A stretch of 64,000 nucleotides of DNA from the NCBI GenBank assembly GCA_017535925.1, contig JAFXTD010000062.1, positions 1-64,000 on the forward strand, in the 5' to 3' direction. Source of the stretch: Selenomonadaceae bacterium. Its GTDB lineage: Bacteria; Bacillota; Negativicutes; Selenomonadales; Selenomonadaceae. Below are positions 1 through 64,000 of this stretch, in pieces (the first letter of the stretch is position 1; each line of letters begins with the position of its first letter). The position numbers were made by a program, and so were the translations under genes. The notes beneath the pieces are model-generated. The model made no database searches. It was not told the DNA's origin and saw only the letters and a program-made list of their open reading frames with translations.

Positions 1-186
1 ACCTTAGACGAGCTGTTTGGCTTGCCGCTACCGTCGCCGCTTTCAAAGACCCCGCTGTCAGTCTTTTCTACCAGAAGAAACGAAGACCATTTGACTGCCA
101 TCGGGCATGTCTGTCATAAGATGCTTGCCATTATTTTTGCCATCCTTCGTGATAACAAACCTTATGTTCCGGCTTCAGCTTCTTGA
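1..186 (+). pseudogene. IS110-family transposase, C-terminal remnant (frameshifted)
   Basis: The stretch encodes the C-terminal end of an IS110/IS116/IS902-type (Transposase_20) transposase in two frames. Frame 3 (from base 3) reads LRRAVWLAATVAAFKDPAV followed by SLFYQKKR; frame 1 then continues with HLTAIGHVCHKMLAI and ILRDNKPYVP before a TGA at 184-186. The join lies near bases 90-97, so a single-base indel separates the two halves. The gene begins outside the window, so its full state cannot be judged. No terminal repeats were seen, which is normal for IS110 elements. It may be dead, or the indel may be a sequencing error. Family assignment is by recognition of the C-terminal pattern. Confidence 0.7.
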
Positions 187-201
187 CTTTTCATAGCCGG
201 T

Positions 202-1485
202 CTAAAAAATTTTTTCTCGCTCGAAAGAAATTGTCGTCGCCAAATTTTTCGACAGCCGCGAAAAAATTCTATCCTTGACGCCGTCGGATTCTTCTTCTGT
301 CGCCTCCTGTAAGATGACCAAAAATATATTTCCGTTCTTCGATATGCAATCGCTCCGCCGCAACGAATGAATCAAAATTTCTTTGAACTCCGCCGCAAAA
401 TTTTCGTCGGGCAACGTGAATTGCATGAGCGTCAAACCTTTTTTGTAGTTGTCCGCCATGCGCACAAGCATCCGATAAATTTTTTTGAAGTCTTCGAACT
501 CAACGAAATACGCGCCTGCCTCAATGTTCCGTTCGGCAAGTATCAGTTGCATTTGAGATATTCCCGACGATAAAATTTTTTCCGAGCGGTTGTGTTTGCC
601 GAAGAATGAAATTCCGTGCTTGCCGTGATGTTTGACTTCATAAAGAGCCGCGTCAGCTTTCTTGTACAACGTCTGAAAATCTTTTCCCTCATCGGGAACA
701 AAGACTGCACCGACACTCACGCCCAACGGAATGTTCATATCCGCGCCGAATAATTTTTTCGCGTAAACGACGATTTGGCTGTTCAGAAAAGAAGTTTTGT
801 ATCGCAAAATTTTTTCGTCATAAACATTTTCCAAAAATGCCGTGAATTCGTCACCGCCCATGCGCCCGATTAAATCCTCCTTGCGAATTATGCTTCTTAT
901 CAGCTCGGAAAATTTTATCAAAATTTTGTCGCCCGCCGCGTGTCCGTAAATATCGTTGACGAGTTTAAAACTGTCCAAGTCAATCATCAGCAACGCGCCC
1001 GATGAAATTTTGAGACGTTCGCCGATTTCTCTTTGCGAAGCCGATTTATTCAGCAACTTCGTAAGCGGATCAGTCGAGGCGGCAACTTTGAGCCCGTGAA
1101 TTTTGTCCAGATTATCGATTATGTTTCCGACGCGCCGAATCAAAACATCGGGACGGACGGGCTTGCGAATATAATCTGCCGCACCGACTTCGAAGCCTTT
1201 TATTTCGCTTTCGTCGTCTTCATTCGCCGACATGAAAATTATCGGCACGGGCTCCGAACTCTGCTCTTGTAAAATCCTGTGCAATTCGTAGCCGCTCATC
1301 TCCGGCATCATTAAATCCGACAAAACCAAATCGGGTTGTTCAATTTCAAAAAGTTCTATCGCCTCTGCGCCGCTCGTTGCCGTCACGATTTCATATTTTT
1401 GCGACAAGATTCGCCTGACAAGCATTAACATCATTTCTTCGTCGTCGACAACCAAAATTTTTTTCAACTGCCCGTCTCCAACCAT
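202..1485 (-). CDS. Response regulator with GGDEF diguanylate cyclase domain
   Basis: Cytoplasmic regulator of 427 residues expected to make cyclic di-GMP when phosphorylated. A receiver domain spans about residues 8-125, with the acidic pair D14-D15, phospho-acceptor D57 in LVLSDLMMP and K108. A GGDEF domain follows (about 138-300) with an intact GGDEF at 210-214 and an inhibitory-site RxxD (R201-D204) five residues upstream, so product inhibition is likely. The C-terminal ~110 residues resemble a second, degenerate GGDEF fold: the position of the motif reads NGNIF. The start overlaps the 3' end of the upstream hybrid kinase by 22 bases, with GAGGA nine bases before the ATG, so the two genes are translationally coupled and probably form one phosphorelay. 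No EAL domain is present. Confidence 0.92.
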   Translation of the reverse strand: MVGDGQLKKILVVDDEEMMLMLVRRILSQKYEIVTATSGAEAIELFEIEQPDLVLSDLMMPEMSGYELHRILQEQSSEPVPIIFMSANEDDESEIKGFEVGAADYIRKPVRPDVLIRRVGNIIDNLDKIHGLKVAASTDPLTKLLNKSASQREIGERLKISSGALLMIDLDSFKLVNDIYGHAAGDKILIKFSELIRSIIRKEDLIGRMGGDEFTAFLENVYDEKILRYKTSFLNSQIVVYAKKLFGADMNIPLGVSVGAVFVPDEGKDFQTLYKKADAALYEVKHHGKHGISFFGKHNRSEKILSSGISQMQLILAERNIEAGAYFVEFEDFKKIYRMLVRMADNYKKGLTLMQFTLPDENFAAEFKEILIHSLRRSDCISKNGNIFLVILQEATEEESDGVKDRIFSRLSKNLATTISFEREKIF

Positions 1486-4400
1486 TTTGCAATTTCCTCG
1501 CGAACTTTTTTGTAATATGCCATTAACGCCGCGTGATTCGATTGAATTTCTTCCGTCGAATTGTTTTTCGCAGCCATTTCCAAGTTTTTTGCCGCCTCAC
1601 TCAAATTTTCCGCACCGATTGAAAGAGAAGTCGACTTCAAAGCGTGAACCAATATCTGATAGCCTTTCCAATCGCCCGAATCAAATTTTTCTTGAAGCTT
1701 ATCAGCTTTCTTGCCGTCAGCGAAGGTCGTCAGCATTTGTTCGAAGAAACTCTTGCTGTCCATGCAATATTTCAAGCCGACTTCCAAATTTATATCGGGA
1801 CAAGCCGCCGAAAATTTTTTACACTCCGCGTCGCTGAAAGTGTCAGTGTCAACAGCTTCCTCGACTTGAGCAATTTCCTCGACCTCTTGAATTTTTTCGG
1901 GTTCGGGAATTTTTTTTGTCTCCTCCTCGAATTTTATAAGCTCGGCGGGCAAATGCCTTTCCAACATTTCTTCCAGCTCGGAAACTTCAATCGGCTTGCT
2001 CAAATAATCGTCGAAGCCCTCGCGCAAATAAAATTCTCTCATGCCGGCTATTGCGCTTGCCGTCAACATTATCACCTTCGTTTTGTCGCTCAAAAGTTTT
2101 TCACGGCGCATTTTTTTCAGTGTCTCGATACCGTTCATAACCGGCATCATGTTATCCAAAAATATTATGTGGTAAAAATTTTTCTTGAGAAGTTCGATTC
2201 CTTGTTGCCCGCTTTCGGCGAGGTCGGGCACGATTTTATTGCGCTTGAGCAAACCTGTTACAACTTTTAAATTCATGTCGTTATCGTCGATTGCCAAAAC
2301 TCTTGCGCCTTCCGCCGTCAAATATTTTTTCACGCCGGTTTTTTCAAGCCGATTCATCTTTTGTTCGTCGTAGTCACCTATAGGGGTCTTATCAATGATT
2401 CTTTGTGTCAGCTTAAATGAAAACGTCGAGCCTTTGCCGTATTCGCTTTCCACTTCCAATTTGCTGCCCATCATGTCCAATAATTTTTGCACAATCGATA
2501 TTCCGAGCCCCGTGCCTTCAATGTTGCGATTTTTTTCCTCTTCCAATCGCCGGAACGACATGAATAAATTTTCAATGTCCTCTGCGCGAATTCCTATGCC
2601 GGTATCGGAAACTTTCACTTGTAAATTCAGCGTGTCAGTGTCGAGTTCCGCTCCGCTTATCGACAATGTCACCGAGCCTTCATGAGTGTATTTGACCGCG
2701 TTGGTTAAAATGTTCGTGATTACTTGCCGCAACCGCACATCGTCTCCGTACAAACTCTTCGGCAAAGTCGAATCTATTTCCGTTTTGAATTCCAAGCCTT
2801 TTTTCTTTGCACGCTCCGCCGTCATGTTTACCAAGTCGTCTATCAAATGAATTGTTTCGTAGCGGACGGACATTATTTCCATTTTGCCGTCTTCGATTTT
2901 GCTGAAGTCGAGAATTGAATTTATCAGCGAAAGAAGAGTTTTGCCCGCGCTCTGAATATTTGCCGCATAATCCAAAACTTCATCGCTCTTGCTTTCGCGC
3001 AGAATCATTTCGTTCATGCCGAGCACCGCATTTATCGGCGTGCGGATTTCGTGAGACATTTGCGCCAAAAATTGTGATTTCGCTTTGCTCGCAGCCAATG
3101 CCGTTTCCGAAGCAACTTTTAATTGACTGTTCACAGAATCTTGCCAACGCAACAATCGCTTTATCAAAACATGAACGATAACGATACTGATTCCGAGCAA
3201 TACAACGAACATTACGCCCAAAAAAATAATGTTGCCGTAAATATTCCACCAACCGTTTGCCACAACGACCGTAAAATTAGACGTAATATTTTTTTTCGTC
3301 GTGCACGCCACAAGTTTTCCCGTGTAGTCGCGCAGAGTTTTAACCGTTTCATTTTCATAAACACCGGAGTATTCCGTGCCGAAAATATCCGTCATGCGGT
3401 TTCGTGACAACTGATAAACGGCATTAGGATGATTGATAATTATTCCGTTCTTGTCTACGAGAAAAGCGTAGCTGTCTTTGCTGTAGCTCTTGCCCAAAAC
3501 TTGAATCAAGCGGTCGATATAAAAATCTATTGCGAAGATACCTATAAATTCATTTTTCTCACTGAAAACCAATTGTGACATGGTGATACAATAAAGCCCG
3601 GTCTGCGCGTCGTAGTAAGGCGACGAAATGCTGAATCCCGACACCGAACTTTGCGTTTCAATGTACCATGGTCGCTTATCTACATGCCAATTCGGATCGG
3701 TCGACTCCCAACCGTTATTCATAATGACGTTGTGTTCCTTGTAAGGGTTGGCAAGATAGCAAACGGAAATTTCGGGATAGTGTTTGGCGAGGTCGTCGAG
3801 AAATTTTACGGCTTTCGGATAATCGTTCATCAATTCGGGATGCTCTTTCAAAAGATTGGCGAACATGCTCAAAATTGCTCGTTGATGTTCTATCCAGTTG
3901 GAAAGTTGGTGTTCGTAAGTGTCTGCTTCGCGATTCATTTTCGTATCGCCCAAGTTCGTTGTCGTGTTGAAACATATTGAAAACGCCAAAGACATTGCCA
4001 CGATTAAAACGGCAATGACACCGATTCGGGCGTAACGACTGACCTTTGAAAGTTCTTCGTCTTGGAAATTTTTATCGTCGGGTAAAATTTTTTTGTCACT
4101 TGAAACTATCGTGGAAAACGAAAAAAGATTTTCCAACATGTCTGAAAGTTTCAAAGCCGATTCGCGAACTTGCGCCGCACATTCTGCAGGAGGAGCTCCG
4201 CTTTCAACAGTTTTTGTGCTCGATAAATCCAAAATATTTCTCAACGGGTCTCTCAATTCGCGTGAAAGTCGCGATAAAAATTCTTCTTTGACACGCAATG
4301 CCTTTTCCGCAAGTAAACCGTTTTTCATTGCGTTCAGATAGAAAAAAATTATCGCAAACATCATCAGCAAACTTAACAGCGTCGTAAATATCATTTGCAG

Positions 4401-5255
4401 GTAACTGGTTTTATAGAACGCCCAATTATCGACGCTCAATATCATGTACCAGCCGTTGTTTGTCGTGGAACTGAAAATCGTATGCTCGTCGCCGTCGATT
4501 TGCGCTATAAAACTTTCGTTGTTGTTCGATTGAATTATACGATTTAAAACCACTTCATAATCGGGCAACTTCTCTGAAAGTTTTTCGCCGACCAATTTCA
4601 TATCCGTGTAGCCGATTATCATTCCGCTTTTCGTCACGATTAAAGCTTTGCGGTCGCTCGTCGAACCCATTTTCCGAATCAAATATTGAATCTCCGAAAG
4701 ATTGAAATCTGTCGCAACCACCGTTTTGTTGTCCGTCAACATTTTCGATATTGTGTAGCACATCATGCCGGTCATTGCGTCGATATACGGCTCTGTTATG
4801 TAAACTTTGTCGGGATTTTCTGCCGCGCCTCTGTACCAAAGCCGCTCCGTCACGTGATATTCCGGCGGCATGTCAAAATCGGGAATTATCGACCAATCGT
4901 TGTTCGCCACGTAGACATTGAAACATACTCCGTCCGTTAAATTTTTCTGCTCGCGTTTTCGATTTCGAAAAAAAGTTTCAAGGTCTTTGTGCGGCATATT
5001 GGCTTTCAACAGTTGCTCCGTTTCCATTGCCAATTTCATTGTCGTGTTTTCAGCCGTCTGCAGTGTATCTTGAAAATCCGAACGAATTATTTCCAACTGC
5101 GCTTGCCCTATCTCTTCGGCTTGGTTCGAGGTCATTTGAAAGATAAGCCGCACGTTCATGAATATCACAAGCAAAAAAATTATCGTGATTGCCGTGATTA
5201 TCATGAAGTCGGAGCGTTTGCCGTCCTTTAATATCTGCCAATCTTTCAAGTTCAT
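1464..5255 (-). CDS. Hybrid sensor histidine kinase with two tandem Cache sensor modules, REC and HPt
   Basis: Inner-membrane phosphorelay kinase of 1263 residues. Order: TM about 16-38, extracytoplasmic double-Cache-like sensor to about 285, TM about 288-310, and a cytoplasmic DHp-like helix whose H-box reads SRELRDPL (Arg332 where His is expected). Then TM about 412-432, a second Cache-like sensor with a WHVDKRPWY motif, TM about 675-697, and an intact HisKA (MSHEIRTP, His735). After this come HATPase_c (N-box NILTNAVKY, G-box GTGLG), a receiver domain (phospho-Asp about 1034 in FLDNMMPVMNG) and a C-terminal HPt with His1204 in VHALKS. The first half therefore looks like a duplicated kinase input module that has lost its His and its ATPase domain. 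The partner is the overlapping REC-GGDEF gene. Ligand unknown; Cache domains commonly bind small metabolites such as amino acids or organic acids. Confidence 0.93.
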   Translation of the reverse strand: MNLKDWQILKDGKRSDFMIITAITIIFLLVIFMNVRLIFQMTSNQAEEIGQAQLEIIRSDFQDTLQTAENTTMKLAMETEQLLKANMPHKDLETFFRNRKREQKNLTDGVCFNVYVANNDWSIIPDFDMPPEYHVTERLWYRGAAENPDKVYITEPYIDAMTGMMCYTISKMLTDNKTVVATDFNLSEIQYLIRKMGSTSDRKALIVTKSGMIIGYTDMKLVGEKLSEKLPDYEVVLNRIIQSNNNESFIAQIDGDEHTIFSSTTNNGWYMILSVDNWAFYKTSYLQMIFTTLLSLLMMFAIIFFYLNAMKNGLLAEKALRVKEEFLSRLSRELRDPLRNILDLSSTKTVESGAPPAECAAQVRESALKLSDMLENLFSFSTIVSSDKKILPDDKNFQDEELSKVSRYARIGVIAVLIVAMSLAFSICFNTTTNLGDTKMNREADTYEHQLSNWIEHQRAILSMFANLLKEHPELMNDYPKAVKFLDDLAKHYPEISVCYLANPYKEHNVIMNNGWESTDPNWHVDKRPWYIETQSSVSGFSISSPYYDAQTGLYCITMSQLVFSEKNEFIGIFAIDFYIDRLIQVLGKSYSKDSYAFLVDKNGIIINHPNAVYQLSRNRMTDIFGTEYSGVYENETVKTLRDYTGKLVACTTKKNITSNFTVVVANGWWNIYGNIIFLGVMFVVLLGISIVIVHVLIKRLLRWQDSVNSQLKVASETALAASKAKSQFLAQMSHEIRTPINAVLGMNEMILRESKSDEVLDYAANIQSAGKTLLSLINSILDFSKIEDGKMEIMSVRYETIHLIDDLVNMTAERAKKKGLEFKTEIDSTLPKSLYGDDVRLRQVITNILTNAVKYTHEGSVTLSISGAELDTDTLNLQVKVSDTGIGIRAEDIENLFMSFRRLEEEKNRNIEGTGLGISIVQKLLDMMGSKLEVESEYGKGSTFSFKLTQRIIDKTPIGDYDEQKMNRLEKTGVKKYLTAEGARVLAIDDNDMNLKVVTGLLKRNKIVPDLAESGQQGIELLKKNFYHIIFLDNMMPVMNGIETLKKMRREKLLSDKTKVIMLTASAIAGMREFYLREGFDDYLSKPIEVSELEEMLERHLPAELIKFEEETKKIPEPEKIQEVEEIAQVEEAVDTDTFSDAECKKFSAACPDINLEVGLKYCMDSKSFFEQMLTTFADGKKADKLQEKFDSGDWKGYQILVHALKSTSLSIGAENLSEAAKNLEMAAKNNSTEEIQSNHAALMAYYKKVREEIAKWLETGS

Positions 5256-5415
5256 TCGAATTCACTTCCGATTCGTTTTTCCATATTATAACTTGCCGAG
5301 TCTTATTTAGACTATACACTTTTTTCAAAAGCCGATCACTTTTTGCCGAAAGGTTACATTCTTCGGAATTTTATGCTTTAATTGAATCACTCTGATATTG
5401 TTCTTAGTTGCCAAC

Positions 5416-5446
5416 AAAAAAGTCGGACTCTGTTGTCCGACTTTAA
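5416..5446. terminator. Terminator-like hairpin upstream of the LytTR regulator
   Basis: An 8-bp perfect stem AGTCGGAC / GTCCGACT (5421-5428 and 5435-5442) with a 6-base loop is flanked by A5 on the left and TTT on the right. It sits in the divergent spacer between the hybrid kinase and the LytTR gene, 22 bases upstream of that gene's ATG, so it would be in the regulator's leader as an attenuator or be a stray terminator. Function not established. Confidence 0.5.
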
Positions 5447-5464
5447 TTTAAACAGGTGATTTCC

Positions 5465-6211
5465 ATGAATATAGCCATCGTCGACGACCAATCGGGCGAT
5501 TTACTTTCCGCCGAATCTTTTTTGAAAGATTATCTCATAAGAAATTTCCCTGAAGTTGCTCAATCCGTTAAGATTAATATTTTCAACAATCCTGAAGAAT
5601 TTTTGAGCAACTTTGAGTCTGACCACTTCGATTTACTTATTCTCGATATTTTTATGAGACCTCTCAACGGAATTCAAGTTGCGCAAGTCGTTCGTGAAAG
5701 AGATTCAGACGTTTCGATAATTTTTTTGACCAACAGCGAAGATTTTATCCTCGAAGGTTACAAAGTCTTTGCCGTCGGATATTTTCTCAAGCCGCTCACC
5801 GAAAACGTCGAACAATTCACCAAAACTTTTTACTACATCTTCCCGCGCCTCGTTGAGAATCGAAGAAAGCTGTCTGTTCGCGTCGATGGCAACGATATTC
5901 TCGTTCCCTACAAAAGCATTCGCTACATTGACATTGACGAACGGCATCATCTGCGTATTCATCTGCCGAACAAAGAATTTCCCGTGAATATGACTTACGC
6001 CGAGTGCGTCGACGTTTTGAAGAAAGATTCTCGTTTCGTCGAATGCTATCATCGAATAATTGTCAACATGGATTTTATCAAATCAATGGACAGCGAGGAT
6101 TTTATTTTAACCGACGGAACAAAAATTCCAATCAGCAAGCGCAAAAGTAAGGAATCAAAGTTAAAATACATGTCTCATTTGATAAATCTCAACTCTGCCA
6201 ATACATGGTGA
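5465..6211 (+). CDS. LytTR-family response regulator (AgrA/LytR-like)
   Basis: Two-domain transcription factor of 248 residues. The receiver domain (about 1-125) has D7-D8, phospho-Asp61 in LLILDIF and a K in LKPL. The LytTR DNA-binding domain (about 145-240) includes the typical RYIDIDERHH and ECYHRIIVNMDFIKSM segments. The ATG at 5465 is preferred over the GTG at 5456 because AGG at 5453-5455 then lies at a normal distance. The gene runs head-on into the AgrC-like kinase and their 3' ends overlap by 23 bases. The adjacency suggests a cognate pair of the quorum-sensing or bacteriocin type, but no pheromone precursor gene was recognised nearby. Confidence 0.9.
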   Translation: MNIAIVDDQSGDLLSAESFLKDYLIRNFPEVAQSVKINIFNNPEEFLSNFESDHFDLLILDIFMRPLNGIQVAQVVRERDSDVSIIFLTNSEDFILEGYKVFAVGYFLKPLTENVEQFTKTFYYIFPRLVENRRKLSVRVDGNDILVPYKSIRYIDIDERHHLRIHLPNKEFPVNMTYAECVDVLKKDSRFVECYHRIIVNMDFIKSMDSEDFILTDGTKIPISKRKSKESKLKYMSHLINLNSANTW

Positions 6212-7487
6212 CTTTAAAAATCCCATCCTCCTGTGAAAAATCTGTATATGCGTTGTATTTTTCGGAAAAAATTTTAATCGACGCCATACCGAGCCCGTGA
6301 CCTTCGGTTGAAGTTTGCGGATAATTTTTTTCGTCAAAGCTTATCTGTTCGTCATAAATATTTGAAATTTCGAGAACACATTGACCGTTTACGCTTTGAA
6401 TAACGATTGAAATCTTTTTTCTGCTGGTCGGTTGCCGACTGCTTGCATTTATCGCGTTTTCGAGCAGATTCGAAATTAAAATGGCGAAATCTCTTTCATC
6501 AATCGAAATTCTGTTCGGCAAATTAATTTTGTGCTTGATTTTAATGCCGAGTTTTTCGGCGCGACCGATATAAACACTCAACGCGGCGTTTATCAACGGT
6601 TGCGAGCAAAAATTTTTGACTGCGGTCTTGCCGAGAAATTTTTCTTCGTTGCTGATATAATTTTTTGCGTCATCGATTTTGCCTTCCTGCAACATCATGT
6701 AAATCAATCGGAAGTTATGCCTCAAATCATGCCGCATGACCAAAACTTGTTCGCGACTCTCCTGCATAAGCCGATTATATTCGCTTAAAGCGGTTAATTG
6801 CTCCTTCATCAGCCGAACATTTTGTCGAGTACGCTTTTCTTCCCGTAATTGTTCGGTCGTCAGCAAAATATGACGATAGAATAAGAAAAAAACAATCGGC
6901 AAATAAAATCTGGACAACCTTTCTTGCCAAGAGTGAATCACAGGCTCCTGCGACCAGAGCAACAACACGGGAATAATCATTGCAAAAGGAAAAAAGGCTG
7001 CAAAGTTTCCGTAGTCCTCGAAAAATTTGTTTGGCGGCAACAAATTTCGGAAAAAACGTTTTGCAAAGGGCAAGCTGAAGATAAAAAACAACAGATACAA
7101 TACTGCATGAGCAAAAATAATTTCGCGTTCGCTCTCAAAAAATGATACGACAATTATCGCGGAAAAATTATGCAATATGGTGCTCCAAATGTCTGCCATA
7201 CCAAAAACAAAAACGTGCCGAACGAAATTTCTGCGAACCGCCGCCACAAAAACTATCATATAAGGAATCCAACCCAATATCAAAATGAATTTATAAACCG
7301 GCGCATGAATTCCGTAATTCGAGAAGATAAAATAATTCCCGACGCTGCTTAAAATTCCCCAAACGAAAAATCCGCCCGACAAATTTTTTCGTTCGGCATC
7401 AGTCATACCGTTACTGAAAGCGAAATACATCAAGCAGAAATAAGAAAGCAAAATCACTGAAGATAAGACAGCCAAACACGTAAACAT
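6189..7487 (-). CDS. AgrC/ComD-like sensor histidine kinase (GHKL type)
   Basis: Membrane sensor kinase of about 432 residues. The N-terminal ~220 residues hold six or seven hydrophobic helices, as in peptide-sensing HPK10 kinases. These are followed by a coiled linker and the H-box VMRHDLRHNF. A GHKL ATPase domain follows, with N-box NLLENAINAS and G-box GHGLGMASIK. The start at 7487 (MFTCLAV) is chosen because GGAG precedes it by seven bases; an upstream in-frame ATG at 7523 has no close ribosome-binding site. The gene is convergent with, and overlaps by 23 bases, the LytTR regulator, its likely partner. The stimulus is unknown. Confidence 0.88.
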   Translation of the reverse strand: MFTCLAVLSSVILLSYFCLMYFAFSNGMTDAERKNLSGGFFVWGILSSVGNYFIFSNYGIHAPVYKFILILGWIPYMIVFVAAVRRNFVRHVFVFGMADIWSTILHNFSAIIVVSFFESEREIIFAHAVLYLLFFIFSLPFAKRFFRNLLPPNKFFEDYGNFAAFFPFAMIIPVLLLWSQEPVIHSWQERLSRFYLPIVFFLFYRHILLTTEQLREEKRTRQNVRLMKEQLTALSEYNRLMQESREQVLVMRHDLRHNFRLIYMMLQEGKIDDAKNYISNEEKFLGKTAVKNFCSQPLINAALSVYIGRAEKLGIKIKHKINLPNRISIDERDFAILISNLLENAINASSRQPTSRKKISIVIQSVNGQCVLEISNIYDEQISFDEKNYPQTSTEGHGLGMASIKIFSEKYNAYTDFSQEDGIFKVTMYWQS

Positions 7488-7702
7488 TTCACTACTCCGA
7501 AAAATTTTTTTCGCGCCAATCATATCATAAAGAAATTCTTTCCTCTATATCAAAGAAGATTTTGCCGTGATACTTTTCGCATTGGTGACACATGAAAATT
7601 TATAAAAAATTTAAATACAGTTAAAGGCGGCGTAAAAATATCATGCGATTAAAATCACGAACGGTTATTTGAATTTGTTTCATAAAATTGGGAGGAATAA
7701 AA

Positions 7703-8281
7703 ATGGCAATCAGTTTGAAAAAGGGGCAGAAAGTGGACCTCACGAAGACGAATCCCGGCTTGAGCAAAATTTTAATCGGACTCGGCTGGGATACCAACAG
7801 GTACGACGGCGGCTCCGATTTCGACTTGGACAGCTCGGTTTTCTTGCTTGGTGCCGATTCAAAAGTCACCGGCAACGGCGATTTTATCTTCTTCAACAAC
7901 CTCAAACACTCTTCCGGCAGCGTCGAACATCTCGGCGACAATTTGACGGGCGCGGGCGAAGGCGACGACGAAGAAATTAAAATCGACTTGAGCAAAGTCC
8001 CTGCCGACATTGAGAAAATAGCTTTCACCGTCACGATTTACGAGGCGGAAGAGCGCAAACAAAATTTCGGTCAGGTTGAGAACGCTTTTATCCGTGTTTT
8101 CGACGAGCAGAATAATAAAGAACTCATCCGCTACGATTTGGACGAAGATTTTTCGATTGAGACTGCCGTAATTGTCGGCGAGTTGTATCGCAACAAAGGC
8201 GAATGGAAATTCAACGCAATCGGCTCCGGCTTTGAAGGCGGCTTGGCGGCTCTGGGCAATCACTTCGGCATTTCGATATAG
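7703..8281 (+). CDS. terD: TerD-family stress/tellurite-resistance protein
   Basis: A 192-residue protein of the TerD/CABP family, small acidic cytoplasmic proteins that bind calcium and are linked to tellurite resistance and general stress. The family hallmark features are all visible: start [13 protein letters not shown], the segment [12 protein letters not shown] followed by [10 protein letters not shown], the [16 protein letters not shown] block and the C-terminal GEWKFNAIG. Length equals the family norm. GGAGG at 7691-7695 sits eight bases before the ATG at 7703; a TTG at 7688 is in frame but lies upstream of that site. It stands alone: no terA, terB, terC or other ter genes are adjacent. 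This suggests a single-copy general stress protein rather than a full ter operon. Confidence 0.94.
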
Positions 8282-8363
8282 CCACGGCAACTTTCCTTAA
8301 GTAAGCGTTGGCGAGGCAGGAAGTTTCTGTTTCGCCAACAGCTTTAAAAACGAGGCTTGCTCA

Positions 8364-8435
8364 ATGAAAATTCAAAAGTCAGAAAAGACACCTGTTACCG
8401 TGAATGCAAAAGCCATGTTGAAATACTTTAATTAA
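8364..8435 (+). CDS. Possible 23-residue small ORF
   Basis: An ATG with GAGG eight bases upstream opens a 23-codon frame (MKIQKSEKTPVTVNAKAMLKYFN). Its middle overlaps the left arm of a long inverted repeat (8387-8461). It could be a leader peptide, a fragment of a larger lost gene, or chance. I do not recognise it. Confidence 0.2.
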   Translation: MKIQKSEKTPVTVNAKAMLKYFN

Positions 8436-8461
8436 ATAAAAAAAACCGGTAACAGGTTGTC
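8387..8461. repeat. Long inverted repeat upstream of the broken phosphate permease
   Basis: Arms CCTGTTACCG (8391-8400) and CGGTAACAGG (8447-8456) are perfect complements over 10 bp and extend by about 4 bp with one bulge; the intervening 46 bases are AT-rich and end in A8. It could be an RNA leader structure or a scar of rearrangement. A second, weaker hairpin (GTTGGCGA 8307-8314 / TCGCCAAC 8332-8339) lies just after terD and may act in terD termination. Confidence 0.45.
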
Positions 8462-8519
8462 TTGAAGATAAATCGAGCCGTTTCCTCTTATCAAGAAATG
8501 TTGCGTATAAATCGGCGAT

Positions 8520-8786
8520 ATGATTTTCACCGTAATAATTTTGGCGTTGGTCTTCGATTTTATCAACGGCTTTCACGACACGGCAAATGCAATCGCAACT
8601 TCGGTCAGCACCCGTGCATTGCAACCGAATCATGCGATAATAATGGCGGCAGTTCTGAATTTTGTCGGTGCAATGGTTTCGACGGGCGTGGCTCAACAGA
8701 TACTCAAAGCGTGGTTTATGACGATTCCGATAACAGCGGCAACGGGCGCGGGAGCATTTGCGATTTTGAATTTGTTTTTACGATGA
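8520..8786 (+). pseudogene. PiT-family phosphate permease with large internal deletion
   Basis: An 88-codon frame joins the start of an inorganic phosphate transporter (FDFINGFHDTANAIA, TSVSTRAL, LNFVGAMVSTGVA, the first signature of the PiT family) directly to its last transmembrane segment (AWFMTIPITAATGAGAFAIL). Intact family members are typically several hundred residues long, so most of the transport domain is missing while the reading frame is kept. No convincing ribosome-binding site precedes the ATG. I read it as a decayed gene; translation into a two-helix membrane peptide cannot be excluded. Confidence 0.8.
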
Positions 8787-8810
8787 CACACATAATTACC
8801 TCCTATCAAT

Positions 8811-8849
8811 AAAAAAGCGGCAGGCTTGGTTGCCCGCCGTAATTTTTTT
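8811..8849. terminator. Bidirectional rho-independent terminator
   Basis: A6, then a 9-bp stem with one mismatch (GCGGCAGGC / GCCCGCCGT, 8817-8840) and T7 at 8843-8849. It lies between the 3' end of the broken permease (+) and the 3' end of the RTX gene (-) and can serve both. Confidence 0.8.
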
Positions 8850-8871
8850 GTGTTGCAGGAGTAGGGAAAAT

Positions 8872-9996
8872 TTATTTTTTAACGAGTTTGCTGCCCTTGA
8901 TTCGATAAATATCACCGTTGACGTTGAAAGTGGAAGTGTCGAAATTTTTTAAGGTAATGGCATTGGAAGTCGAGCCGACCTTGAAAGAAATTTCGTCTTT
9001 CGAACGATTATACGACGCCGAAAAAGCTCCCGTGATTTTCAACATGTCGTCATCCTCGAAGCCGAAGATAATATCTTTGCCGTCGCCCTTTGCATAAACA
9101 AAAACATTGTCGTCGTCGCCGCCCCAGAGCGAATCATTGCCCTTGCCGCCAATCAAGGTGTCGTTACCGTCGCCGCCGTAAAGTTTATCGTTGCCTGCGC
9201 CTCCGACAAGAGAATCTTTGCCTTTGCCGCCGTAAATCGTATCAGCTTTCGAGCCGCCGCTGATTGTATTGGCCGAAGAATTGCCGGTGATTTTAATTGC
9301 CTTTGTTCGCGAGGAGGCATCGGCAATTTTTATTCCCGATTCGAGAGTCACGGAGGCTTTTGAAGAATTTGTCAGCGTCAAATTTTTTGACTTGCTGTCG
9401 CTTGAAGTTTCGGTCACTTTTCCGCCGACGATTGACGAAAAACTTTTGCCGGAAGAATCAATCAGGCTCAACGATTTTCCTTTTGCATTTTTGACGGTAA
9501 GAGAACCCGTTCCGACAGTGAGAACGACCTCCGAGCCTTTCAACGTCGCTTTGGAAATTTTTCCGCCCGAAATTTTGATTTTGTCGCCCGCCGCGTAGTC
9601 GCTGATAACATCGTTGCCGCCGTTTTTCGAGTAAATGAAAACGTCGTTGCCTTTACCGCCCATCAAAGTATCGTCGCCTCTGCCGCCGTCAATCCAATCT
9701 CTTCCGGAGCCGCCGATTATTTTGTTTGCAAGTCGGTTGCCTTCAATTTCGAGGTTGTGAGTGACTGCCGAAGCATCAATCGTCACCAAAGCGCGTCCGA
9801 AATCTTCCGCTTCAAATTCATCGTCTCTGTAACCGCTCAAAATTTTGGCTTTTTTGCCGGCGTCGCTGATTTTAACATATTTGCGGTTGTAGCGATCGTC
9901 GTCGTCAAAATCATCGTCGTAATCGTCACGGTCGTCATCGTCGTCAAAATCGTCATCATCACGGTCATAGCGGTCATCGTCATCATAATCTTTCAT
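8872..9996 (-). CDS. RTX calcium-binding repeat protein with Asp-rich head
   Basis: A 374-residue protein, probably exported. Residues 1-40 are an extreme Asp-rich stretch (runs such as DDDDRYDRDDDDFDDDDD). Then come a hinge (TIDASAVTHNLEIEGN, RLANKIIGG), a short RTX block (GGRGDDTLMGGKGND), and a module ending TVKNAKGKSLSLIDSSG. A second hinge (IADASSRTKAIKITGNSSAN) leads to a longer RTX block (GGAGNDKLYGGDGND and repeats), capped by a C-terminal beta region. RTX nonapeptides bind Ca2+ and fold outside the cell. There is no N-terminal signal peptide, as expected for type I secretion; no ABC exporter is encoded in the window. The second ATG (9996) is chosen: GGGAGG is nine bases before it but touches the first ATG (10005). 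The hinge and module recur in both RTX proteins at the right end of the window. Confidence 0.9.
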   Translation of the reverse strand: MKDYDDDDRYDRDDDDFDDDDDRDDYDDDFDDDDRYNRKYVKISDAGKKAKILSGYRDDEFEAEDFGRALVTIDASAVTHNLEIEGNRLANKIIGGSGRDWIDGGRGDDTLMGGKGNDVFIYSKNGGNDVISDYAAGDKIKISGGKISKATLKGSEVVLTVGTGSLTVKNAKGKSLSLIDSSGKSFSSIVGGKVTETSSDSKSKNLTLTNSSKASVTLESGIKIADASSRTKAIKITGNSSANTISGGSKADTIYGGKGKDSLVGGAGNDKLYGGDGNDTLIGGKGNDSLWGGDDDNVFVYAKGDGKDIIFGFEDDDMLKITGAFSASYNRSKDEISFKVGSTSNAITLKNFDTSTFNVNGDIYRIKGSKLVKK

Positions 9997-10095
9997 AACA
10001 ATCATCCTCCCAATCGAAAAAATTTTTTACCGCATAAAATATTCGCACAAGATTTTCAAGCTGACTTTAACAGAATCTAAACGTTTTATAAATTT

Positions 10096-10788
10096 TTACG
10101 GCTTGAATTTGTATCCGACACCCCAAATCGTAATCAAATGCTTCGGTTTGGCGGGGTCAAGTTCGACAGCCTCCCGCAAGCGATTAATATGCACGGGAAC
10201 CGTCGCGGTATTGCCGAAAGAATTCATTCCCCAAATCCTGTCGTACAAAGTCTCGCGGCTGAAGACAATATTTGCGTTCGTCATGAGGAATTCAAGCAAC
10301 CGGAATTCTTTGTTCGGCAAAAAAATTTCTTTATCGTTTACGAAAACTCTGCGCGTGTCCGACTCCAGAATTATGTTGCCGAGCATGATTTTATTGGCGG
10401 AAGTTTTGTCTGTGCCTTTCAAGCGGTCGTATTGAGCAAGTTGAGATTTTACCCTCGCAACAAGAACGCTCGGCGAAAAAGGTTTCTCAATGTAATCGTC
10501 CGCGCCGAAGCCCAAACCTTTTATCTTGTCAATGTCCGATTTCCTTGCCGTCAACATCATTATCGGTATATCGATTTTGTCGCGAATACTTTTGCAAACT
10601 TCAAAGCCGCTCATGCCGGGCAACATTACATCAAGAATTATCAAATCGAAGTTGCCGCTCAAAGCTTGTGTCATTCCGTCGGAACCGGTCTCAGATATTG
10701 TCACTTCATAGCCGCTGACTTCCAGATAATCCTTTTCTATCGCGGCAATGTCCGAATCATCTTCGACTATCAAAATTTTTTTGCTCAT
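10096..10788 (-). CDS. OmpR/PhoB-family response regulator
   Basis: A 230-residue DNA-binding regulator. The receiver domain (1-120) has E9-D10-D11, phospho-Asp53 in LIILDVMLPG, T81 in MLTARKS and K103 in EKPFSP. The winged-helix Trans_reg_C domain (about 135-228) has the typical LPNKEFRLLEFLMTNANIVF and the ending GVGYKF. The stop codon of the kinase gene overlaps its start (four-base overlap, 10785-10788), so the pair is co-translated. The RTX gene lies directly downstream on the same strand after a 99-base gap and is a plausible target, but no operator was identified. Confidence 0.93.
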   Translation of the reverse strand: MSKKILIVEDDSDIAAIEKDYLEVSGYEVTISETGSDGMTQALSGNFDLIILDVMLPGMSGFEVCKSIRDKIDIPIMMLTARKSDIDKIKGLGFGADDYIEKPFSPSVLVARVKSQLAQYDRLKGTDKTSANKIMLGNIILESDTRRVFVNDKEIFLPNKEFRLLEFLMTNANIVFSRETLYDRIWGMNSFGNTATVPVHINRLREAVELDPAKPKHLITIWGVGYKFKP

Positions 10789-12242
10789 TTCTCAAGCTCC
10801 TTTAAAATTGGCAATTCAATCACGACTTTCAGCCCGTGAGGTTTTATGTTTTCAATCTTCAAAGTGCCGTTCATCATTTCGACTGCCTTCAATGCTATCG
10901 ACAAGCCCAAGCCCGTACCGTTTTCGGTGTGCGAGCGGGCTTTATCCGTCCTGTAAAAAGGTTCGGTCAAGCGTTTCAATGAATCCTTAGGCACGCCGAT
11001 TCCGTTATCGCTGACACTCAATATAGCAAAATTTTTTTCGACCTTCAAACGGATTTTGCATTCGAATTTTTCTTCCGAACGATATTTTATGCTGTTGCCT
11101 GTGACGTTCGACAAAATTCTTTCAAGCAACAAAAAGCTGCCGTTTATTTCGGCGTTCGATTCGACTTCCAATTTCACATCGGCTTGAGCTTTTTGCCACA
11201 CGTAAAAATTTTCGGACACGAAAAACTCCAGCAGACTTTTCAAATTGATTATTTCAAAGGGAATGGCTTTTTCGCCGAGTGACATTTTGGAAAACAAAAA
11301 CAGTTGCTCTATCAAGTTGTTTAATTCGTCAGCCTTCTTTTTTATGACTTGCAGATAGCGCAATTTTTTTTCGGGAGTGTCCGCCACGTTGTCAATCAAG
11401 CCTTCGACGTAAGCTTTAATCGTCGTCAAAGGTGTTCGCAAGTCATGAGAGATGCTCGCCACCAATTCTTTGCGGCTTTCTTCTTGCAATTTGCTTTCGT
11501 TCAGTGATTCGGATAATTTTTTTGCCATGAGGTTGAAAGTTTCCATGACGGGTTTTATTTCGTCGTCGGAGTCGTGACGTAATTCCACTTCCAAATTTCC
11601 CTCCCGAATTTTTTCCGCGCCTGCCTGCAATTTCTTCAAAGGCAACAATATATTTTTCAAAATGAATCGCGATAACAAACGGCTCGTCGCCAAAACAAAA
11701 ATAATCAGCGAAATGATTACGAAATAAATTGTGTTTTGTACTGCCGCCTCCAACATTTTGTCTTCATCGTGAATCGAACGTTCGCTGACAAAATAAAGCG
11801 AATAACTTTTGCCGTCGACGGTTTGCCTTTCAAAATACACGAATTCATTTTCCAAAGTGTTCGTGTAAGCAAATTCCTTGTCGCCGAAATTCAAGGCGGT
11901 GTCTTCGAGGAAATTTTTTCCTATGTCTTGCAAAGTTTCATTGCCGTAATTGTAAATTGTTTCGCCGTCTTCAATGACGCGGATATAATTTTGTTCGGGA
12001 GCCAACAAACCAATCAGCCAATAGCCTGCGGAAGATTTTTTGCCGACGTTATTGAAAACGACGTGATGAACCGCCTCGCAAGAATTTTGAAATTCCCACG
12101 CGCTCTCAACATAAATGTGATTGCCGTTTCTCGCAAAGATTATCAAGCCTAAGCCGGAAATAATGACTACCAACACCGTCATCATTATCGGCACTATAAA
12201 AACAATCACATGCGAAAGTATCAGTCTGCGTTTTATCGTCAT
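10785..12242 (-). CDS. Membrane sensor histidine kinase (BaeS/ResE type)
   Basis: Sensor kinase of 485 residues from the preferred start. TM1 lies about residues 10-38, followed by an extracytoplasmic region of about 120 residues, TM2 about 165-185 and a HAMP domain (LPLKKLQAGAEKIREGN). HisKA has H-box SISHDLRTP and HATPase_c has the boxes NVTGNSIKY, DNGIGV and GTGLGL. The ATG at 12242 is preferred (AGGCAGG six bases upstream); the frame stays open to a TTG at 12320, but the added 26 residues look unlike a sensor N-terminus. Partner: the overlapping OmpR-family regulator. The stimulus is unknown. Confidence 0.9.
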   Translation of the reverse strand: MTIKRRLILSHVIVFIVPIMMTVLVVIISGLGLIIFARNGNHIYVESAWEFQNSCEAVHHVVFNNVGKKSSAGYWLIGLLAPEQNYIRVIEDGETIYNYGNETLQDIGKNFLEDTALNFGDKEFAYTNTLENEFVYFERQTVDGKSYSLYFVSERSIHDEDKMLEAAVQNTIYFVIISLIIFVLATSRLLSRFILKNILLPLKKLQAGAEKIREGNLEVELRHDSDDEIKPVMETFNLMAKKLSESLNESKLQEESRKELVASISHDLRTPLTTIKAYVEGLIDNVADTPEKKLRYLQVIKKKADELNNLIEQLFLFSKMSLGEKAIPFEIINLKSLLEFFVSENFYVWQKAQADVKLEVESNAEINGSFLLLERILSNVTGNSIKYRSEEKFECKIRLKVEKNFAILSVSDNGIGVPKDSLKRLTEPFYRTDKARSHTENGTGLGLSIALKAVEMMNGTLKIENIKPHGLKVVIELPILKELEK

Positions 12243-12433
12243 AGCGTACCTGCCTTGCAACTCACGTTTATCAAGCATCTGTAAAAAAAAATTATAGCAA
12301 CAGATCTTAATGCCGCGCAAGGGTTACATTATCAACTTCGTTTTGCTTTTCCAACATGTATTATATCAGCTAAAAAATGACTTGAATTTACTCTTAACAT
12401 GATATAAACTTATCACATGAGGAGGGTTTGTTC

Positions 12434-13030
12434 ATGAAAGAAAATACTTTTATCACAATCACAAGACAATACGGCAGCGGCGGACTTGCTGTCGCCGAGG
12501 CAGTCGCCAAAAGCTTGGGTGTCAAATGCTACGACCGAAATATCGTCACCAAAGCGGCGGAAAACATTCAAAACTTTGATGATATTCGTTCCGTCGTTGC
12601 CGATGCTTACGACACGCCCAACGATTTTATCGCGACGCTCTCTTTCCTCGCCGGGCAAAGCGTGCCGCGTCAAAATCAAATGTACAACGAACAGGAAAGA
12701 ATTATTTTGGACATTGCTCAAGAAGGCTCGGCGGTCTTCGTCGGACGCTGTGCCGATTACATTTTGCGCAACGAGCCCACTTGTTACTCATTTTTCATTT
12801 ATGCCGACGACGATTATCGCCGCGAGCGCGTGAAAGAAATTTACAAGGATTCTTCGTTGCAAGACGTGCGCGACGTTGATAAGCAACGCAAGAGCTATTA
12901 CGCCTACTACACCGGACGCACTTGGGGTGACCCGCAAAATTATGACTTGATGATTAACACGACAAAAATTTCTACAGAGACGGCAGCTCAAATTATCTTG
13001 AACTACATCGAACTAAGGCAAAGGGGTTAA
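12434..13030 (+). CDS. Cytidylate-kinase-like protein (Cytidylate_kin2 family)
   Basis: A 198-residue P-loop kinase-like protein. The N-terminus ITITRQYGSGGLAVAEAVAK is the modified P-loop of the Cytidylate_kin2 family (G-S-G-G instead of the classic GKS/T ending). Later family landmarks are CYDRNIVTKAA, GSAVFVGRCADYIL and the Arg/Lys-rich lid region (YRRERVKEIYKD); the C-terminus WGDPQNYDLMINT is also typical. The substrate is not known for this family. The ATG at 12434 has GGAGGG (12421-12426) at the right distance; an in-frame TTG six bases earlier is unlikely. It lies four bases before the inositol dehydrogenase gene and is certainly co-transcribed with it, so a role in inositol use, perhaps phosphorylation or regulation, is conceivable but unproven. 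Confidence 0.85.
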   Translation: MKENTFITITRQYGSGGLAVAEAVAKSLGVKCYDRNIVTKAAENIQNFDDIRSVVADAYDTPNDFIATLSFLAGQSVPRQNQMYNEQERIILDIAQEGSAVFVGRCADYILRNEPTCYSFFIYADDDYRRERVKEIYKDSSLQDVRDVDKQRKSYYAYYTGRTWGDPQNYDLMINTTKISTETAAQIILNYIELRQRG

Positions 13031-13034
13031 TGAA

Positions 13035-14060
13035 ATGATTAAAGTTGGAATTATCGGTGCGGGCAGAATCGGACACGTTCACGGGGAAAGCATTTCAAAA
13101 TTCGTTAAAAACGCGACAGTCAAGACGATTGCCGACCCGTTCATGAACGAAAAAATCGAAACTTGGGCGAAGTCAATCGGCGTCGAAAAAGTCACGAAAG
13201 ATTATAATGAAATTCTCAACGATCCCGAAATTGAAGCGGTGCTGATTTGCGCTTCGACCGATCAACATTCTCCGCTGTCGATTGAGGCTCTGCGCGCCGG
13301 CAAACACGTTTTCTGCGAAAAGCCCATTGATCACGACGTTGAGAAAATCAAGGAAGTCCTCGCCGTCGTCGAGGAGACCGGCAAAAAATATCAAGTCGGT
13401 TTCAATCGCCGCTTTGACCACAATTTCCGCGCCGTTCGCAAAGCTGTCGAGGCGGGCAAAGTCGGCAAGCAACAAATTATCAAAATCACTTCACGCGACC
13501 CCGAACCGCCGCCGATTTCTTACGTCAAAGTTTCGGGCGGAATTTTCCTCGACATGACGATTCACGATTTCGACATGGTGCGCTATCTTTCGGGTGCGGA
13601 AGTCGTCGAAGTTTACGCCGAAGGTTCAATCACGGTTGACAAAGCTATCGGCGAGGCGGGCGACGTTGACACTGCCGTTATCACGCTCAAGCTCACGAAC
13701 GGAGCCACTGCCGTTATCGACAACTGCCGCGCCTGCTGTTACGGCTACGACCAACGCGCAGAGGTTTTCGGCGACAAAGGTTGCGTTGCCATTTCCAACG
13801 ATTCAAATTCAAACGCGGTCTTCAGCAATGCCGAAGGTGTCACTGCCGAGAAGCCGCTGTTCTTTTTCCTCGAACGCTACATGCAAGCTTATGCAACCGA
13901 AGTCGATGAATTCATCGAGGCGATTGTCAACGACACCGAGACTCCCGTTACTGCCCGCGATGGTTTGGAACCTGTGCTTATCGGACTTGCCGCGACAAAA
14001 TCCGTTGCCGAACATCGTCCCGTTAAAGTCGACGAGATTCGCAAGCAATACGGTTTGTAA
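13035..14060 (+). CDS. idhA: Inositol 2-dehydrogenase, rhizobial IdhA type
   Basis: A 341-residue Gfo/Idh/MocA oxidoreductase predicted to oxidise myo-inositol to 2-keto-myo-inositol (scyllo-inosose) with NAD+. The Rossmann motif GIIGAGRIGHVH is at the N-terminus. The catalytic EKPIDHDVE segment, GFNRRFDHNF, ITSRDPEPPP and GGIFLDMTIHDFDM follow; the His and Asp of the last one belong to the active site. CYGYDQRAEVFG also matches. This pattern is that of Sinorhizobium IdhA rather than Bacillus IolG, which is represented by a second gene at 26105-27115. It is downstream of the kinase-like gene and upstream of a GntP permease. Other family members use scyllo-inositol or related polyols, so the exact substrate is an inference. 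Confidence 0.88.
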   Translation: MIKVGIIGAGRIGHVHGESISKFVKNATVKTIADPFMNEKIETWAKSIGVEKVTKDYNEILNDPEIEAVLICASTDQHSPLSIEALRAGKHVFCEKPIDHDVEKIKEVLAVVEETGKKYQVGFNRRFDHNFRAVRKAVEAGKVGKQQIIKITSRDPEPPPISYVKVSGGIFLDMTIHDFDMVRYLSGAEVVEVYAEGSITVDKAIGEAGDVDTAVITLKLTNGATAVIDNCRACCYGYDQRAEVFGDKGCVAISNDSNSNAVFSNAEGVTAEKPLFFFLERYMQAYATEVDEFIEAIVNDTETPVTARDGLEPVLIGLAATKSVAEHRPVKVDEIRKQYGL

Positions 14061-14085
14061 TTTTTTCCACATAATTTAACGATTG

Positions 14086-14120
14086 CCGCAACGCCTTCTG
14101 TGTGTTGCGGTTTACTTTTT
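14086..14120 (+). terminator. Hairpin between idhA and the GntP permease
   Basis: CCGCAAC (14086-14092) pairs with GTTGCGG (14104-14110) around an 11-base loop, followed by TTTACTTTTT. It can act as a partial terminator lowering expression of the downstream permease, which has its own GAGGTGA ribosome-binding site. Confidence 0.6.
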
Positions 14121-14135
14121 CGACGAGGTGAGACA

Positions 14136-15551
14136 ATGGGACTGACAATGATTATTTTAAGTTTGGTGTTGCTGATTTTCTTTGCCTATCGCGGCTATTC
14201 GATTATTTTTATCGCGCCGATATTCGCGGTTGTTGCAAGTATCGGAAGCGGTCATGACCCCATGCCGGTCTTCAGCGAAATTTACATGACGAAAGCTGCC
14301 GAATACGTCAAGACTTATTACCCCGTGTTTTTGCTCGGCGCGGTCTTCGCCAAAATCATGGAGGAAGGAGGACTTGCCGCCTCCGTCGCCAATAAAATTG
14401 TTCAGACGCTCGGAAAGGAAAAAGCTGTCCTCGCAATTTTAATCGGTTGCGGCGTTTTGACTTACGGCGGCTTGAGCGTGTTCGTCGTGGCGTTCGTCAT
14501 GTATCCTTTCGCTGCGATTCTTTTCCGCGAAGCCGATTATGCTAAAAAACTTTTGCCGGGCTTGCTCTGGATGGGAATTTTTACTTACAGCATGGTCGCA
14601 ATTCCCGGCACACCGCAAATTCAAAATATAATTCCTACGGCATATTTCGGGACGACGACTTGGGCGGGCATCGGTCTCGGATTAATCGGCGCGGCTTTGT
14701 ATTTCGTAATGTCTTGGGCTTGGGTGAGTTATCGTGCAAAAAAACTTCAGGCGGCGGGCGAAGGTTACGGCACCAACTTGAAAAACGAACCCGAAATTTC
14801 AAATGAAGAGTTGCCCGATTGGAAACTTTCCTCCGTCCCGCTCGTTTTGGTTATCGTGTTGAATTTGGTCATCAGCAATCCTTTCGATTGGAGCTGGGCT
14901 TATCACTGGGATAAAAGCAGTCTCGACAGTTTTGCTCCGTTGAACTTGAGTTTGTTGGCGGGCAGTGTCGGCAAAGTTCAAGCAATCTGGTCGATTAACG
15001 CGGCGTTGATTATCAGCTGTATCGTCGCGGCGATTATCGGGCGCAAACCTTTGGCGGCAAAAGGCGGCATTGTCCACCCGATTAACAGCGGCGCGACCGG
15101 CTCAATGGCTGCGATTCTCAACGTTGCTTCGTGTTATGCGTTCGGCTGCGTAGTTGCGGCTGTCCCCGCCTTCGAATCAATCAAAGCTGCTTTGCTCAAT
15201 GTTTCAATCGGCGACGGATCTTTGGGATCGGCAGTTATCACGACGCTGATTATGTGCGGGATAACCGGCTCGGCTTCCGGCGGCGAAACAATTGCACTCG
15301 GCATGCTCGGTGACCAATGGCTTGCAATGGCGAATCAAATCGGCATGAATCCCGAAGTTCTTCACAGAATCGTTGCCCTCGCTTCGGAATGTATCGACAC
15401 GCCTCCTCATTCGGGCGCGCTGATAACTTTGATGGCGGTCTGCGGGTTAAGTCACAAAGAATCTTATTACGACGTTTTTGTTTTGACGTTGTTGAAAACT
15501 TCCGTTGCGTTCATCTGCTTGGCGATTTATGCCGTGACAGGTTTGGTGTAA
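14136..15551 (+). CDS. GntP-family permease
   Basis: Inner-membrane proton symporter-like protein of 471 residues with about twelve hydrophobic segments, of the GntP/CitM-like superfamily (gluconate, hydroxy acids and related compounds). Visible family features are the N-terminal FAYRGYSIIFIAPIFAVVAS, the GVLTYGGLSVFVVAF segment, the IPGTPQIQNIIPT loop, and the C-terminal GITGSASGGETIALG and DTPPHSGALI motifs. The ATG at 14136 follows GAGGTGA. It follows idhA, so an organic acid or polyol connected with inositol breakdown is a reasonable substrate guess, but the sequence does not reveal it. IolT, encoded nearby, is the more likely inositol carrier. Confidence 0.87.
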   Translation: MGLTMIILSLVLLIFFAYRGYSIIFIAPIFAVVASIGSGHDPMPVFSEIYMTKAAEYVKTYYPVFLLGAVFAKIMEEGGLAASVANKIVQTLGKEKAVLAILIGCGVLTYGGLSVFVVAFVMYPFAAILFREADYAKKLLPGLLWMGIFTYSMVAIPGTPQIQNIIPTAYFGTTTWAGIGLGLIGAALYFVMSWAWVSYRAKKLQAAGEGYGTNLKNEPEISNEELPDWKLSSVPLVLVIVLNLVISNPFDWSWAYHWDKSSLDSFAPLNLSLLAGSVGKVQAIWSINAALIISCIVAAIIGRKPLAAKGGIVHPINSGATGSMAAILNVASCYAFGCVVAAVPAFESIKAALLNVSIGDGSLGSAVITTLIMCGITGSASGGETIALGMLGDQWLAMANQIGMNPEVLHRIVALASECIDTPPHSGALITLMAVCGLSHKESYYDVFVLTLLKTSVAFICLAIYAVTGLV

Positions 15552-15556
15552 GCTCA

Positions 15557-15604
15557 AAAAAAAGCGGCACGCTCTCGACCGAAGTCGGGAGGTGCCGTTT
15601 TTTA
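15557..15604. terminator. Strong bidirectional terminator between gntP and iolE
   Basis: A8, then GCGGCAC (15564-15570) pairing with GTGCCGT (15592-15598), with an inner stem CTCTCGAC / GTCGGGAG and a CGAA loop, then T6. It serves gntP (+) and iolE (-), which converge here. Confidence 0.88.
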
Positions 15605-15618
15605 TTGCCGAAAAAATT

Positions 15619-16506
15619 TTAGAGGTGAGCTTTTTCGCGAATGTACTTGCGCGCCTTCAATGCATACTCAAACGGATTTGCTTTGGCGGGGTCTTGTTCC
15701 GCCTCGACGATATACCAGCCGTCGTAGTCGCTTGCGTTGACAATGTCGAAAATCGGAGTGAAGTCAACATCGCCGTCGCCGGGCACCGTGAACATACCGG
15801 CTCTGACGCCGTCAAGGAAGCACATGTTCTCGGCTTTGACTTTGTCGCGAATCGGCATGCGAACATCTTTCAAATGAATGTGACGAATGCGCGGCAAATA
15901 TTTTTTGAGAATCGCAAGATAATCTTCGCCGGAGCAAACGAGGTGACCGGTGTCGTAGAGGAGCCAAACCAATTCGGGGTCGGTCTCTGCCATAAGTCTA
16001 TCGATTTCTTCAGCGGTCTGGACGCCCGTGCCCATGTGATGATGATAAGTCATCGTCAAGCCGATTTTCTTTGCGACCGCGCCCAATTTGTTGAGACCTT
16101 CCGTCAAAAGTTTCCATTGCTCTTCGGTGTTGTAGGGCTTGTCACGGAAAACAGCCTTATCGAATTTTCCTTGAATGCTGTTGCCCTGTTCGGCGACGTT
16201 GCAGAATTTCGCGCCCATGGCATGAAGAAATTCGCAGTGAGCGATAAAATCTTTTTCGACTTGTTCATAAGGTTGCGTCAAAAGGAAGGAGCTGAACCAT
16301 GCGCTTGCAATGCTCATGCCGCGAAGGTCGAGAGCCTTTTTGAGGACGGCGGTGTCTTTCGGATATTTGCCTCCGACTTCCGAGCCGGTGAAACCCGCCA
16401 ATGCCATTTCGCTGACGCATTGTTCAAAAGTATTTTCCTTGCCGAGGTCGGGCATGTCGTCATTCGTCCAAGCAATCGGCGCGATACCCAATTTGATTTT
16501 AGCCAT
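15619..16506 (-). CDS. iolE: Inosose dehydratase IolE
   Basis: A 295-residue TIM-barrel enzyme of the xylose-isomerase-like superfamily predicted to dehydrate 2-keto-myo-inositol to 3D-(3,5/4)-trihydroxycyclohexane-1,2-dione. IolE hallmarks: LGIAPIAWTNDDMPDLG at the start, FTGSEVGGKYP, TYHHHMGTGVQT, the metal-ligand regions LLYDTGH and HIHLKDVR, and GDGDVDFTPIF. Length matches the family. AAGGAGG precedes the ATG. It is the last gene of the long minus-strand iol operon; the gap to iolT holds a heptanucleotide array. Confidence 0.95.
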   Translation of the reverse strand: MAKIKLGIAPIAWTNDDMPDLGKENTFEQCVSEMALAGFTGSEVGGKYPKDTAVLKKALDLRGMSIASAWFSSFLLTQPYEQVEKDFIAHCEFLHAMGAKFCNVAEQGNSIQGKFDKAVFRDKPYNTEEQWKLLTEGLNKLGAVAKKIGLTMTYHHHMGTGVQTAEEIDRLMAETDPELVWLLYDTGHLVCSGEDYLAILKKYLPRIRHIHLKDVRMPIRDKVKAENMCFLDGVRAGMFTVPGDGDVDFTPIFDIVNASDYDGWYIVEAEQDPAKANPFEYALKARKYIREKAHL

Positions 16507-16521
16507 GTTAAATCCTCCTTG

Positions 16522-16579
16522 TTTAGCGGTTAATGGTCAGTTTCTAACCACTAATCACTAATCACTAACCACTAAATTA
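16522..16579. repeat. Heptanucleotide inverted array between iolT and iolE
   Basis: On the plus strand five units of CTAAYCA-type (CTAACCA, CTAATCA, CTAATCA, CTAACCA, CTAAATT; 16544-16578) follow two inverted units (TTAGCGG, TTAATGG; 16522-16535). The array begins exactly at the iolT stop codon (16577-16579, read on the minus strand). The same layout occurs after tal. Confidence 0.8.
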
Positions 16580-17971
16580 AGCGGTTGCTTTGTCGTAATT
16601 GCGGAAGTCGCGTTCGATTTGCTCAAGCGAACGACCTTTCGTTTCGGGCACGAACTTGATAACGAACAGCAAGCCCAAAAGACCGATGCCCGCGAAGATA
16701 AAGAACGTTGCACTAAGTCCGAAGCTGAAGAGAAGTTGCGGGAAGAAGAATCCGATAAAGAAGTTGGTGACCCACAAGCACAAGACTGCACAACCCATGC
16801 CCATGCCGCGAAGTCTCACGGGGAAAAGCTCGGAAAGCAAAAGCCAAGTGACGGGTGACAAAAATCCTTGCTGGAAGAAAAGAAAGGTGACCGTCAAGCA
16901 CAGCACGACATAAGGCAGCGTTGTCGTACCCTCAAGGGCATTGGAAACGATACCGATTGCACAGAGGCAAGCCATAGTTCCGATTTGCCCCGTCATAATC
17001 AGCGGGCGACGACCGTGACGACCCATCATCCAAATACCGAAGAAAGTTGCGCTGACCGAGATAACGCCGTTTGCAATGTTACCGATAAGTGCTGCTTGAG
17101 TCGAGAAGCCTGCCTCCGTCAAAATCTGCGTGCCGTAATACATAATCGAGTTGACGCCGGAAATTTGTTGGCAGATGGCAACGCCCATTGCAATGAAGAC
17201 GATACGACGAACCCACGGAACCGCGAGGTCGGAATAAGTTGCTTGTTGAACGCTGCTTTCAAGAGCGATTGTCTCTTTGATTTCGTCGAGCTCTTGTTGA
17301 GCGCGTTTTTCTTCACGAATCTTTTTGAGGACTTCGAGAGCCTCGCCGATACGTCCCTGAACAATCAACCAACGCGGCGATTCGGGAACGCTCAACATAC
17401 CAATCCACAAGACGACAGCCGGTGTCGAGGCGATTGCCAACATGTAACGCCAAATGCCGCCCGTCGAACCGAACGTGACACCCATTGCCGCATTGACGAC
17501 AAACGCGAGGAGCTGACCGGTAACGATCATCAATTCGTTTTGAGTGACCATGCGCCCGCGTCGTTCGGCGGGAGCCATTTCAGCCAAGAACGCGGGAACC
17601 GTAACCGACGCGCCACCAACTGCAAGACCTAACACGAAACGGCAGAAAATCAAAACTTCGGCGTTGGGAGAAAGTGCGCAACCGTTCGCCGCGAAGAAAA
17701 AGATAAATGCCAAGTAGAGAATCATTTTGCGACGACCTGCCGTATCTGCAATACGTCCGCCGCAGAATGAACCGATTGCCGCGCCTGCCAACAGACCGCT
17801 GGCGACCAAACCTTCCATTGCCGGCGATAAGTTCAGCTGGTCGGGCATTGCCATGAATGCAAGTGCACCATTGATAACGCCCGTGTCGTAGCCGAACAGC
17901 AAACCGCCGAATGTCGAGATAATCATTACTCGGCGCAGGTAGGTTTCATGAGTTATACCCTGCTGAGCCAT
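16577..17971 (-). CDS. iolT: Sugar-porter MFS transporter, probable inositol importer IolT
   Basis: A 464-residue twelve-helix transporter of the sugar porter family. Signature motifs: GGLLFGYDTGVINGA in TM1, RIADTAGRRK in loop 2-3, PESPRWL after TM6, QQISGVNSIMYY in TM7, GRHGRRPL in loop 8-9 and the C-terminal PETKGRSLEQIE. This pattern matches Bacillus IolT and related inositol/H+ symporters. The position between iolD and iolE in the iol operon makes myo-inositol the best substrate prediction; other pentose or hexose substrates are possible on sequence alone. Confidence 0.93.
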   Translation of the reverse strand: MAQQGITHETYLRRVMIISTFGGLLFGYDTGVINGALAFMAMPDQLNLSPAMEGLVASGLLAGAAIGSFCGGRIADTAGRRKMILYLAFIFFFAANGCALSPNAEVLIFCRFVLGLAVGGASVTVPAFLAEMAPAERRGRMVTQNELMIVTGQLLAFVVNAAMGVTFGSTGGIWRYMLAIASTPAVVLWIGMLSVPESPRWLIVQGRIGEALEVLKKIREEKRAQQELDEIKETIALESSVQQATYSDLAVPWVRRIVFIAMGVAICQQISGVNSIMYYGTQILTEAGFSTQAALIGNIANGVISVSATFFGIWMMGRHGRRPLIMTGQIGTMACLCAIGIVSNALEGTTTLPYVVLCLTVTFLFFQQGFLSPVTWLLLSELFPVRLRGMGMGCAVLCLWVTNFFIGFFFPQLLFSFGLSATFFIFAGIGLLGLLFVIKFVPETKGRSLEQIERDFRNYDKATA

Positions 17972-18039
17972 TTGTTGTACCCCCTCACACTTGATGAGTT
18001 TTTATCTGTACCCCAATCCAACAAATGGCTTAACTTAAA

Positions 18040-19986
18040 TCAATATTTTCTTGCAGCGGCGAGGTTGGGAGCCATGATTTCTTTGTAGACTTTTTGAATT
18101 TTTTCTGACTTGGAAACTTGCGCGACACCCACACGCCACCAATCGCCGTAGCCGTGAACCATTGTTTTCGGCAAAACTTTAACATCAATCAGCGTCGAAA
18201 CTTTTTGTTTCTTGGAGTCTTCGATAGCCGCCTTGAGTTCGTCGACCGTGTGAACCGTGTAAGCAACGCAACCGTAAGAGCGGGCGTTCATTGCAAAATC
18301 GACGGGAACGAATCCGCCGTTGAGACCTGTCTTCGTGCGGAAGCGGAACTCTGTGCCGTAGCTGCCTTGCCCGTGACCGATTTCAAGATTGTTAATGCAA
18401 CCGTTGGTCATGTTGTCGAAGAGGATAACATTAATCTTGACGCCTTCGGCAATCGATTGCGGCAATTCGGAATGAAGCATCATATAAGCTCCGTCGCCGA
18501 CCATCGCATAAACTTCGCGATCGGGTTCGGCAAGCTTGACACCCAAAGCCGCATTGACTTCGTAGCCCATGCAGCTGAATCCGTATTCGACGTGATAGCC
18601 GCCGACAGATTTTGCACGCCACACGCGCTGAACGTCACCGGGTATCGAACCTGAAGCGGCAACCATAATCGCGTTTTCGTCAATGCATTCGTTCACGACA
18701 CCGAGCGCACGACATTGCGGCAAGCTGGAGCCGGTGAGCTTGATAAATTCTTCGCTGACTTTCGCAAAGTCCAGACCGTCAACGACTTCGGGAACAAAAT
18801 CTTTTCCGGTGTATTCGACGTGATAAACGCGGTCGACTTCCTCGTCGTATTTTTCTTTGGAAGCTTTGACTTCGGCTTTGTACTCGTCGGAAACTTTCCA
18901 ATCGGTTTTTTCAAGTTCAGCGCTTAAAGCGTCGATACCCGCTTGAGCATCCGCGACGATTTGCAAACCGTCAAGCTTGTACGCGTGGAATTTCGAAACG
19001 TTGATGTTGATGAATTGAACTTCGGGATTGTGGAAAATCCATTTCGAAGAAGTCGTGAAGTCGGTGTAACGAGTGCCGACGCCGATAACGACATCTGTGA
19101 CCGCCGCAATGTCATTTGCACCGCAACCGCCCGTTTCACCGATGCCGCCCAAATTCAACGGGTGATTCCAAAGTATCGTTCCTTTGCCCGCTTGCGTTTC
19201 GCCGAAAGGAATATTAAATTTTTCTGCGAACTTGCGGAAAGATTCTTCGGCTTCGGAATATTTCACGCCGCCGCCAAAAATGAGGAGCGGTTTCTTTTTT
19301 GTCTTGAGAAGTTCGACGGCCTCTTTGATTGCGCGAGCAGCGGGAGCTTGGCGGTCAATGTGATGAACTCTTTTTTGGAAAAAGTATTCGGGATAATCGT
19401 AAGCCTCGCCTTCAACGTCTTGCGGCAACGCAATACAAACCGCGCCGGTATCTGCAGGGTCGGCAAGCACACGCATTGCATTGATACAAGCCGTCATTAA
19501 AATTTCGGGGCGCGTCACTCTGTCCCAATATTTGCAAACGGCTTTGAAGGCGTCATTGGCTGTGATTGCCAAATTCGTCGGCTGTTCCATTTGCTGAAGG
19601 ACGGGGTCGGGTTGACGATCTGCATAAGTATCGCCGGGCAAGAACAAAACCGGAATGCAGTTGGCAGTTGCAGTCGCGGCAGCTGTGACCATGTTCATTG
19701 CGCCGGGCCCGACAGACGAGGTGCAAGCATACATTTGCTTACGGCGTTTTTGTTTGGCGAAACCCATTGCCGCATGAGCCATACCCTGTTCGTTGCGACC
19801 CATGCGCATGATTAAATCGCCGGCGTCTTCTTCAAGAGCTTGACCCATGCCGACAACGTTGCCGTGTCCGAAGATGCTGAAGATACCCTCGAACATTTTA
19901 TTTTCCTTGCCGTCGAATTCAATGTACTGATTATTGAGGAATTTCACGAGAGCTTGAGCCACCGTGAGGCGAATTGTTTTAGCCAT
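18040..19986 (-). CDS. iolD: 3D-(3,5/4)-trihydroxycyclohexane-1,2-dione hydrolase IolD
   Basis: A 648-residue thiamin-diphosphate enzyme that opens the inositol-derived ring to 5-deoxy-glucuronate. The three-domain acetolactate-synthase fold is visible. The N-terminal PYR domain carries [15 protein letters not shown]. The middle domain has [16 protein letters not shown]. The C-terminal PP domain has the ThDP motif [15 protein letters not shown] followed by the Asn of [12 protein letters not shown]. Length agrees with Bacillus IolD. It lies 15 bases downstream of iolB and 68 bases upstream of iolT in the same operon. Confidence 0.96.
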
Positions 19987-20001
19987 TTGGTTGAATCCTC
20001 C

Positions 20002-20802
20002 TTAGCGTTTAGGTTGCCAAATTTTGGCGTCGGGGTCGAGGAGCCAAGTGTGTTCGGGCAAATCGGTGCGCGTCTTCTTCCAAGGTCCGCCCTGTTCGTC
20101 GGGCAGATGGCGAATCATCCACGAATACCACATTGCGTAGCCGGGAGCCGTAACTTGCGGGTGCATGAGTCCGCCGGAAATTTCAGACCAACTGTTGTGA
20201 GTGATTTTGAATGCGTTGTCACCGATAAACGCCGCGCCGAATCCTTGCGGCTTGTCAAATTTGTAAGTGTAAACTTCGGGCTGAGGATGATTGTGCGGAA
20301 TGTATCCCGACCAACGCCCGGGGCTGTTGATAACTTCGCCGTTGACTTGATTGGAAAAAGGCGCGTTGCCGTAATCAAAAATCGTGCGGACGGTGCGTTC
20401 GGCGGTCGCATTCCACATGCCTTGCCCGAAAATATCGCATTGAACATCTTCGGGGCGATAGAACACGGGCGCAAAGTCGCGGTCGTTCATTGTCTTTTGA
20501 ATCAGCACTTCGCTTGCAACCTTTGCTTTAATCCAAACTTTTTTTGCGCGAGGCACTTGCAGGCAGAAAGGATTTTCGTCGATAAGCGATTCGCGGCGCA
20601 TGATTTCTTTTTTGTCGTCCCAACGGATTTCAACTTCGCCCGTCAAAATCACGAAGGCACTTTCTTGGAACGGGTCTTCGAGTTCGATAATTTCATTCGC
20701 GTCCATGACTTGATAGCCGATATCCATGAGCATATCACTTTCGCGAGTGGTCATTGCGTTGTAGCCGTGTTTTAACTCTGTTCCGAGTCTTCCAAATTTC
20801 AT
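20002..20802 (-). CDS. iolB: 5-deoxy-glucuronate isomerase IolB
   Basis: A 266-residue bicupin isomerase that converts 5-deoxy-glucuronate to 2-deoxy-5-keto-gluconate. IolB features: SGYIPHNHPQPEVYTYKFD with the metal-binding His/Glu set, GFGAAFIGDNAFKITHNSW, LMHPQVTAPGYAMWYSWMIR and the C-terminal WLLDPDAKIW. The start at 20802 (MKFGRLG) has a perfect AGGAGGG six bases upstream; the frame remains open to 20832, but that would run through the ribosome-binding site and into iolC. Only 11 bases separate it from iolC. Confidence 0.95.
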   Translation of the reverse strand: MKFGRLGTELKHGYNAMTTRESDMLMDIGYQVMDANEIIELEDPFQESAFVILTGEVEIRWDDKKEIMRRESLIDENPFCLQVPRAKKVWIKAKVASEVLIQKTMNDRDFAPVFYRPEDVQCDIFGQGMWNATAERTVRTIFDYGNAPFSNQVNGEVINSPGRWSGYIPHNHPQPEVYTYKFDKPQGFGAAFIGDNAFKITHNSWSEISGGLMHPQVTAPGYAMWYSWMIRHLPDEQGGPWKKTRTDLPEHTWLLDPDAKIWQPKR

Positions 20803-20813
20803 TGAAAGCCCTC

Positions 20814-21848
20814 CTAAATTTTTGTCTTCCAATCGATTTCGGTAATGACTTCTTCAGCAGCGTGTTCTTTGATAAAAGCTTCGATTTGGTCAATGGTCTG
20901 CATTGCCTCCGAGCAGCTGTGACTTGCCACGACCATTGCCGCGTGAGCCGTCGCGTGCTTGAGAGCTTCGGGGACTTCCCAACCTTCAAGCAAACCGTGA
21001 ACAAATGCGCTTGCGTAAGCGTCGCCGCCGCCGAATGATTTCAAAAGTTTGACGTGATAAGAATCGACTTTGTAAGCGTGGCGGTCTGCGGTGTAGGCAA
21101 CGGAACCGCGCTTGCCGTGTTTGATGACGACGATTTTATTTCCCCACGACAAATATTTTTCGGCAATTTCATGGTCGGGAGGCGTCTCGGCGTCTTCGGG
21201 CAAGAGTTCGGCGAAATTAACTTCGTCACGTGAACCGATAACAACATCACTCAAACGAGCCATTAAGGAGTAGTAAATTGCAATTTCTTCTTTTGAACGC
21301 CAAGTGTAAGGACGATAGTCAATGTCGAAAATAATTTTGGTGCCGTGCATGCGAGCATGTTGAGCCGCCGTCAAGCAAGCTTCGCGACTGGGAGCCGCCG
21401 CCAATGCAAGTCCCGAAACGATTAACGCTTTGGAGCCGGCGATATAATTTTCGCTGACGTCTTCGGGCGCGATTTGCAAATCGGCAACTTTATCGCGATA
21501 CATGAGGATTGAGCTTTCGGTCGGGCTTTTAATTTCGGTGAAAGTCAAGCCCATGCGTTCGCCGTGTTGAGCGCGAGTCATTTGCGTCGTATCAATGCCG
21601 CGAGTCTTGAAAAAGTTGATAATGAAATCGCCGAATTGGTCATTGGATACGCAACCGATAAAGCCGACTTTTTTTCCGAGTTGATTCAAGCCGACGGCGA
21701 TATTTCCCGGTGAGCCGCCCAAGTACATTGAAAAAGTTTTGACTTGGTCGAGTGTGCGATGAATTTCATTTGGGTTGAAGTCGAGAGTTGCGCGCCCGAT
21801 AATCACAACGTCGCGTTCTCTTTTCTGGTCGAATTCGATGAGAGCCAT
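20814..21848 (-). CDS. iolC: 5-dehydro-2-deoxygluconokinase IolC
   Basis: A 344-residue PfkB-family kinase predicted to phosphorylate 2-deoxy-5-keto-gluconate at C6. Features: DVVIIGRATLDFNPNE at the N-terminus, the PfkB signature 1 region YLGGSPGNIAVGLNQLG, and the ATP/anion-hole signature 2 SFGGGDAYASAFVHG with catalytic Asp (GGGD in place of the usual GAGD). The segment DYRPYTWRS is typical of IolC. It is 117 bases downstream of tal; that gap holds a large heptanucleotide inverted array. Confidence 0.94.
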   Translation of the reverse strand: MALIEFDQKRERDVVIIGRATLDFNPNEIHRTLDQVKTFSMYLGGSPGNIAVGLNQLGKKVGFIGCVSNDQFGDFIINFFKTRGIDTTQMTRAQHGERMGLTFTEIKSPTESSILMYRDKVADLQIAPEDVSENYIAGSKALIVSGLALAAAPSREACLTAAQHARMHGTKIIFDIDYRPYTWRSKEEIAIYYSLMARLSDVVIGSRDEVNFAELLPEDAETPPDHEIAEKYLSWGNKIVVIKHGKRGSVAYTADRHAYKVDSYHVKLLKSFGGGDAYASAFVHGLLEGWEVPEALKHATAHAAMVVASHSCSEAMQTIDQIEAFIKEHAAEEVITEIDWKTKI

Positions 21849-21873
21849 TGAAAAATCTCCCTTCGGTCGATTT

Positions 21874-21968
21874 TTAGCTGTTAGTGGTTAGTGATTAGCT
21901 GAATAGAATTTTCTAACAGCTAACAGCTAACAACTAACAGCTAATCACTAATCACTGACCACTTATCA
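21874..21968. repeat. Heptanucleotide inverted array between tal and iolC
   Basis: Four direct units TTAGCTG, TTAGTGG, TTAGTGA, TTAGCTG (21874-21901), an 11-base AT-rich spacer, then eight inverted units (CTAACAG, CTAACAG, CTAACAA, CTAACAG, CTAATCA, CTAATCA, CTGACCA, CTTATCA; 21913-21968). The last unit contains the tal stop codon (minus strand, 21966-21968). The two halves can form an imperfect stem of about 20 bp in the operon mRNA. The iolT-iolE gap has the same unit and layout. Confidence 0.85.
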
Positions 21969-23024
21969 AACAATCATGTATTTGCGAACGAGTTCGACGA
22001 GACCGGCATAGCTTCCGAGGAACTGATTAATCGTGCGCAGGAATGCTCCGTAATGTTGGAACTCTTCGGGCTTCATGCCGTCGGGTTCATAGGCGCGGCG
22101 GAATTCGTCAATTGTCAAAAGTTCGTCAAGCCACTGTTGCGGAACGGGTTCGCTCATGTGTTCTTTGATTTCGATTTTTGTGCCGTTGTATTTTTTCTGG
22201 AAGTCGGAAGTAATCGTGAGGACAACATCGCCGCCGATAAATTGTTCAAAGTGATGCAGGTTGCGATAGGCAGCGAACAAAAGTTTCGTGCGATAGCCGC
22301 GTTCTTTATAAATCTTGTAAGCGTTCTTGAAGACGGCAACGCCCGCCCATTCCAAAGCTTCGGGGTGAACGATAACATCTTTGCCCTTGAGATAAGCTTT
22401 GAGATAATCGTCGGTGCGCCCGCCCATAATCGTGCAAACGGGGTGCATCCAAGAAATATCTTTGCCTTCAGCTTCGCGACGTTTCAAGCCGCGTTCGACA
22501 GCCTCGGCAACGGCAAGAGCTTGCGGAACGGTGAAAGAAACAGTTGCGTTAATGGAGACGCCTTGATAAGTCATTTCTTCGAACGCCTCAATGCCGGCTT
22601 TGCTTGCGGGAGCTTTAATTTGAATGTTGGGCGCGAGTGAGGCGAGTTGGCAAGCGTGTTCGACGAGCTTTTCGGGATTCTGATAAAATTTTGCGTTCGC
22701 TTGGAAAGAAATTTTTCCGCGTTGACCGTGAGCTTTTTCGTGCATGGGCTCAAGCAATTTCGCCGCCTTCAAGCCGAGAGCCTCAATAACTTTCCATGCA
22801 ACGTCGTCTTCGGTGTAGGTCGGGTTGTCAGCGATAATTTGTTTAATCGTCGGTTCCCAATCGGGCAGTTCCTTTTTGAGGACGTTGAAGACGATTGCGG
22901 GGTTTGTGGTCGCGCCGCTTGCCGAGCAATTTTCCAGAGCGTAGGTCAACTCTTTGCACGAGCACGAGTCGTTCCAAACTTCCATTTGCGGATAAGCCTT
23001 GATTGCCTCTTGTAACGTTGTCAT
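21966..23024 (-). CDS. Transaldolase-family protein
   Basis: A 352-residue class I aldolase of the transaldolase family. The substrate-phosphate region ATTNPAIVFNVL and the Schiff-base Lys137 in IQIKAPASKAG are present, as are ATVSFTVPQALAVAEAVERG and TSDFQKKYNGT. It is longer than minimal transaldolases such as TalC (about 215-220) and similar to a variant group sometimes found in sugar-catabolic clusters. It lies in the iol operon, five bases downstream of iolJ. It is not a standard step of the Bacillus inositol route. It may connect the dihydroxyacetone-phosphate or deoxy-sugar product to other sugar phosphates, or it may act on a second substrate of the locus. Confidence 0.88.
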   Translation of the reverse strand: MTTLQEAIKAYPQMEVWNDSCSCKELTYALENCSASGATTNPAIVFNVLKKELPDWEPTIKQIIADNPTYTEDDVAWKVIEALGLKAAKLLEPMHEKAHGQRGKISFQANAKFYQNPEKLVEHACQLASLAPNIQIKAPASKAGIEAFEEMTYQGVSINATVSFTVPQALAVAEAVERGLKRREAEGKDISWMHPVCTIMGGRTDDYLKAYLKGKDVIVHPEALEWAGVAVFKNAYKIYKERGYRTKLLFAAYRNLHHFEQFIGGDVVLTITSDFQKKYNGTKIEIKEHMSEPVPQQWLDELLTIDEFRRAYEPDGMKPEEFQHYGAFLRTINQFLGSYAGLVELVRKYMIV

Positions 23025-23029
23025 TATAT

Positions 23030-23872
23030 TTATCTCCTTTCGGGATTAAAAATTTTCATGTGGCGTTTAACATTTTCGCGAGTGCCTTGAACAATGGCGT
23101 TGCTGAAGTCGAAAAATTTTGCTGACGGATTTTTATCGCAGACTTCACGAATTTTTTTCGCCGAGTTGTCGTAGCTTGCGGTTGCGATATTGATTTTCTT
23201 AATGCCGCCGGCGATACAATTTCTGAAGTCGTCTTCGGTCAAGCCGGTGCCTCCGTGAAGGACAAGCGGCGTTTGAACGGCGTCGAAAATTTCTTTCAAG
23301 CGGTCGATTCGCAACTGCGGTTGAACGGTGTAATTGCCGTGAGCGGTTCCGATAGCGACTGCCAACGCGTCAACTTCTGTTTCTTCGGCGAAACGTTTTG
23401 CCTCGTCGACGCTTGTAACCAAAACATCAACGCTTTTGTAATCGCCTTCCGCTCCGCCGACGCGACCGATTTCCGCTTCGACTGCCGCGCCTTGTGCATG
23501 AGCCAGCTTGACGACTTCGCGAGTGCGTTTGATATTTTCTTCGAGAGGATATTTCGAGCCGTCAAACATCACGGAAGTAAATCCGAGTTTCAGTGCAAGC
23601 TTGATTGTTTCGAGTGTCGAGCCGTGATCCAAATGGACGGCAGTCGGCATTTTGCATTTCCTTGCGGCGGCGAGCATGACTTCTCCGAGCAAGTCGAGAG
23701 GCGAATATTTCAAACGACCTTCGGCGATTTGCAAAATCAGCGGCGTGTTGAGTTCTTCGGCTGCTTGAATTGCGCCCCAAGCCATTTCCATATTCGAGAC
23801 GTTGAAGGCACCGACTGCAAACGACGTGTCGTCATGCTTCGCGAAAAGGTTGGTCATTTTTACGAGGGACAT
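23030..23872 (-). CDS. iolJ: Class II aldolase, probable 6-phospho-5-dehydro-2-deoxygluconate aldolase IolJ
   Basis: A 280-residue zinc-dependent class II fructose-bisphosphate-aldolase family protein. Metal and catalytic regions: AVHLDHGST (His ligand and Asp), EAEIGRVGG (Glu), AIGTAHGNY (His ligand), LVLHGGTGL (His ligand) and the phosphate-binding KINIATASYD. By context it should cleave 6-phospho-2-deoxy-5-keto-gluconate to dihydroxyacetone phosphate and malonate semialdehyde, the last ring-derived step of the pathway. Sequence alone would also allow a tagatose- or fructose-bisphosphate aldolase. It lies between adh (30 bases upstream) and tal (5 bases downstream). Confidence 0.9.
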   Translation of the reverse strand: MSLVKMTNLFAKHDDTSFAVGAFNVSNMEMAWGAIQAAEELNTPLILQIAEGRLKYSPLDLLGEVMLAAARKCKMPTAVHLDHGSTLETIKLALKLGFTSVMFDGSKYPLEENIKRTREVVKLAHAQGAAVEAEIGRVGGAEGDYKSVDVLVTSVDEAKRFAEETEVDALAVAIGTAHGNYTVQPQLRIDRLKEIFDAVQTPLVLHGGTGLTEDDFRNCIAGGIKKINIATASYDNSAKKIREVCDKNPSAKFFDFSNAIVQGTRENVKRHMKIFNPERR

Positions 23873-23902
23873 CTAATCACCCCAAACAAAAAGCGCAGTC
23901 CA

Positions 23903-25069
23903 TCAAAAGAGCTTCTTATAAATCTCAATGATTTGCTCTTTGGTGGGAATGCGCATTGTATTTTGCGGGCTGCCGCTTTCGAGAGCGTCGGACGCCATTT
24001 TGTCGAGTTGAGAGAGGAATTCTTCTTTGGTGTGGTTACCTTTGGCGAGGAGTTCTTCAAGCGACGGAATGCCGACTTCCTTGCAAAAACGAGCGACTTC
24101 TTTAACCATAGCTTTTGCCGCGTCAATGTCGGCAGTATTTTCATCGGCAACACCCATTATGCGACCGATTGTTGCGAAACGGGCAGTGTTCTCTTCGATA
24201 GCGAATTCCAAACACGCGGGAAGTAAGACAGCATTGGAGACGCCGTGAGCAATGTGGAAGAGCGCACCAATCGGGCGGCTCATGCCGTGAACGATTGTCA
24301 CCGATGCATTGTTGAAAGCGATACCTGCTTCGAGCGCAGCGATTGACATTGCCAAACGAGCTTTTTCGTTTTTGCCGTCACGGTAGCAAACAGGCAAGTT
24401 CTTGTGAATTTTTGTGATAGCGGAAATTGCAAAGGTATCTGTGAGCGGTTGAGCTTTTCTTGACGTGTAAGCCTCAATGGCATGGCAGAGGGCATCAATA
24501 CCGGTTGCCGCAGTGACGCCGGGAGGCGCAGTCATTGTGAAGGTCGGGTCGACGACTGCCAGCGCGGGAATAATCGACGGACCGCCGAGCAACATTTTAA
24601 CGTTGTTTTCGGTATCGGAAATGATTGTGTTTTTGGTAACTTCGGAGCCGGTGCCCGCCGTCGTAGGAATTGCCACGAGATAAGGAACGGGCATATCGAT
24701 AACTTCATGCATGTAGCTGTTAATTTTTCTGTCGCCCGCCGTCGTCATGAAACCGATAGCCTTCGCGGTATCCATGGGACTGCCGCCGCCCAATGCAATG
24801 ATAAAATCGCAACCGTTTTCCTTGTAGACCTTCAAGCCTGCCTCAACGATTTTGTCGGTCGGCTCGGTGTTCGCGCCGTCATAGATGACGTAGGGAATGT
24901 TGACTTTTTTGAGCGCGTCTTCGACTTTTGCCGCGTTGCCGAATTTAACCATGAATTGGTCGGTCACGATAAGAGCTTTTGTTCCCTTGCCGGCGATGTG
25001 GTCGCCCAATTCCGAAATAACATTGACGCCGGAAATTATCTTCGCCGGCACCATGAAAGTATAACCCAT
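23903..25069 (-). CDS. Iron-containing alcohol dehydrogenase
   Basis: A 388-residue group III (Fe-dependent) alcohol dehydrogenase. The NAD(P)-binding motif GGGSPMDTAKA is present. The metal-binding residues fall in GIDALCHAIEAYTS (Asp and His) and VTIVHGMSRPIGALF followed by HIAHG (two His). It is the first gene of the operon adh-iolJ-tal-iolC-iolB-iolD-iolT-iolE, transcribed from a strong promoter divergent to iolR. Enzymes of this family reduce short aldehydes (lactaldehyde, 3-hydroxypropionaldehyde, succinate semialdehyde and others). Because IolJ should yield malonate semialdehyde and no iolA is encoded here, reduction of that aldehyde to 3-hydroxypropionate is an attractive but unproven role. 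Confidence 0.92.
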   Translation of the reverse strand: MGYTFMVPAKIISGVNVISELGDHIAGKGTKALIVTDQFMVKFGNAAKVEDALKKVNIPYVIYDGANTEPTDKIVEAGLKVYKENGCDFIIALGGGSPMDTAKAIGFMTTAGDRKINSYMHEVIDMPVPYLVAIPTTAGTGSEVTKNTIISDTENNVKMLLGGPSIIPALAVVDPTFTMTAPPGVTAATGIDALCHAIEAYTSRKAQPLTDTFAISAITKIHKNLPVCYRDGKNEKARLAMSIAALEAGIAFNNASVTIVHGMSRPIGALFHIAHGVSNAVLLPACLEFAIEENTARFATIGRIMGVADENTADIDAAKAMVKEVARFCKEVGIPSLEELLAKGNHTKEEFLSQLDKMASDALESGSPQNTMRIPTKEQIIEIYKKLF

Positions 25070-25113
25070 AACTTACACTCTCCTTGATAATTTATTGATT
25101 AATTGTTGATAAC

Positions 25114-25142
25114 ATTCTAAAACCTGCAACTTGCAATGTCAA
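25114..25142 (-). promoter_or_regulatory. Sigma-A promoter of the adh-iol operon
   Basis: Read on the minus strand: TTGACA (-35, complement of 25137-25142), a 17-base spacer and TAGAAT (-10, complement of 25114-25119). The -35 is a perfect consensus. It lies about 45 bases upstream of the adh start and back-to-back with the iolR promoter. Confidence 0.82.
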
Positions 25143-25164
25143 TATCGTTTCGTGCAAAATTTTT

Positions 25165-25186
25165 GGCAAACGTCATTTGAATTGCC
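25165..25186. promoter_or_regulatory. Candidate IolR operator
   Basis: GGCAA (25165-25169) and TTGCC (25182-25186) form an interrupted inverted repeat around ACGTCATTTGAA, halfway between the divergent adh and iolR promoters. The position suits a repressor such as IolR. Binding is inferred from position and symmetry only. Confidence 0.35.
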
Positions 25187-25194
25187 CAAGAAAC

Positions 25195-25223
25195 TTGTCA
25201 GAGTGTGAATTTTGTTTTAGAAT
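25195..25223 (+). promoter_or_regulatory. Sigma-A promoter of iolR
   Basis: TTGTCA (25195-25200), a 17-base spacer and TAGAAT (25218-25223). Transcription would begin near 25230, which rules out the ORF start at 25177 and leaves 25237 or 25255. Confidence 0.78.
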
Positions 25224-25254
25224 ACTCCAAGTACAAATGAAAGGAAGTATTTCT

Positions 25255-26022
25255 TTGAAAGTTGAACGCATCCACCAAATTCACGAACTGCTCCGAGAGC
25301 GGAAACGAATATCCTTGGACGAGCTTTGCGAAATTTTTTCCGTGTCGAAAAATACGATAAGGCGTGATGTTATCGAACTTGAAGGCGCGGGTATTATCAA
25401 AAAAGTTTACGGCGGCATTGTCTTGAAAGAAGCGAATATTACATCGCTGGAACCTTTTTCGGCTCGCGAATTCCGCAACATTGACGATAAAAAGAAAATT
25501 GCCGCCGCTGCCGCCGCGCTGGTCAATGACGGAGAAGTTATCTACATTGACTCCGGCACGACGACCATGCACTTGCTCCCGAACTTTTCCGAGAATCAAT
25601 TTTTGACTGTCGTCACGGCAAGCATTTATGTTCTCGATTTGGCGACGGGGCACAATAATTTGAACGTCATTGCGACGGGCGGAAGTCTCTTGGCTCCCGT
25701 GAAAGCTTTTGTCGGAACCGGTGTTTTGGATTGCATTCGTAATTACAATTTCTCGAAAATCTTCCTCGCGTCGACCGGCATTTCCATTGAACACGGCGCG
25801 ACCAATGCTTCTCCTCTTGAGTGCGAAGTCAAGCGCGAACTTATGAAAAAATCTTGTCCGAAATTTTTGCTCGTCGACCATTCGAAATTCGGCGCAGCTT
25901 CTTTGATGACTTACAGCGACTTGAAAAGCATTGATTGCGTTATCACCGACGCTCAACCCGAAAAAAAATATCTCGACTACTTCAAAGAAAACAATGTCAA
26001 ACTTATCGTTGCGGACGATTAA
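25255..26022 (+). CDS. iolR: DeoR-family repressor IolR
   Basis: A 255-residue repressor. The N-terminal winged helix carries ISLDELCEIFSVSKNTIRRD, strikingly like Bacillus IolR, followed by the DeoR sensor domain. That domain has the sugar-phosphate site IYIDSGTTTMHL and the later segments VIATGGSLL, KIFLASTGIS and VDHSKFG. The TTG start at 25255 is chosen because it aligns with the start of Bacillus IolR, has AAAGGAAG at the right distance and lies about 25 bases after the promoter; an ATG at 25237 is the alternative. It is divergent from adh-iolJ-...-iolE and presumably represses that operon until the phosphorylated deoxyketogluconate accumulates, as in Bacillus. Confidence 0.9.
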   Translation: MKVERIHQIHELLRERKRISLDELCEIFSVSKNTIRRDVIELEGAGIIKKVYGGIVLKEANITSLEPFSAREFRNIDDKKKIAAAAAALVNDGEVIYIDSGTTTMHLLPNFSENQFLTVVTASIYVLDLATGHNNLNVIATGGSLLAPVKAFVGTGVLDCIRNYNFSKIFLASTGISIEHGATNASPLECEVKRELMKKSCPKFLLVDHSKFGAASLMTYSDLKSIDCVITDAQPEKKYLDYFKENNVKLIVADD

Positions 26023-26104
26023 ACTTTTCAAAAAAAAGAGCGGTCTCGAAATGAAATGAGCCGCCGTATATCATTTGTTGGATTAGGGTCTTGATAAAAG
26101 AAAA

Positions 26105-27115
26105 TCATTTGTAGAAGTCGGGACGCTCCTTGAAGACTATGGGAACGATAGCTCCGTCGGACTGTTGAGATTTAACAAGCGCGTCGGCAGTGCAGGTTGC
26201 AAGGTAGCCGTCCCAAGCGTTCGGTCCGCTGACGACGCCGCGAGCTGCCTCGTTTACCCAATCTTGAACTTCTTCATCATAAGCGTCATGGAAACGAACA
26301 AAGCAATCGGTATCAATCGTCGTGGAAACTTGCGCGCCTTTGCGATAGCTCGGATAAAGCGGTTGAGGCATTTTAATCGCGCCGTCTTCGCAGACAACTT
26401 CGCAGTTGATATCATAACCGAATTTGCAATTGACAAAAACTTCGTCGTCAACGCAAATGCCGTTCTTGGTGCGGAGCAACATAATCTGCGGGTCGGCGAG
26501 GTGTTCGGCTGCGTATTTGGTTTTGCGCGGGAAGAGAACTTGCGCCGAAACAAAATCGTCATTAACGAGCCAATGGATAACGTCAATCTCGTGAATGGCG
26601 GTATCGTCAACTGCCATGCGAGTGGTATAGCTGTCGGGGACAACGGGATTTCTGTGCGTGCAGTGAACGATAAGCGGTTCGCCGTATTCGCCCGATTGAA
26701 TCGCGGCTTTGACTTGACGATAACCTTTGTCGTAGCGGCGCATGAAACCGAGTTGAATCAGATGTTTGCCGGATTTAATTTCGGCGTCGATAACTTCCAA
26801 ACAATCCTCCGCCGTGGTGCACAGAGGCTTTTCACAGAATATACGCTTGCCGACCTTTATGGCTTCGAGCAAGCTTTCTTTATGAGCAAAGCCGGGGCTG
26901 ACAATGAAAACTGCCTCGACGTTGGGGTCGTTGATGAGGTCTTTGCCGTCTTTGTAAATTTTGCAACCTTCGCCGGCGATAGCCTGACCTTTTTGAGCAA
27001 GAGCCTCGACCATATCGGCAACCGCTACAACCTGCGCGCCTTGAGTGCGTTCGGTGATTCTTTTAATGTGATCGCGACCCATGCCGCCGCAACCGATAAC
27101 ACCTATTTTAAGCAT
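26105..27115 (-). CDS. iolG: Inositol 2-dehydrogenase IolG (Bacillus type)
   Basis: A 336-residue NAD-dependent Gfo/Idh/MocA dehydrogenase. It follows Bacillus IolG closely: GVIGCGGMGRDHIKRIT, FCEKPLCTTAEDCLEVI, LGFMRRYDKGYRQVK, HCTHRNPVVPDSYTT, the catalytic HEIDVIHWLVNDD, NCKFGYDINCEVV and VSGPNAWDGYLA. The expected reaction is myo-inositol to 2-keto-myo-inositol (Bacillus IolG also accepts D-chiro-inositol and glucose). The start at 27115 has GGGAGG eight bases upstream; the longer frame to 27136 would enter iolI. It forms an operon with iolI 21 bases upstream. This is one of two inositol dehydrogenases in the window. Confidence 0.94.
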   Translation of the reverse strand: MLKIGVIGCGGMGRDHIKRITERTQGAQVVAVADMVEALAQKGQAIAGEGCKIYKDGKDLINDPNVEAVFIVSPGFAHKESLLEAIKVGKRIFCEKPLCTTAEDCLEVIDAEIKSGKHLIQLGFMRRYDKGYRQVKAAIQSGEYGEPLIVHCTHRNPVVPDSYTTRMAVDDTAIHEIDVIHWLVNDDFVSAQVLFPRKTKYAAEHLADPQIMLLRTKNGICVDDEVFVNCKFGYDINCEVVCEDGAIKMPQPLYPSYRKGAQVSTTIDTDCFVRFHDAYDEEVQDWVNEAARGVVSGPNAWDGYLATCTADALVKSQQSDGAIVPIVFKERPDFYK

Positions 27116-27136
27116 AATTCTTGCCTCCCGATTCAA

Positions 27137-27979
27137 TCAAGCGAAATTCTTTTTAATAACGGCTTCGGCATGTTCCTTGCCGATTCTGTAAACGTCATTG
27201 GGATTCATGCGATAATATTCGGGGCGGAAAAGTTCAAGCGACACAACGTCTTGCGCCCAACCGATTTTCTTGAGCGTTTGGAAAATTTCATCGAGGTTAA
27301 TGCAACCGGTGCCCGGCCAAAGTCTGTCTTCGTCGAGGAGCGAACCAATCGGGAAATCTTCCGTGTCGTTGAGGTGCACAATGAAAATTTTCTTGCCGTC
27401 GGCTTTTGCGAGGTCGTCAATCTTTGAATCCATGCCGTGGAAGTGGAAGCAGTCCAGCGTTATGCCGACGTTGTCCAAGTCGACAGCCTGAATAATTTCG
27501 TAAGCCTCGCCGAAAGTGTTGATCGAGGCGGCGGGATGTCCGATAAATTCAACCGAAACGCGCATATCGTAATCGGCGGCAAGCTTGCCCATTTCTTTCA
27601 AGCAGGCGATAGCCGATTTGTGAATTTCGGAGCGCGTGACTTTGTTCAAGCTGACGGTCGGCACGGTGATAACGGTCTTGCAACCGATTTTCTGTCCCCA
27701 TTCACACATTTGCTTGAGCTCGTCCAAAATCCCTTGATAACCTTCCGCCGAACGATTGTTGAAGAAACAAAGCGTGTTGAATGCAAGCGGCTTGACGTTG
27801 TGCGCGTTGAGAAAATCCGCCAATTCTTCAATCGAATGTTCCGCGAGGTAGTCGCGCATTCTGTCCATTGTGCGCGGCTCAATCATATCGTATCCGTACT
27901 TTTCACAAAGCAAGATATCCTGTTCGAGTGACATTGCTTGGCAATTAAGCGCGGTCGCCTCGTTCATGCTGAGCTTCAT
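27137..27979 (-). CDS. iolI: Inosose isomerase IolI
   Basis: A 280-residue TIM-barrel enzyme of the xylose-isomerase-like superfamily. It matches Bacillus IolI along its length: MKLSMNEATAL at the start, CEKYGYDMIEPRTMD, HNVKPLAFNTLCFFNNR, VEFIGHPAASINTFGEAYEI, LDCFHFHGM, FIVHLNDTEDFPIGSLLDED and LELFRPEYYRM. The conserved Glu, Asp, His and Glu metal ligands sit in these segments. It should interconvert 2-keto-myo-inositol and 1-keto-D-chiro-inositol, letting the cell use D-chiro-inositol together with IolG, its operon partner. Confidence 0.94.
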   Translation of the reverse strand: MKLSMNEATALNCQAMSLEQDILLCEKYGYDMIEPRTMDRMRDYLAEHSIEELADFLNAHNVKPLAFNTLCFFNNRSAEGYQGILDELKQMCEWGQKIGCKTVITVPTVSLNKVTRSEIHKSAIACLKEMGKLAADYDMRVSVEFIGHPAASINTFGEAYEIIQAVDLDNVGITLDCFHFHGMDSKIDDLAKADGKKIFIVHLNDTEDFPIGSLLDEDRLWPGTGCINLDEIFQTLKKIGWAQDVVSLELFRPEYYRMNPNDVYRIGKEHAEAVIKKNFA

Positions 27980-28107
27980 TTCCGAATCCCCCTTCGTCTT
28001 TTTCAGTTTTGTAAAATTATAATTTGTCGCAAGAAATAACGCTTTAATGATTCTGCCCGAAATTTTTAACGTGACAAGGCGAATTTGTCGATTCTTGCAA
28101 TTTCATG

Positions 28108-28995
28108 CTAAGTCAAGTGATGTAAATTTTTAAACTGCTCATTACCTACCCAAAGCCTGCGATAATTCTGCGGCGAGGTTCCTACAAATTTTTTAAACTG
28201 ATTGTTGAAGTGGCTGACGTTGTCATAACCGAGTTCCATGCTTATTTCGGTTACGGATTTGTTCGTCGAAATTAAAAGTTTTTGTCCCGCGCCGATTCGC
28301 AGACGAATCAAGTATTGACCCGGTGCAAGTCCGAAAACTTTTTTGAAGTGATGCGAAAAGCCCGAAACGCTCATGTTTGCAATTTTACTCAACTCTTCGA
28401 CCGTAATGTTTGCGGTGAAATTTTCGTCAATAAAATTCTTGCATTGACTGAAAGAGGCGTCGAACTTATTGCGAGGAATCAGCTTTTCTTGCGGCAACTG
28501 ATTTGCCAACAGAATCAGCAGGGCATTCAGCAGACAATGACAAACCGATGCCGCGCAAGGCTTGCGTTGTGAAATTTGTTCAAACAGCGTGTGGAAAATC
28601 GCTCGGATGTTATCGGCAGCATTGCCCGTTCGCAAAACCGGCTTAACGTCATGCGGCAACAAATGATTCGTCGGCAAATACGGCAACCGAAAATTTTTTA
28701 TCCCGCAGTTGTAAAAGGACATGCCGCAAACAGGGTCGGCGCATTCTTCGTGAAGAACTCCCGCGTTGTAAACAATCACGTCGCCTTTTTGAACGTCGTA
28801 AGCATGTCCGCCGATTCGAATATGAGCCTTTCCTCCGCTTATGTATTGAAGTTCGAGGTGATTGGTGTGCGCGTGCATGGCGGTCGGAATAATTGTCTCT
28901 TCGGAAGAAGCACGGCAGACGTAAAGCAATTGAATTTCCTGACAGAGGACGGACGAATCGTTTAAAACTTCGCTGTTGTAATAAACAACCGCCAT
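28108..28995 (-). CDS. AraC-family regulator with N-terminal cupin
   Basis: A 295-residue transcription factor. The N-terminal AraC-binding cupin (about 30-115) includes HAHTNHLELQYISGGKAHI and YDVQKGDVIVYNAGVLHE. The C-terminal double helix-turn-helix (about 190-285) carries ITVEELSKIANMSVSGFSHH, FKKVFGLAPGQYLIRLRI and the second HTH ending GTSPQNYRRL. It lies between the iolI-iolG pair (same strand, downstream) and iolH (divergent), so it probably activates one or both in response to an inositol or a breakdown product. Confidence 0.92.
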   Translation of the reverse strand: MAVVYYNSEVLNDSSVLCQEIQLLYVCRASSEETIIPTAMHAHTNHLELQYISGGKAHIRIGGHAYDVQKGDVIVYNAGVLHEECADPVCGMSFYNCGIKNFRLPYLPTNHLLPHDVKPVLRTGNAADNIRAIFHTLFEQISQRKPCAASVCHCLLNALLILLANQLPQEKLIPRNKFDASFSQCKNFIDENFTANITVEELSKIANMSVSGFSHHFKKVFGLAPGQYLIRLRIGAGQKLLISTNKSVTEISMELGYDNVSHFNNQFKKFVGTSPQNYRRLWVGNEQFKNLHHLT

Positions 28996-29098
28996 ATCTG
29001 ATACCCCGCTTTTTTATGATAATGCGGCAATATTTTTACGACAGATTGTAAAATCCTGCTTAACGTCACTCCAAATCCGCAAAACTTTTTGTGTACTA

Positions 29099-29127
29099 TT
29101 GACAATATTTTTGCGCTGTGATAATTT
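29099..29127 (+). promoter_or_regulatory. Promoter of iolH
   Basis: TTGACA (29099-29104), a 17-base spacer and TAATTT (29122-29127), 36 bases upstream of the iolH ATG. It lies in the divergent spacer opposite the AraC regulator. Confidence 0.7.
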
Positions 29128-29162
29128 TACGTTACCACAAGATAATCAAAGGAGGGCTTAAG

Positions 29163-30083
29163 ATGAAAATTGCTTTCGACGTTGACGTTCTCGCCAAGCA
29201 AATGAGCATCAAAGACTACGTTCACAAGGTTGCCGATTGGGGCTACAAGTACATTGAACAATCGCCGCACCCGCGCATCAATCCCTTTTACAAGCACCCG
29301 CTTTTCTCCAAAGAATGCGAGGCGGAATATCGTCAAGCACTCAAAGAAACCGGCGTTGAAATTTCATCGTTCATAGTGGTCTATCGTTGGTCTGGTCCCA
29401 CCGAGGAGCAGCGTCAACACGCCGTCGCCAACTGGAAACGCATTATTCAAATCGCCGTCAACATGGGCGTTCCCGTCATCAATACCGAATTCAGCGGCGA
29501 CCCCAATCAACAGGAAATTTGCAACGGAATGTTTTTCCGCTCAATGGAAGAACTTCTGCCGATTATCGAGCGTGAAGGTCTGCGCGTCGAAATTCAATCG
29601 CACCCCTACGACTTCTGCGAACTCAATGACGAGACTTGCGACATTGTAAAATCTTTCCGTTCAAAAAATCTGGGCTACGTCTATTCGGCAAGTCACGGCT
29701 TTTTCTACGATCAAGGCAAAGGCGACGTCCGCCACATGCTCCGCTATGCCGGTGACGAGTTGACTCACGTTTTGCTTGCCGACACTTGGAACCAAACAAT
29801 CGACTGCCGCTACATTGTCAATCCGCCTTGGCTCAACGGACGCGGCAAAGCTGATTACACGATTCACCAGCATACGGCAATGGGCGAGGGCGAAGTTGAC
29901 TTCGACGGAATTTTTGAAACTCTGCGCGAAATGGATTTTGCCAACAAGCAACTCAAGCCCGATGCTCCCAAAGTCGGCGGCGACAATATAATTTGTGTCA
30001 GCTACTTCGGCTTCCCCGAAAAAATGGACAAGCAAGCTCCCGAAGCTCTCGAACGCATTAAACGCGAACTCCTCAACAAGTAA
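29163..30083 (+). CDS. iolH: IolH-like sugar phosphate isomerase/epimerase
   Basis: A 306-residue TIM-barrel protein resembling Bacillus IolH: MKIAFDVDVL at the start, VADWGYKYIEQSPHPRINPF, VYRWSGPTEEQRQHAV, NWKRIIQIAVNMG, FFRSMEELLPIIEREGL, SHPYDFCELNDE, YSASHGFFYD and RYIVNPP. The exact function of IolH is not settled even in Bacillus, where it is an iol-operon member of the xylose-isomerase-like fold. The ATG at 29163 has GGAGGG at a normal distance; the longer frame from 29118 lacks a ribosome-binding site and lies before the promoter region ends. A terminator follows at 30139-30170. Confidence 0.88.
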   Translation: MKIAFDVDVLAKQMSIKDYVHKVADWGYKYIEQSPHPRINPFYKHPLFSKECEAEYRQALKETGVEISSFIVVYRWSGPTEEQRQHAVANWKRIIQIAVNMGVPVINTEFSGDPNQQEICNGMFFRSMEELLPIIEREGLRVEIQSHPYDFCELNDETCDIVKSFRSKNLGYVYSASHGFFYDQGKGDVRHMLRYAGDELTHVLLADTWNQTIDCRYIVNPPWLNGRGKADYTIHQHTAMGEGEVDFDGIFETLREMDFANKQLKPDAPKVGGDNIICVSYFGFPEKMDKQAPEALERIKRELLNK

Positions 30084-30131
30084 AAAACTTTTTCAGCCAT
30101 ATTTATCCACCCGCAAAGTTGTACACTCTCA

Positions 30132-30170
30132 AAAAAAATTTTCCCGCCGCTTTGACGGGAATTTTTTTTT
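30132..30170 (+). terminator. Rho-independent terminator after iolH
   Basis: A-run, TTCCCG (30141-30146) pairing with CGGGAA (30156-30161) around a 9-base loop, then T9. It ends the iolH transcript. Confidence 0.88.
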
Positions 30171-30319
30171 GCAAATCAATTTACCGACAACTCCCGACAT
30201 CGATACTTTATTTTCGAAACGGAAATGTTATAATTGAAGCTGTCATGAATTGCCGTTGAAAAAATTTTTTGCGCGCCTTTAAAAATGAAATTATCAAATA
30301 TAATCAGAGGAGTAATAAA

Positions 30320-31090
30320 ATGTTTTTGGAAGAACGACAAGCAAAAATTTTGGAAATGCTGGAACGCGACGGAAAAGTTTTGGTGAAAGAACTGGCAGAA
30401 ATTTTCAGCGTGACAGAGGATTCGATACGTAAAGATTTGAGCTCGCTGGAACTCGACGGGAAATTGAAACGGACTTACGGCGGGGCAGTGTCAATAGAAG
30501 AAAAACTTCAAATGACCGAAGCTCAACGACGCAGAATTTCAGACGTGGAGGCAAAAAGAAAAATTGCAACCGCCGTTGTCAAATTAATAACTCCGCAAGA
30601 TTTAATTTACTTGGACATCTCGACGATAAGCATTGCCGTCGCGCAAATTTTGGAAAAGACCGATGCCAATTACAAAATCCTCACGAACATGATTGACGTT
30701 TTGGTTATGCTCGCCCGCAATCCGAAGATAAATCTTTTCTTCGCCGGCGGACAGATTAATCAAAGTCGTGACGGCTTCTCGGACGTTTTGAATTTGGAAT
30801 TTATTTCAAACTTTCGCCCGGACATTTCGTTTATCGGCTCAAGCGGCGTCGATATCAAAAAAAATTCGCTGACCACTCGTAATGCCGCTGACGGAATTCA
30901 AAAGGCGCGAATGATTGAGTTCAGCAAAACAGCTTATGTAATCGCCGAGTCGCGGAAAATCGGCGTCGAAGGCACTTACCGTTTTGCCACTCTCGATAAA
31001 GTCACGGGAATCATCACCGAAACCAAGCTCTCCGAAAATCTTTCGGCAATGGCAGAAAAATTGGGCGTGAAAATCGTTTCGGCTGAATGA
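30320..31090 (+). CDS. DeoR-family transcriptional regulator
   Basis: A 256-residue DeoR/GlpR-type regulator. The N-terminal helix-turn-helix has VLVKELAEIFSVTEDSIRKD and the wing KRTYGGAV; the C-terminal sensor domain follows. Its effector loop is unusual: the usual D-S-G-T-T pattern reads YLDISTISIAV, so binding of a sugar phosphate may be changed or lost. The ATG at 30320 is preferred because GAGGAG precedes it; the frame stays open to 30269. A TATAAT lies at 30229-30234. It stands alone between terminators, next to iolH and amtB; its targets are unknown and it may act on the iol genes or elsewhere. Confidence 0.9.
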   Translation: MFLEERQAKILEMLERDGKVLVKELAEIFSVTEDSIRKDLSSLELDGKLKRTYGGAVSIEEKLQMTEAQRRRISDVEAKRKIATAVVKLITPQDLIYLDISTISIAVAQILEKTDANYKILTNMIDVLVMLARNPKINLFFAGGQINQSRDGFSDVLNLEFISNFRPDISFIGSSGVDIKKNSLTTRNAADGIQKARMIEFSKTAYVIAESRKIGVEGTYRFATLDKVTGIITETKLSENLSAMAEKLGVKIVSAE

Positions 31091-31164
31091 CTCGGTCTCA
31101 TCGATAAGATAATTTTTTTGGGGCAGTCGGTAAATTAAAGCGGCGGCTCCGATTCTCAATCGAA

Positions 31165-31198
31165 CAAAATCCCTTCGGCAAAAGTCGGAGGGATTTTT
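31165..31198 (+). terminator. Terminator after the DeoR gene
   Basis: AATCCCT (31168-31174) pairs with AGGGATT (31189-31195), with TCGGCAAAAGTCGG between, followed by T5. The left half (AATCCCTTCGGCAAAAGTCG) is identical to that of the terminator at 41502-41535. Confidence 0.85.
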
Positions 31199-31303
31199 CT
31201 TTTACATGTCCTCAAGCTTTGATGAAAGTGCCTCGCGAATGACGCCCGCAACTTAGCCTGAACGTTGGAAATAATTTTTTGTTATTACAGCTCTGCCAAT
31301 AAA

Positions 31304-31319
31304 TGTATACAAGCATACA
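31304..31319 (+). promoter_or_regulatory. Palindrome upstream of the amtB promoter (candidate activator site)
   Basis: TGTAT-N6-ATACA, which also reads GTA-N8-TAC, the core recognised by CRP/FNR-type nitrogen regulators such as NtcA. It ends 13 bases before the -35 hexamer of the amtB promoter, a normal place for an activator. Which protein binds it is unknown. Confidence 0.4.
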
Positions 31320-31332
31320 ATTGTTTTAGGGA

Positions 31333-31360
31333 TTTACATACTTTTTCGTTATGGTATAAT
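31333..31360 (+). promoter_or_regulatory. Promoter of the amtB-glnK-glnA operon
   Basis: TTTACA (31333-31338), a 16-base spacer and a perfect TATAAT (31355-31360), about 45 bases upstream of the amtB start. Confidence 0.75.
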
Positions 31361-31404
31361 TTCGACATCAGCTGATAAAGATTTTTAGTTAGGCAGTGAT
31401 TGTT

Positions 31405-32706
31405 ATGAACAGCGGAGACACGGCATGGGTACTGATAAGCGCGGCATTGGTTTTCATAATGACGCCGGCAGTCGCTCTTTTCTACGGAGGAATGGTTCGG
31501 AGCAAAAACGTTTTGACAACAATAATGCAGTCGATGTTCATTCTCGGCATGGTGTCGGTCGAATTCATATTGGTCGGCTACACGCTGGCTTTCGGCTCGG
31601 ACGTGAACGGCTTAATCGGCGACCTGTCCAAAGTCGGCTTATCGGGCGTGGGCTATAACTTACTTGAAGGCGGCACAATTCCCGAACTTGCGTTCGTAGC
31701 ATTCCAGTGTATGTTTGCGGCTTTGACGCCCGCACTGATAACGGGAGCTTTTGCCGAGCGCATGAAGTTCAAAGGCTTTGCATTGTTGATGTTGCTTTGG
31801 GCGGTTTTCATCTACAACCCGATGGCACATTGGGTCTGGGGCGGCGGATTCTTGGCACAACTCGGCGCGTTGGACTTCGCGGGCGGACTGGTAATTCATA
31901 TCTTGAGCGGCGTGAGCGGCTTGACGATTTGTATCTTGTTGGGCAAGCGTCACGGCTACGGAAAGTCGGCTATCGTTCCGCATAATATCCCGATGACGGT
32001 GCTCGGCGCGGCAGGACTTTATGTCGGGTGGTTCGGTTTCAATGCCGGTTCTGCTCTCGGTGCAAATGAATTGGCGGCAAATGCTTTCCTCGTGACACAC
32101 GCGGCGGCGGCGGCAGGTTTACTCGGCTGGGTGCTCGTTGAATGGATTCGTTCCGGCAAGCCGACGATTTTGGGCGCAGTGTCCGGAGCGATTGCGGGAC
32201 TTGTGGCGATAACTCCTGCTGCGGGCTATGTAACTGTCCTTCCGAGCGTTGCAATAGGTTTAATCGGCGGCGGTGTCTGCTACACGGCGGTTGCAATCGT
32301 CAAAGAAAAATTCGGCTACGATGATTCGCTTGACGCATTCGGCGTGCACGGTATCGGCGGCATGTGGGGCGCGATTGCTACCGGACTTTGGGCGACGACG
32401 GCAGTCAATCCCGACGGCGCGAACGGTCTTTTCTACGGCGAAACAAATTTATTTATCGCGCAGGTAATTTCAATCGGCGTGGCGGTAATTTTTGCGGTTG
32501 CAGGCTCAACAATTCTTTACAAAGTCGTCAATGCGATTGTTGCGTTACGTGCCAACGACGAAGAAGAAATCAGCGGCCTTGACCTCACCGAACACGGCGA
32601 GCGCGGTTACAATGCCGGATTGTTTGCGGGCGCACCGAGTTTTATCGGCGGCTCCGAATTGAATACGGTGAAACTTTTTCCGAGCATATCGGGTTCGCAA
32701 AGTTGA
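31405..32706 (+). CDS. amtB: Ammonium transporter AmtB
   Basis: Inner-membrane ammonium channel of 433 residues with eleven hydrophobic helices. Family motifs: DTAWVLISAALVFIMTPAVA, FYGGMVRSKN, FAERMKFKGF, the twin-His positions in HWVWGGGF and in the later DAFGVHGIGGMWG, and WFGFNAGSALGANELA. The ATG at 31405 is chosen over the GTG at 31396 because of spacing from AGG. It is followed 12 bases later by glnK, the classic arrangement in which the PII protein plugs AmtB when nitrogen is plentiful. Confidence 0.96.
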   Translation: MNSGDTAWVLISAALVFIMTPAVALFYGGMVRSKNVLTTIMQSMFILGMVSVEFILVGYTLAFGSDVNGLIGDLSKVGLSGVGYNLLEGGTIPELAFVAFQCMFAALTPALITGAFAERMKFKGFALLMLLWAVFIYNPMAHWVWGGGFLAQLGALDFAGGLVIHILSGVSGLTICILLGKRHGYGKSAIVPHNIPMTVLGAAGLYVGWFGFNAGSALGANELAANAFLVTHAAAAAGLLGWVLVEWIRSGKPTILGAVSGAIAGLVAITPAAGYVTVLPSVAIGLIGGGVCYTAVAIVKEKFGYDDSLDAFGVHGIGGMWGAIATGLWATTAVNPDGANGLFYGETNLFIAQVISIGVAVIFAVAGSTILYKVVNAIVALRANDEEEISGLDLTEHGERGYNAGLFAGAPSFIGGSELNTVKLFPSISGSQS

Positions 32707-32718
32707 GGCGGTGAACAC

Positions 32719-33096
32719 ATGAGCAGAAAAATTACGAAGATAGATATAATCACCCGCCCTTCCAAGCTTGAAGACTTAAAAGACGCTCTGAACAAAATCG
32801 GCGTGCACGGCATGACAGTCAGCCAAGTTTACGGTTGCGGCACCCAGCGCGGACACAAGGAAGTTTATCGCGGGCGCGAGTATGAAGTTAATCTTGTTCC
32901 GAAAATTAAACTTGAAACGGTCGTTTGCGAAATTCCCGTTGAAAAAGTTTTGGAAGTGGCACAGAAAATTTTGCGCACGGGCGAATTCGGCGACGGAAAA
33001 ATTTTTGTGTATGAACTGGAAGACGCGGTGAGAATTCGCACGGGACATCGCGGCGTTGAAGCGATTATGGATATTCCCGGCGAAATTGGGAGGTAA
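32719..33096 (+). CDS. glnK: PII nitrogen-regulatory protein GlnK
   Basis: A 125-residue PII signal protein. The T-loop VYGCGTQRGHKEVYRGREYE carries the Tyr (about residue 55) that is uridylylated in proteobacterial homologues. The B-loop TGEFGDGKIFVYELEDAVRI and C-loop RIRTGHRG are present. It senses 2-oxoglutarate and ATP/ADP and controls AmtB and often glutamine synthetase. GAGGCGG precedes its ATG; glnA begins five bases after its stop. Confidence 0.96.
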   Translation: MSRKITKIDIITRPSKLEDLKDALNKIGVHGMTVSQVYGCGTQRGHKEVYRGREYEVNLVPKIKLETVVCEIPVEKVLEVAQKILRTGEFGDGKIFVYELEDAVRIRTGHRGVEAIMDIPGEIGR

Positions 33097-33101
33097 CCGA
33101 G

Positions 33102-34985
33102 ATGAAAAATTTACTGTACACCATTAAAGCGAACACTCCTAAGGAAGAAATTATCCGCAAGTTGCGCGAGCACCCCGAAATAAAATTTGTGTCGCTGGTC
33201 GGCATTGACCTTGCCGGCAACGACACCGATGAAAAAATTCCCGTAAGACTTTTTATTAAGGATATCGACGAATTCTACGCGGGCACGGCAGTTCAGACGG
33301 ATGGTTCCAGCGTCGTGTTGCCCGGTATCGCCACACTCAACAATGCCAAAGTCGATATGCCCGTTGACCCGACGGTTAATTGGTTCGTCGATTACAATTT
33401 CGAATACTTCGACGACGAAACAAATAAACCTGTAGGCACCTTGAGGATTCCGAGCTTTTTGATTCACGAGGGCAAGCGTGTCGACTCCCGCGCTGTTTTG
33501 ACTGATACTCTCTCTTTCGTCAAGCGCGAATTGCTCGATATGTTCCATGCCCGCCCGAATATTGACGGCTTGGAAGTCAGCGGCGCGGATATTTCGGACA
33601 TCAGCTTTACTTCGGCGACGGAACTTGAATTCTGGGTTAAGACGCCGTTGGAAGAAGCAGCAATCGAAGAAATGAGCGCATCGCAGGTCATGCAGGAGCA
33701 ATATTGGGAACGGACGCACGGTGCAGTTCGTTGCGCGCTGGAAAAATGCGTAGTCGAGTTGGATAAATACGATTTGCAAGTCGAAATGGGGCACAAGGAA
33801 GTTGGCGGACTCAAAGCTCAAATTGACGAGTCGGGTCACTTAACTCACGTCTGCGAACAGTTGGAAATTGATTGGCGATTCGCGGACGCCGTTCAAGCCG
33901 CCGATAATGAAATGTTCGTTCGGACAATCGTCAAAGAAATTTTCCGCGCAAACGGTTTGGAAGTCAGCTTCAAAGCAAAGCCGATGATCGGTCTTGCCGG
34001 CAACGGCGAACATACGCATATCGGGCTTGCGGCAGTCACGAGCGACGGGAAAGTTCATAACCTCTTCGCCGCAAAAAATCCCTACGAAGACTTCATGAGC
34101 GCAGTCGGTTACGGCGCGATTATGGGCTTGCTGAAAAATTACGAGGTCATTAATCCTTTCGTCAGCGCGACCAATGATTCACTCAACCGCCTCAAGCCCG
34201 GTTTCGAGGCTCCTGTTTGTATCGTGACTTCGCTCGGACATACGCCCAAAATTCCAAGCCGCAACCGCACGATTTTGGCGGGACTGATTCGCGACTTGAA
34301 AAATCCGATGGCGACCCGTTTTGAACTTCGCGCCTGCAATCCTTACACGAATACTTATCTGGTTTTGGCGGCGGCGTATTCGGCGATACTTGACGGAATT
34401 CGTGCAACGCTTGACCGCTCGGCAGTCGATTTGCTGACTGAACTTAGCAAGAAGGCGGGGCAAGACGGTTTCTATTTGGAAAAGAGCCGCGCCTATCGCA
34501 GCGAGCAAGATGTTTTCGAGGACTACACCGCCGAAGAACGCGATAATCTTTTCGGCGCACCGCCCGCCACCGTTTGGGAGAACATGTCCGCTTTCGAGAA
34601 ATATCCCGCTAAAGTTCGTGTCATCACGGCAGGCGGCGCACTTCGCCCGCAAATTATCAAGTCGTTCAGAGAAGGCGCATTGCTTCGCTGGAAAACGGAA
34701 ATCATCGCCCGTATCTTGCCCGAAATGCGCAACATTGTCCGCAAAGCGAAACTTATCGAAAGCGATTCACGCACCGACCAAGACTCTTACAACTGGAACA
34801 AAATCAAAGATGTTCGAGCTCTGCTTGCCAAAGACTCAATCGACAAAAAATCTCTCTTCACCCGTTTGACCAACGCGCTTACCGAGGGCGACTACGCGAC
34901 TGCATCCAAATTGCAGGTTGAAATGTACGACAAGATCGAGGAGCTCAAACAACTCTACGATGCATATGTCAAGAACAACATTTGA
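33102..34985 (+). CDS. glnA: Glutamine synthetase (long form)
   Basis: Makes glutamine from glutamate, ammonium and ATP. The 627 residues contain the beta-grasp domain (KFVSLVGIDLAGNDTDEKIP) and the catalytic domain. The Glu ligands fall in TELEFW and QVEMGHKEVGG. NGEHTHIGLA corresponds to the NGSGMHTH ammonium-site motif, NRLKPGFEAPV is a clear match, and SRNRT and RFELRACNPYTNTYLVLAA correspond to the ATP/glutamate-binding RSxNR and RxExR regions. About 170 extra C-terminal residues follow, including a helical, Lys/Glu-rich tail. It is longer than common GSI (about 440-470) and shorter than GSIII (about 700). The Tyr of the adenylylation loop is not evident. GGGAGG precedes the ATG. Confidence 0.92.
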   Translation: MKNLLYTIKANTPKEEIIRKLREHPEIKFVSLVGIDLAGNDTDEKIPVRLFIKDIDEFYAGTAVQTDGSSVVLPGIATLNNAKVDMPVDPTVNWFVDYNFEYFDDETNKPVGTLRIPSFLIHEGKRVDSRAVLTDTLSFVKRELLDMFHARPNIDGLEVSGADISDISFTSATELEFWVKTPLEEAAIEEMSASQVMQEQYWERTHGAVRCALEKCVVELDKYDLQVEMGHKEVGGLKAQIDESGHLTHVCEQLEIDWRFADAVQAADNEMFVRTIVKEIFRANGLEVSFKAKPMIGLAGNGEHTHIGLAAVTSDGKVHNLFAAKNPYEDFMSAVGYGAIMGLLKNYEVINPFVSATNDSLNRLKPGFEAPVCIVTSLGHTPKIPSRNRTILAGLIRDLKNPMATRFELRACNPYTNTYLVLAAAYSAILDGIRATLDRSAVDLLTELSKKAGQDGFYLEKSRAYRSEQDVFEDYTAEERDNLFGAPPATVWENMSAFEKYPAKVRVITAGGALRPQIIKSFREGALLRWKTEIIARILPEMRNIVRKAKLIESDSRTDQDSYNWNKIKDVRALLAKDSIDKKSLFTRLTNALTEGDYATASKLQVEMYDKIEELKQLYDAYVKNNI

Positions 34986-34994
34986 AATTTTTTC

Positions 34995-35028
34995 GGGGGC
35001 AGTCGGTCGGAAACCTTCTGCCCTTTTT
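34995..35028 (+). terminator. Terminator or attenuator between glnA and gltB1
   Basis: GGGCAG (34997-35002) pairs with CTGCCC (35018-35023) around a 15-base loop, followed by T5. It would reduce read-through into the glutamate synthase genes. Confidence 0.78.
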
Positions 35029-35044
35029 GTTTGGAGGATTTGAA

Positions 35045-36145
35045 ATGTGCAGAATAGGAGCCGTTAAAAGCAAAAAGCCCGTCTACCCGTCGACGGCACT
35101 GCGTTTGATGTTGCCGCAGCAGGAAGGGCACGACAATTCTGGCTTTGCAATGGTCATGCAAGATTTGGCGGGAGTTTTCTCGCTTTACAAGGATAAGCCG
35201 CTGTTGTCAATGGCATGCACGAAAAAAGGAGCGCGGCTCGTCGAAGATTATCTTGCGGCTCAAAATTTTGTCAAAATGGCGGAGTGGTTGCCCGTCCCCA
35301 ACAAACAAAAAGGCTTGGACATTCAAACCATGCCTTACTACATTTTTCGGAACTACGATTATCCCGAACATATTACCGACGCCGAGGAGCGCGAAGCTCT
35401 TTTGCTTGATACGCGGCTTGAGTTGAGAAAAATTTTGACCGAATCGGATCAAGGTTACGTTTACTCTTTCTGGCCTGACGTGCTGACTTTGAAAGAAATC
35501 GGCGACCCGCGCGACATTGCGACTTACTTCCGGTTGTGGGACGACAACGAAACTTTGCTTGCAAAAAATATAATCGTCCAGTGTCGGCAGAATACAAATT
35601 ATAAAATCGTTCGCTATGCCGCGCATCCTTTCTTCCTGCAAGGCTACACCCTCTGCGCGAACGGCGAAAACACTTTCTACACGAAGAACAAAGAGTTCCA
35701 GAAAAATCTTCATCGCGGCTACATCGGCTTTGAATCGGATTCGCAAAATTTTTTGTACACGTTGCATTACGTCCTGCACGAGCTGAAGTGGTCGATACCC
35801 TACTACAAGCACGTGATAACCCCGTTGCCTTTTGCCGAAATTGCCCGGCGTCCCGACCGAGAAATTTTGCTGTCGATTCGTCAATCGCTGGCGCATTTGG
35901 AAATTAACGGACCGAACACGATAATAGCCGGCTTGCCCGACGGAAGAATGATGACTTGTTGCGATTCAAAAAAATTGCGCCCCGTTGTCGTCGGCGGCGA
36001 CGATACCACCATTGCAATTTCTTCCGAAGTCTGCGGCATAAATGAAATTTTGCCCGAAAGAAACATGGAGCGCGACATTTACCCGAACGAACGCGAGGTC
36101 GTCGTGATTGATAATGATTTGGGGGTGACGAGATGGAAGCAATGA
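35045..36145 (+). CDS. Glutamate synthase, glutamine amidotransferase subunit (GltB1-type)
   Basis: A 366-residue class II glutamine amidotransferase that releases ammonia from glutamine for glutamate synthesis. After removal of Met the N-terminal nucleophile is Cys2 (MCRIGAVK). LMLPQQEGHDNSGFAMVMQD carries the Asn/Gly residues of the Ntn-hydrolase site. The last part, EVCGINEILPER, matches the archaeal-type GltB1 pattern. The start at 35045 is fixed by the required Met-Cys and by GGAGG upstream; the ORF extends back to 34982 without support. It overlaps the next gene by 13 bases, so the two are translationally coupled. Confidence 0.9.
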   Translation: MCRIGAVKSKKPVYPSTALRLMLPQQEGHDNSGFAMVMQDLAGVFSLYKDKPLLSMACTKKGARLVEDYLAAQNFVKMAEWLPVPNKQKGLDIQTMPYYIFRNYDYPEHITDAEEREALLLDTRLELRKILTESDQGYVYSFWPDVLTLKEIGDPRDIATYFRLWDDNETLLAKNIIVQCRQNTNYKIVRYAAHPFFLQGYTLCANGENTFYTKNKEFQKNLHRGYIGFESDSQNFLYTLHYVLHELKWSIPYYKHVITPLPFAEIARRPDREILLSIRQSLAHLEINGPNTIIAGLPDGRMMTCCDSKKLRPVVVGGDDTTIAISSEVCGINEILPERNMERDIYPNEREVVVIDNDLGVTRWKQ

Positions 36146-37758
36146 AAGTTCAAGACTTGGCGATTAATGATTTGCCGTGGAAGATTGAATACAATGCCGA
36201 GCGTTGCACAATGTGCGGCAGTTGCGTTGCGTCTTGCACCTTCAAGGCGATTAAGGTTGAAGTTCAGCGCAAGTCAATCACGCTCTCCGAAGCAAATCAA
36301 CCCGAACCGATTCACCGTCAACTTGCTTTGCCCGTTATCAAACAGGTTGCCGATATTAATTGCGCGTGTCGAGGTTGCGGCATGTGCGAAAGAGTTTGTC
36401 CGAACAATGCAATTCGCGCCGTGAGGAATCCCGATAACCGCAGGAATTTGCTTTTCAATCGACCGATTAAGCGCGGCGGCAGAACGAACTTAAACGCGCA
36501 ACGGACGCTGGATAAAATTATCGTCGGCAGAATTTCGCAAATGACAGACCCGTCGCTTGATTCGATTCGCCACACTTTTGATATACGCTCGCCGCTCGGA
36601 AGAGTCCTCTCGCCGAAAGAATTGCCCATGATTATGGAAGGCGGCAAACTCGTCATGACGAAGACAACACCGCCGGTGCGCTGGATTTATCCTCTGATTT
36701 TTTCGGATATGTCAATCGGTGCGCTGTCGACCAGAGCTTGGGAGGCGGTTGCAATGGCGGCGGCTTATCTCAATGAAAAATGCGGTTTGCCCGTGCGAAT
36801 GAGTTCCGGCGAAGGCGGCATGCCCGTCAAACTTTTGGAGTCGGAGTATCTGAAATATTTCATCATACAAATTGCGTCGGGGCATTTCGGCTGGAACAGA
36901 ATCATAAAAGCGATGCCGCGAATGAAAGTCGACCCGGCAGGCGTGCTGATAAAAATCGGTCAAGGAGCCAAGCCCGGTGACGGCGGGTTACTTCAAGCGG
37001 AAAAAGTCGCGCCTCATGTCCAAGCAATTCGCGGCGTGCCCAAAGCAACTTTATCCTCGCCGCCCAATCATCAAGGACTTTACTCAATCGAAGAATCCGT
37101 TCAGAAAATGCATTTGTCTTTGAACGCAGCGTTCGGCTTCCGTGTTCCCGTTGCCATAAAATGCGCGGCGTCTTCAACTTCGGTCTCGGTCTACAACAAT
37201 CTTTTGCGCGATCCGTACAAAATTTGCGGCGGCTTTTTTATCGACGGCATACAAGGCGGTACGGGTGCTGCCAATGAAATTTCTCTCGACCACACAGGTC
37301 ATCCCGTCGTGTCGAAAATTCGCGATTGCTACCTCGCGGCGATTGAGCAAGGTGCTCAAGGACAAATTCCTCTTTACGGCGGCGGCGGTATCGGTATGAC
37401 CGGCAACGCGGCGGCTGACGCTTTCAAAATGATTTGCCTCGGTGCGAACGGAGTTTTCTGCGGAAAAATTCTGATTCAACTGCTCGGCTGTGTCGGCAAC
37501 GAACAAGGTCGCTGCAACGCTTGCAACACCGGCAAATGTCCGACGGGAATTTGTACGCAGAATCCTCGATTGGTTAAGCGGCTTGACGTTGATAAAGGTG
37601 CTCAAAAAATCGTCGACTACGTGCTTGCTTTCGACGCCGAATTAAGAAAGTTAATGGCTCCAATCGGCAACAGCTCACTGCCCGTCGGCAGAAGTGATGC
37701 GCTCGTTTCGACCGATAAAGCCATTGCCGATAAGCTCGGCATTCAATACGTTTGCTGA
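36133..37758 (+). CDS. Glutamate synthase, FMN/iron-sulfur central subunit (GltB2-type)
   Basis: A 541-residue subunit holding the synthase site. The N-terminal ferredoxin domain has two Cys sets (CTMCGSCVASC and CRGCGMCERVCPNNA). The Glu_synthase (FMN) TIM barrel follows, with SDMSIGALSTRAWEAVA, the 2-oxoglutarate/FMN segment RMSSGEGGMP, IKIGQGAKPGDGG and DGIQGGTGAA. A late Cys cluster CNACNTGKCPTGICTQ is expected to bind the 3Fe-4S centre. This is the archaeal-type arrangement, in which the large GltB chain is divided among separate genes. It accepts ammonia from the GltB1 subunit and electrons via the GltD part of the downstream fusion. Confidence 0.93.
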   Translation: MEAMKVQDLAINDLPWKIEYNAERCTMCGSCVASCTFKAIKVEVQRKSITLSEANQPEPIHRQLALPVIKQVADINCACRGCGMCERVCPNNAIRAVRNPDNRRNLLFNRPIKRGGRTNLNAQRTLDKIIVGRISQMTDPSLDSIRHTFDIRSPLGRVLSPKELPMIMEGGKLVMTKTTPPVRWIYPLIFSDMSIGALSTRAWEAVAMAAAYLNEKCGLPVRMSSGEGGMPVKLLESEYLKYFIIQIASGHFGWNRIIKAMPRMKVDPAGVLIKIGQGAKPGDGGLLQAEKVAPHVQAIRGVPKATLSSPPNHQGLYSIEESVQKMHLSLNAAFGFRVPVAIKCAASSTSVSVYNNLLRDPYKICGGFFIDGIQGGTGAANEISLDHTGHPVVSKIRDCYLAAIEQGAQGQIPLYGGGGIGMTGNAAADAFKMICLGANGVFCGKILIQLLGCVGNEQGRCNACNTGKCPTGICTQNPRLVKRLDVDKGAQKIVDYVLAFDAELRKLMAPIGNSSLPVGRSDALVSTDKAIADKLGIQYVC

Positions 37759-37770
37759 AGAGGTCGACAA

Positions 37771-38397
37771 ATGAACGAATACAAAATCATAGACGAAAAA
37801 AATTGGCAACGTGCTGCTCACTGCGCGATTTTCAGAAATTGTATCGAGCCGAATTTTTGCGTGACGTTTGAAGTTGACGTGACAAATTTTTACAGGAAAG
37901 TTAAAGAGCAAAATTTATCGTTCACGCTGTCGATGGTTTATGCGGTTTGCAAATGCGGCAACGAAATTGAAAATTTTCGCTACAGATTTGTTGACGATGC
38001 GATTGTTTTGTTTGACAAAATTGATACGGCGTTCACGTGGCTGAATTTGGAAACTGAACTGTTCAAAGTCGTTAATGTGCCGCTGTCGGATAATCTTCAA
38101 AGTTACGTCGAACTCGCCAAGAAAACGGCTGAAAGTCAAGCCGAATATTTCATCGCGCCGCTCGGCAATGATGTTTTTCAATGTTCGCCAATGCCTTGGG
38201 TGACGTACCTGCATATTTCGCACACCAATTCCGGCAAAAAAGACAATGCAACGCCGCTGTTCGACTGGGGAAAATTTCGCGCCGTTAATGGAAAATTATT
38301 GATGCCGCTGTCGGTTCAAGTGCACCATTCATTTGTTGACGGCTTACACGTCGGAAAATTTGCGGACAGACTTCAAAGCTACTTGGACGGCTTGTGA
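37771..38397 (+). CDS. Chloramphenicol-acetyltransferase-like protein
   Basis: A 208-residue trimeric-type O-acetyltransferase of the CAT family, near normal CAT length. The catalytic segment VQVHHSFVDGLHVGKF contains the His base and the Asp-Gly that follow the HHxxxDG pattern. Earlier landmarks are FTLSMVYAVCKCGNEI, FRYRF and PWVTYLHISH. It sits inside the glutamate synthase operon, 12 bases after gltB2 and just ahead of gltB3/D, with GAGG before the ATG, so it is co-transcribed. Chromosomal CAT-like proteins do not necessarily inactivate chloramphenicol, and the true acceptor here is unknown. Confidence 0.9.
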   Translation: MNEYKIIDEKNWQRAAHCAIFRNCIEPNFCVTFEVDVTNFYRKVKEQNLSFTLSMVYAVCKCGNEIENFRYRFVDDAIVLFDKIDTAFTWLNLETELFKVVNVPLSDNLQSYVELAKKTAESQAEYFIAPLGNDVFQCSPMPWVTYLHISHTNSGKKDNATPLFDWGKFRAVNGKLLMPLSVQVHHSFVDGLHVGKFADRLQSYLDGL

Positions 38398-38414
38398 TTT
38401 GGGAGAGATTAGGA

Positions 38415-40739
38415 ATGTTAAAAATTACCACGATAAAAAACAACGAGCGTATGTCGACGCAAGACCTTTTGCTGATGATTGAAGCGGCTGTCAAAGCGGG
38501 CGAAACCGATTTTGAGATTGCGGCTTCAGGTCAACACGACATTGGCGGTCCTTTGTGGCACCCCGAAGGCAAGACGTTGAATTTTCACGTGACAAACGCC
38601 GGTCAACGCGTCGGCTCGATGTGCTTGCCCAACACCGAAATTATCGTTGAAGGTTCGACTTCGGCTGATGTCGGTTGGCTCAATTCCGGCGGCATTATCA
38701 CCGTCAAAGGCGACGTGGGCGACACGGCAGGGCATTGCTCAAGCGGCGGAAAAATTTATATCGGCGGGCGCGCAGGCACTCGAACGGGTTCGCTTATGAA
38801 ACATGATCCGCTTTACGAGGAGCCGGAACTTTGGGTTCTTAAAAACGTCGGAAGTTTTTCTTTTGAATTCATGGGCGGCGGAAGAGCTGTCGTTTGCGGC
38901 GTCGATTGCGAAAATTTTTCTTCCGTGCTGGGCGAAAGAGCTTGTGTCGGCATGGTCGGCGGCGTTGTCTACGTGCGCGGAAAAATTTCCGATTACCCCG
39001 ATGATATTTTGTGTCTTGAGCTTGATTCTGATGACGTTGCTTTTCTCAAGAGCGGCATGAATCATTTTCTTAACGCCGTTGAAAAATCCGAACTGATTGC
39101 CGAGCTTAGCGACTGGCGCGAATGGAAAAAACTTCGTCCGCTGACTTTCGAGGAGAAGAAGCCGCAAGTTTTGCCCGACCTTGCCGCGTTCAGAAAAAAT
39201 GATTGGGTTAAGGGCGGAATTTTTTCTGACGTTGCCGACGACGATTTCACCGTTTTGAATACAGTCAATCGCGGGCTTTATCGGTTGCGTGTGCCGACTT
39301 GGGACAATGCAAAATTTTCCGCGCCGTGTCAATTTTTTTGCCCGACGGGTATTCCGACTCAAAAGCGGCTGGCTCTCTTGCGTCAAGGCAAAATTGAAGA
39401 GGCTTTAAAGCTCGTCTTGAAGTACACGCCGTTTCCGGGCTCGGTCTGCGGAACACTTTGCCCGAATCCCTGCATGGAAGGTTGCACGCGTTCCACGATT
39501 GACGAGGCGATTAAAATCGACGAACTTGGTTTGCAATCGGCTTATGTTGAAGTCGACCCTCCGAAAATTTCAAGCGGCAAGCAAGTCGGAATAATCGGCG
39601 GAGGCGTTGCGGGCTTGTCGGCGGCTTGGCAGTTGCGATTGCTCGGACACTCTGTCACGGTTTACGACGACGCAAATCAAATCGGCGGCAAACTCGCCCA
39701 AGTCATTCCTCATTCCCGCATGCCTCAAGAACTTTTGCAAACTGAATTGAATCGCATTGAAAAAATCGGCGTCAAGTTCGTGACGGGTTGCAAAGTTGAT
39801 GCCGCGAAGTTCAATCAAATTTGCGATACAAATGATGCGGTTTTGGTTGCCGTTGGCGGACACAAAGCTCGATATTTTAATTGGGAAGGAGCAGAGCTTT
39901 TGACGCACGGCATTGAATTTTTGAAGGCGATCAATCGCGGCGAAAAACCTCACGTCGGAAAAAAAGTTGTCGTTATCGGCGGCGGCAATTCCGGCATGGA
40001 CGTTGCGACTTCCGCTTACGAACAGGGCGCAGAAAGTGTCGTTGTCGTCGATGTCGTCAAGCCCGCTGCGTTTGCAAAAGAAATTCGGCGGCTTGAAGAC
40101 TTCGGCGGCAAAATCGTTTGGCCGTTCGTGACAAAAAAAATCACCGCCGACGGAATTTTTTCGGACGACGACAGATTCATTGCGGCTGACCAAGTTATCG
40201 TTTCAATCGGCGAAGCTCCCGTGCTTGACTTCCTGCCCGAAGTAAAAAAATTCCGTGATTGGCTCGTGCCCGACGTTGAGAAAAAAATTTTGCCGAAAGT
40301 TTTTGCGGCGGGCGACGTGATTAAGCCCGGCAGATTGACTGACGCAATAGGCGATGCAAGGTTGACCGCGCTGATGATGAATCAATTCTTGCGCGGCGAA
40401 AAAATTTCTCCGTTGCCCGCGAAAAAAATCATTCCCGCCGAAAATCTTTCCAAAAAATTTTTCGAGAAGTGTCATCATTGCGACCTGCCCGACCCCATGC
40501 ACGAACATTTACGTTGCGTTTCCTGCGGCACATGTCGCGATTGCAAAATGTGTTTAAACTCTTGTCCCGAAAAGGCAATTTCGCGCATTGAACTTTCCGA
40601 CGGCTCGTGGCAATATATAAGTGACGAATCAAAATGCATCGGCTGCGGAATTTGCGCCGGCGTCTGTCCTTGCGGCGTCTGGAACATGAGCGACAACCCG
40701 AAAGAAATTTCCATGTACAGACTTTACAACGCAGGGTGA
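38415..40739 (+). CDS. Glutamate synthase GXGXG domain fused to GltD-type oxidoreductase and ferredoxin
   Basis: A 774-residue fusion. Residues about 30-220 form the GltB C-terminal GXGXG beta-helix (ADVGWLNSGGIITVKGDVGD, KIYIGGRAGTRTG, FEFMGGGRAVVCGVD). Residues about 300-370 are the Fer4_20 Cys region of GltD (FFCPTGIPTQKR, CGTLCPNPCMEGCTR). Then come FAD binding (VGIIGGGVAGLSAAWQL), the NAD(P) site (VVVIGGGNSGMDVATSA) and the second FAD region GDVIKPGRLTDAIGDA. The C-terminal ~90 residues add Cys clusters (CVSCGTCRDCKMCLNSCPEKA and CIGCGICAGVCPCGVW). With GltB1 and GltB2 this completes a three-chain glutamate synthase that draws electrons from NAD(P)H and possibly ferredoxin. The ATG at 38415 follows GGGAGA. 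Confidence 0.92.
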   Translation: MLKITTIKNNERMSTQDLLLMIEAAVKAGETDFEIAASGQHDIGGPLWHPEGKTLNFHVTNAGQRVGSMCLPNTEIIVEGSTSADVGWLNSGGIITVKGDVGDTAGHCSSGGKIYIGGRAGTRTGSLMKHDPLYEEPELWVLKNVGSFSFEFMGGGRAVVCGVDCENFSSVLGERACVGMVGGVVYVRGKISDYPDDILCLELDSDDVAFLKSGMNHFLNAVEKSELIAELSDWREWKKLRPLTFEEKKPQVLPDLAAFRKNDWVKGGIFSDVADDDFTVLNTVNRGLYRLRVPTWDNAKFSAPCQFFCPTGIPTQKRLALLRQGKIEEALKLVLKYTPFPGSVCGTLCPNPCMEGCTRSTIDEAIKIDELGLQSAYVEVDPPKISSGKQVGIIGGGVAGLSAAWQLRLLGHSVTVYDDANQIGGKLAQVIPHSRMPQELLQTELNRIEKIGVKFVTGCKVDAAKFNQICDTNDAVLVAVGGHKARYFNWEGAELLTHGIEFLKAINRGEKPHVGKKVVVIGGGNSGMDVATSAYEQGAESVVVVDVVKPAAFAKEIRRLEDFGGKIVWPFVTKKITADGIFSDDDRFIAADQVIVSIGEAPVLDFLPEVKKFRDWLVPDVEKKILPKVFAAGDVIKPGRLTDAIGDARLTALMMNQFLRGEKISPLPAKKIIPAENLSKKFFEKCHHCDLPDPMHEHLRCVSCGTCRDCKMCLNSCPEKAISRIELSDGSWQYISDESKCIGCGICAGVCPCGVWNMSDNPKEISMYRLYNAG

Positions 40740-40783
40740 CAGAATTTTTTTTACCCCTACAAAAATTTGATTGAGGTGCCACA

Positions 40784-41439
40784 ATGAACGTTATCGCCGT
40801 CAGCGGCAGTCCGCGAAAAAATCGGAATACCGAAAAAATGCTCGCCGAGGCTTTGAGCGGTTCGGCAACGCAAGGAGCTCAAACCAAACTTATTCGCCTT
40901 TACGACTTGAACTTCAAAGGTTGTAAAAGCTGTTTGGCTTGCAAAAGAATCGGTGCTCAACGTAAATATGTTTTGTCAAAGATGACTTGTCGCCCGTTCT
41001 TGAAGAATTGAGCAATGCCGACGCTCTCATTTTCGGTTCACCGATTTATTTCATGGAATTGACCGGCGTCATGCACTCTTGTCTTGAAAGATTTTATTTT
41101 CCCTACGTGACTTACAGCGCGGAGCAACAAACCTTTTTCAAACGTAAGTTGCCAATCGCTTTCATTTATACCATGAACGTCACACAAGATTGGCTTCAGA
41201 AAATGCCGATTGCCAATCGTTTTGCCGAAGTCACGAAAGAACTTTTTGGCGTCGAACCGGAAATTGTCTGTGCTTACAACACTTGGCAATATCCCGACTA
41301 CGAAAAATTTGAGCACGGTATTTTTTCCGTCGAGCAGAAGAAACATCATCGCGAGGAAAATTTTCCAAAAGAATTGGCGACCGCCAAACAACTCGGCATA
41401 TCTTTGGTGCAAAAGGTAAATCAAATAAATAACCAATGA
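40784..41439 (+). pseudogene. NADPH-dependent FMN reductase / iron-sulfur flavoprotein, frameshifted
   Basis: The first part (VIAVSGSPRKNRNTEKML, the flavodoxin-like phosphate loop, then CKSCLACKRIG) runs in one frame. After about base 40971 homology continues in the next frame as FVKDDLSPVLEELS, ADALIFGSPIYFMELTGVMH, to a stop at 41437-41439. Adding one T to the TTTT at 40971-40974 restores one open frame of about 218 codons. The remaining sequence is well conserved, so this is a recent mutation, a phase-variable tract or a sequencing error. GAGGTG precedes the start. The intact protein would reduce flavins or quinones and lies at the end of the nitrogen cluster. Confidence 0.85.
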
Positions 41440-41501
41440 ATTTTTCGCGCTTGCAGGGCGGCAGCATTGAATAACTGCAGGTCAATAATTAATCGTCAAA
41501 C

Positions 41502-41535
41502 AAAAAATCCCTTCGGCAAAAGTCGAAGTTTTTTT
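41502..41535 (+). terminator. Terminator after the flavin reductase pseudogene
   Basis: CTTCGGC (41511-41517) pairs with GTCGAAG (41522-41528), one wobble pair, AAAA loop, followed by T7. It shares 20 identical bases with the terminator after the DeoR gene. Confidence 0.85.
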
Positions 41536-41600
41536 GTTGTCGAAGCGAAAATTTTTTCTTGCTTGAATTTACCGACCGCCCTTAATCCGAATCGGCACTG

Positions 41601-41629
41601 TTGAATTAAAAAAATTTAAAGGGTAAAAT
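41601..41629 (+). promoter_or_regulatory. Promoter of the lct operon
   Basis: TTGAAT (41601-41606), a 17-base spacer and TAAAAT (41624-41629). Transcription would begin near 41636, which argues for the internal start of lctB at 41678. Confidence 0.72.
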
Positions 41630-41677
41630 AATGCCATGAACTTTTACGTGGAAAATAATTTTGACAGGAGAGCAATG

Positions 41678-42469
41678 ATGGAAATTTTAGTGTGCATTAA
41701 ACAAGTTCCCGGCTCAAACAAAGTGGAAGTTGATCCCGTGACCGGCGTTTTGAAACGCACCGGCGCAGATGCAAAAATGAATCCCTACGACCTCTTTGCA
41801 TTGGAAACGGGACTTCGGCTCCGTGAAAAGTATGGCGGAAATGTCAGCGTCTTGACTATGGGACCGCCTCAAGCTGCTGCCATTCTCTACGAAGCTTTTG
41901 CAATGGGCGCGGATAAGGGCGGACTTATCACCGACAGAAAATTTGGCGGCTCGGATGTTCTTGCCACAAGCTACACTCTTTCGCAAGGCATTCGCAAATT
42001 CGGCAAGTTCGACGTTATAATTTGCGGTCTTCAGACCACTGACGGCGATACCGCTCAAGTCGGTCCCGAAGTTTCGGAAATGCTCGGCATACCCTGCGTG
42101 TGCAATGTTCATGCCATCGACAAGGCGGAAGACGATTATATAATTGTCGATATGGAAATGAGCGAAGACATTGAAAAGTTGAAGGTTCCTTTCCCGTGTC
42201 TTATCACCGTTCAAAAAGATATTTACGAGCCGCGACTGCCTTCCTACAAAAAGCAAAAGGCAACGGCGAACAGAGAAATCAATCGCTATTCGCTGAACGA
42301 CATGGAAGATAAAAACGAAAAGCATTACGGGCTTGACGGCTCGCCGACCAACGTTCAAAGAATCTTTCCGCCGACTTCCGATAAAGTTCAGGAAACGTGG
42401 ACGGGTTCCGGCGAAGATTTATCCGAACGAATTTATGACGCGTTAAAGAAAATGAAATTCACTGCTTGA
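41678..42469 (+). CDS. lctB: Electron transfer flavoprotein beta subunit (LctB-like)
   Basis: A 263-residue EtfB. The start MEILVCIKQVPGSNKVEVDP and the ETF-beta signature around CGLQTTDGDTAQVGPEVSEM are clear; AFAMGADKGGLITD is also typical. EtfB carries the FAD that bifurcates or confurcates electrons in the Acetobacterium Ldh-EtfAB complex. The ATG at 41678 has AGGAG seven bases upstream; the ATG at 41675 is possible, and the ORF start at 41636 is not supported by the promoter. It is the first gene of lctB-lctC-lctD-larA. Confidence 0.94.
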   Translation: MEILVCIKQVPGSNKVEVDPVTGVLKRTGADAKMNPYDLFALETGLRLREKYGGNVSVLTMGPPQAAAILYEAFAMGADKGGLITDRKFGGSDVLATSYTLSQGIRKFGKFDVIICGLQTTDGDTAQVGPEVSEMLGIPCVCNVHAIDKAEDDYIIVDMEMSEDIEKLKVPFPCLITVQKDIYEPRLPSYKKQKATANREINRYSLNDMEDKNEKHYGLDGSPTNVQRIFPPTSDKVQETWTGSGEDLSERIYDALKKMKFTA

Positions 42470-42481
42470 CGGGAGGACATC

Positions 42482-43672
42482 ATGGGAAAATTAATCGTGC
42501 ATCAAGAAAAGGTGCAAGACATTGCCTCGCTTATAAAAATTTGTCCGTTCGGAGCTATGGAAGAGAAAGCCGGCAAAATCGAAATCAATTCTGCCTGCCG
42601 CCTCTGCAAACTCTGCATCAAAAGAGGCAAGGGCGTTTTTGAGTTCGTCGAAGAGTCAACCGCCGAAATTGATAAATCTGCTTGGCGAGGCATTGCGGTT
42701 TATGTTGACCACGTGAACGGAAAAATTCATCCCGTCACTTACGAACTTATCGGTAAGGCGCGCGAACTTGCCGCCAAAATCAATCAGCCCGTGTACGCAA
42801 TTTTTCTTGGCGAAGGTATCAATCAAAAGGCAGAGGAAATTCTTCATTACGGCGTTGAAAAAGTTTACACTTGCGACAAGAAGGAACTTCGCGCCTTTAA
42901 CATTGAGAACTACACCACAGCTTTTGCGGCTTTTATAAATAAAATAAAGCCGGCTGCAATTTTGGTTGGAGCAACGCCCGTCGGCAGGCAACTTGCGCCC
43001 AGAGTGGCGGCTCATTTTCATACGGGACTGACCGCCGATTGCACAATCCTCGACATTCACGAAAACACTGACCTCGTTCAAATTCGCCCGGCATTCGGCG
43101 GAAATATCATGGCGGAAATTCTCACACCCAATCACCGCCCGCAAATGGCAACCGTTCGCTACAAAATCATGGACGCGCCAAAACGCAACGACGAAATTTC
43201 CGGCAGTATCGAGCCGTTGGAATTGGACGCCGCAAAATTCACGAGCAAAGTTGAAGTTTTGAGCGTAACAAAAAAGCCGAAGGAAATCGGCATTGAAAAC
43301 GCTGATGTGTTGGTTGTGGCAGGTCGCGGCGTGAAGAAAAAGGAAGACTTGAAACTCATTCGCGAGCTTGCCGAAATTTTGAACGGCGATTTTGCTTGCA
43401 CTCGACCTTTGGCTGAAAACGGCTGGTTGGAACCAAAGCGGCAAATCGGACTTTCGGGGCGCACCGTTCGCCCGAAGCTTATCATAACTTGCGGCGTATC
43501 CGGCTCCGTTCAATTCGTGGCGGGCATGGAACATTCCGAAAAAATTTTCGCCATAAACAGTGACCCTAAGGCATCGATATTCAAAGTTGCGAACTATGCC
43601 GTTGTCGGAGACCTTTACGAAATTATTCCGAAGCTGATTGAAAAAATAAAGTCGGGGAGGGGAATCGCATGA
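42482..43672 (+). CDS. lctC: Electron transfer flavoprotein alpha subunit with N-terminal Fe-S domain (LctC-like)
   Basis: A 396-residue EtfA. The first ~55 residues form a ferredoxin-like extension with Cys21, Cys39, Cys42 and Cys45 (CRLCKLC), enough for one 4Fe-4S cluster. The EtfA core follows, with [16 protein letters not shown] and the C-terminal FAD-binding segment ([30 protein letters not shown] and [11 protein letters not shown]). Ferredoxin-containing EtfA proteins occur in energy-conserving complexes such as the Acetobacterium lactate dehydrogenase, where reduced ferredoxin drives lactate oxidation with NAD+. GGGAGG precedes the ATG, and the stop overlaps lctD by four bases. Confidence 0.93.
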
Positions 43673-45075
43673 GCAATTACAAAACGGTGGACGAGAAAGA
43701 TTTGGCGGTTATCGCAACGTTTCTTGACCGCGAGCGAATTCTTTGGAAAGACGAAATTAACGAGGAGTACAGCCACGACGAATTGACCGTTAAGCGTTCC
43801 TATCCCGATTTGGTGGCGCGTGTCATTTCGGCGCAAGAGGTTTCAAAAATTTTGTCATACGCCAACGAAAATAAAATTCCCGTGACGCCGCGAGGTGCAG
43901 GCACAGGTCTTGTCGGAGCCTCCGTTGCTGTCCAAAAAGGAATTATGATTGATACAACTTTAATGAATCATATCTTGGAACTTGACGAGGAAAATTTGAC
44001 GTTGACCGTTGAGCCGGGCGTTTTGATAATGACACTTCGCGCTTACGTTGAAGAGCACGGCTTTTTTTATCCGCCCGACCCCGGCGAAAAATCTGCGACA
44101 ATCGGCGGCAACATAAGCACCAACGCGGGAGGCATGACCGCCGTAAAATATGGTGTCACGCGAGATTTTGTCCGCGCGCTTGAAGTTGTTTTGGCTGACG
44201 GAACCATCCTCGAACTCGGCGGCAAGGTCGTCAAAAACAGTTCGGGCTACGACTTGAAAAATATGATTATCGGTTCCGAAGGGACACTTGCTTTTATCAC
44301 GAAAGCGATACTTCGTCTGATTCCGCTGCCCAAGTGCAATATCAGCCTGCTGATTCCCTTCCCGACTTTGGCGCAGGCGATTCGAACCGTGCCGCTTATC
44401 ATTAAATCAAAAGCCGTGCCCACTGCGATTGAATTTATGGAGCGGGAAGTCATTTTGGATGCGGAAGAATATTTGGGCAAGAAGTTCCCCGACAATCAGG
44501 CGAACGCTTATCTGTTGTTGAAGTTCGACGGCAACACCAAAGAAGAAATTGCCAAGTACTATGATGACGTTGCAAAAATTTGTCTTGAGCAAGGCGCGAT
44601 TGATTTGCTGATAGCCGACACCGAGGAACGCAGCAATCCCGTTTGGAAAACACGCGGCGCATTTTTGGAGGCAATCAAGGCAAGCACGACCATGATGGAT
44701 GAAGTTGATGTGGTTGTCCCTCGCAATCGCGTAAATGATTTTGTGGAGTTCGTTCATGATTTGCGCGAGGAAATCGGCATTCGGATAAAATCTTTCGGTC
44801 ACGCCGGCGACGGAAATTTACACGTCTACATTTTAAGAGATGACTTGTCGGAAGATAAATGGCACGAGCTTATGAACGCGGCAATGAATCGCATGTACGA
44901 AAAAGCCCGCGAGTTGAAAGGACAAGTTTCCGGCGAACACGGCATCGGTTTGGTCAAGCAACCGTATCTGAAAGAATCTTTGCCCGCGACGAGTTTGAAT
45001 ATAATGCGCGGCGTGAAAAAAGTTTTCGACCCGAATAACATTTTGAATCCCGGCAAAATTTATTGTGCACATTAA
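43669..45075 (+). CDS. lctD: FAD-linked lactate dehydrogenase (LctD/GlcD family)
   Basis: A 468-residue FAD_binding_4 oxidase. The FAD site is visible in [37 protein letters not shown] and [16 protein letters not shown]. The C-terminal FAD-oxidase domain ends with [15 protein letters not shown] (metal-ligand His) and [15 protein letters not shown]. By context it is the lactate dehydrogenase of the EtfAB complex, oxidising D-lactate to pyruvate and passing electrons to LctBC. Glycolate or 2-hydroxyglutarate would be possible on sequence alone. It starts in a four-base ATGA overlap with lctC. Confidence 0.94.
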
Positions 45076-45095
45076 CTTGGAAAGCAGGAATGATT

Positions 45096-46364
45096 ATGAA
45101 AACGAAAATTCCCTATCACAAAACCCACATTTCGATTGAGATACCCGACGAAAATTTTGTCTGCACTCTTGAACCTCATTCGGAAAATTTTAAAGTGAAC
45201 GGCACCGAGCAGGAAATTGTTGAAAGGGCAATGGATAATCCTATCGGCTCAAAATCGCTTGAGGAACTTGTGCAAGGCAAGCGGCGCATGGTCATTATCT
45301 CAAGCGACCACACCCGCCCCATTCCGAGTCATGTGACTATGCCGATTATCCTTCGGCGCATTCGAAAAGCGAATCCCGATATTAAAATCACTATCCTGAT
45401 TGCAACGGGATTTCATCGCCCGACTACAAAGCAAGAACTCATTGACCGTTACGGTGAGGAAATTGTCGCGAAAGAAAATATCGTGGTGCATCGCTCCCGT
45501 GATGACGAAATGGCTGACTTGGGAAGATTGCCTTCGGGCGGCAAGCTCCTCTTGAATAAAGTTGCAATCGACACCGACCTTTTGATAGCGGAAGGTTTTA
45601 TCGAGGCGCATTTATTCGCAGGATTTTCCGGCGGCAGAAAATCAATCTTGCCCGGCATTGCCTCTGCGACCACCGTCATGGCGAATCATTGCAGTGAATT
45701 TATTGCCAGCCCTCACGCCCGCACGGGTATTCTTGAAAATAATCCGATTCATAAAGATATGCTTTATGCCGCCGCGCAAGCAAAGTTGGCTTTCATACTC
45801 AACGTAGTCATAAATTCAAAAAAAGAAGTCATCGCCGCCTTTGCGGGTGACTCTGAAAAAGCTCATGTTAAAGGTTGCGAATTCGTTTTGAACATGTCGC
45901 AAGTGAAAAAAAATCCGACCGACATTGTTATCACGACCAACGGCGGCTATCCCTTAGACCAAAATATTTATCAAGCCGTAAAAGGCATGACGGCAGCGGA
46001 AGCCAATTGCAAGACGGGCGGCGTTATCATAATGGTTGCGGGCTTGATTGACGGGCACGGCGGCGAATCTTTCTTTAAAATGGTTACGGAAGCTCAAAGC
46101 CCTCAAAAACTCTTGGAAGAAATTTCACATGTTCCTCGCAACGAGACAAAGCCCGACCAATGGGAGGCTCAACTCTTCTGCCGCATTTTAAGTAAATGCA
46201 AAGTCATCATGGTAACGGATATGTGCGACGAAAAATTGATAACGGAAATGCACATGGAACACGCAAAAACTTTTGACGAGGCACTCAAGCGCGCCTTCGA
46301 AATAAAAGGAAAAGACGCTACGGTTTCGCTTATTCCCGACGGCGTTTCCGTCATTGTACGTTGA
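45096..46364 (+). CDS. larA: Nickel-dependent lactate racemase LarA
   Basis: A 422-residue LarA-family enzyme that interconverts D- and L-lactate using a nickel-pincer nucleotide. Landmarks: SSDHTRPIPSHVTMPIILRR in the N-terminal domain, ATGFHRPTTKQEL, and the cofactor-anchoring region AHLFAGFSGGRKSILPGIAS, whose Lys is the residue that binds the pincer cofactor in LarA. The start at 45096 has AGGA at a normal distance, and the ORF start at 45063 lies within lctD. Cofactor genes larB, larC and larE are not in the window. It supplies the D-isomer to LctD. In Acetobacterium woodii the same order includes a permease, which is missing here. It converges with the TPR gene. Confidence 0.93.
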   Translation: MKTKIPYHKTHISIEIPDENFVCTLEPHSENFKVNGTEQEIVERAMDNPIGSKSLEELVQGKRRMVIISSDHTRPIPSHVTMPIILRRIRKANPDIKITILIATGFHRPTTKQELIDRYGEEIVAKENIVVHRSRDDEMADLGRLPSGGKLLLNKVAIDTDLLIAEGFIEAHLFAGFSGGRKSILPGIASATTVMANHCSEFIASPHARTGILENNPIHKDMLYAAAQAKLAFILNVVINSKKEVIAAFAGDSEKAHVKGCEFVLNMSQVKKNPTDIVITTNGGYPLDQNIYQAVKGMTAAEANCKTGGVIIMVAGLIDGHGGESFFKMVTEAQSPQKLLEEISHVPRNETKPDQWEAQLFCRILSKCKVIMVTDMCDEKLITEMHMEHAKTFDEALKRAFEIKGKDATVSLIPDGVSVIVR

Positions 46365-46373
46365 AAAATTCCG

Positions 46374-48053
46374 TCAACCATCGTAACCAAGTTTGCGCGC
46401 TTTGTCGAAGTCGTTTTGCGCTTTGGTCTCGTCGCCCATTAACAGATAAATTTTTCCGCGATTGTGATAGAGCCAACCTTCGGGCGAAAGTTTAATTGCC
46501 TTGTCCATATCGGCAAGTGCTTCCTCATAACGTTTCAAGCCTGCATACGCGCCTGCACGAGTGTCAAAAAAATTTGCTTCATTGGGTTTGAGTTCGAGGG
46601 CTTTGTTTGCGTCAAGCAATGCCTCCTCAAATTTTCCGATTTGACAATAAGACCATGCTCGCCCGTTGTAAGCATCGGCGTAATTCGCGTCAAGCTCAAT
46701 CGCTCGTCCGTAATCGACAACGGCCTCATCCCAACGCTTGAGTCGACCGTAAGCAATCGCTCGATTCAAATACGGCCATGAAAATTTCGGATTGAGCTCA
46801 ATCGTTTTGTTATAGTCGGCAATCGCCTTCTCGTAATCTTTGAGCCGGTCATTGTAAATGTTCCCGCGATTGACCAAGACAAATTGATTATCGGGATAAA
46901 GTTTGGCTGCTTCATTCAAAAGTTTCAATGCACCTTTAAAATCGCCGCGCTTATCGAGAGCCAATGCCTTATCAATAACTTTGTCGGCGTTTTCGTTTGA
47001 CCACTTGAGATGCTCGGCGCGCCTGAGGTCTTCCGTTGCTTTTGAGTAATTCCCCAAAGCATTGAACGCCTTGCTGCGATTTTCGTAAGCCTGTACGTAA
47101 TTCGGCTTGAGTTCTATTGCTTTATCATAGTCGGCAATCGCCTCTTGCATCAAGTTCAGCCAAGACTTTGCCGCCCCACGATTGTTCCAAGCGACTGCAT
47201 ATTTCGGATTCAACTCGATAACTTTGTTGTATTCCTTAATTGCCGAGTCGTATTTTTTTTGCTGATTGTAAGTCCAACCGCGCCCGAAGTAAGGCAATTC
47301 CGAATCGGGATTCAACTCCGACGCTTTGTCGAAATCAGCCAGTGCCTCCGTGTACTTTTTTTCCTCAATATAAGCCCAACCTCGATTGTGCCACGCCAAA
47401 GCATTTTCGGGATTTAATTCAATCGCTTCGGAAAAAAATTTCTCCGCACGTTTATGGTCGCCCTCGTCACGGCATTTATTGCCCTCGCGCAATTTCAAAT
47501 TCGAAAGGAAAACTTTATCCTCCTCGACGATTTGCCGAGCTATCAATTCTTTTTCTTCGACAGTCGCAGCCAAAACATATTCTTGCTTGAGCGTATCCAG
47601 CTTTTTATATTCTTGCTCCTCTTGTTGACGAATTGCTTTTTCATTGGCGAAGAGCATTGCCATTTCTTCAGCGTCTTTATTCAAAAATTTTTCTACGTCG
47701 TCATCATTTATATCCGCATGCACCGTCGCACGAATTACAAAGCCCTTGTTATCCGAAAGAGGAATAATGTCGTAATTGCTTTCGACTACACGCATGACCG
47801 CGCCGGACAAGGTGATAATTTCGTCTTCAATCAGTTTCGTGTTCACCATTCTAGAAAATGTACGAATGTACAGACCTGCTTTTTCGCAAGCGTCTCTCAA
47901 GGCTCTTTGGTGTGCTCTTTCGCGAGCCACATTTATATTTTCAACCGCACCCAATACATAATATTCGTCTGTTCCTTCGTAAGTTTGAACTTCAGCCTTG
48001 ACACTCAACACACTCAAACAAAGCACAAGCAACACTGTCAAAAATTTTTTCAT
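46374..48053 (-). CDS. Secreted tetratricopeptide-repeat protein
   Basis: A 559-residue exported protein. A signal peptide is clear (MKKFLTVLLVLCLSVLSVKA, then EVQ). Residues about 25-125 form a small domain with ARERAHQRALRDACEKAG, followed by a Lys/Glu-rich coiled helix (about 125-190). From about 190 there are some ten TPR units of the NPxxAxAxxNRGxxY type (for example LNPENALAWHNRGWAYIEEK), ending at the C-terminus. TPR arrays bind protein partners. It lies 40 bases downstream of the giant RTX gene on the same strand, so it probably belongs to the same transcript and could help in surface assembly of that protein. This is inference from position. Confidence 0.9.
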   Translation of the reverse strand: MKKFLTVLLVLCLSVLSVKAEVQTYEGTDEYYVLGAVENINVARERAHQRALRDACEKAGLYIRTFSRMVNTKLIEDEIITLSGAVMRVVESNYDIIPLSDNKGFVIRATVHADINDDDVEKFLNKDAEEMAMLFANEKAIRQQEEQEYKKLDTLKQEYVLAATVEEKELIARQIVEEDKVFLSNLKLREGNKCRDEGDHKRAEKFFSEAIELNPENALAWHNRGWAYIEEKKYTEALADFDKASELNPDSELPYFGRGWTYNQQKKYDSAIKEYNKVIELNPKYAVAWNNRGAAKSWLNLMQEAIADYDKAIELKPNYVQAYENRSKAFNALGNYSKATEDLRRAEHLKWSNENADKVIDKALALDKRGDFKGALKLLNEAAKLYPDNQFVLVNRGNIYNDRLKDYEKAIADYNKTIELNPKFSWPYLNRAIAYGRLKRWDEAVVDYGRAIELDANYADAYNGRAWSYCQIGKFEEALLDANKALELKPNEANFFDTRAGAYAGLKRYEEALADMDKAIKLSPEGWLYHNRGKIYLLMGDETKAQNDFDKARKLGYDG

Positions 48054-48093
48054 AAATCACACCGCCTCAAATGAAAAAGCTCATAGAAAAATT

Positions 48094-51000
48094 TCAAGTG
48101 GAATGTTTGAAATGCCAAACGGAGTCGGCAAAAACGACTGCCCCGCTTTCACTCTCGGAACTTTGTATCGTAACAGTATTGCCCGTTTTGAAGGAAAGAG
48201 TAATCATATCGTCGCTCTTATCTATTTTCATTATGTCGTTGAGAGTCACGTCGCTTAATTGAACCTCGTCCGACGAAGATACATTTAAAAACAAATCCGA
48301 GCCTTGATTCTTGCCGCCGATAAAAACATCTTCACCGCCGCCGCCGATTAATGTATCGGAAACAAAACTGTTGCCGCCCCAAAGTTGTGAATTGCCATCG
48401 CCGGCATAAATCGCATCCTCGCCGTCCGAACCGTTGATAATTTCAAAGCCCTCAAGACCTCTGCCGTCAATAACGCCCGGTGTCGTCGCCGCATACACTT
48501 TCAGAAAAGCATAAGCGTTGCTGTCGAGAAGGCTGATAAATTTATCCGTTGCATTTTCAATTACGAGCGTGCCCGTTGAGGAATGCACCAAGAAATTGCC
48601 GCTATCGTCGAAAGTCGAATCTATGTACGTTTCGTCGAAAAGAATGTTCTCGCCCGATTGATAGCCTGAAATGATTTGGTCGTTGCCTCTGTAAATGTAA
48701 TGCACGGGATATTGTTGTGAACTCGTCGTTGTTATTCCCGCTTTTTCGCCAATCACGACCTCGACCGCTTGATTTTCTGAATCAAAACTTTGAGCGTAAA
48801 ATTGCGTTGCTTTGGAAGATACGCCGGATTTTTCTCCGATATAGTTGCCGTTACTGTTGCCGCCGAAAGAATTGCCGCCATTTCCGCTGTTGTTTGAATT
48901 GCCGTTGGAAGACACATTGCCTGAAGAACCGCTTGCCGATTTCCCGCCTGAAGCATCAGAGCCTCTGCCTTCGCTGCTTGAAGTGCCTCCTTGACTTGAA
49001 AGACCGCCGTTACTGTTGCCGCCGTTTCCGCTGCTGCTTCCGTTGCCTGAAGAACTGTTGCCGCCATTTCCGCTGTTGCTTGAATTGCCGCCCGAAGTGC
49101 CCGACTCGCCCAGTATAAAGAAACCGCCCTCGAAGTTCGGAATGAATATGTATCCTCTTACGTTGTCGGGGTCGCCGTCGCCGAAAATTAATACGAATAA
49201 ATCATTGCCGCTCCTAATCGTCTGATAGCTTTCAGCCAAAATATTCAAGGTGTCGTCTTTGCCGAAACCCCAAATGGTATCGTTGCCGTCGCCCAAAGAA
49301 TATCGGATAAAACTATTTTTGGAGCTGCTCGACAAACTTATTTGATCGTCACCTTTGCCGCTGATGATTGTGACATTCGAACCGTAGTTGGTAATTGAAT
49401 CATTGCCCAAGCCGCCAAGAATTGTAACCAAATTTCCATAGTTCCAAATGACATCATTGCCCTGCGTTCCCGTGACAGATACAGACTCTTTGGAGTTAAA
49501 AATATTTTCACCGAGTTCAAGCGGACTATCGGAAGTGAATTCGAATGAATCAATTAAACTGATCGTCTTGCCTTTGGCGTCCTTGACGGTAAGAGAATCT
49601 GCGCCGATATTAAAAACGGCATCCGAACCGACGAGAGAAGCATTGGAAATTTTTCCTGTGGCTATTTCAATCGTATCTTCGTCTGTAGTGAAGTCGCCGA
49701 TAACGTCATTGCCTTCCTCGCAGATAAAAACATCTTTGCCTGCGCCGCCCCAAAGCGAATCATTGCCTTCGCCGCCTTTTAAAGTGTCGTTGCCCGCGCC
49801 GCCGCTTATCGTGTTGGCAAGCTCGTTGCCGATAATTGTGAGGTCATTGGAAACAGAGGAGGCGTCGATAGTTTCAATTTTGTCTTTGCAATAGGAAACT
49901 CTGCTGTCGGTTGTCACGTCGAAAAAGTCTTCATGAAAATTAGGCAAGAGCGTTACGCCCGTGCCCTCCTCGTTTACGATTAAAACCTCTTCAGGATAGA
50001 CAAGCTCGCTGCCGTCGGCGTCAAAGTAAGTGATAACTTTGTCTTTGGCATTCAAGACGGTAATCGTGCCCTTCTTGTTGCCGGAGCTGACCGTGAAGAT
50101 AACGTCGTTCCCTTTGTCCGCGATGCTGATTGTGCCACTCTCGATGCTGATTTTATCGGTCTCGGAGTAATTGGCGATTGTGTCGTCGCCGTCACCCACA
50201 TTGTAAATAAAAATATATGTGCCGTCGCTGCTCGTCAAAATATCATTGTCTTTGCCACCCGTAACGGTAACTTCGGAACCGCTTAAAGAAAAAGAATCAT
50301 CACCGGAGCCGCCTATCACAGCCGCGTTGTCAGCTGAAATGTTAAAATTGTCATCTTCGTCAGAGCCGTTGAAAGTCTTCTTATTCATGTCACCCGTCAG
50401 CTCAACGATATATGCACCGTCATTAGACTTCAGGGAAGAATTTTCACCGAGTACTGTGGAAGTGAGAGTGAGGACTTTATCAACGGGCGTAGGAAGCGAA
50501 ACATTTTCAGCCAGCCCGCCCAAAATAATTTGCGGCGCGCCGGTAATTTTTTCGCTGTAAACAATTTCATTATTAACGACATTGTAACCTGCAGAAGTCG
50601 ATTCTGTTTGATACGTTGCAATATCATTATCGAAAGTCCAACCTGCCGGGGTTGTTGTTGATTTTGGAACATCTTCGCCCAGTTCAAGCGTGTAACCTTC
50701 ACTTATTGTCACCGTCTCTTGGTTCAGTGATTCGTTCCCGACCGTCACTTTTTTATTTGTCAAGTCTATGTCAAGTCCGTCAACCGTTTTTACTCCGTTG
50801 ACCGTTACCAGTGTTTCCCCGCCGCTTGATTCGACATAATTTATTTCGTTTTCTTCGAGGGTATAGCCGCTTGAATTTGTTTCTGTTTTGTAACTCGCTA
50901 CTTCATTTTCTATAGTCCAACCCGCTGAGGTCGTTGTTGTCTTCGGGACTTCTTCGCCCAGTTCAAGCGTGTAACCTTCGCTTATCGTCACCTTCTCTTC

Positions 51001-54000
51001 TTTCAGCGATTCGTTACCGACCGTAACTTTTTTATTTGTCAAGTCTATATCAAGTCCGTCAACCGTTTTTACTCCGTTGACTGAAACTAAAATTTCCCCG
51101 CCGCTTGATTCGACATAATTTATTTCGTTTTCTTCGAGGGTGTAGCCGTTCGATATTGATTCTGTTTTGTAACTTGCTACGTTGTTGTCGATAGCCCAGC
51201 CCGCCGAGGTCGTTGTTGTCTTCGGAACATCTTCGCCCAGTTCAAGCGTGTAACCTTCACTGATTGTCACCGTCTCTTGGTTCAGCGATTCGTTCCCGAC
51301 TGTTACTTTTTTATTAGCCGTATCTATTTCCAAAGCGTCAACCGTTTTTACTCCGTTGACTGAAACTAAAGTTTCCCCGCCGCTTTCAACCACATAATTT
51401 ATTTCGTTATCTTCGAGGGTGTAGCCACTGGAAATTGTTTCTGTTTTGTAACTCGCTACGTTATTATCAATAGTCCAGCCCGCTGAAGTCGTTGTTGACT
51501 TCGGGACATCTTCGCCCAGTTCAAGCGTGTAACCTTCACTGATTGTCACCGTCTCTTGGTTCAGTGATTCGTTCCCGACCGTCACTTTTTTATTTGTCAA
51601 GTCTATGTCAAGTCCGTCAACCGTTTTTACTCCGTTGACTGAAACTAAAGTTTCCCCGCCGCTTGATTCGACATAATTTATTTCGTTTTCTTCGAGGGTA
51701 TAGCCGCTTGAATTTGTTTCTGTTTTGTAACTTGCTACGTTGTTTTCTATAGTCCAACCCGCTGAGGTCGTCGTTGACTTCGAGACTTCTTCGCCCAGTT
51801 CAAGCGTGTAACCCTCACTGATTGTCACCGTCTCTTCTTTCAGCGATTCGTTACCGACTGTTACTTTTTTGTTTTCCGTGTCTATTTCCAAAGCAGCAGT
51901 CGTTTTTACGCCGCTGACTGTTACTAAAGTTTCTCCGCCGCTTGATACCACATATTTTATTTCATTATCTTCGAGGGTGTAGCCGCTTGTTGTTGACTCC
52001 TTTTTGTAACTCGCTACTTCATTTTCTATAGTCCAACCCGCCTGGGTCGTTGTTGACTTCGGAACATCTTCGCCCAACTCAAGCGTGTAACCTTCGCTTA
52101 TCGTTACTTTTTCTTGATTGAGTGAATCGTTCCCGACTGTAACTTTTTTGTTGTCCGTGTCTATTTCCAAAGCGGCAATCGTTTTTACTCCGCTCACTGT
52201 CACCAGAGTTTCCCCGCCGCTTGATTCGACATAATTTATTTCATTTTCTTCGAGAGTGTAGCCGCTTGTCTTTAATTCTCTTTTGTAACTTGCTACGTTA
52301 TTTTCTATAGTCCAACCCGCCGACGTCGTCGTTGATTTCGGAACATCCTCTCCAAGCTCAAGTGTGTAACCTTCGCTTATCGTTACCTTCTCTTGATTCA
52401 GCGAATCATTGCCGACTGTAACTTTTTTGTTGTCCGTGTCTACTTCCAAAGCGTCAATCGATTTTACTCCGCTCACTGAAACTAAAATTTCTCCGCCGCT
52501 CGATTCGACATAATTTATTTCGTTTTCTTCGAGGGTGTAGCCACTGGAAATTGTTTCTGTTTTATAATTCGCTACGTTGTTGTCGATAGTCCAACCCGCA
52601 GGGGTCGTCGTTGTCTTCGGAACATCTTCGCCCAACTCAAGCGTGTAACCTTCGCTTATCGTTACCTTCTCTTGATTCAGCGAATCATTGCCGACTGTAA
52701 CTTTTTTGTTTTCCGTGTCTACTTCCAAAGCGTCAATCGATTTTACGCCGCTCACTGAAACTAAAATTTCTCCGCCGCTCGATTCGACATAATTTATTTC
52801 GTTATCTTCGAGGGTGTAGCCACTGGAAATTGATTCTGTTTTATAATTCGCTACGTTGTTTTCTATAGTCCAACCCGCCGCCGTCGTCGTTGACTTCGGG
52901 ACTTCTTCGCCCAACTCAAGCGTATAGCCTTCACTGATTGTTACTTTCTCTTGATTCAGTGAATCATTGCCGACCGTCACTTTTTTATTTGTCAAATCAA
53001 ATGTCAAGCCGGCTACCGATTTTACGCCGCTCACTGAAACTAAAGTTTCCCCGCCGTCGGTAGAAACATGGTGAGTTGTATTGTCGCCGAGAGTATAAGA
53101 GATCGTTGTCGCAGCCGCTTTATAGCTTGCGACGTTGTCACTGAAAGTCCAACCTGCCGCTTCGACCTCTTTGACAAAAGTAATATCGCTGTTGACTGTG
53201 TATTCGTTGCCGTCAACGGTAATTGTCGCGCCGCTCTTGCAATAAGTCGTTTCGTCGATAGTGTAAGTCTCGGAGCCTTGAACCGTCATATCTTCGGGAA
53301 CTGTGACTTTGTAAACCTGCGTGAGGTCGGGATAATTATTTTCGACAACGTTTTGAGCCGTCGCAAGCGTGTAAATTTCGTCAGCGTTTTTGAAGACGTA
53401 ACAATTGTCGGAGTCTAAAGTCAACGTGCCGCCCTCAAGCGTTTGATTTGGTTCGCTAATCGTGCGGGTTATATTTTCGCCGAGATAGCCCGCTTTTGGT
53501 TTGAAGACAACTTCGCCGCGATAATAGCCGTTGTATTCCTCGCCGCTCAAATATTCGTAGCCTGCAGGCAATGTGACTGCGTAGTAAACGTCGTCCGTCA
53601 AGTCGTGGTCGGTGACGGTGTAAGTGCCGTTGTTCGCGCCCTTAACCGCCACGCCGTCATCAATCGTTATAGGGAGTTCCGTGCCCGCCTCGTAAAAATT
53701 TTTGTCGCCGATTTGAATTGGGTTGTCGAAGGAAATTTTAATCCCTCTCGCGTCTGCCGAATAAACGCGAATGCCGAAGTCGCCCGCATCTAAATTGCTG
53801 TGATAGTAGTTTGTGCCGTCGATTGGCCAATAGTCGTTGGTGTAGTTTCTTCCGATGACCCCGCCGACATAATCGCCGTCGCCCGTGACTTGCGCATCAA
53901 TTTTGTTTATGCCGCTGATTTTGGCTGTACCGTTGTAACTGCTGTCAAAGCCGTTGTAGCCGACCAAGCCTCCAACATTGTCACTGCCGCTTACTGTGCC

Positions 54001-57000
54001 GATGAAAGTATTTTCACCGTCGATTATTGTTCCGCCGCCGGTATTGGTGCCGACAAGACCGCCAACACGGTTTGCTGTGCTGTTGATTGTTCCGATAACT
54101 GTATTTGTGCCGTTGATGTTGCCGCCATGATTGACGCCAACCAAACCGCCAACAGCTTCTCCGCTACCCGTGATTTGCACGTCGAGAGTATTTGTTCCGC
54201 TGATTGTTCCGCCAAGGTTGTTGCCGACAAGACCGCCAACATCATAAGCACCCATGACTTGCGCATCAACAATATTTGTTCCGCTGATTGTTCCGCCGAG
54301 GTTGTAGCCGACCAAACCGCCGACATTAGAATTGGTGCTCGTAATTGTGCCTGAAACTTTGCAATTACTGATTGTGCAATTGATTTTGTCGGCTGGGCCG
54401 CTGACTTCGCCAATAATGCCACCGACATTACCGGAGGAACCGGAGTTAGCGTTCTGTCCGACTACTTGTACGTCGGCTGTACAATCGCTGATTGTGATGC
54501 CGTCATAGCTCCAGCCGATAATGCCGCCGATATTACTGTTGCCCGTGACTGTGCCGGTGACTTTGCAATTACTGATTGTGCCGCCGCCTGTGCCGCTTGT
54601 ACCGGTACCGTTTCTGCCGACAATGCCACCGACACAATTACCATTTCCGCTGACATTGGCATTAACCAGCGTGACATTTTTAATCGTGCCGTTCAAACCA
54701 AAGCAACCAAAAAGTCCCACGTTACTATCGCCGTTGACAGTCAAGTTGGAAATGGTGTGACTTCCTCCGTCAAACGTGCCGCCGAATATGTTGGCATTTT
54801 GGTAACCGTGTAAACCGATTGGTGTCCAATTCGAAATATCTTTCAGGTCGATATCCGCCACTACTTTAAAAGTTAAGCCTTCGCAGGTGTACTTATTGTT
54901 TACGTAAGTGGCAAGGGCGACTAATTCGTCGGCATTGCTTATCTCGTAATAGCCGTTGCGCTCGCTGTCGACAACGAAACTAAGTCCCGTAATTGTCGGC
55001 GGCGTGAACAAATTTAAATCGGTAGCCGTCAAGGTCGTATCGGCGGCGGGCATGGTGTAATTTTCGGTTGCAGATAATTTGTCGTCGCCTTTGAAGTAGG
55101 AGCCGTCGGGAGCAGTAAAAGTTAATTCCGCGCCGCCTTTGTAGTAAGTTTTGTCGTCGACTTCATACTTGTCATCACCATCTGCAACGGCAACCGTAAT
55201 TCCGTCGGGCAAATTTAATGCGTAGTAGATATCCTCTGCGGTGATTGATTTATCATTAATTTTAAAACTCGACAAACTCGCCGCGTCCTTGAGTGTGATT
55301 TTTCCTTCGTCGACCGTCACGATTAAATCCGAGTCGCTCGCATGTACTGAATATTCGCCGCCCGAAATGTTCAGCGTATCTGTTGCCTTGAGACCGTAAA
55401 TCGAATCGTTGCCGTCGCCGGAAGCGTATTCAATGACACTCAAGCTCGCGTTCGAACTCAAGCTGATTAAGTCGTCATCTGCGCCTGCGTTGATTGTGAC
55501 ATTCGAGCCGCTCCAAATATCAATGTAATCGTCGCCTGCGCCCGCGTCGATTGAAATGTTTGATGCTTTCCAGTTTATAACGGTATCATTACCTGCGCCA
55601 CTCTCGATTGAAACATTGGAACTATTAACATTACCAATGGAATCGTTACCTGCGCCCGTGCTAATTGTTACGTTTGAGCCGCCTCCATTGTTAATAGTAT
55701 CGTTACCCGCGCCTGAATCGATTAAAACTGTGGAACCGTTGTTGTAAATGAAATCGTCATCTGCGCCCGCGTTAATTGTTACGTTGTTGGCGAGGTCATT
55801 GGAAATGAAGTCGTTTCCTTCGCCTCCGTCGATTGAAACATTTAATCCGCTGTTACGAATTGTGTCATTTCCGCCGAGTGCAAGAATCGTCGCATTGTCT
55901 AAAGTGTTGGAATAGCTGTCGTCATTTTCAGTCAATGTGATTAAAAGCGGATTGTCATTATAAATTCCGTCAATATTGAGGCTCGACAAGCTTGCCGCGT
56001 CCTTGAGAAGGATTGAGCCGGAACCGACGCTGACAATTATATCGGAGCCACTCGTCTGCGTGGAGTAAGTGCCGCTGCCGTCGCCGATTTGCAACGTCGA
56101 ACTCTCTTTGAAACCGTAAATGGAATCGTCGCCCTCACCCCACGTGTATTTGAACAGGACATCTGCACCAAGGCTGGTATTGTTGTAATAAATGGTGCCG
56201 TCATCTTGACGATAACTGTTGTTGAAAATTTCATCGTCGCCTGTGCCCGCGTTGATTGTCACGTTCGAGCCATAGTTGCCAATGTAATCGTTACCTTCGC
56301 CCGCATCGATTGAAACGTTATCTCCGTGGCTTTGAATCGAATCATTTCCCGCGCCGACGTCGATTGTAACCGAGTCGCTGTTGTTATAGCTGTCAATATT
56401 ATCGTTGCCGGCTCCGCCGTTTAGTGAAACGTTCGAGCTTTCGTTGCGAATGTGATCGTCGCCCGCGCCCGCGTCGATTGTCACCGATTCCGTGCCTTCC
56501 AAGTTGTAAATGTAATCATCGCCCACCAAGCCGTAAATTGTGACGTTTTCCAAATAATTATAAAGTTCGTCATCCTCTTCGGTGAGCGAAATAATTTCCG
56601 TGGAGCTGGTCTTGTTAATGTTAAGTTCTTTACCTTTTGCACCGACCAGACGAACAGAGCCTTCGCCGACGCGGACAATTACATCGTCGCCGTCAAGCTC
56701 TGTGGAGTAAGAATCACCCGTGATAGTCAGCGTATCGGACTCATTGAATCCAATAATAGTGTCGTTGCCGTCCCCGGAGGCATATTGAACTAAACCGCTT
56801 GTGGCGCGCAAATAAATACTGTCGTCACCTGCGCCGCCTAAAACTGTTGCAAAGTTGCCGGCACTGTTAATAGTATCGTCGTCTTCGCCTCCGTTAATTG
56901 AAGCGTTCAAACCGAACCAGTCGTCAATGTAATCGTTGCCTGCGCCCGCGTTGATTGTGACGTTTTGACCGTAACTGTTGGAGATTGAATCATTGCCCGT

Positions 57001-60000
57001 GCCAGCGTCGACAGTAGAGTTTGAACCGTCATTCCAAACAGTATCGTTGCCGTCGCCGCCGTCGATTGTCACCGAGTCGCCGTAGTTGCCAATATAATCG
57101 TCGCCTTCGCCGCCGAGGAGCGTTGCCTTATCGGGAGATTCGAGCGTTTCATAGGAACTCGTCGAACTGTTCCACTCTATCCTTGCATTGTTCCTAATCG
57201 TATCATTGCCCGCGCCACCGTCGATTGAAACATTTGCGCCGAGGCTGTTGAGAATCGAATCGTTGCCGCCGAGAGCAAGAATCGTTGCGCCTTCGAGCGT
57301 GTTGTTGTATGTGTCGTCGTTTTCGGTCAGCGTTATGAATAACGGATTATATTCGCCGTCAATGTTGACAGTGGATAAGCTTGCCGCGCCGACCAGAGTT
57401 ATCTTGCCTTCACCCACCGTCACGACAATATCCGAATCGCTCGTTTGTGTTGAATATACTTCGCCCGAAATGCTAAGCGTTGAATTTTCTTTGAAGCCGT
57501 AGATAATATCATTGCCGCCGCCGCTCGTATAGGTGAACAGAACGTTTGAACCGTCATCATCTTCAAATGGAACGTTTTCTTCCATGTTCCAGTTGTTGTA
57601 AATAGTGTCGTTACCTTCGCCGCCGTCTATTGTCACCAGTGAGCCGGAGTTTTTAATTAAATCGTCGCCTTCGCCGCCGTTGATTGTGGAATTCGAGCCG
57701 CCGTTTTCGATAATATCTTTGCCGGCTCCTCCGTCGATTGTCACGGATTCGGCGTAGCTTCTGATTTGGTCGTTGCCGCCGCTGCCGTTGATTGAAACGT
57801 TCTTTTCGTTGTTGAAAATGTCATCGTTACTTGCGCCGCCTTCTATCGTGACATTATCGGCGTAGTTTCTTATCCAATTGGAAGATTCTTCACCCTTAAT
57901 GGAGATATTGCTTTCCTCGTTCGTTATGACATTAACGGGAACAATATTTTCAAGTGAAGTCACGATATTAACTTCGGGCAGAGAGGCGGCTCCTTCGAGG
58001 GTGATTGTATTCTCTCCGACTTGGACAAGAACATCATAGCCGCTCTTAACCGTCGAGTATTCCGAATCCAAAACGACCAGCGTCTCCAAAATCCCGAAGC
58101 CCGAAATTAACTCGTCGCCGTCGCCCGCTCGATAGACATAGACCATACCCGCCTCGCTGTTAGAGACGGTATCATCTCCCTTGCCGCCCTCGATTGTGGT
58201 GTTGAAGTTCGAATTTCGGATAAGGTCGTTGTCGTCGCTCGCATGGATTGAAACATTCTTGCCGCTGTTCTCAATATAATCTTTATCGACGGTGCCTTCG
58301 ATTACCACATTGTCCTCTTCATTGCGAATGACATTGAATCTTTGAGCCTGTTCAATCGACGGAACAATTACGGGATATTTTGTATTGGAATTTTTGAGCG
58401 TGAGGGTGCCTTTGCCTTCCACGCGAATGATAATGTTGCCCTCGCTGTCCTGTTCAATCGAATAGCTGTCGGCAATGACAAGCGTATCGGTCAATTGAAA
58501 GTTTTCGATTACGTCGTCGCCGGACGTGTAGACATAAGCAAGGGCAGTGCCGTAATTGTAAACAGAATCATTACCCGCACCGCCCAAGACCGTGACATTT
58601 ATGCCCTGTGATTGATTGAAAATGAAATCGTTACCGTTTCCCGCATTGATTGAAGCGTTGGAACCTCTGTTGTCGATAAAATCATCATCTGCGCCGCTGT
58701 TGATTGTGCTGTTCGAAGCAGCATTGCCAATGGTATCGGCTCCTTCACCGGTATTGATTGAAACGTCTGATTGAGCATTCCAATTGTCAATGGAGTCGTT
58801 ATCCGACCCGCTGTCTATTGTGACATTGTTGCCTCCGTTCCAAACAGTATCGTCGCCGACTCCGCCGTCTATTGTTACGTTATCGCCGCGATTGAAAATG
58901 TCATCGTTGCCCAAGCCGCCGTCGATTGTGCTGTTCGAAGCAGCATTGCCAATAATATCGTCTCCTTCACCCGCATTGATTGATACGTCTGATTGAGCAT
59001 TCCAGTTGACAATCGAATCATTGCCTTCGCCGCCGCTTATCGTGACCTCGCTGCCGGAATTTTCTATGGTATCGTCACCCGCGCCACCGGAAATTGAAGT
59101 CCCGGCAATAAAAGGGTTGTTTCCGCTCCAGTTACTAATTGAATCGTTTCCTTCGCCTCCGTCGATTGTAACATTCGTGCTTCCGTTACCAATGGTATCG
59201 TTACCTGTGCCGCCGAGAATTGTAAGATTTTCGCCGCCGTTGTTGTAAATAACATCATCATCTGCGCCGCCGTCCAGTAAAATATTGGAGTTGATACTGT
59301 CGTCTCCGCCGCAGCCATTGTTTTCAAGTGTATCGTTACCTTCGCCGCCAAAAATTTTGGTGTTGTCGCTGAAGCTGACAATGGAATCATTTCCCGCGCC
59401 GCCTATAAATGTGGAATTCGCTCCAATTTCAGAAAAACCGTACTCACCGTTTTTAATTGAATCGTTATCGTCGCCCGCGTCGATTGAAACGCTTGCAGCA
59501 CTATTTGTAACGTTGTCGTTGCCACCGAGAGCCAAAATCGTTGCGCCTTCAAGACTGTTGGAGTAGCTGTCGTCGTCTTCAGTCAGCGTGATGAACAACG
59601 GATTATATTCGCCGTCAATGTTGACAGTCGATAAGCTCGCCGCGCCGACCAATGTTATTTTTCCGTCACCGACCGTGACGATAATATCCGAGTCGCTTGT
59701 CTGTGTTGAGTATACGCCGCCCGAAATTGAAAGCGTTGAAGTCGAATTGAATCCATAAATCGTGTCGTTCCCGTCGCCTAAAGTGTATTCAATCAGATGA
59801 CCAAAGTCATAATTGCTTAAACGAATTGAATCATTACCCAAGCCGCCTATGATTGTGATACTGTCACCGTTATTGACATCGGCGAAAATTGTATCGTCGC
59901 CTTCGTCTCCGTAAATTGTTGCTCTGTCGCCGCTGACAATATAATCTTTACCTTTGCCACCCTTAAGTGTCACGTCATGGACATGATTGTCGATTGTGTC

Positions 60001-61713
60001 GTTCCCGTCGCCCGCGTCTATCAAATCATTGCCGTTTTGATGTCCGCCGTGATTGCCTATGCTGTCGTCGCCGTCGCCCGCATATATCGTCGTGTTTACG
60101 GCGTTGTTGTAAAGCGTATCGTTGCCGCCCAATGCATTAATCGTTACACCCGCGACCATGTTGGAATAGTTGTCGTCGCCTTCGGTCAACGTGATGAACA
60201 ACGGATTATATTCGCCGTCAATGTTGACAGTCGATAAGCTCGCCGCACCAACCAATGTTATCTTGCCTTCACCGACCGTAACGATAATATCCAAGCCGCT
60301 TGTCTGTGTTGAATATACTTCGCCCGAAATTGAAAGCGTGGAAGTCGAATTGAAACCCTCGATTGTGTCGTTCCCGTCGCCGTAACTGTATTTGAACAGG
60401 ATGTTCGAATTGACATTGTTGTTGCGAATGGAATCATTGCCTTTACCACCGCTTATTGTCACGTTTTCGCCATTATTATTTTCAATATAATCATTGCCGT
60501 CGCCCAAGTCGATTGATGCATTCGAGGCATTGGCAATGGAATCGTCGCCCGAACCCGCATCTATTGTGGAATTCGCGCTTATATTGAAAACGGTATCGTC
60601 GCCTTCACCTGTTTTTATTAAGACGTTTTCGGCTGACCAATTATCGACTTTGACAAAATCGTTGTCTGCGCCGCTGTCTATCGAAACCTCCGAATTATCA
60701 CTGTAAATTATGTCGTTGCCGCCCAGTGCCAGAATCGTCGCTCCGTCAAGAGTGTTTGTGTAAATATCGTCGCCTTCGGTCAACGTGATGAACAACGGAT
60801 TATATTCGCCGTCAATGTTGACAGTCGATAAGCTCGCCGCACCTATCAATGTTATCTTGCCTTCACCGACCGTCACGATTATATTTGAGCCGCTCACTTG
60901 AGTGGAATAAGTGCCGGTGCCGTCGTCGATTTGCAGTGTCGAAGTCGAATTGAAACCTATAACCCTATCATTGCCGTCGCCGGAGGCGTATTCAATCAAA
61001 ACATTTTCAACGGCAGATTCAAGACTGATTGTGTCATTGCCGAGACCTGCGTTGGCAGTCACGCCGGAGCTGTCGTTGAAGATTAAAATTTCATCGTCGC
61101 CCGCGCCGCCGTTCATTGAAACATTATTGCCGATATTTAAGAGCTTGTCGTCATCGTCCCCGCCGTCTATCGTGACGCTTGCACCGCCATAATTGTTGAG
61201 AAAATCGTTACCTGCAGCACCATAGATTTTTATCGAATCGCCGTGATTGTTGAGAATAGAATCCTCGCCGTCTTCGCCAAAGATCGTGGAGCCGTGACCG
61301 CCAAGATTTTCGATTGTGTCATTATCCGCACCGCCGAATATGGAAGAATTTTTGGCACCGCTTCTAATCGAATCGTGACCCGCACCCAAACTAATATTGA
61401 CAGAATTTTGTGCATTAATATTGTCGACGATATCGTCACCTGCGCCGCTGTCTATCGTAACGCTATCGGCTCCGTTCCAAACGTAATCATTGTCCGCGCC
61501 GCTGTTTATGCTGACGTTGTTTCCGGTGCTGCCGTTACTAATAGAATCGTTGCCTGCGCCAGCCTCGATTGTACTGAAGGAACCGCCGTTGTTAATGGTA
61601 TCGTTGCCGCCGAGTGCATCGATTGTGACACCGCTGCCGGTATTGTTAATGCTGTCGTCATTGAAAGAGCCTGTGATTATCGTATCGGATTGATTGTTGT
61701 TTAACGTTGCCAT
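48094..61713 (-). CDS. Giant mosaic RTX/GLUG surface protein
   Basis: A 4539-residue protein, very likely secreted or cell-surface. Residues 1-2105 are RTX-like repeats (GGxGNDxI type, many with Asn/Ile substitutions), arranged in about eight super-modules of about 200 residues. About 2138-2245 holds a small beta domain, and about 2305-2640 some ten GLUG motifs (GGLVGYNLGG and variants). About 2850-3725 contains nine copies of a 93-residue repeat, and 3770-4190 further RTX blocks. About 4200-4290 is a Ser/Gly/Asn-rich linker, followed by a C-terminal RTX region ending VWHFKHST. There is no N-terminal signal peptide, which fits type I secretion with a C-terminal signal. The start at 61713 (MATLNN) has AAGGGAG nine bases upstream. 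It resembles large adhesins; the ligand is unknown. The TPR gene follows. Confidence 0.93.
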   Translation of the reverse strand: MATLNNNQSDTIITGSFNDDSINNTGSGVTIDALGGNDTINNGGSFSTIEAGAGNDSISNGSTGNNVSINSGADNDYVWNGADSVTIDSGAGDDIVDNINAQNSVNISLGAGHDSIRSGAKNSSIFGGADNDTIENLGGHGSTIFGEDGEDSILNNHGDSIKIYGAAGNDFLNNYGGASVTIDGGDDDDKLLNIGNNVSMNGGAGDDEILIFNDSSGVTANAGLGNDTISLESAVENVLIEYASGDGNDRVIGFNSTSTLQIDDGTGTYSTQVSGSNIIVTVGEGKITLIGAASLSTVNIDGEYNPLFITLTEGDDIYTNTLDGATILALGGNDIIYSDNSEVSIDSGADNDFVKVDNWSAENVLIKTGEGDDTVFNISANSTIDAGSGDDSIANASNASIDLGDGNDYIENNNGENVTISGGKGNDSIRNNNVNSNILFKYSYGDGNDTIEGFNSTSTLSISGEVYSTQTSGLDIIVTVGEGKITLVGAASLSTVNIDGEYNPLFITLTEGDDNYSNMVAGVTINALGGNDTLYNNAVNTTIYAGDGDDSIGNHGGHQNGNDLIDAGDGNDTIDNHVHDVTLKGGKGKDYIVSGDRATIYGDEGDDTIFADVNNGDSITIIGGLGNDSIRLSNYDFGHLIEYTLGDGNDTIYGFNSTSTLSISGGVYSTQTSDSDIIVTVGDGKITLVGAASLSTVNIDGEYNPLFITLTEDDDSYSNSLEGATILALGGNDNVTNSAASVSIDAGDDNDSIKNGEYGFSEIGANSTFIGGAGNDSIVSFSDNTKIFGGEGNDTLENNGCGGDDSINSNILLDGGADDDVIYNNGGENLTILGGTGNDTIGNGSTNVTIDGGEGNDSISNWSGNNPFIAGTSISGGAGDDTIENSGSEVTISGGEGNDSIVNWNAQSDVSINAGEGDDIIGNAASNSTIDGGLGNDDIFNRGDNVTIDGGVGDDTVWNGGNNVTIDSGSDNDSIDNWNAQSDVSINTGEGADTIGNAASNSTINSGADDDFIDNRGSNASINAGNGNDFIFNQSQGINVTVLGGAGNDSVYNYGTALAYVYTSGDDVIENFQLTDTLVIADSYSIEQDSEGNIIIRVEGKGTLTLKNSNTKYPVIVPSIEQAQRFNVIRNEEDNVVIEGTVDKDYIENSGKNVSIHASDDNDLIRNSNFNTTIEGGKGDDTVSNSEAGMVYVYRAGDGDELISGFGILETLVVLDSEYSTVKSGYDVLVQVGENTITLEGAASLPEVNIVTSLENIVPVNVITNEESNISIKGEESSNWIRNYADNVTIEGGASNDDIFNNEKNVSINGSGGNDQIRSYAESVTIDGGAGKDIIENGGSNSTINGGEGDDLIKNSGSLVTIDGGEGNDTIYNNWNMEENVPFEDDDGSNVLFTYTSGGGNDIIYGFKENSTLSISGEVYSTQTSDSDIVVTVGEGKITLVGAASLSTVNIDGEYNPLFITLTENDDTYNNTLEGATILALGGNDSILNSLGANVSIDGGAGNDTIRNNARIEWNSSTSSYETLESPDKATLLGGEGDDYIGNYGDSVTIDGGDGNDTVWNDGSNSTVDAGTGNDSISNSYGQNVTINAGAGNDYIDDWFGLNASINGGEDDDTINSAGNFATVLGGAGDDSIYLRATSGLVQYASGDGNDTIIGFNESDTLTITGDSYSTELDGDDVIVRVGEGSVRLVGAKGKELNINKTSSTEIISLTEEDDELYNYLENVTIYGLVGDDYIYNLEGTESVTIDAGAGDDHIRNESSNVSLNGGAGNDNIDSYNNSDSVTIDVGAGNDSIQSHGDNVSIDAGEGNDYIGNYGSNVTINAGTGDDEIFNNSYRQDDGTIYYNNTSLGADVLFKYTWGEGDDSIYGFKESSTLQIGDGSGTYSTQTSGSDIIVSVGSGSILLKDAASLSSLNIDGIYNDNPLLITLTENDDSYSNTLDNATILALGGNDTIRNSGLNVSIDGGEGNDFISNDLANNVTINAGADDDFIYNNGSTVLIDSGAGNDTINNGGGSNVTISTGAGNDSIGNVNSSNVSIESGAGNDTVINWKASNISIDAGAGDDYIDIWSGSNVTINAGADDDLISLSSNASLSVIEYASGDGNDSIYGLKATDTLNISGGEYSVHASDSDLIVTVDEGKITLKDAASLSSFKINDKSITAEDIYYALNLPDGITVAVADGDDKYEVDDKTYYKGGAELTFTAPDGSYFKGDDKLSATENYTMPAADTTLTATDLNLFTPPTITGLSFVVDSERNGYYEISNADELVALATYVNNKYTCEGLTFKVVADIDLKDISNWTPIGLHGYQNANIFGGTFDGGSHTISNLTVNGDSNVGLFGCFGLNGTIKNVTLVNANVSGNGNCVGGIVGRNGTGTSGTGGGTISNCKVTGTVTGNSNIGGIIGWSYDGITISDCTADVQVVGQNANSGSSGNVGGIIGEVSGPADKINCTISNCKVSGTITSTNSNVGGLVGYNLGGTISGTNIVDAQVMGAYDVGGLVGNNLGGTISGTNTLDVQITGSGEAVGGLVGVNHGGNINGTNTVIGTINSTANRVGGLVGTNTGGGTIIDGENTFIGTVSGSDNVGGLVGYNGFDSSYNGTAKISGINKIDAQVTGDGDYVGGVIGRNYTNDYWPIDGTNYYHSNLDAGDFGIRVYSADARGIKISFDNPIQIGDKNFYEAGTELPITIDDGVAVKGANNGTYTVTDHDLTDDVYYAVTLPAGYEYLSGEEYNGYYRGEVVFKPKAGYLGENITRTISEPNQTLEGGTLTLDSDNCYVFKNADEIYTLATAQNVVENNYPDLTQVYKVTVPEDMTVQGSETYTIDETTYCKSGATITVDGNEYTVNSDITFVKEVEAAGWTFSDNVASYKAAATTISYTLGDNTTHHVSTDGGETLVSVSGVKSVAGLTFDLTNKKVTVGNDSLNQEKVTISEGYTLELGEEVPKSTTTAAGWTIENNVANYKTESISSGYTLEDNEINYVESSGGEILVSVSGVKSIDALEVDTENKKVTVGNDSLNQEKVTISEGYTLELGEDVPKTTTTPAGWTIDNNVANYKTETISSGYTLEENEINYVESSGGEILVSVSGVKSIDALEVDTDNKKVTVGNDSLNQEKVTISEGYTLELGEDVPKSTTTSAGWTIENNVASYKRELKTSGYTLEENEINYVESSGGETLVTVSGVKTIAALEIDTDNKKVTVGNDSLNQEKVTISEGYTLELGEDVPKSTTTQAGWTIENEVASYKKESTTSGYTLEDNEIKYVVSSGGETLVTVSGVKTTAALEIDTENKKVTVGNESLKEETVTISEGYTLELGEEVSKSTTTSAGWTIENNVASYKTETNSSGYTLEENEINYVESSGGETLVSVNGVKTVDGLDIDLTNKKVTVGNESLNQETVTISEGYTLELGEDVPKSTTTSAGWTIDNNVASYKTETISSGYTLEDNEINYVVESGGETLVSVNGVKTVDALEIDTANKKVTVGNESLNQETVTISEGYTLELGEDVPKTTTTSAGWAIDNNVASYKTESISNGYTLEENEINYVESSGGEILVSVNGVKTVDGLDIDLTNKKVTVGNESLKEEKVTISEGYTLELGEEVPKTTTTSAGWTIENEVASYKTETNSSGYTLEENEINYVESSGGETLVTVNGVKTVDGLDIDLTNKKVTVGNESLNQETVTISEGYTLELGEDVPKSTTTPAGWTFDNDIATYQTESTSAGYNVVNNEIVYSEKITGAPQIILGGLAENVSLPTPVDKVLTLTSTVLGENSSLKSNDGAYIVELTGDMNKKTFNGSDEDDNFNISADNAAVIGGSGDDSFSLSGSEVTVTGGKDNDILTSSDGTYIFIYNVGDGDDTIANYSETDKISIESGTISIADKGNDVIFTVSSGNKKGTITVLNAKDKVITYFDADGSELVYPEEVLIVNEEGTGVTLLPNFHEDFFDVTTDSRVSYCKDKIETIDASSVSNDLTIIGNELANTISGGAGNDTLKGGEGNDSLWGGAGKDVFICEEGNDVIGDFTTDEDTIEIATGKISNASLVGSDAVFNIGADSLTVKDAKGKTISLIDSFEFTSDSPLELGENIFNSKESVSVTGTQGNDVIWNYGNLVTILGGLGNDSITNYGSNVTIISGKGDDQISLSSSSKNSFIRYSLGDGNDTIWGFGKDDTLNILAESYQTIRSGNDLFVLIFGDGDPDNVRGYIFIPNFEGGFFILGESGTSGGNSSNSGNGGNSSSGNGSSSGNGGNSNGGLSSQGGTSSSEGRGSDASGGKSASGSSGNVSSNGNSNNSGNGGNSFGGNSNGNYIGEKSGVSSKATQFYAQSFDSENQAVEVVIGEKAGITTTSSQQYPVHYIYRGNDQIISGYQSGENILFDETYIDSTFDDSGNFLVHSSTGTLVIENATDKFISLLDSNAYAFLKVYAATTPGVIDGRGLEGFEIINGSDGEDAIYAGDGNSQLWGGNSFVSDTLIGGGGEDVFIGGKNQGSDLFLNVSSSDEVQLSDVTLNDIMKIDKSDDMITLSFKTGNTVTIQSSESESGAVVFADSVWHFKHST
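48840..49110 (-). repeat. Ser/Gly/Asn-rich linker in the giant protein
   Basis: About 90 residues consist almost only of Ser, Gly and Asn (for example SGNGGNSSSGNGSSSGNGG). It separates the main repeat body from the C-terminal ~250 residues that would carry the secretion signal. Such tracts are flexible spacers. Confidence 0.85.
50540..53160 (-). repeat. Nine tandem 279-bp (93-residue) repeats in the giant protein
   Basis: The segment VTISEGYTLELGE occurs nine times at intervals of exactly 279 bases (antisense anchors near 50695, 50974, 51253, 51532, 51811, 52090, 52369, 52648 and 52927). Each unit runs roughly AGWTIENNVASYKTE, SGYTLEENEINYVESSGGE, LVSVSGVK, NKKVTVGN and EGYTLELGE. A divergent half unit precedes the first copy and the last copy is partial. 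Nucleotide identity between copies is high, so homologous expansion and contraction are likely. I do not recognise this domain. Confidence 0.92.
53800..54800 (-). repeat. GLUG-motif block in the giant protein
   Basis: About ten units of the form GG(L/I)(V/I)GxN, each followed by a Gly/Thr-rich strand, start with FDGGSHTISNLTVNGDSNVG. GLUG motifs are found in bacterial adhesins and IgA peptidases and are thought to form beta structures. Confidence 0.85.
55400..61700 (-). repeat. RTX super-module array in the giant protein
   Basis: About eight super-modules of roughly 200 residues. Each has a run of GGAGNDxI-type repeats, then a block SYGDGNDTIxGF, STLSISGEVYSTQTS, DSDIIVTVGEGKITLVGAAS and VNIDGEYNPLFITLTE. 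Several blocks are nearly identical in DNA: the stretch beginning near 59588 recurs near 60191 and 60785, with a close variant near 57336. Confidence 0.9.
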
Positions 61714-61758
61714 AAAATTTGACTCCCTTCTCCATGACAAAAAACACATCAATGTATT

Positions 61759-61775
61759 TTTAGTAATATACTAAA
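61759..61775. promoter_or_regulatory. Perfect palindrome between the two divergent RTX genes
   Basis: TTTAGTA-ATA-TACTAAA (7-bp arms) lies 46 bases upstream of the giant gene's ATG and about 145 bases upstream of the CAP-RTX gene. It is a reasonable operator for a dimeric regulator of one or both genes. A TATAAT at 61885-61890 may be the -10 of the CAP-RTX gene; no good -35 was seen. Confidence 0.4.
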
Positions 61776-61920
61776 TTCTGCAAAGGGCAACAAGGGTTTG
61801 TAAAAGTTTTTTTTCTATAAAAAAATCATGAAGAAAATTTTCAGCTTCAAAAAAATTTATATGGCGAAAACAATTCCGCTCATGTATAATGTGAAAAACT
61901 TTATGAAAGGAGTGATTCTT

Positions 61921-64000
61921 ATGGCGGACGTGATCGTCGGCAAATCGACAAAAGACAAACTCGTCGCCGCCGAAGGCAGGACGCAAATTTACGGCTTGGC
62001 GGGTAACGACACGCTCATAAGCGATAACAAAAAAGAAATGCTTCTCATCGGCGGAAGCGGCAATGACGTTTTGAGAATGACCGGCGGCTCAGGCACGCTT
62101 TCCGGCGGCGCGGGTAAGGACACCTTCGAGCTGAACTATTCCGCCGGCAAAAAAATTTCTGCAGTGATTGAGGATATTGAACCGACCAAAGACAAAATCG
62201 TAATTAATTTCGACGGAAGCAAAGCACCGAAACTTCGATACACTGTCAAAGGCTCCGACGTGGTTTGGACGGACGACAAAGGTTATTTTAAACTCACGCT
62301 GAAAGGTTCGAGCGACGCAAGCGATTACTACGAAGGCAATGCACACGAATATATATGGGACATCTTGAGAATCACAAATGAAAAACGCGAGGCTGCCGGT
62401 TTGAATCCCGTGGCTTTGTCAAAGACCTTAACTGACGGCGCAACCGTTCGTTCAAAAGAAATTGTGAAAGAACAGTCTCATACACGACCCGACGGCTCAA
62501 GTTGTTTCACGGCGTTAAAAAAATCTTTCTTTAAAATGGCGGAGAATCTTGCTTTCGGAATAACCTTGCCGGAAGATACAATGACCGGATGGATAAATTC
62601 CGCCGGACACCGCGCAAATATTTTGAATAAAGATTTTAAAAAGTTGGGCGTCGGCTACACTTACGATTCAAATTCAAAATATAAATATCATTGGGTTCAA
62701 ATGTTCGGCAGCGATTTAACTTCCTCCGAAACATTGAGCACGAAAGAAATTTTGAAAACCAAAATGACAGTTCAAATCGGCAAGTTGCCAAAAGAAGAAA
62801 AGCCGACAGTCGATACCAACCTCGCTGAAGGCAACACGGCAATTTTGCGCGGCGGCACTTACAAAATCGCAAAGAAATTTTCCGGCACGATAAGAATCAA
62901 CACAAACGACGCCGTGACAATCGACGGAACAAGCGCGGGCAAATTGAGCAACGTCCAAATCGTGACAACCAAAGAAACTTCTAACCTGACGATAAAAAAT
63001 TTGAACATAACAAACGAAGAAAAAGGCGTGATAACTTTTGGCGCAGGCAAAGGCAACAAGTTGACGCTCGCAGGCACAAACATTTTGAAAACCTCTGATG
63101 TATGGGCGGCAGTCGTCGATGTCGGCGGCGGTTTGACGGTTGACGGAAAAGGTTCAATTAATTTGACGGCGGGCACTCAAGGAGCAGGTCTCGGTTCAAA
63201 ATCGGGAATCGAAAGCAAAGCCAACATCACTATCAAAAACGGCTCGATAACAACCGTCACGGACATGGGTGCAGGTATCGGCTCCGGCGCAAAAGGCTCA
63301 ATCGGCAACATAAAAATCACGGGCGGCACTCTCAATACAACAGGTAATCAGGTAACGGGGGTCGGCAAAGGTTGGAACGGAAAAGTCGGAAACATTTCAT
63401 TCAGCGGTTCGGGCAAAAATCTTTCTTTCGACGGAAACAACGCGACAATTTTGAGCAGCAACATTTCATACAGCGGCGGCAATGAAAACGACAAAATTGC
63501 AGTCAGCGGAAACAACGCGACCATCTCGGGCGGCAAAGGCAACGACACGATTCAAAGCATCGGCTTAAATACCGTGTTCAAATATTCCGTCGGCGACGGC
63601 AATGATTTAATCAAAGGCTTCGACGCGACTTCCACTCTTCAAATCTGCAATGACGGCTCCAAAGTCGATTTTGTCAGGAAAGGCTTAAATGTCATTGTGC
63701 CGGTCGGAAAGGAAAAGATAACTCTGCAAGGCGCGGCTCTTCTTTTCAATCCAAATATCGAAGTCATAAATACTCAATCGAAGAAATTAATCTTGACGGA
63801 TTCTTCGAAAGCCTCCGTAACCCTCGAATCGGAAATAAAATTTGCCGATGCCTCCTCGCGAACAAAGGCAATTAAAATCACCGGCAATTCTTCAGCCAAC
63901 ACAATCACCGGCGGCTCGGGTAAAGACGTTATCAAAGGCGGCGACGGAAACGATTATCTTTACGGCGACAAAGGCAACGACATTCTTTACGGAGACGCGG
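61921..64000 (+). CDS. CAP-domain RTX protein (runs off the window)
   Basis: An open frame of at least 693 codons with no stop before the window end. Residues 1-70 are a short RTX-like start (GGSGNDVL, GGAGKDTF). Residues about 145-262 form a CAP/SCP domain (TNEKREAAGLNPVALS, EQSHTRPDG, MAENLAFG, GWINSAGHRANIL, HWVQMFGSD) with the His, Glu and His residues of the family cleft. About 295-490 is a beta-helix-like Gly/Thr/Asn-rich stretch (for example TIDGTSAGKLSNV). Next comes an RTX block (GGKGNDTI) and the same post-RTX module as in the giant gene. A DASSRTKAIKITGNSSAN hinge and more RTX repeats follow to the end. There is no signal peptide. GGAG precedes the ATG; the gene is divergent from the giant gene. 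Confidence 0.9.
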   Translation, partial: MADVIVGKSTKDKLVAAEGRTQIYGLAGNDTLISDNKKEMLLIGGSGNDVLRMTGGSGTLSGGAGKDTFELNYSAGKKISAVIEDIEPTKDKIVINFDGSKAPKLRYTVKGSDVVWTDDKGYFKLTLKGSSDASDYYEGNAHEYIWDILRITNEKREAAGLNPVALSKTLTDGATVRSKEIVKEQSHTRPDGSSCFTALKKSFFKMAENLAFGITLPEDTMTGWINSAGHRANILNKDFKKLGVGYTYDSNSKYKYHWVQMFGSDLTSSETLSTKEILKTKMTVQIGKLPKEEKPTVDTNLAEGNTAILRGGTYKIAKKFSGTIRINTNDAVTIDGTSAGKLSNVQIVTTKETSNLTIKNLNITNEEKGVITFGAGKGNKLTLAGTNILKTSDVWAAVVDVGGGLTVDGKGSINLTAGTQGAGLGSKSGIESKANITIKNGSITTVTDMGAGIGSGAKGSIGNIKITGGTLNTTGNQVTGVGKGWNGKVGNISFSGSGKNLSFDGNNATILSSNISYSGGNENDKIAVSGNNATISGGKGNDTIQSIGLNTVFKYSVGDGNDLIKGFDATSTLQICNDGSKVDFVRKGLNVIVPVGKEKITLQGAALLFNPNIEVINTQSKKLILTDSSKASVTLESEIKFADASSRTKAIKITGNSSANTITGGSGKDVIKGGDGNDYLYGDKGNDILYGDA

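Follow-up and report, generated by a model that had tools for sequence, protein, structure and literature searches.

A HisKA-type DHp domain that appears catalytically silent is maintained within a two-sensor hybrid histidine kinase family of Selenomonadaceae

Pseudo-histidine kinases are known as separate proteins. The window analysed here, a 64,000-nucleotide stretch from a Selenomonadaceae bacterium, raises the question of what a DHp domain without its phosphoacceptor histidine might do inside the chain of a kinase that also possesses an active one. A preliminary description of this DNA had proposed either that the dead module modulates the active one or that the chain arose by fusion of two kinase genes, the first of which was cut down.

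Architecture of the two-sensor kinase

The gene (1464..5255, minus strand, as are all the features below) is one uninterrupted frame of 1263 codons encoding a dual-dCache hybrid histidine kinase of 1263 aa, identified from its open reading frame and Pfam. Pfam detected two dCache_1 and two HisKA domains with a single HATPase_c, Response_reg and Hpt domain, giving the order TM1-dCache-TM2-DHp-TM3-dCache-TM4-DHp-ATPase-receiver-Hpt. The chain opens with TM1 (residues 17-35; 5151..5207; hydropathy) and sensor 1 (dCache_1, residues 42-273; 4437..5132; Pfam, motif alignment and fold matches), followed by TM2 (residues 288-306; 4338..4394; hydropathy and model) and by DHp1, a HisKA-type helical hairpin that we regard as silent (residues 314-386; 4098..4316; Pfam, family profiles and model). 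The phosphoacceptor position of DHp1 is occupied by Arg332 (codon CGC, 4260..4262), which the profile alignment places opposite His735 of the second DHp domain. A linker whose length varies in the family (residues 387-410; 4026..4097; alignment) leads to TM3 (residues 411-429; 3969..4025; hydropathy), sensor 2 (dCache_1, residues about 433-672; 3240..3959; Pfam, motif alignment and fold matches) and TM4 (residues 676-694; 3174..3230; hydropathy). Pfam found no ATPase domain between DHp1 and TM3. The two periplasmic sensors, the four membrane spans, the arginine in the first H-box and the missing ATPase domain before the second sensor, all reported in the preliminary description, were thus borne out; hydropathy predicted four spans in 59 of 69 rows of the family, a set that includes sequences truncated at the ends of contigs.

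The remainder of the protein comprises the active-type DHp2 (residues 725-790; 2886..3083; phosphoacceptor His735), HATPase_c with intact N, G1 and G2 motifs (residues 837-950; 2406..2747), a receiver domain (residues 986-1098; 1962..2300; Asp1034) and an Hpt domain (residues 1185-1247; 1515..1703; His1204), each assigned by Pfam and alignment. In the family rows with letters at these positions, the catalytic residues are invariant: His735 in 67/67, N848 in 65/65, D884 in 65/65, D1034 in 63/63 and H1204 in 60/60. Residues 700-1263 therefore carry all the motifs of a hybrid histidine kinase and are predicted to be active. Two to four Hpt stretches were found in each of five longer family members that were scanned.

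A lineage-restricted family

In a first survey of 99 related genomes, 78 contained some match to the N-terminal half, many of them only generic dCache kinases. The family alignment used throughout has 69 rows, namely the protein itself and 68 of the 69 other matches at E<1e-50, a 237-aa contig-end fragment (G047) being left out; the rows contain near copies, so that counts are non-independent. The domain plan is common to the 68 homologues, which come from related genomes. At DHp1 the alignment is poor for one row, L146, which has 31% identity.

A profile of residues 1-810 matched 56 of 380 genomes of the class at E<=1e-90: 54 of 66 in the source genus, including one fragment over residues 2-207 (G152), and two of three in a second Selenomonadaceae genus. 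At this threshold, matches spanning the profile are confined to 2 of the 102 genera of the class. When 189 genomes of the order were searched at E<=0.001, the matches listed outside the two genera covered only the C-terminal part. The named relatives are metagenome bins assigned to Selenomonadaceae or Selenomonadales, many of which bear sample names referring to the rumen or gut. Judged by these sequence matches, the two-input kinase is a lineage-restricted family and not a one-gene quirk.

TorS/BarA/ArcB-type models match the C-terminal half of the protein (DHp2, ATPase, receiver and Hpt; residues 709-1260), below their curated cut-offs; none of the matches listed extends to the first sensor-DHp module. 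No NCBIfam name could be adopted, all 25 listed of 133 matches falling below their cut-offs. A role in defence was rejected, the only PADLOC matches falling on the ATPase domain. TodS-like kinases likewise have two sensory modules and two DHp modules on a single chain; there, the modules lie in the cytoplasm and their kinase cores are complete. A search of the open-licence literature returned no description of a silent DHp in such an in-chain arrangement, an absence that counts as weak evidence.

DHp1 is a HisKA relative

Taken alone, DHp1 of this protein falls below the curated HisKA cut-off of 26.9 bits, scoring 17.2 bits (E 0.0055) when residues 1-400 were submitted to Pfam and 21.3 bits (E 0.00027) as a 75-aa piece. 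At the family level the relationship is secure: the HisKA model was matched by DHp1 of 67 of 68 members (E<=0.01; best 1.5e-10), and hhalign aligned the DHp1 profile (68 rows, L146 left out) with the DHp2 profile (41 of 65 rows) over 70 columns with a probability of 97.6 and an E-value of 2.9e-12, R332 standing opposite H735. The DHp1 profile also matched solved DHp domains, among them GacS, a RetS-GacS entry, ERS1, DivL and CpxA. The best of these were 7z8n (E 4.4e-9) and 7n0e (1.1e-6), which PMC12148439 identifies as GacS and the RetS-GacS complex, respectively; 4q20 (DivL) was matched at 7.2e-5 and RetS chains weakly, at 0.01-0.035. The domain search (67/68) and the mutual similarity of the two DHp domains (E 2.9e-12) thus agree with the HisKA origin proposed for the first half. 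The non-kinase linker family that the preliminary description had named as the alternative was looked for in residues 314-386 and is ruled out by the HisKA matches, the DHp1-DHp2 profile alignment and the matches to solved DHp domains.

In the AlphaFold model, a helix spanning residues 282-345 runs from TM2 through the H-box and is followed by a turn and a second helix (residues 356-386). The two-helix hairpin is thus predicted to be present, at low model confidence, since block-mean pLDDT is about 54-64 over residues 311-380; a longer model of 810 residues gave the same hairpin with pLDDT of 48-57.

The catalytic site of DHp1 has drifted

The arginine emphasized in the preliminary description turned out not to be conserved. 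Position 332 is K in 25, H in 18, R in 12, G in 5, S in 3, N in 2, T in 2, Q in 1 and D in 1 of the 69 rows, the single D coming from the poorly aligned L146, and it ranks as the tenth most variable of the 70 DHp1 positions. On a 67-row tree, built without L146 and two short copies of a split gene and with one second-genus copy added, the residue classes H, K, R and other require at least 25 changes at this position. The second-genus copies have Gly. A functional role of Arg332 itself is not supported, given this variation across the family and on the tree, and the arginine is best read as one among several drifted states. Its presence at the phosphoacceptor position makes DHp1 of this protein a pseudo-DHp and not a functional HisKA domain.

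The roles of the conserved H, E/D and T/N residues of HisKA domains are set out in PMC3510030, according to which the Thr or Asn four residues past the His is needed for phosphatase activity. The corresponding position 336 is Thr or Asn in only 9 of 69 rows and Asp in the present protein. His, E/D and Thr/Asn occur together in DHp1 of 2/69 rows, both copies of one split gene that carries an in-frame TAG and is present in two genomes. DHp2 of the same chains served as a control and reads H-E-T or H-D-T in 67/67 rows with letters. Since both the phosphoacceptor and the phosphatase residues drift across the family, neither chemistry seems to be under constraint in DHp1. E/D at position 333, which in active HisKA domains belongs to the kinase residues, is nevertheless kept in 66/69 rows, and we count this against the explanation favoured below.

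The DHp1 bundle is under constraint

The rest of the hairpin behaves differently from its catalytic positions. S331, I341, L370 and L377 are conserved in 69/69 rows, and L334 and P337 in 68/69. Between the 1464-5255 gene and its closest relative (L081), dN/dS was 0.06 for DHp1, 0.09 for DHp2 and 0.10 for TM1 with sensor 1. Among 13 other listed close pairs of 26, DHp1 dN/dS was at most 0.16 except in one tandem pair, where it reached 0.29 and other regions were relaxed too. The loss of the catalytic residues, the near-invariant core and the low dN/dS together lead us to consider DHp1 a maintained, catalytically silent DHp domain, and the conservation of its helices speaks for an integral regulatory element and against debris.

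The two ends of the hairpin differ as well. From residue 307, which directly follows TM2, to position 332 there are 25 residues in 69/69 rows; from residue 381, near the end of the second DHp1 helix, to TM3 the distance ranges from 26 to 31 residues across the family. The alignment therefore suggests that the input side of DHp1 is fixed and its output side loose. This variation disfavours a rigid lever running from DHp1 through TM3 to sensor 2 and makes the step from DHp1 to DHp2 a weak point of the explanation favoured below.

While the genus diverged, a silent DHp would thus have persisted within a functioning kinase, the catalytic site of the domain drifting and its bundle staying fixed, and natural variation here would tell apart what structure and what catalysis require of a DHp domain. 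The selection on DHp1 (0.06) and its conserved core favour the earlier suggestion that the dead module modulates the active one; what they attest is the upkeep of the module, not modulation itself.

Both sensors resemble amino-acid receptors

The dCache_1AA motif Y-R-W-Y-Y-D corresponds to residues 121, 126, 128, 129, 144 and 173 of PctA, as described in PMC10104139 and PMC11245519. Sensor 1 contains the complete motif (Y133 R138 W140 Y141 Y157 D183), which reads YRWYYD in 55/69 and FRWYYD in 9/69 family rows. Sensor 2 keeps five of the six positions (W523 R528 W530 Y531 Y547 D577) and departs at the first, which is Trp in 47 and Phe in 18 of 69 rows; Trp or Phe is combined with an otherwise intact motif in 62/69. 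Sequence searches and a fold comparison of the 810-residue model, which covered the two sensors, grouped them with the amino-acid chemoreceptor domains of PctA, CtaA and Mlp24, whose fold and six-residue pocket motif are common to sensor 1. Those proteins have single chemoreceptor sensors; here two such domains stand in one chain. As a control, 7 of 18 sensors from other kinases or receptors were caught by the pattern and aligned: two have all six letters (L161, L163), one has five with the last unaligned (L159), and the other four differ in at least one place. The motif is therefore informative but common. Both sensors are probably of the amino-acid type, and amino-acid input to the kinase is suggested by the motifs with moderate confidence.

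In the sensor tree, 18 N-terminal sensors formed one clade (support 99/100) and 18 C-terminal sensors another (100/99), which indicates that the two-sensor chain was probably formed once. The placement of both clades relative to sensors from single-sensor kinases received support of 36/63, with long branches. The proposed fusion of two genes with trimming of the first is possible, but the sensor tree does not separate fusion from internal duplication.

Comparison with pseudokinase modulators

Other systems offer precedents for a DHp domain acting through contacts. In the RetS-GacS pair of Pseudomonas aeruginosa, a kinase-like DHp controls an active kinase by DHp-DHp packing (PMC12148439). The likeness extends to the DHp1 profile, which matches GacS well (4.4e-9) and RetS chains weakly (0.01-0.035). 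RetS forms a protein of its own and includes an ATPase-like domain. DHp1, its putative counterpart, differs in lying in cis, between two membrane passes and without an ATPase domain. DivL from Caulobacter has a HisKA-type DHp without a phosphorylatable His that is maintained for a regulatory role; as PMC4211667 reports, almost every homologue keeps its Tyr, and the protein has an ATPase domain and reads DivK~P. DHp1 again differs, position 332 being non-conserved and no ATPase domain following. ChrS provides a further precedent of a catalytically dead yet still acting protein, which formed heterodimers in two-hybrid assays (PMC9491836). By analogy, DHp1 may resemble in its action pseudokinase modulators such as DivL or RetS.

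Possible mechanisms

The best explanation, to which we give about even weight, is that a sensor-driven, non-catalytic DHp1 tunes the DHp2 kinase. Sensor 1 is tied through TM2 and the fixed-length stretch to the DHp1 hairpin, and a ligand at this sensor would alter the packing of the DHp1 four-helix bundle. This packing would determine how the two chains are arranged or paired and, in turn, tune the autophosphorylation that DHp2 and the ATPase domain carry out, both of which would answer to sensor 2 as well. The first-choice contact is a homotypic DHp1-DHp1' packing, or dimer clamp, and it accommodates three features at once: the fixed stretch between sensor and bundle, the conserved bundle free of chemistry and the loose tether behind it; the main rival contact is DHp1 on DHp2.

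A cis antagonist would accommodate the same three features. DHp1 would then be a cis-acting RetS, forming a hetero four-helix bundle with the DHp2 of its own chain or of the partner, with sensor 1 controlling the block or permission of autophosphorylation and a covalent pseudo-dimer as the extreme form; we hold this as a serious minority possibility. RetS swaps the homodimeric DHp-DHp interface of GacS for a heterodimeric one, which blocks autophosphorylation (PMC12148439), and the top structure matches of the DHp1 profile were GacS, RetS-GacS, ERS1 and DivL, although the ranking of GacS and RetS may merely mirror the nearest DHp subclass. The DHp1-TM3 stretch is loose enough to allow re-pairing, and neither a His nor an ATPase domain would be required. 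Against such a contact, at 25/32 hydrophobic and 25/39 other positions DHp2 still follows the consensus of 14 paralogous single-sensor kinases of the ordinary type from this genus, so a refitting of its core to DHp1 is not apparent. A more speculative version, held at about the same weight, is that an amino-acid sensor drives the silent DHp to re-pair with the active one, the chain thereby computing the difference of two extracellular signals before any phosphotransfer.

That DHp1 is only a cytoplasmic spacer hairpin, returning the chain to the membrane with no signalling role, is unlikely. Any TM2-TM3 link must turn back in this way, and the freely drifting catalytic site and the variable linker length would suit a spacer. 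A mere spacer should drift more, however, than a domain with a near-invariant core, several polar positions that hardly vary, a dN/dS in the closest pair as low as that of DHp2 and a spacing between TM2 and position 332 that stays at 25 residues in 69/69 rows. Least probable by far is a functionless, decaying remnant of a recent kinase-gene fusion. The loss of the His and of the ATPase domain, and the split copy with its in-frame TAG in two genomes, would fit decay, but purifying selection on DHp1 and the occurrence of the plan in two genera contradict a recent one. The dimer clamp stays our first choice, and the family would be a compact system for asking whether DHp bundles integrate two transmembrane signals without phosphotransfer.

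A receiver-GGDEF protein as likely output

The kinase gene is overlapped by 22 bases by a downstream partner (202..1485, minus strand; open reading frame, Pfam and homologue survey), which encodes a 427-aa receiver-GGDEF protein with an intact GGDEF motif. Among 60 homologues whose contigs continue for 1 kb or more past the kinase gene, 44 have a receiver-GGDEF homologue on the same strand within 1300 bases downstream, overlapping in 30. This adjacency makes a c-di-GMP output a strong inference, and the 202-1485 product is likely the cognate output of the kinase. An adjacent receiver-GGDEF gene is absent in the other 16 homologues, which counts against the favoured explanation as formulated here. 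Phosphate would pass from His735 to Asp1034 and His1204 and on to the receiver-GGDEF partner, changing c-di-GMP; this output is likely under two-signal control. In an uncultured group from the rumen, the kinase would couple the sensing of amino acids to c-di-GMP.

Two of the 16 exceptions carry a gene for an SBP_bac_3 solute-binding protein at this place instead. Members of the SBP_bac_3 family often bind polar amino acids.

Variants of the dual-sensor kinase in related genomes

In two related genomes (loci L085 and L086), the same gene, encoding the hybrid histidine kinase with two dCache sensors, is interrupted by an in-frame TAG codon located within sensor 2. The first of the resulting open reading frames, 540 aa in length, comprises sensor 1 and DHp1, the first HisKA-type DHp, and the second carries the kinase. 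The two split copies possibly represent one lineage, and the in-frame TAG itself may be a sequencing error.

Dead H-boxes may also be present in other kinases of the window's genus, because a single-sensor paralogue (locus L147) harbors an aspartate in place of the H-box histidine (residues 478-489 of the 869-aa frame). Dual-sensor kinases were also found as tandem pairs at loci L124 (6785-13899) and L129 (1-8772), one member of the latter pair reaching 1638 aa and containing four Hpt stretches.

Genomic neighborhood of the kinase gene

In the window, the dual-sensor kinase gene is adjoined by two genes (5456-7523) that resemble an AgrA/AgrC pair: one is a divergent receiver-LytTR gene, and the other, oriented toward it, is a GHKL-type kinase gene; homologues of both lie close to the kinase gene in several relatives. 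At two loci, a gene encoding an SBP_bac_3 solute-binding protein is located directly 3′ of the kinase gene (L093, 8850-9650; L109, 8692-9522), and the usual downstream neighbor, the receiver-GGDEF gene, is absent there. Elsewhere in the window, a TerD-domain protein is encoded on the plus strand (7688-8281, E 6e-87), and an Asp-rich protein (8872-10005) displays RTX calcium-binding repeats.

Follow-up and report, generated by a model that had tools for sequence, protein, structure and literature searches.

Intercistronic heptanucleotide arrays form a dispersed family with rapid turnover in a rumen Selenomonadaceae genome

Introduction

In an uncultured rumen Selenomonadaceae bacterium, the genes tal and iolC are separated by an array of heptanucleotide units (heptads) that begins directly behind the tal stop codon and consists of two opposed arms, located at positions 21874-21965 of the 64,000 nt stretch of DNA analysed here (the window). 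What is this array, and what might it do between two genes of an operon? Reports of heptad repeats go back decades and come from scattered bacteria, but they offer no mechanism by which the repeats spread or function, and our search of the literature on such repeats in Selenomonadales found nothing relevant. We asked how the array is built, whether it has relatives in the host genome, and how it differs between related genomes.

Results

The array is present where a preliminary description had located it, and its features are listed in Table 1. The tal stop codon TGA (21968-21966, minus strand) is adjoined on its mRNA 3' side by the left arm, which reads in mRNA sense TAAGTGG TCAGTGA TTAGTGA TTAGCTG TTAGTTG TTAGCTG TTAGCTG TTAGAAA. 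Eight units of the form CTAAxxx had been claimed for this arm; there are indeed eight heptads, but the TTAG (CTAA) core is exact in only six of them. The four opposite-sense units that had been claimed are there as NNNCTAA heptads (CAGCTAA TCACTAA CCACTAA CAGCTAA in mRNA sense). The centre is palindromic, formed by the innermost unit TTAGAAA plus TTCTA, and recurs in many copies of the family described below. The best lag-7 match in the array was 30 in 35 nt, compared with a mean of 13 and a maximum of 22 in 2000 dinucleotide shuffles. As no shuffle of the same spacer reached this score, the array is far beyond chance expectation.

Table 1. Features of the tal-iolC junction and of a second array in the window
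Feature	Position	Strand	Remarks
tal (transaldolase family) ORF	21966..23024	-	NCBIfam transaldolase models, E 1e-28, below curated cut-offs
Left arm, eight heptads	21910..21965	-	six with exact TTAG core, two degenerate adjoining the stop
Centre/loop ATTCTATT, 8 nt	21902..21909	-	
Right arm, four opposite-sense heptads (NNNCTAA)	21874..21901	-	pairs with left arm in RNA fold
Shine-Dalgarno module AAAATCGACCGAAGGGAGATTTTT	21851..21874	-	followed by CA, then iolC ATG (21848)
iolC (5-dehydro-2-deoxygluconokinase)	20814..21848	-	TIGR04382, E 6.5e-119
Second family member	16507..16576	-	between MFS sugar transporter gene and iolE

The RNA of the array has a predicted fold of -43.7 kcal/mol (z = -5.6), in agreement with the long imperfect hairpin that had been proposed to separate tal from iolC. 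Rfam returned merely microRNA-hairpin matches at the array, far below gathering scores, and a known RNA family was ruled out as all matches were sub-threshold. The genes around the arrays belong to a myo-inositol operon (iolC, iolD and iolE score above NCBIfam cut-offs, iolB below its own), and no tRNA genes were found in the 64 kb. From their spacing and the absence of terminators, we infer that tal and iolC are co-transcribed. The second array in the window has the units TTAGTGG TTAGTGA TTAGTGA TTAGTGG TTAGAAA and a degenerate opposite arm; it is missing from the nearest relative, where the spacer is 21 nt.

We then looked for similar arrays across the host genome, a metagenome-assembled genome (MAG) that is 91% complete, of which 45% was sampled (1.17 Mb, with 1,093 genes from a home-made gene caller and 9% intergenic DNA). 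The pattern TTAGNNNTTAGNNNTTAGNNNTTAG, three TTAGNNN units followed by TTAG, gave 281 overlapping matches (143 + 138) in the host genome against 6 (2 + 4) for the reversed control pattern. Heptads, for which detection of weak cases depends on the threshold, were found in 177 of the 1,074 gene junctions sampled (128/819 co-directional, 22/126 convergent and 27/129 divergent). Lag-7 periodicity was detected in 69 intergenic and 10 coding windows of the 1.17 Mb; by comparison, lag 8 gave 2 intergenic windows and lags 4-6 and 9-12 gave none. The tal-iolC array is one of several hundred copies of a dispersed intercistronic family with elements of about 50-110 bp, which bears out the earlier suggestion of a short-repeat family. 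In each element, degenerate 7-nt units are arranged in two arrays that face each other across an AT-rich centre, and the unit vocabulary in the host is small: TTAG followed by CTG, TGG, TGA or GAA, and AAT[TG] followed by AGG, GGG, CGT or CGC.

The arrays have a marked relation to stop codons. A 7-periodic run was present in 182 of 579 stop-side spacers (45% of the host genome), with 1, 5, 6, 1 and 0 runs at lags 5, 6, 8, 9 and 10, respectively. The run includes the stop codon in 61 of these 182 spacers, where uniform placement in the spacer would give 16.1. TAG served as the stop in 60/182 spacers with an array versus 39/397 array-free ones (odds ratio 4.5, p = 4e-11). The heptads are thus not scattered independently of stop codons, which had been named as the outcome that would refute the earlier proposal; the link of stop codons to repeats holds across the sampled genome, although at tal the TGA merely abuts the first unit and is not one of the units itself. 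In co-directional spacers, the median distance from the stop codon to the beginning of the main hairpin is 3 nt, and that from the end of the hairpin to the start codon is 22 nt. A T tract follows only 1 of 63 hairpins, and no terminator was called at the tal-iolC array. Lacking the T tract that follows the G+C-rich stem of an intrinsic terminator, the arrays are not intrinsic terminators, and these results do not support a role as terminator or as attenuator, the latter being one of the roles originally suggested.

Folding potential was enriched in the family. Heptad spacers of 60-140 nt had a median z of -2.5, with 48% below -3, compared with -1.3 and 14% for other spacers. Arms from the same locus had a mean duplex energy of -18.9 kcal/mol versus -14.1 +/- 0.85 kcal/mol for arms permuted between loci, and even the best of 2000 permutations (-17.5 kcal/mol) was weaker than the same-locus mean. 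In half of these heptad spacers z lies above -3, however, and chimeric elements are numerous, with a TTAG-family arm (e.g. TTAGTGG) facing AATTCCC or AGTTCCT. Because of this weak pairing in many copies and the chimeric arms, the hairpin is a tendency rather than a rule.

One array lies within an FMN riboswitch (RF00050, 107.5 bits; L221:15079-15252, G000:C28), where AATTCGGAATTAGGAATTAGG occupies the variable loop region; the G063 orthologue of this riboswitch has a much shorter insert at the heptad position. Heptad arrays can therefore be located within structured RNAs, the Nostoc tRNA-Leu intron being another example (PMC3488679).

The relatives found were rumen Selenomonadaceae or Selenomonadales MAGs. 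The nearest of them, G063, is 96.5% identical to the host in the iol genes downstream of the tal-iolC junction, and its tal-iolC spacer holds GGGGAAAGGG...CCCTTTCCC instead of the host array. We compared 164 orthologous spacers of these two MAGs with 95.4% flank identity, covering 45% of the host and about 30% of G063. Heptads were present at 16 junctions in the host only, at 6 in G063 only and at 10 in both, so 22 of 32 heptad junctions have an array in one genome alone; the polarity of gain or loss was settled at few sites. Spacer length differed by at least 15 nt at 20/32 heptad junctions versus 11/132 others (Fisher p 3e-10).

Gains were apparent at some junctions. The slot at 20803-20813 of the window is 11-12 nt in 11/13 relatives and in the host, and it is 85-88 nt in L051 and L057, with heptad hairpins exactly at the TAG stop that are clear gains in these two genomes. 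At C24 118678, G063 gained a TAG stop, a hairpin and the Shine-Dalgarno module where the host has GAAGC alone between the genes. With regard to the target-site duplications of MITEs or IS-derived elements, the insertion at C7 33240 is bounded on either side by a TTGGAG direct repeat; by eye, most insertions have none.

In other cases, the arms were rewritten with both flanks kept. At C43 8138 both arms were exchanged, with the AATTAGG/AATTCCC type in one genome and the AATTCGT/AATGCGT type in the other, and arms were likewise rewritten at slot 17972-18039 and at tal-iolC. The hairpins found at slot 17972-18039 in genus mates belong to at least four unit families, and the host and L049 have none there. 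All 15 genomes of genus mates whose tal-iolC spacer could be read have a hairpin in it, and these hairpins represent at least six sequences unrelated to one another; in the more distant L062 this spacer is 11 nt with no hairpin. An operon hairpin slot can be conserved while its sequence changes, and such a slot is invisible to sequence-based RNA family searches, as with the sub-threshold Rfam matches above. The preliminary description contained neither this wholesale replacement of arms among relatives nor the Shine-Dalgarno module that adjoins the array.

In L051, the arms of the tal-iolC hairpin repeat at period 8 (GTAGGGAA) and not 7, so the unit length is not absolutely fixed.

Identical sequences occur at separate loci. 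Exact matches of at least 24 nt link 715 pairs of elements. The longest identical elements, of 73 and 62 nt, are on different contigs and in inverted orientation, and the 73-nt pair sits within a larger repeat. These long identical elements point to dispersal by copying. The Shine-Dalgarno module (24 nt) occurs about 22 times in the host, 21 times in G064, 14 times in G066 and four times in both G063 and G065. Almost every copy is exact, and almost every one follows a heptad right arm ending CTAA(A); each copy is directly before a start codon or close by, and the module can form a small hairpin with the Shine-Dalgarno sequence in the loop. The tsf orthologues of the host, G064 and G066 have the module in common and differ in their heptads. 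A regulon was ruled out since the genes downstream of the module are unrelated (tsf, hisZ, hemC, thiC, ahcY, hydrogenase large subunit, iolC), and phage carriage of the module was ruled out since IMG/VR contained no exact match.

A larger dispersed repeat with the ends (T)TAGGGG-CTGTTG[AG]TAAATT, a probable MITE, has 30 copies in the 1.17 Mb (e.g. C24 125553, C7 14588, C32 66736). Ten of 30 of its ends abut heptads, so it may insert into heptads or bring them along.

TTAG arrays were found in 28/60 relatives, all of the same genus and with species-specific NNN, and in 0/23 other genomes of the class; TTAGNNN arrays were found in 0/10 family mates from other genera. At phylum level, 36/398 genomes have at least one TTAGNNN array, in scattered families and again with species-specific NNN. 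This distribution suggests that such arrays arose repeatedly, a sporadic pattern which we liken to that of the heptads of Beggiatoaceae and Cyanobacteria (PMC4679880).

Discussion

We consider it probable, with moderate confidence, that the arrays are a lineage-specific and rapidly rewritten family of intercistronic heptad hairpins with a role at the RNA level, and this is our best reading of the data. At the DNA level, entire elements would be copied, in direct or inverted orientation, into further gene junctions, perhaps by ectopic gene conversion, template switching or some recombinase. Their main landing site would be the stretch from a stop codon to the Shine-Dalgarno sequence that follows; in many cases they would take over the TAG or TGA stop, and in some they would bring a Shine-Dalgarno module of their own. 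After landing, slippage would change the unit number, and arms would be swapped for those of other unit families. At the RNA level, the element would be transcribed within the operon and fold into a long imperfect hairpin about 3 nt past the stop, which would likely keep the cistrons translationally apart and/or block 3' exonucleases, and so set the tal:iolC ratio. Such a hairpin could be why some slots are kept. Reverse-transcriptase-templated repeats were ruled out, as no RVT_1 protein was found in the host genome. Integron attC sites were considered and set aside, the arrays being tandem heptads in ordinary operons.

The arrays could instead be selfish or neutral repeats, tolerated between genes without a selected RNA function because they bring stops in all frames and leave the Shine-Dalgarno sequence undisturbed. 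We think this unlikely, but it deserves serious attention. Of 213 elements, 142 have stops in all six frames, versus 29/213 random intergenic stretches; the Shine-Dalgarno module precedes housekeeping genes that have no relation to one another; in most species many slots hold no element; and arms are chimeric. However, a selfish origin does not readily explain why the tal-iolC hairpin was kept in every readable genus mate despite several sequence replacements. The better pairing of an element's own arms than of permuted arms also argues against this reading, although symmetric copying could yield such pairing too.

A protein that binds heptad RNA or DNA by unit sequence would fit the limited unit vocabulary per genome and the fact that arrays end just before the Shine-Dalgarno sequence. 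It is quite improbable given the complete change of units at one orthologous site between species of about 95% identity and the lack of functional coherence among downstream genes. Ordinary microsatellite slippage confined to the individual loci, without any dispersal, would account for orthologues that differ in unit number by 7-nt steps between species (C43 6805, C43 59025, C50 15439); we judge it very improbable, as a handful of unit families is found again and again at some 200 loci, identical elements of 62-73 nt occur at unlinked places and also inverted, and entire hairpins are present or absent. REP/REPIN elements that a Y1 transposase (RAYT) mobilises, though likewise dispersed extragenic palindromes with high turnover, are hardly credible here, since Y1_Tnp is absent from the host genome (91% complete) and G063, occurs in 5/41 genus mates with no relation to array number, and no fixed 20-40 nt palindrome was present among the units and copies compared.

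Among known systems, the family of intercistronic heptad hairpins is closest to the cyanobacterial STRR repeats, 7-bp tandem repeats found, for example, between hupS and hupL, for which transcript stability or translational coupling has been proposed (PMC2670836). Both have 7-bp tandem units, lie in intergenic regions within operons and form hairpins, and the host arrays are STRR-like in having tandem 7-nt units in many intergenic copies, with hairpin potential and probable co-transcription. Unlike STRR, the host family is from Bacillota, has two opposed arrays per element and many unit families in one genome, and shows stop-codon fusion, an attached Shine-Dalgarno module and sites that stay fixed as their arms are replaced. 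Its units also differ from those of STRR, and the scattered distribution in the phylum suggests repeated origin. The heptads of the Nostoc tRNA-Leu intron are degenerate, fall into unit classes and pair into a hairpin whose length varies with the repeat number (PMC3488679). The degenerate pairing heptads are common to both systems, but those of Nostoc are at one locus inside an intron whereas the host heptads are a genome-wide intercistronic family.

The TAACTGA repeats of Beggiatoaceae, some Cyanobacteria and Bacteroidetes are also intergenic heptads of sporadic distribution, lying near start codons with 7-nt indels between close strains (PMC4679880). However, they have one fixed unit in direct repeats, with a single indirect repeat reported and related heptamers seldom repeated (PMC4679880), whereas the host arrays are inverted and their units, mainly TTAG or AAT[TG] plus the variable triplets given above, are degenerate. 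The GGGAATC and GGGGA(C/T)T repeats of Xanthomonas and Nostoc lie between aligned ORFs, near or overlapping stop codons, and some are inverted; they form G-quadruplexes and are reported to be genomically stable (PMC4692102). In contrast, the host TTAG family has no G runs and high turnover. The GTGATTA heptanucleotide noted in Helicobacter pylori by Rehm et al. (PMC4692102) is TTAGTGA in another register. The REP/BIME/REPIN elements are dispersed extragenic palindromes with a proposed mRNA-stabilising role (PMC3733652), but the host family has no RAYT, no fixed consensus and arms built of units.

We tentatively raise a bolder idea, doubtful as it is: the elements may be a hitherto unnoticed class of minimal mobile cassettes of stop codon, heptad hairpin and Shine-Dalgarno module, which insert in operons without breaking genes and whose arms a dedicated copying process rewrites one unit at a time. 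If this were true, mobile cassettes would re-wire operon junctions between near-identical genomes. Across dozens of species in this genus, one and the same junction can be read as empty, filled, or filled with a different heptad family, and this series makes gain, loss, arm rewriting and the effect on neighbouring genes directly testable.

The window also contains a 279-bp tandem repeat at 50635-53056 (8.7 copies, 85% match), which is probably inside a repetitive surface-protein gene.
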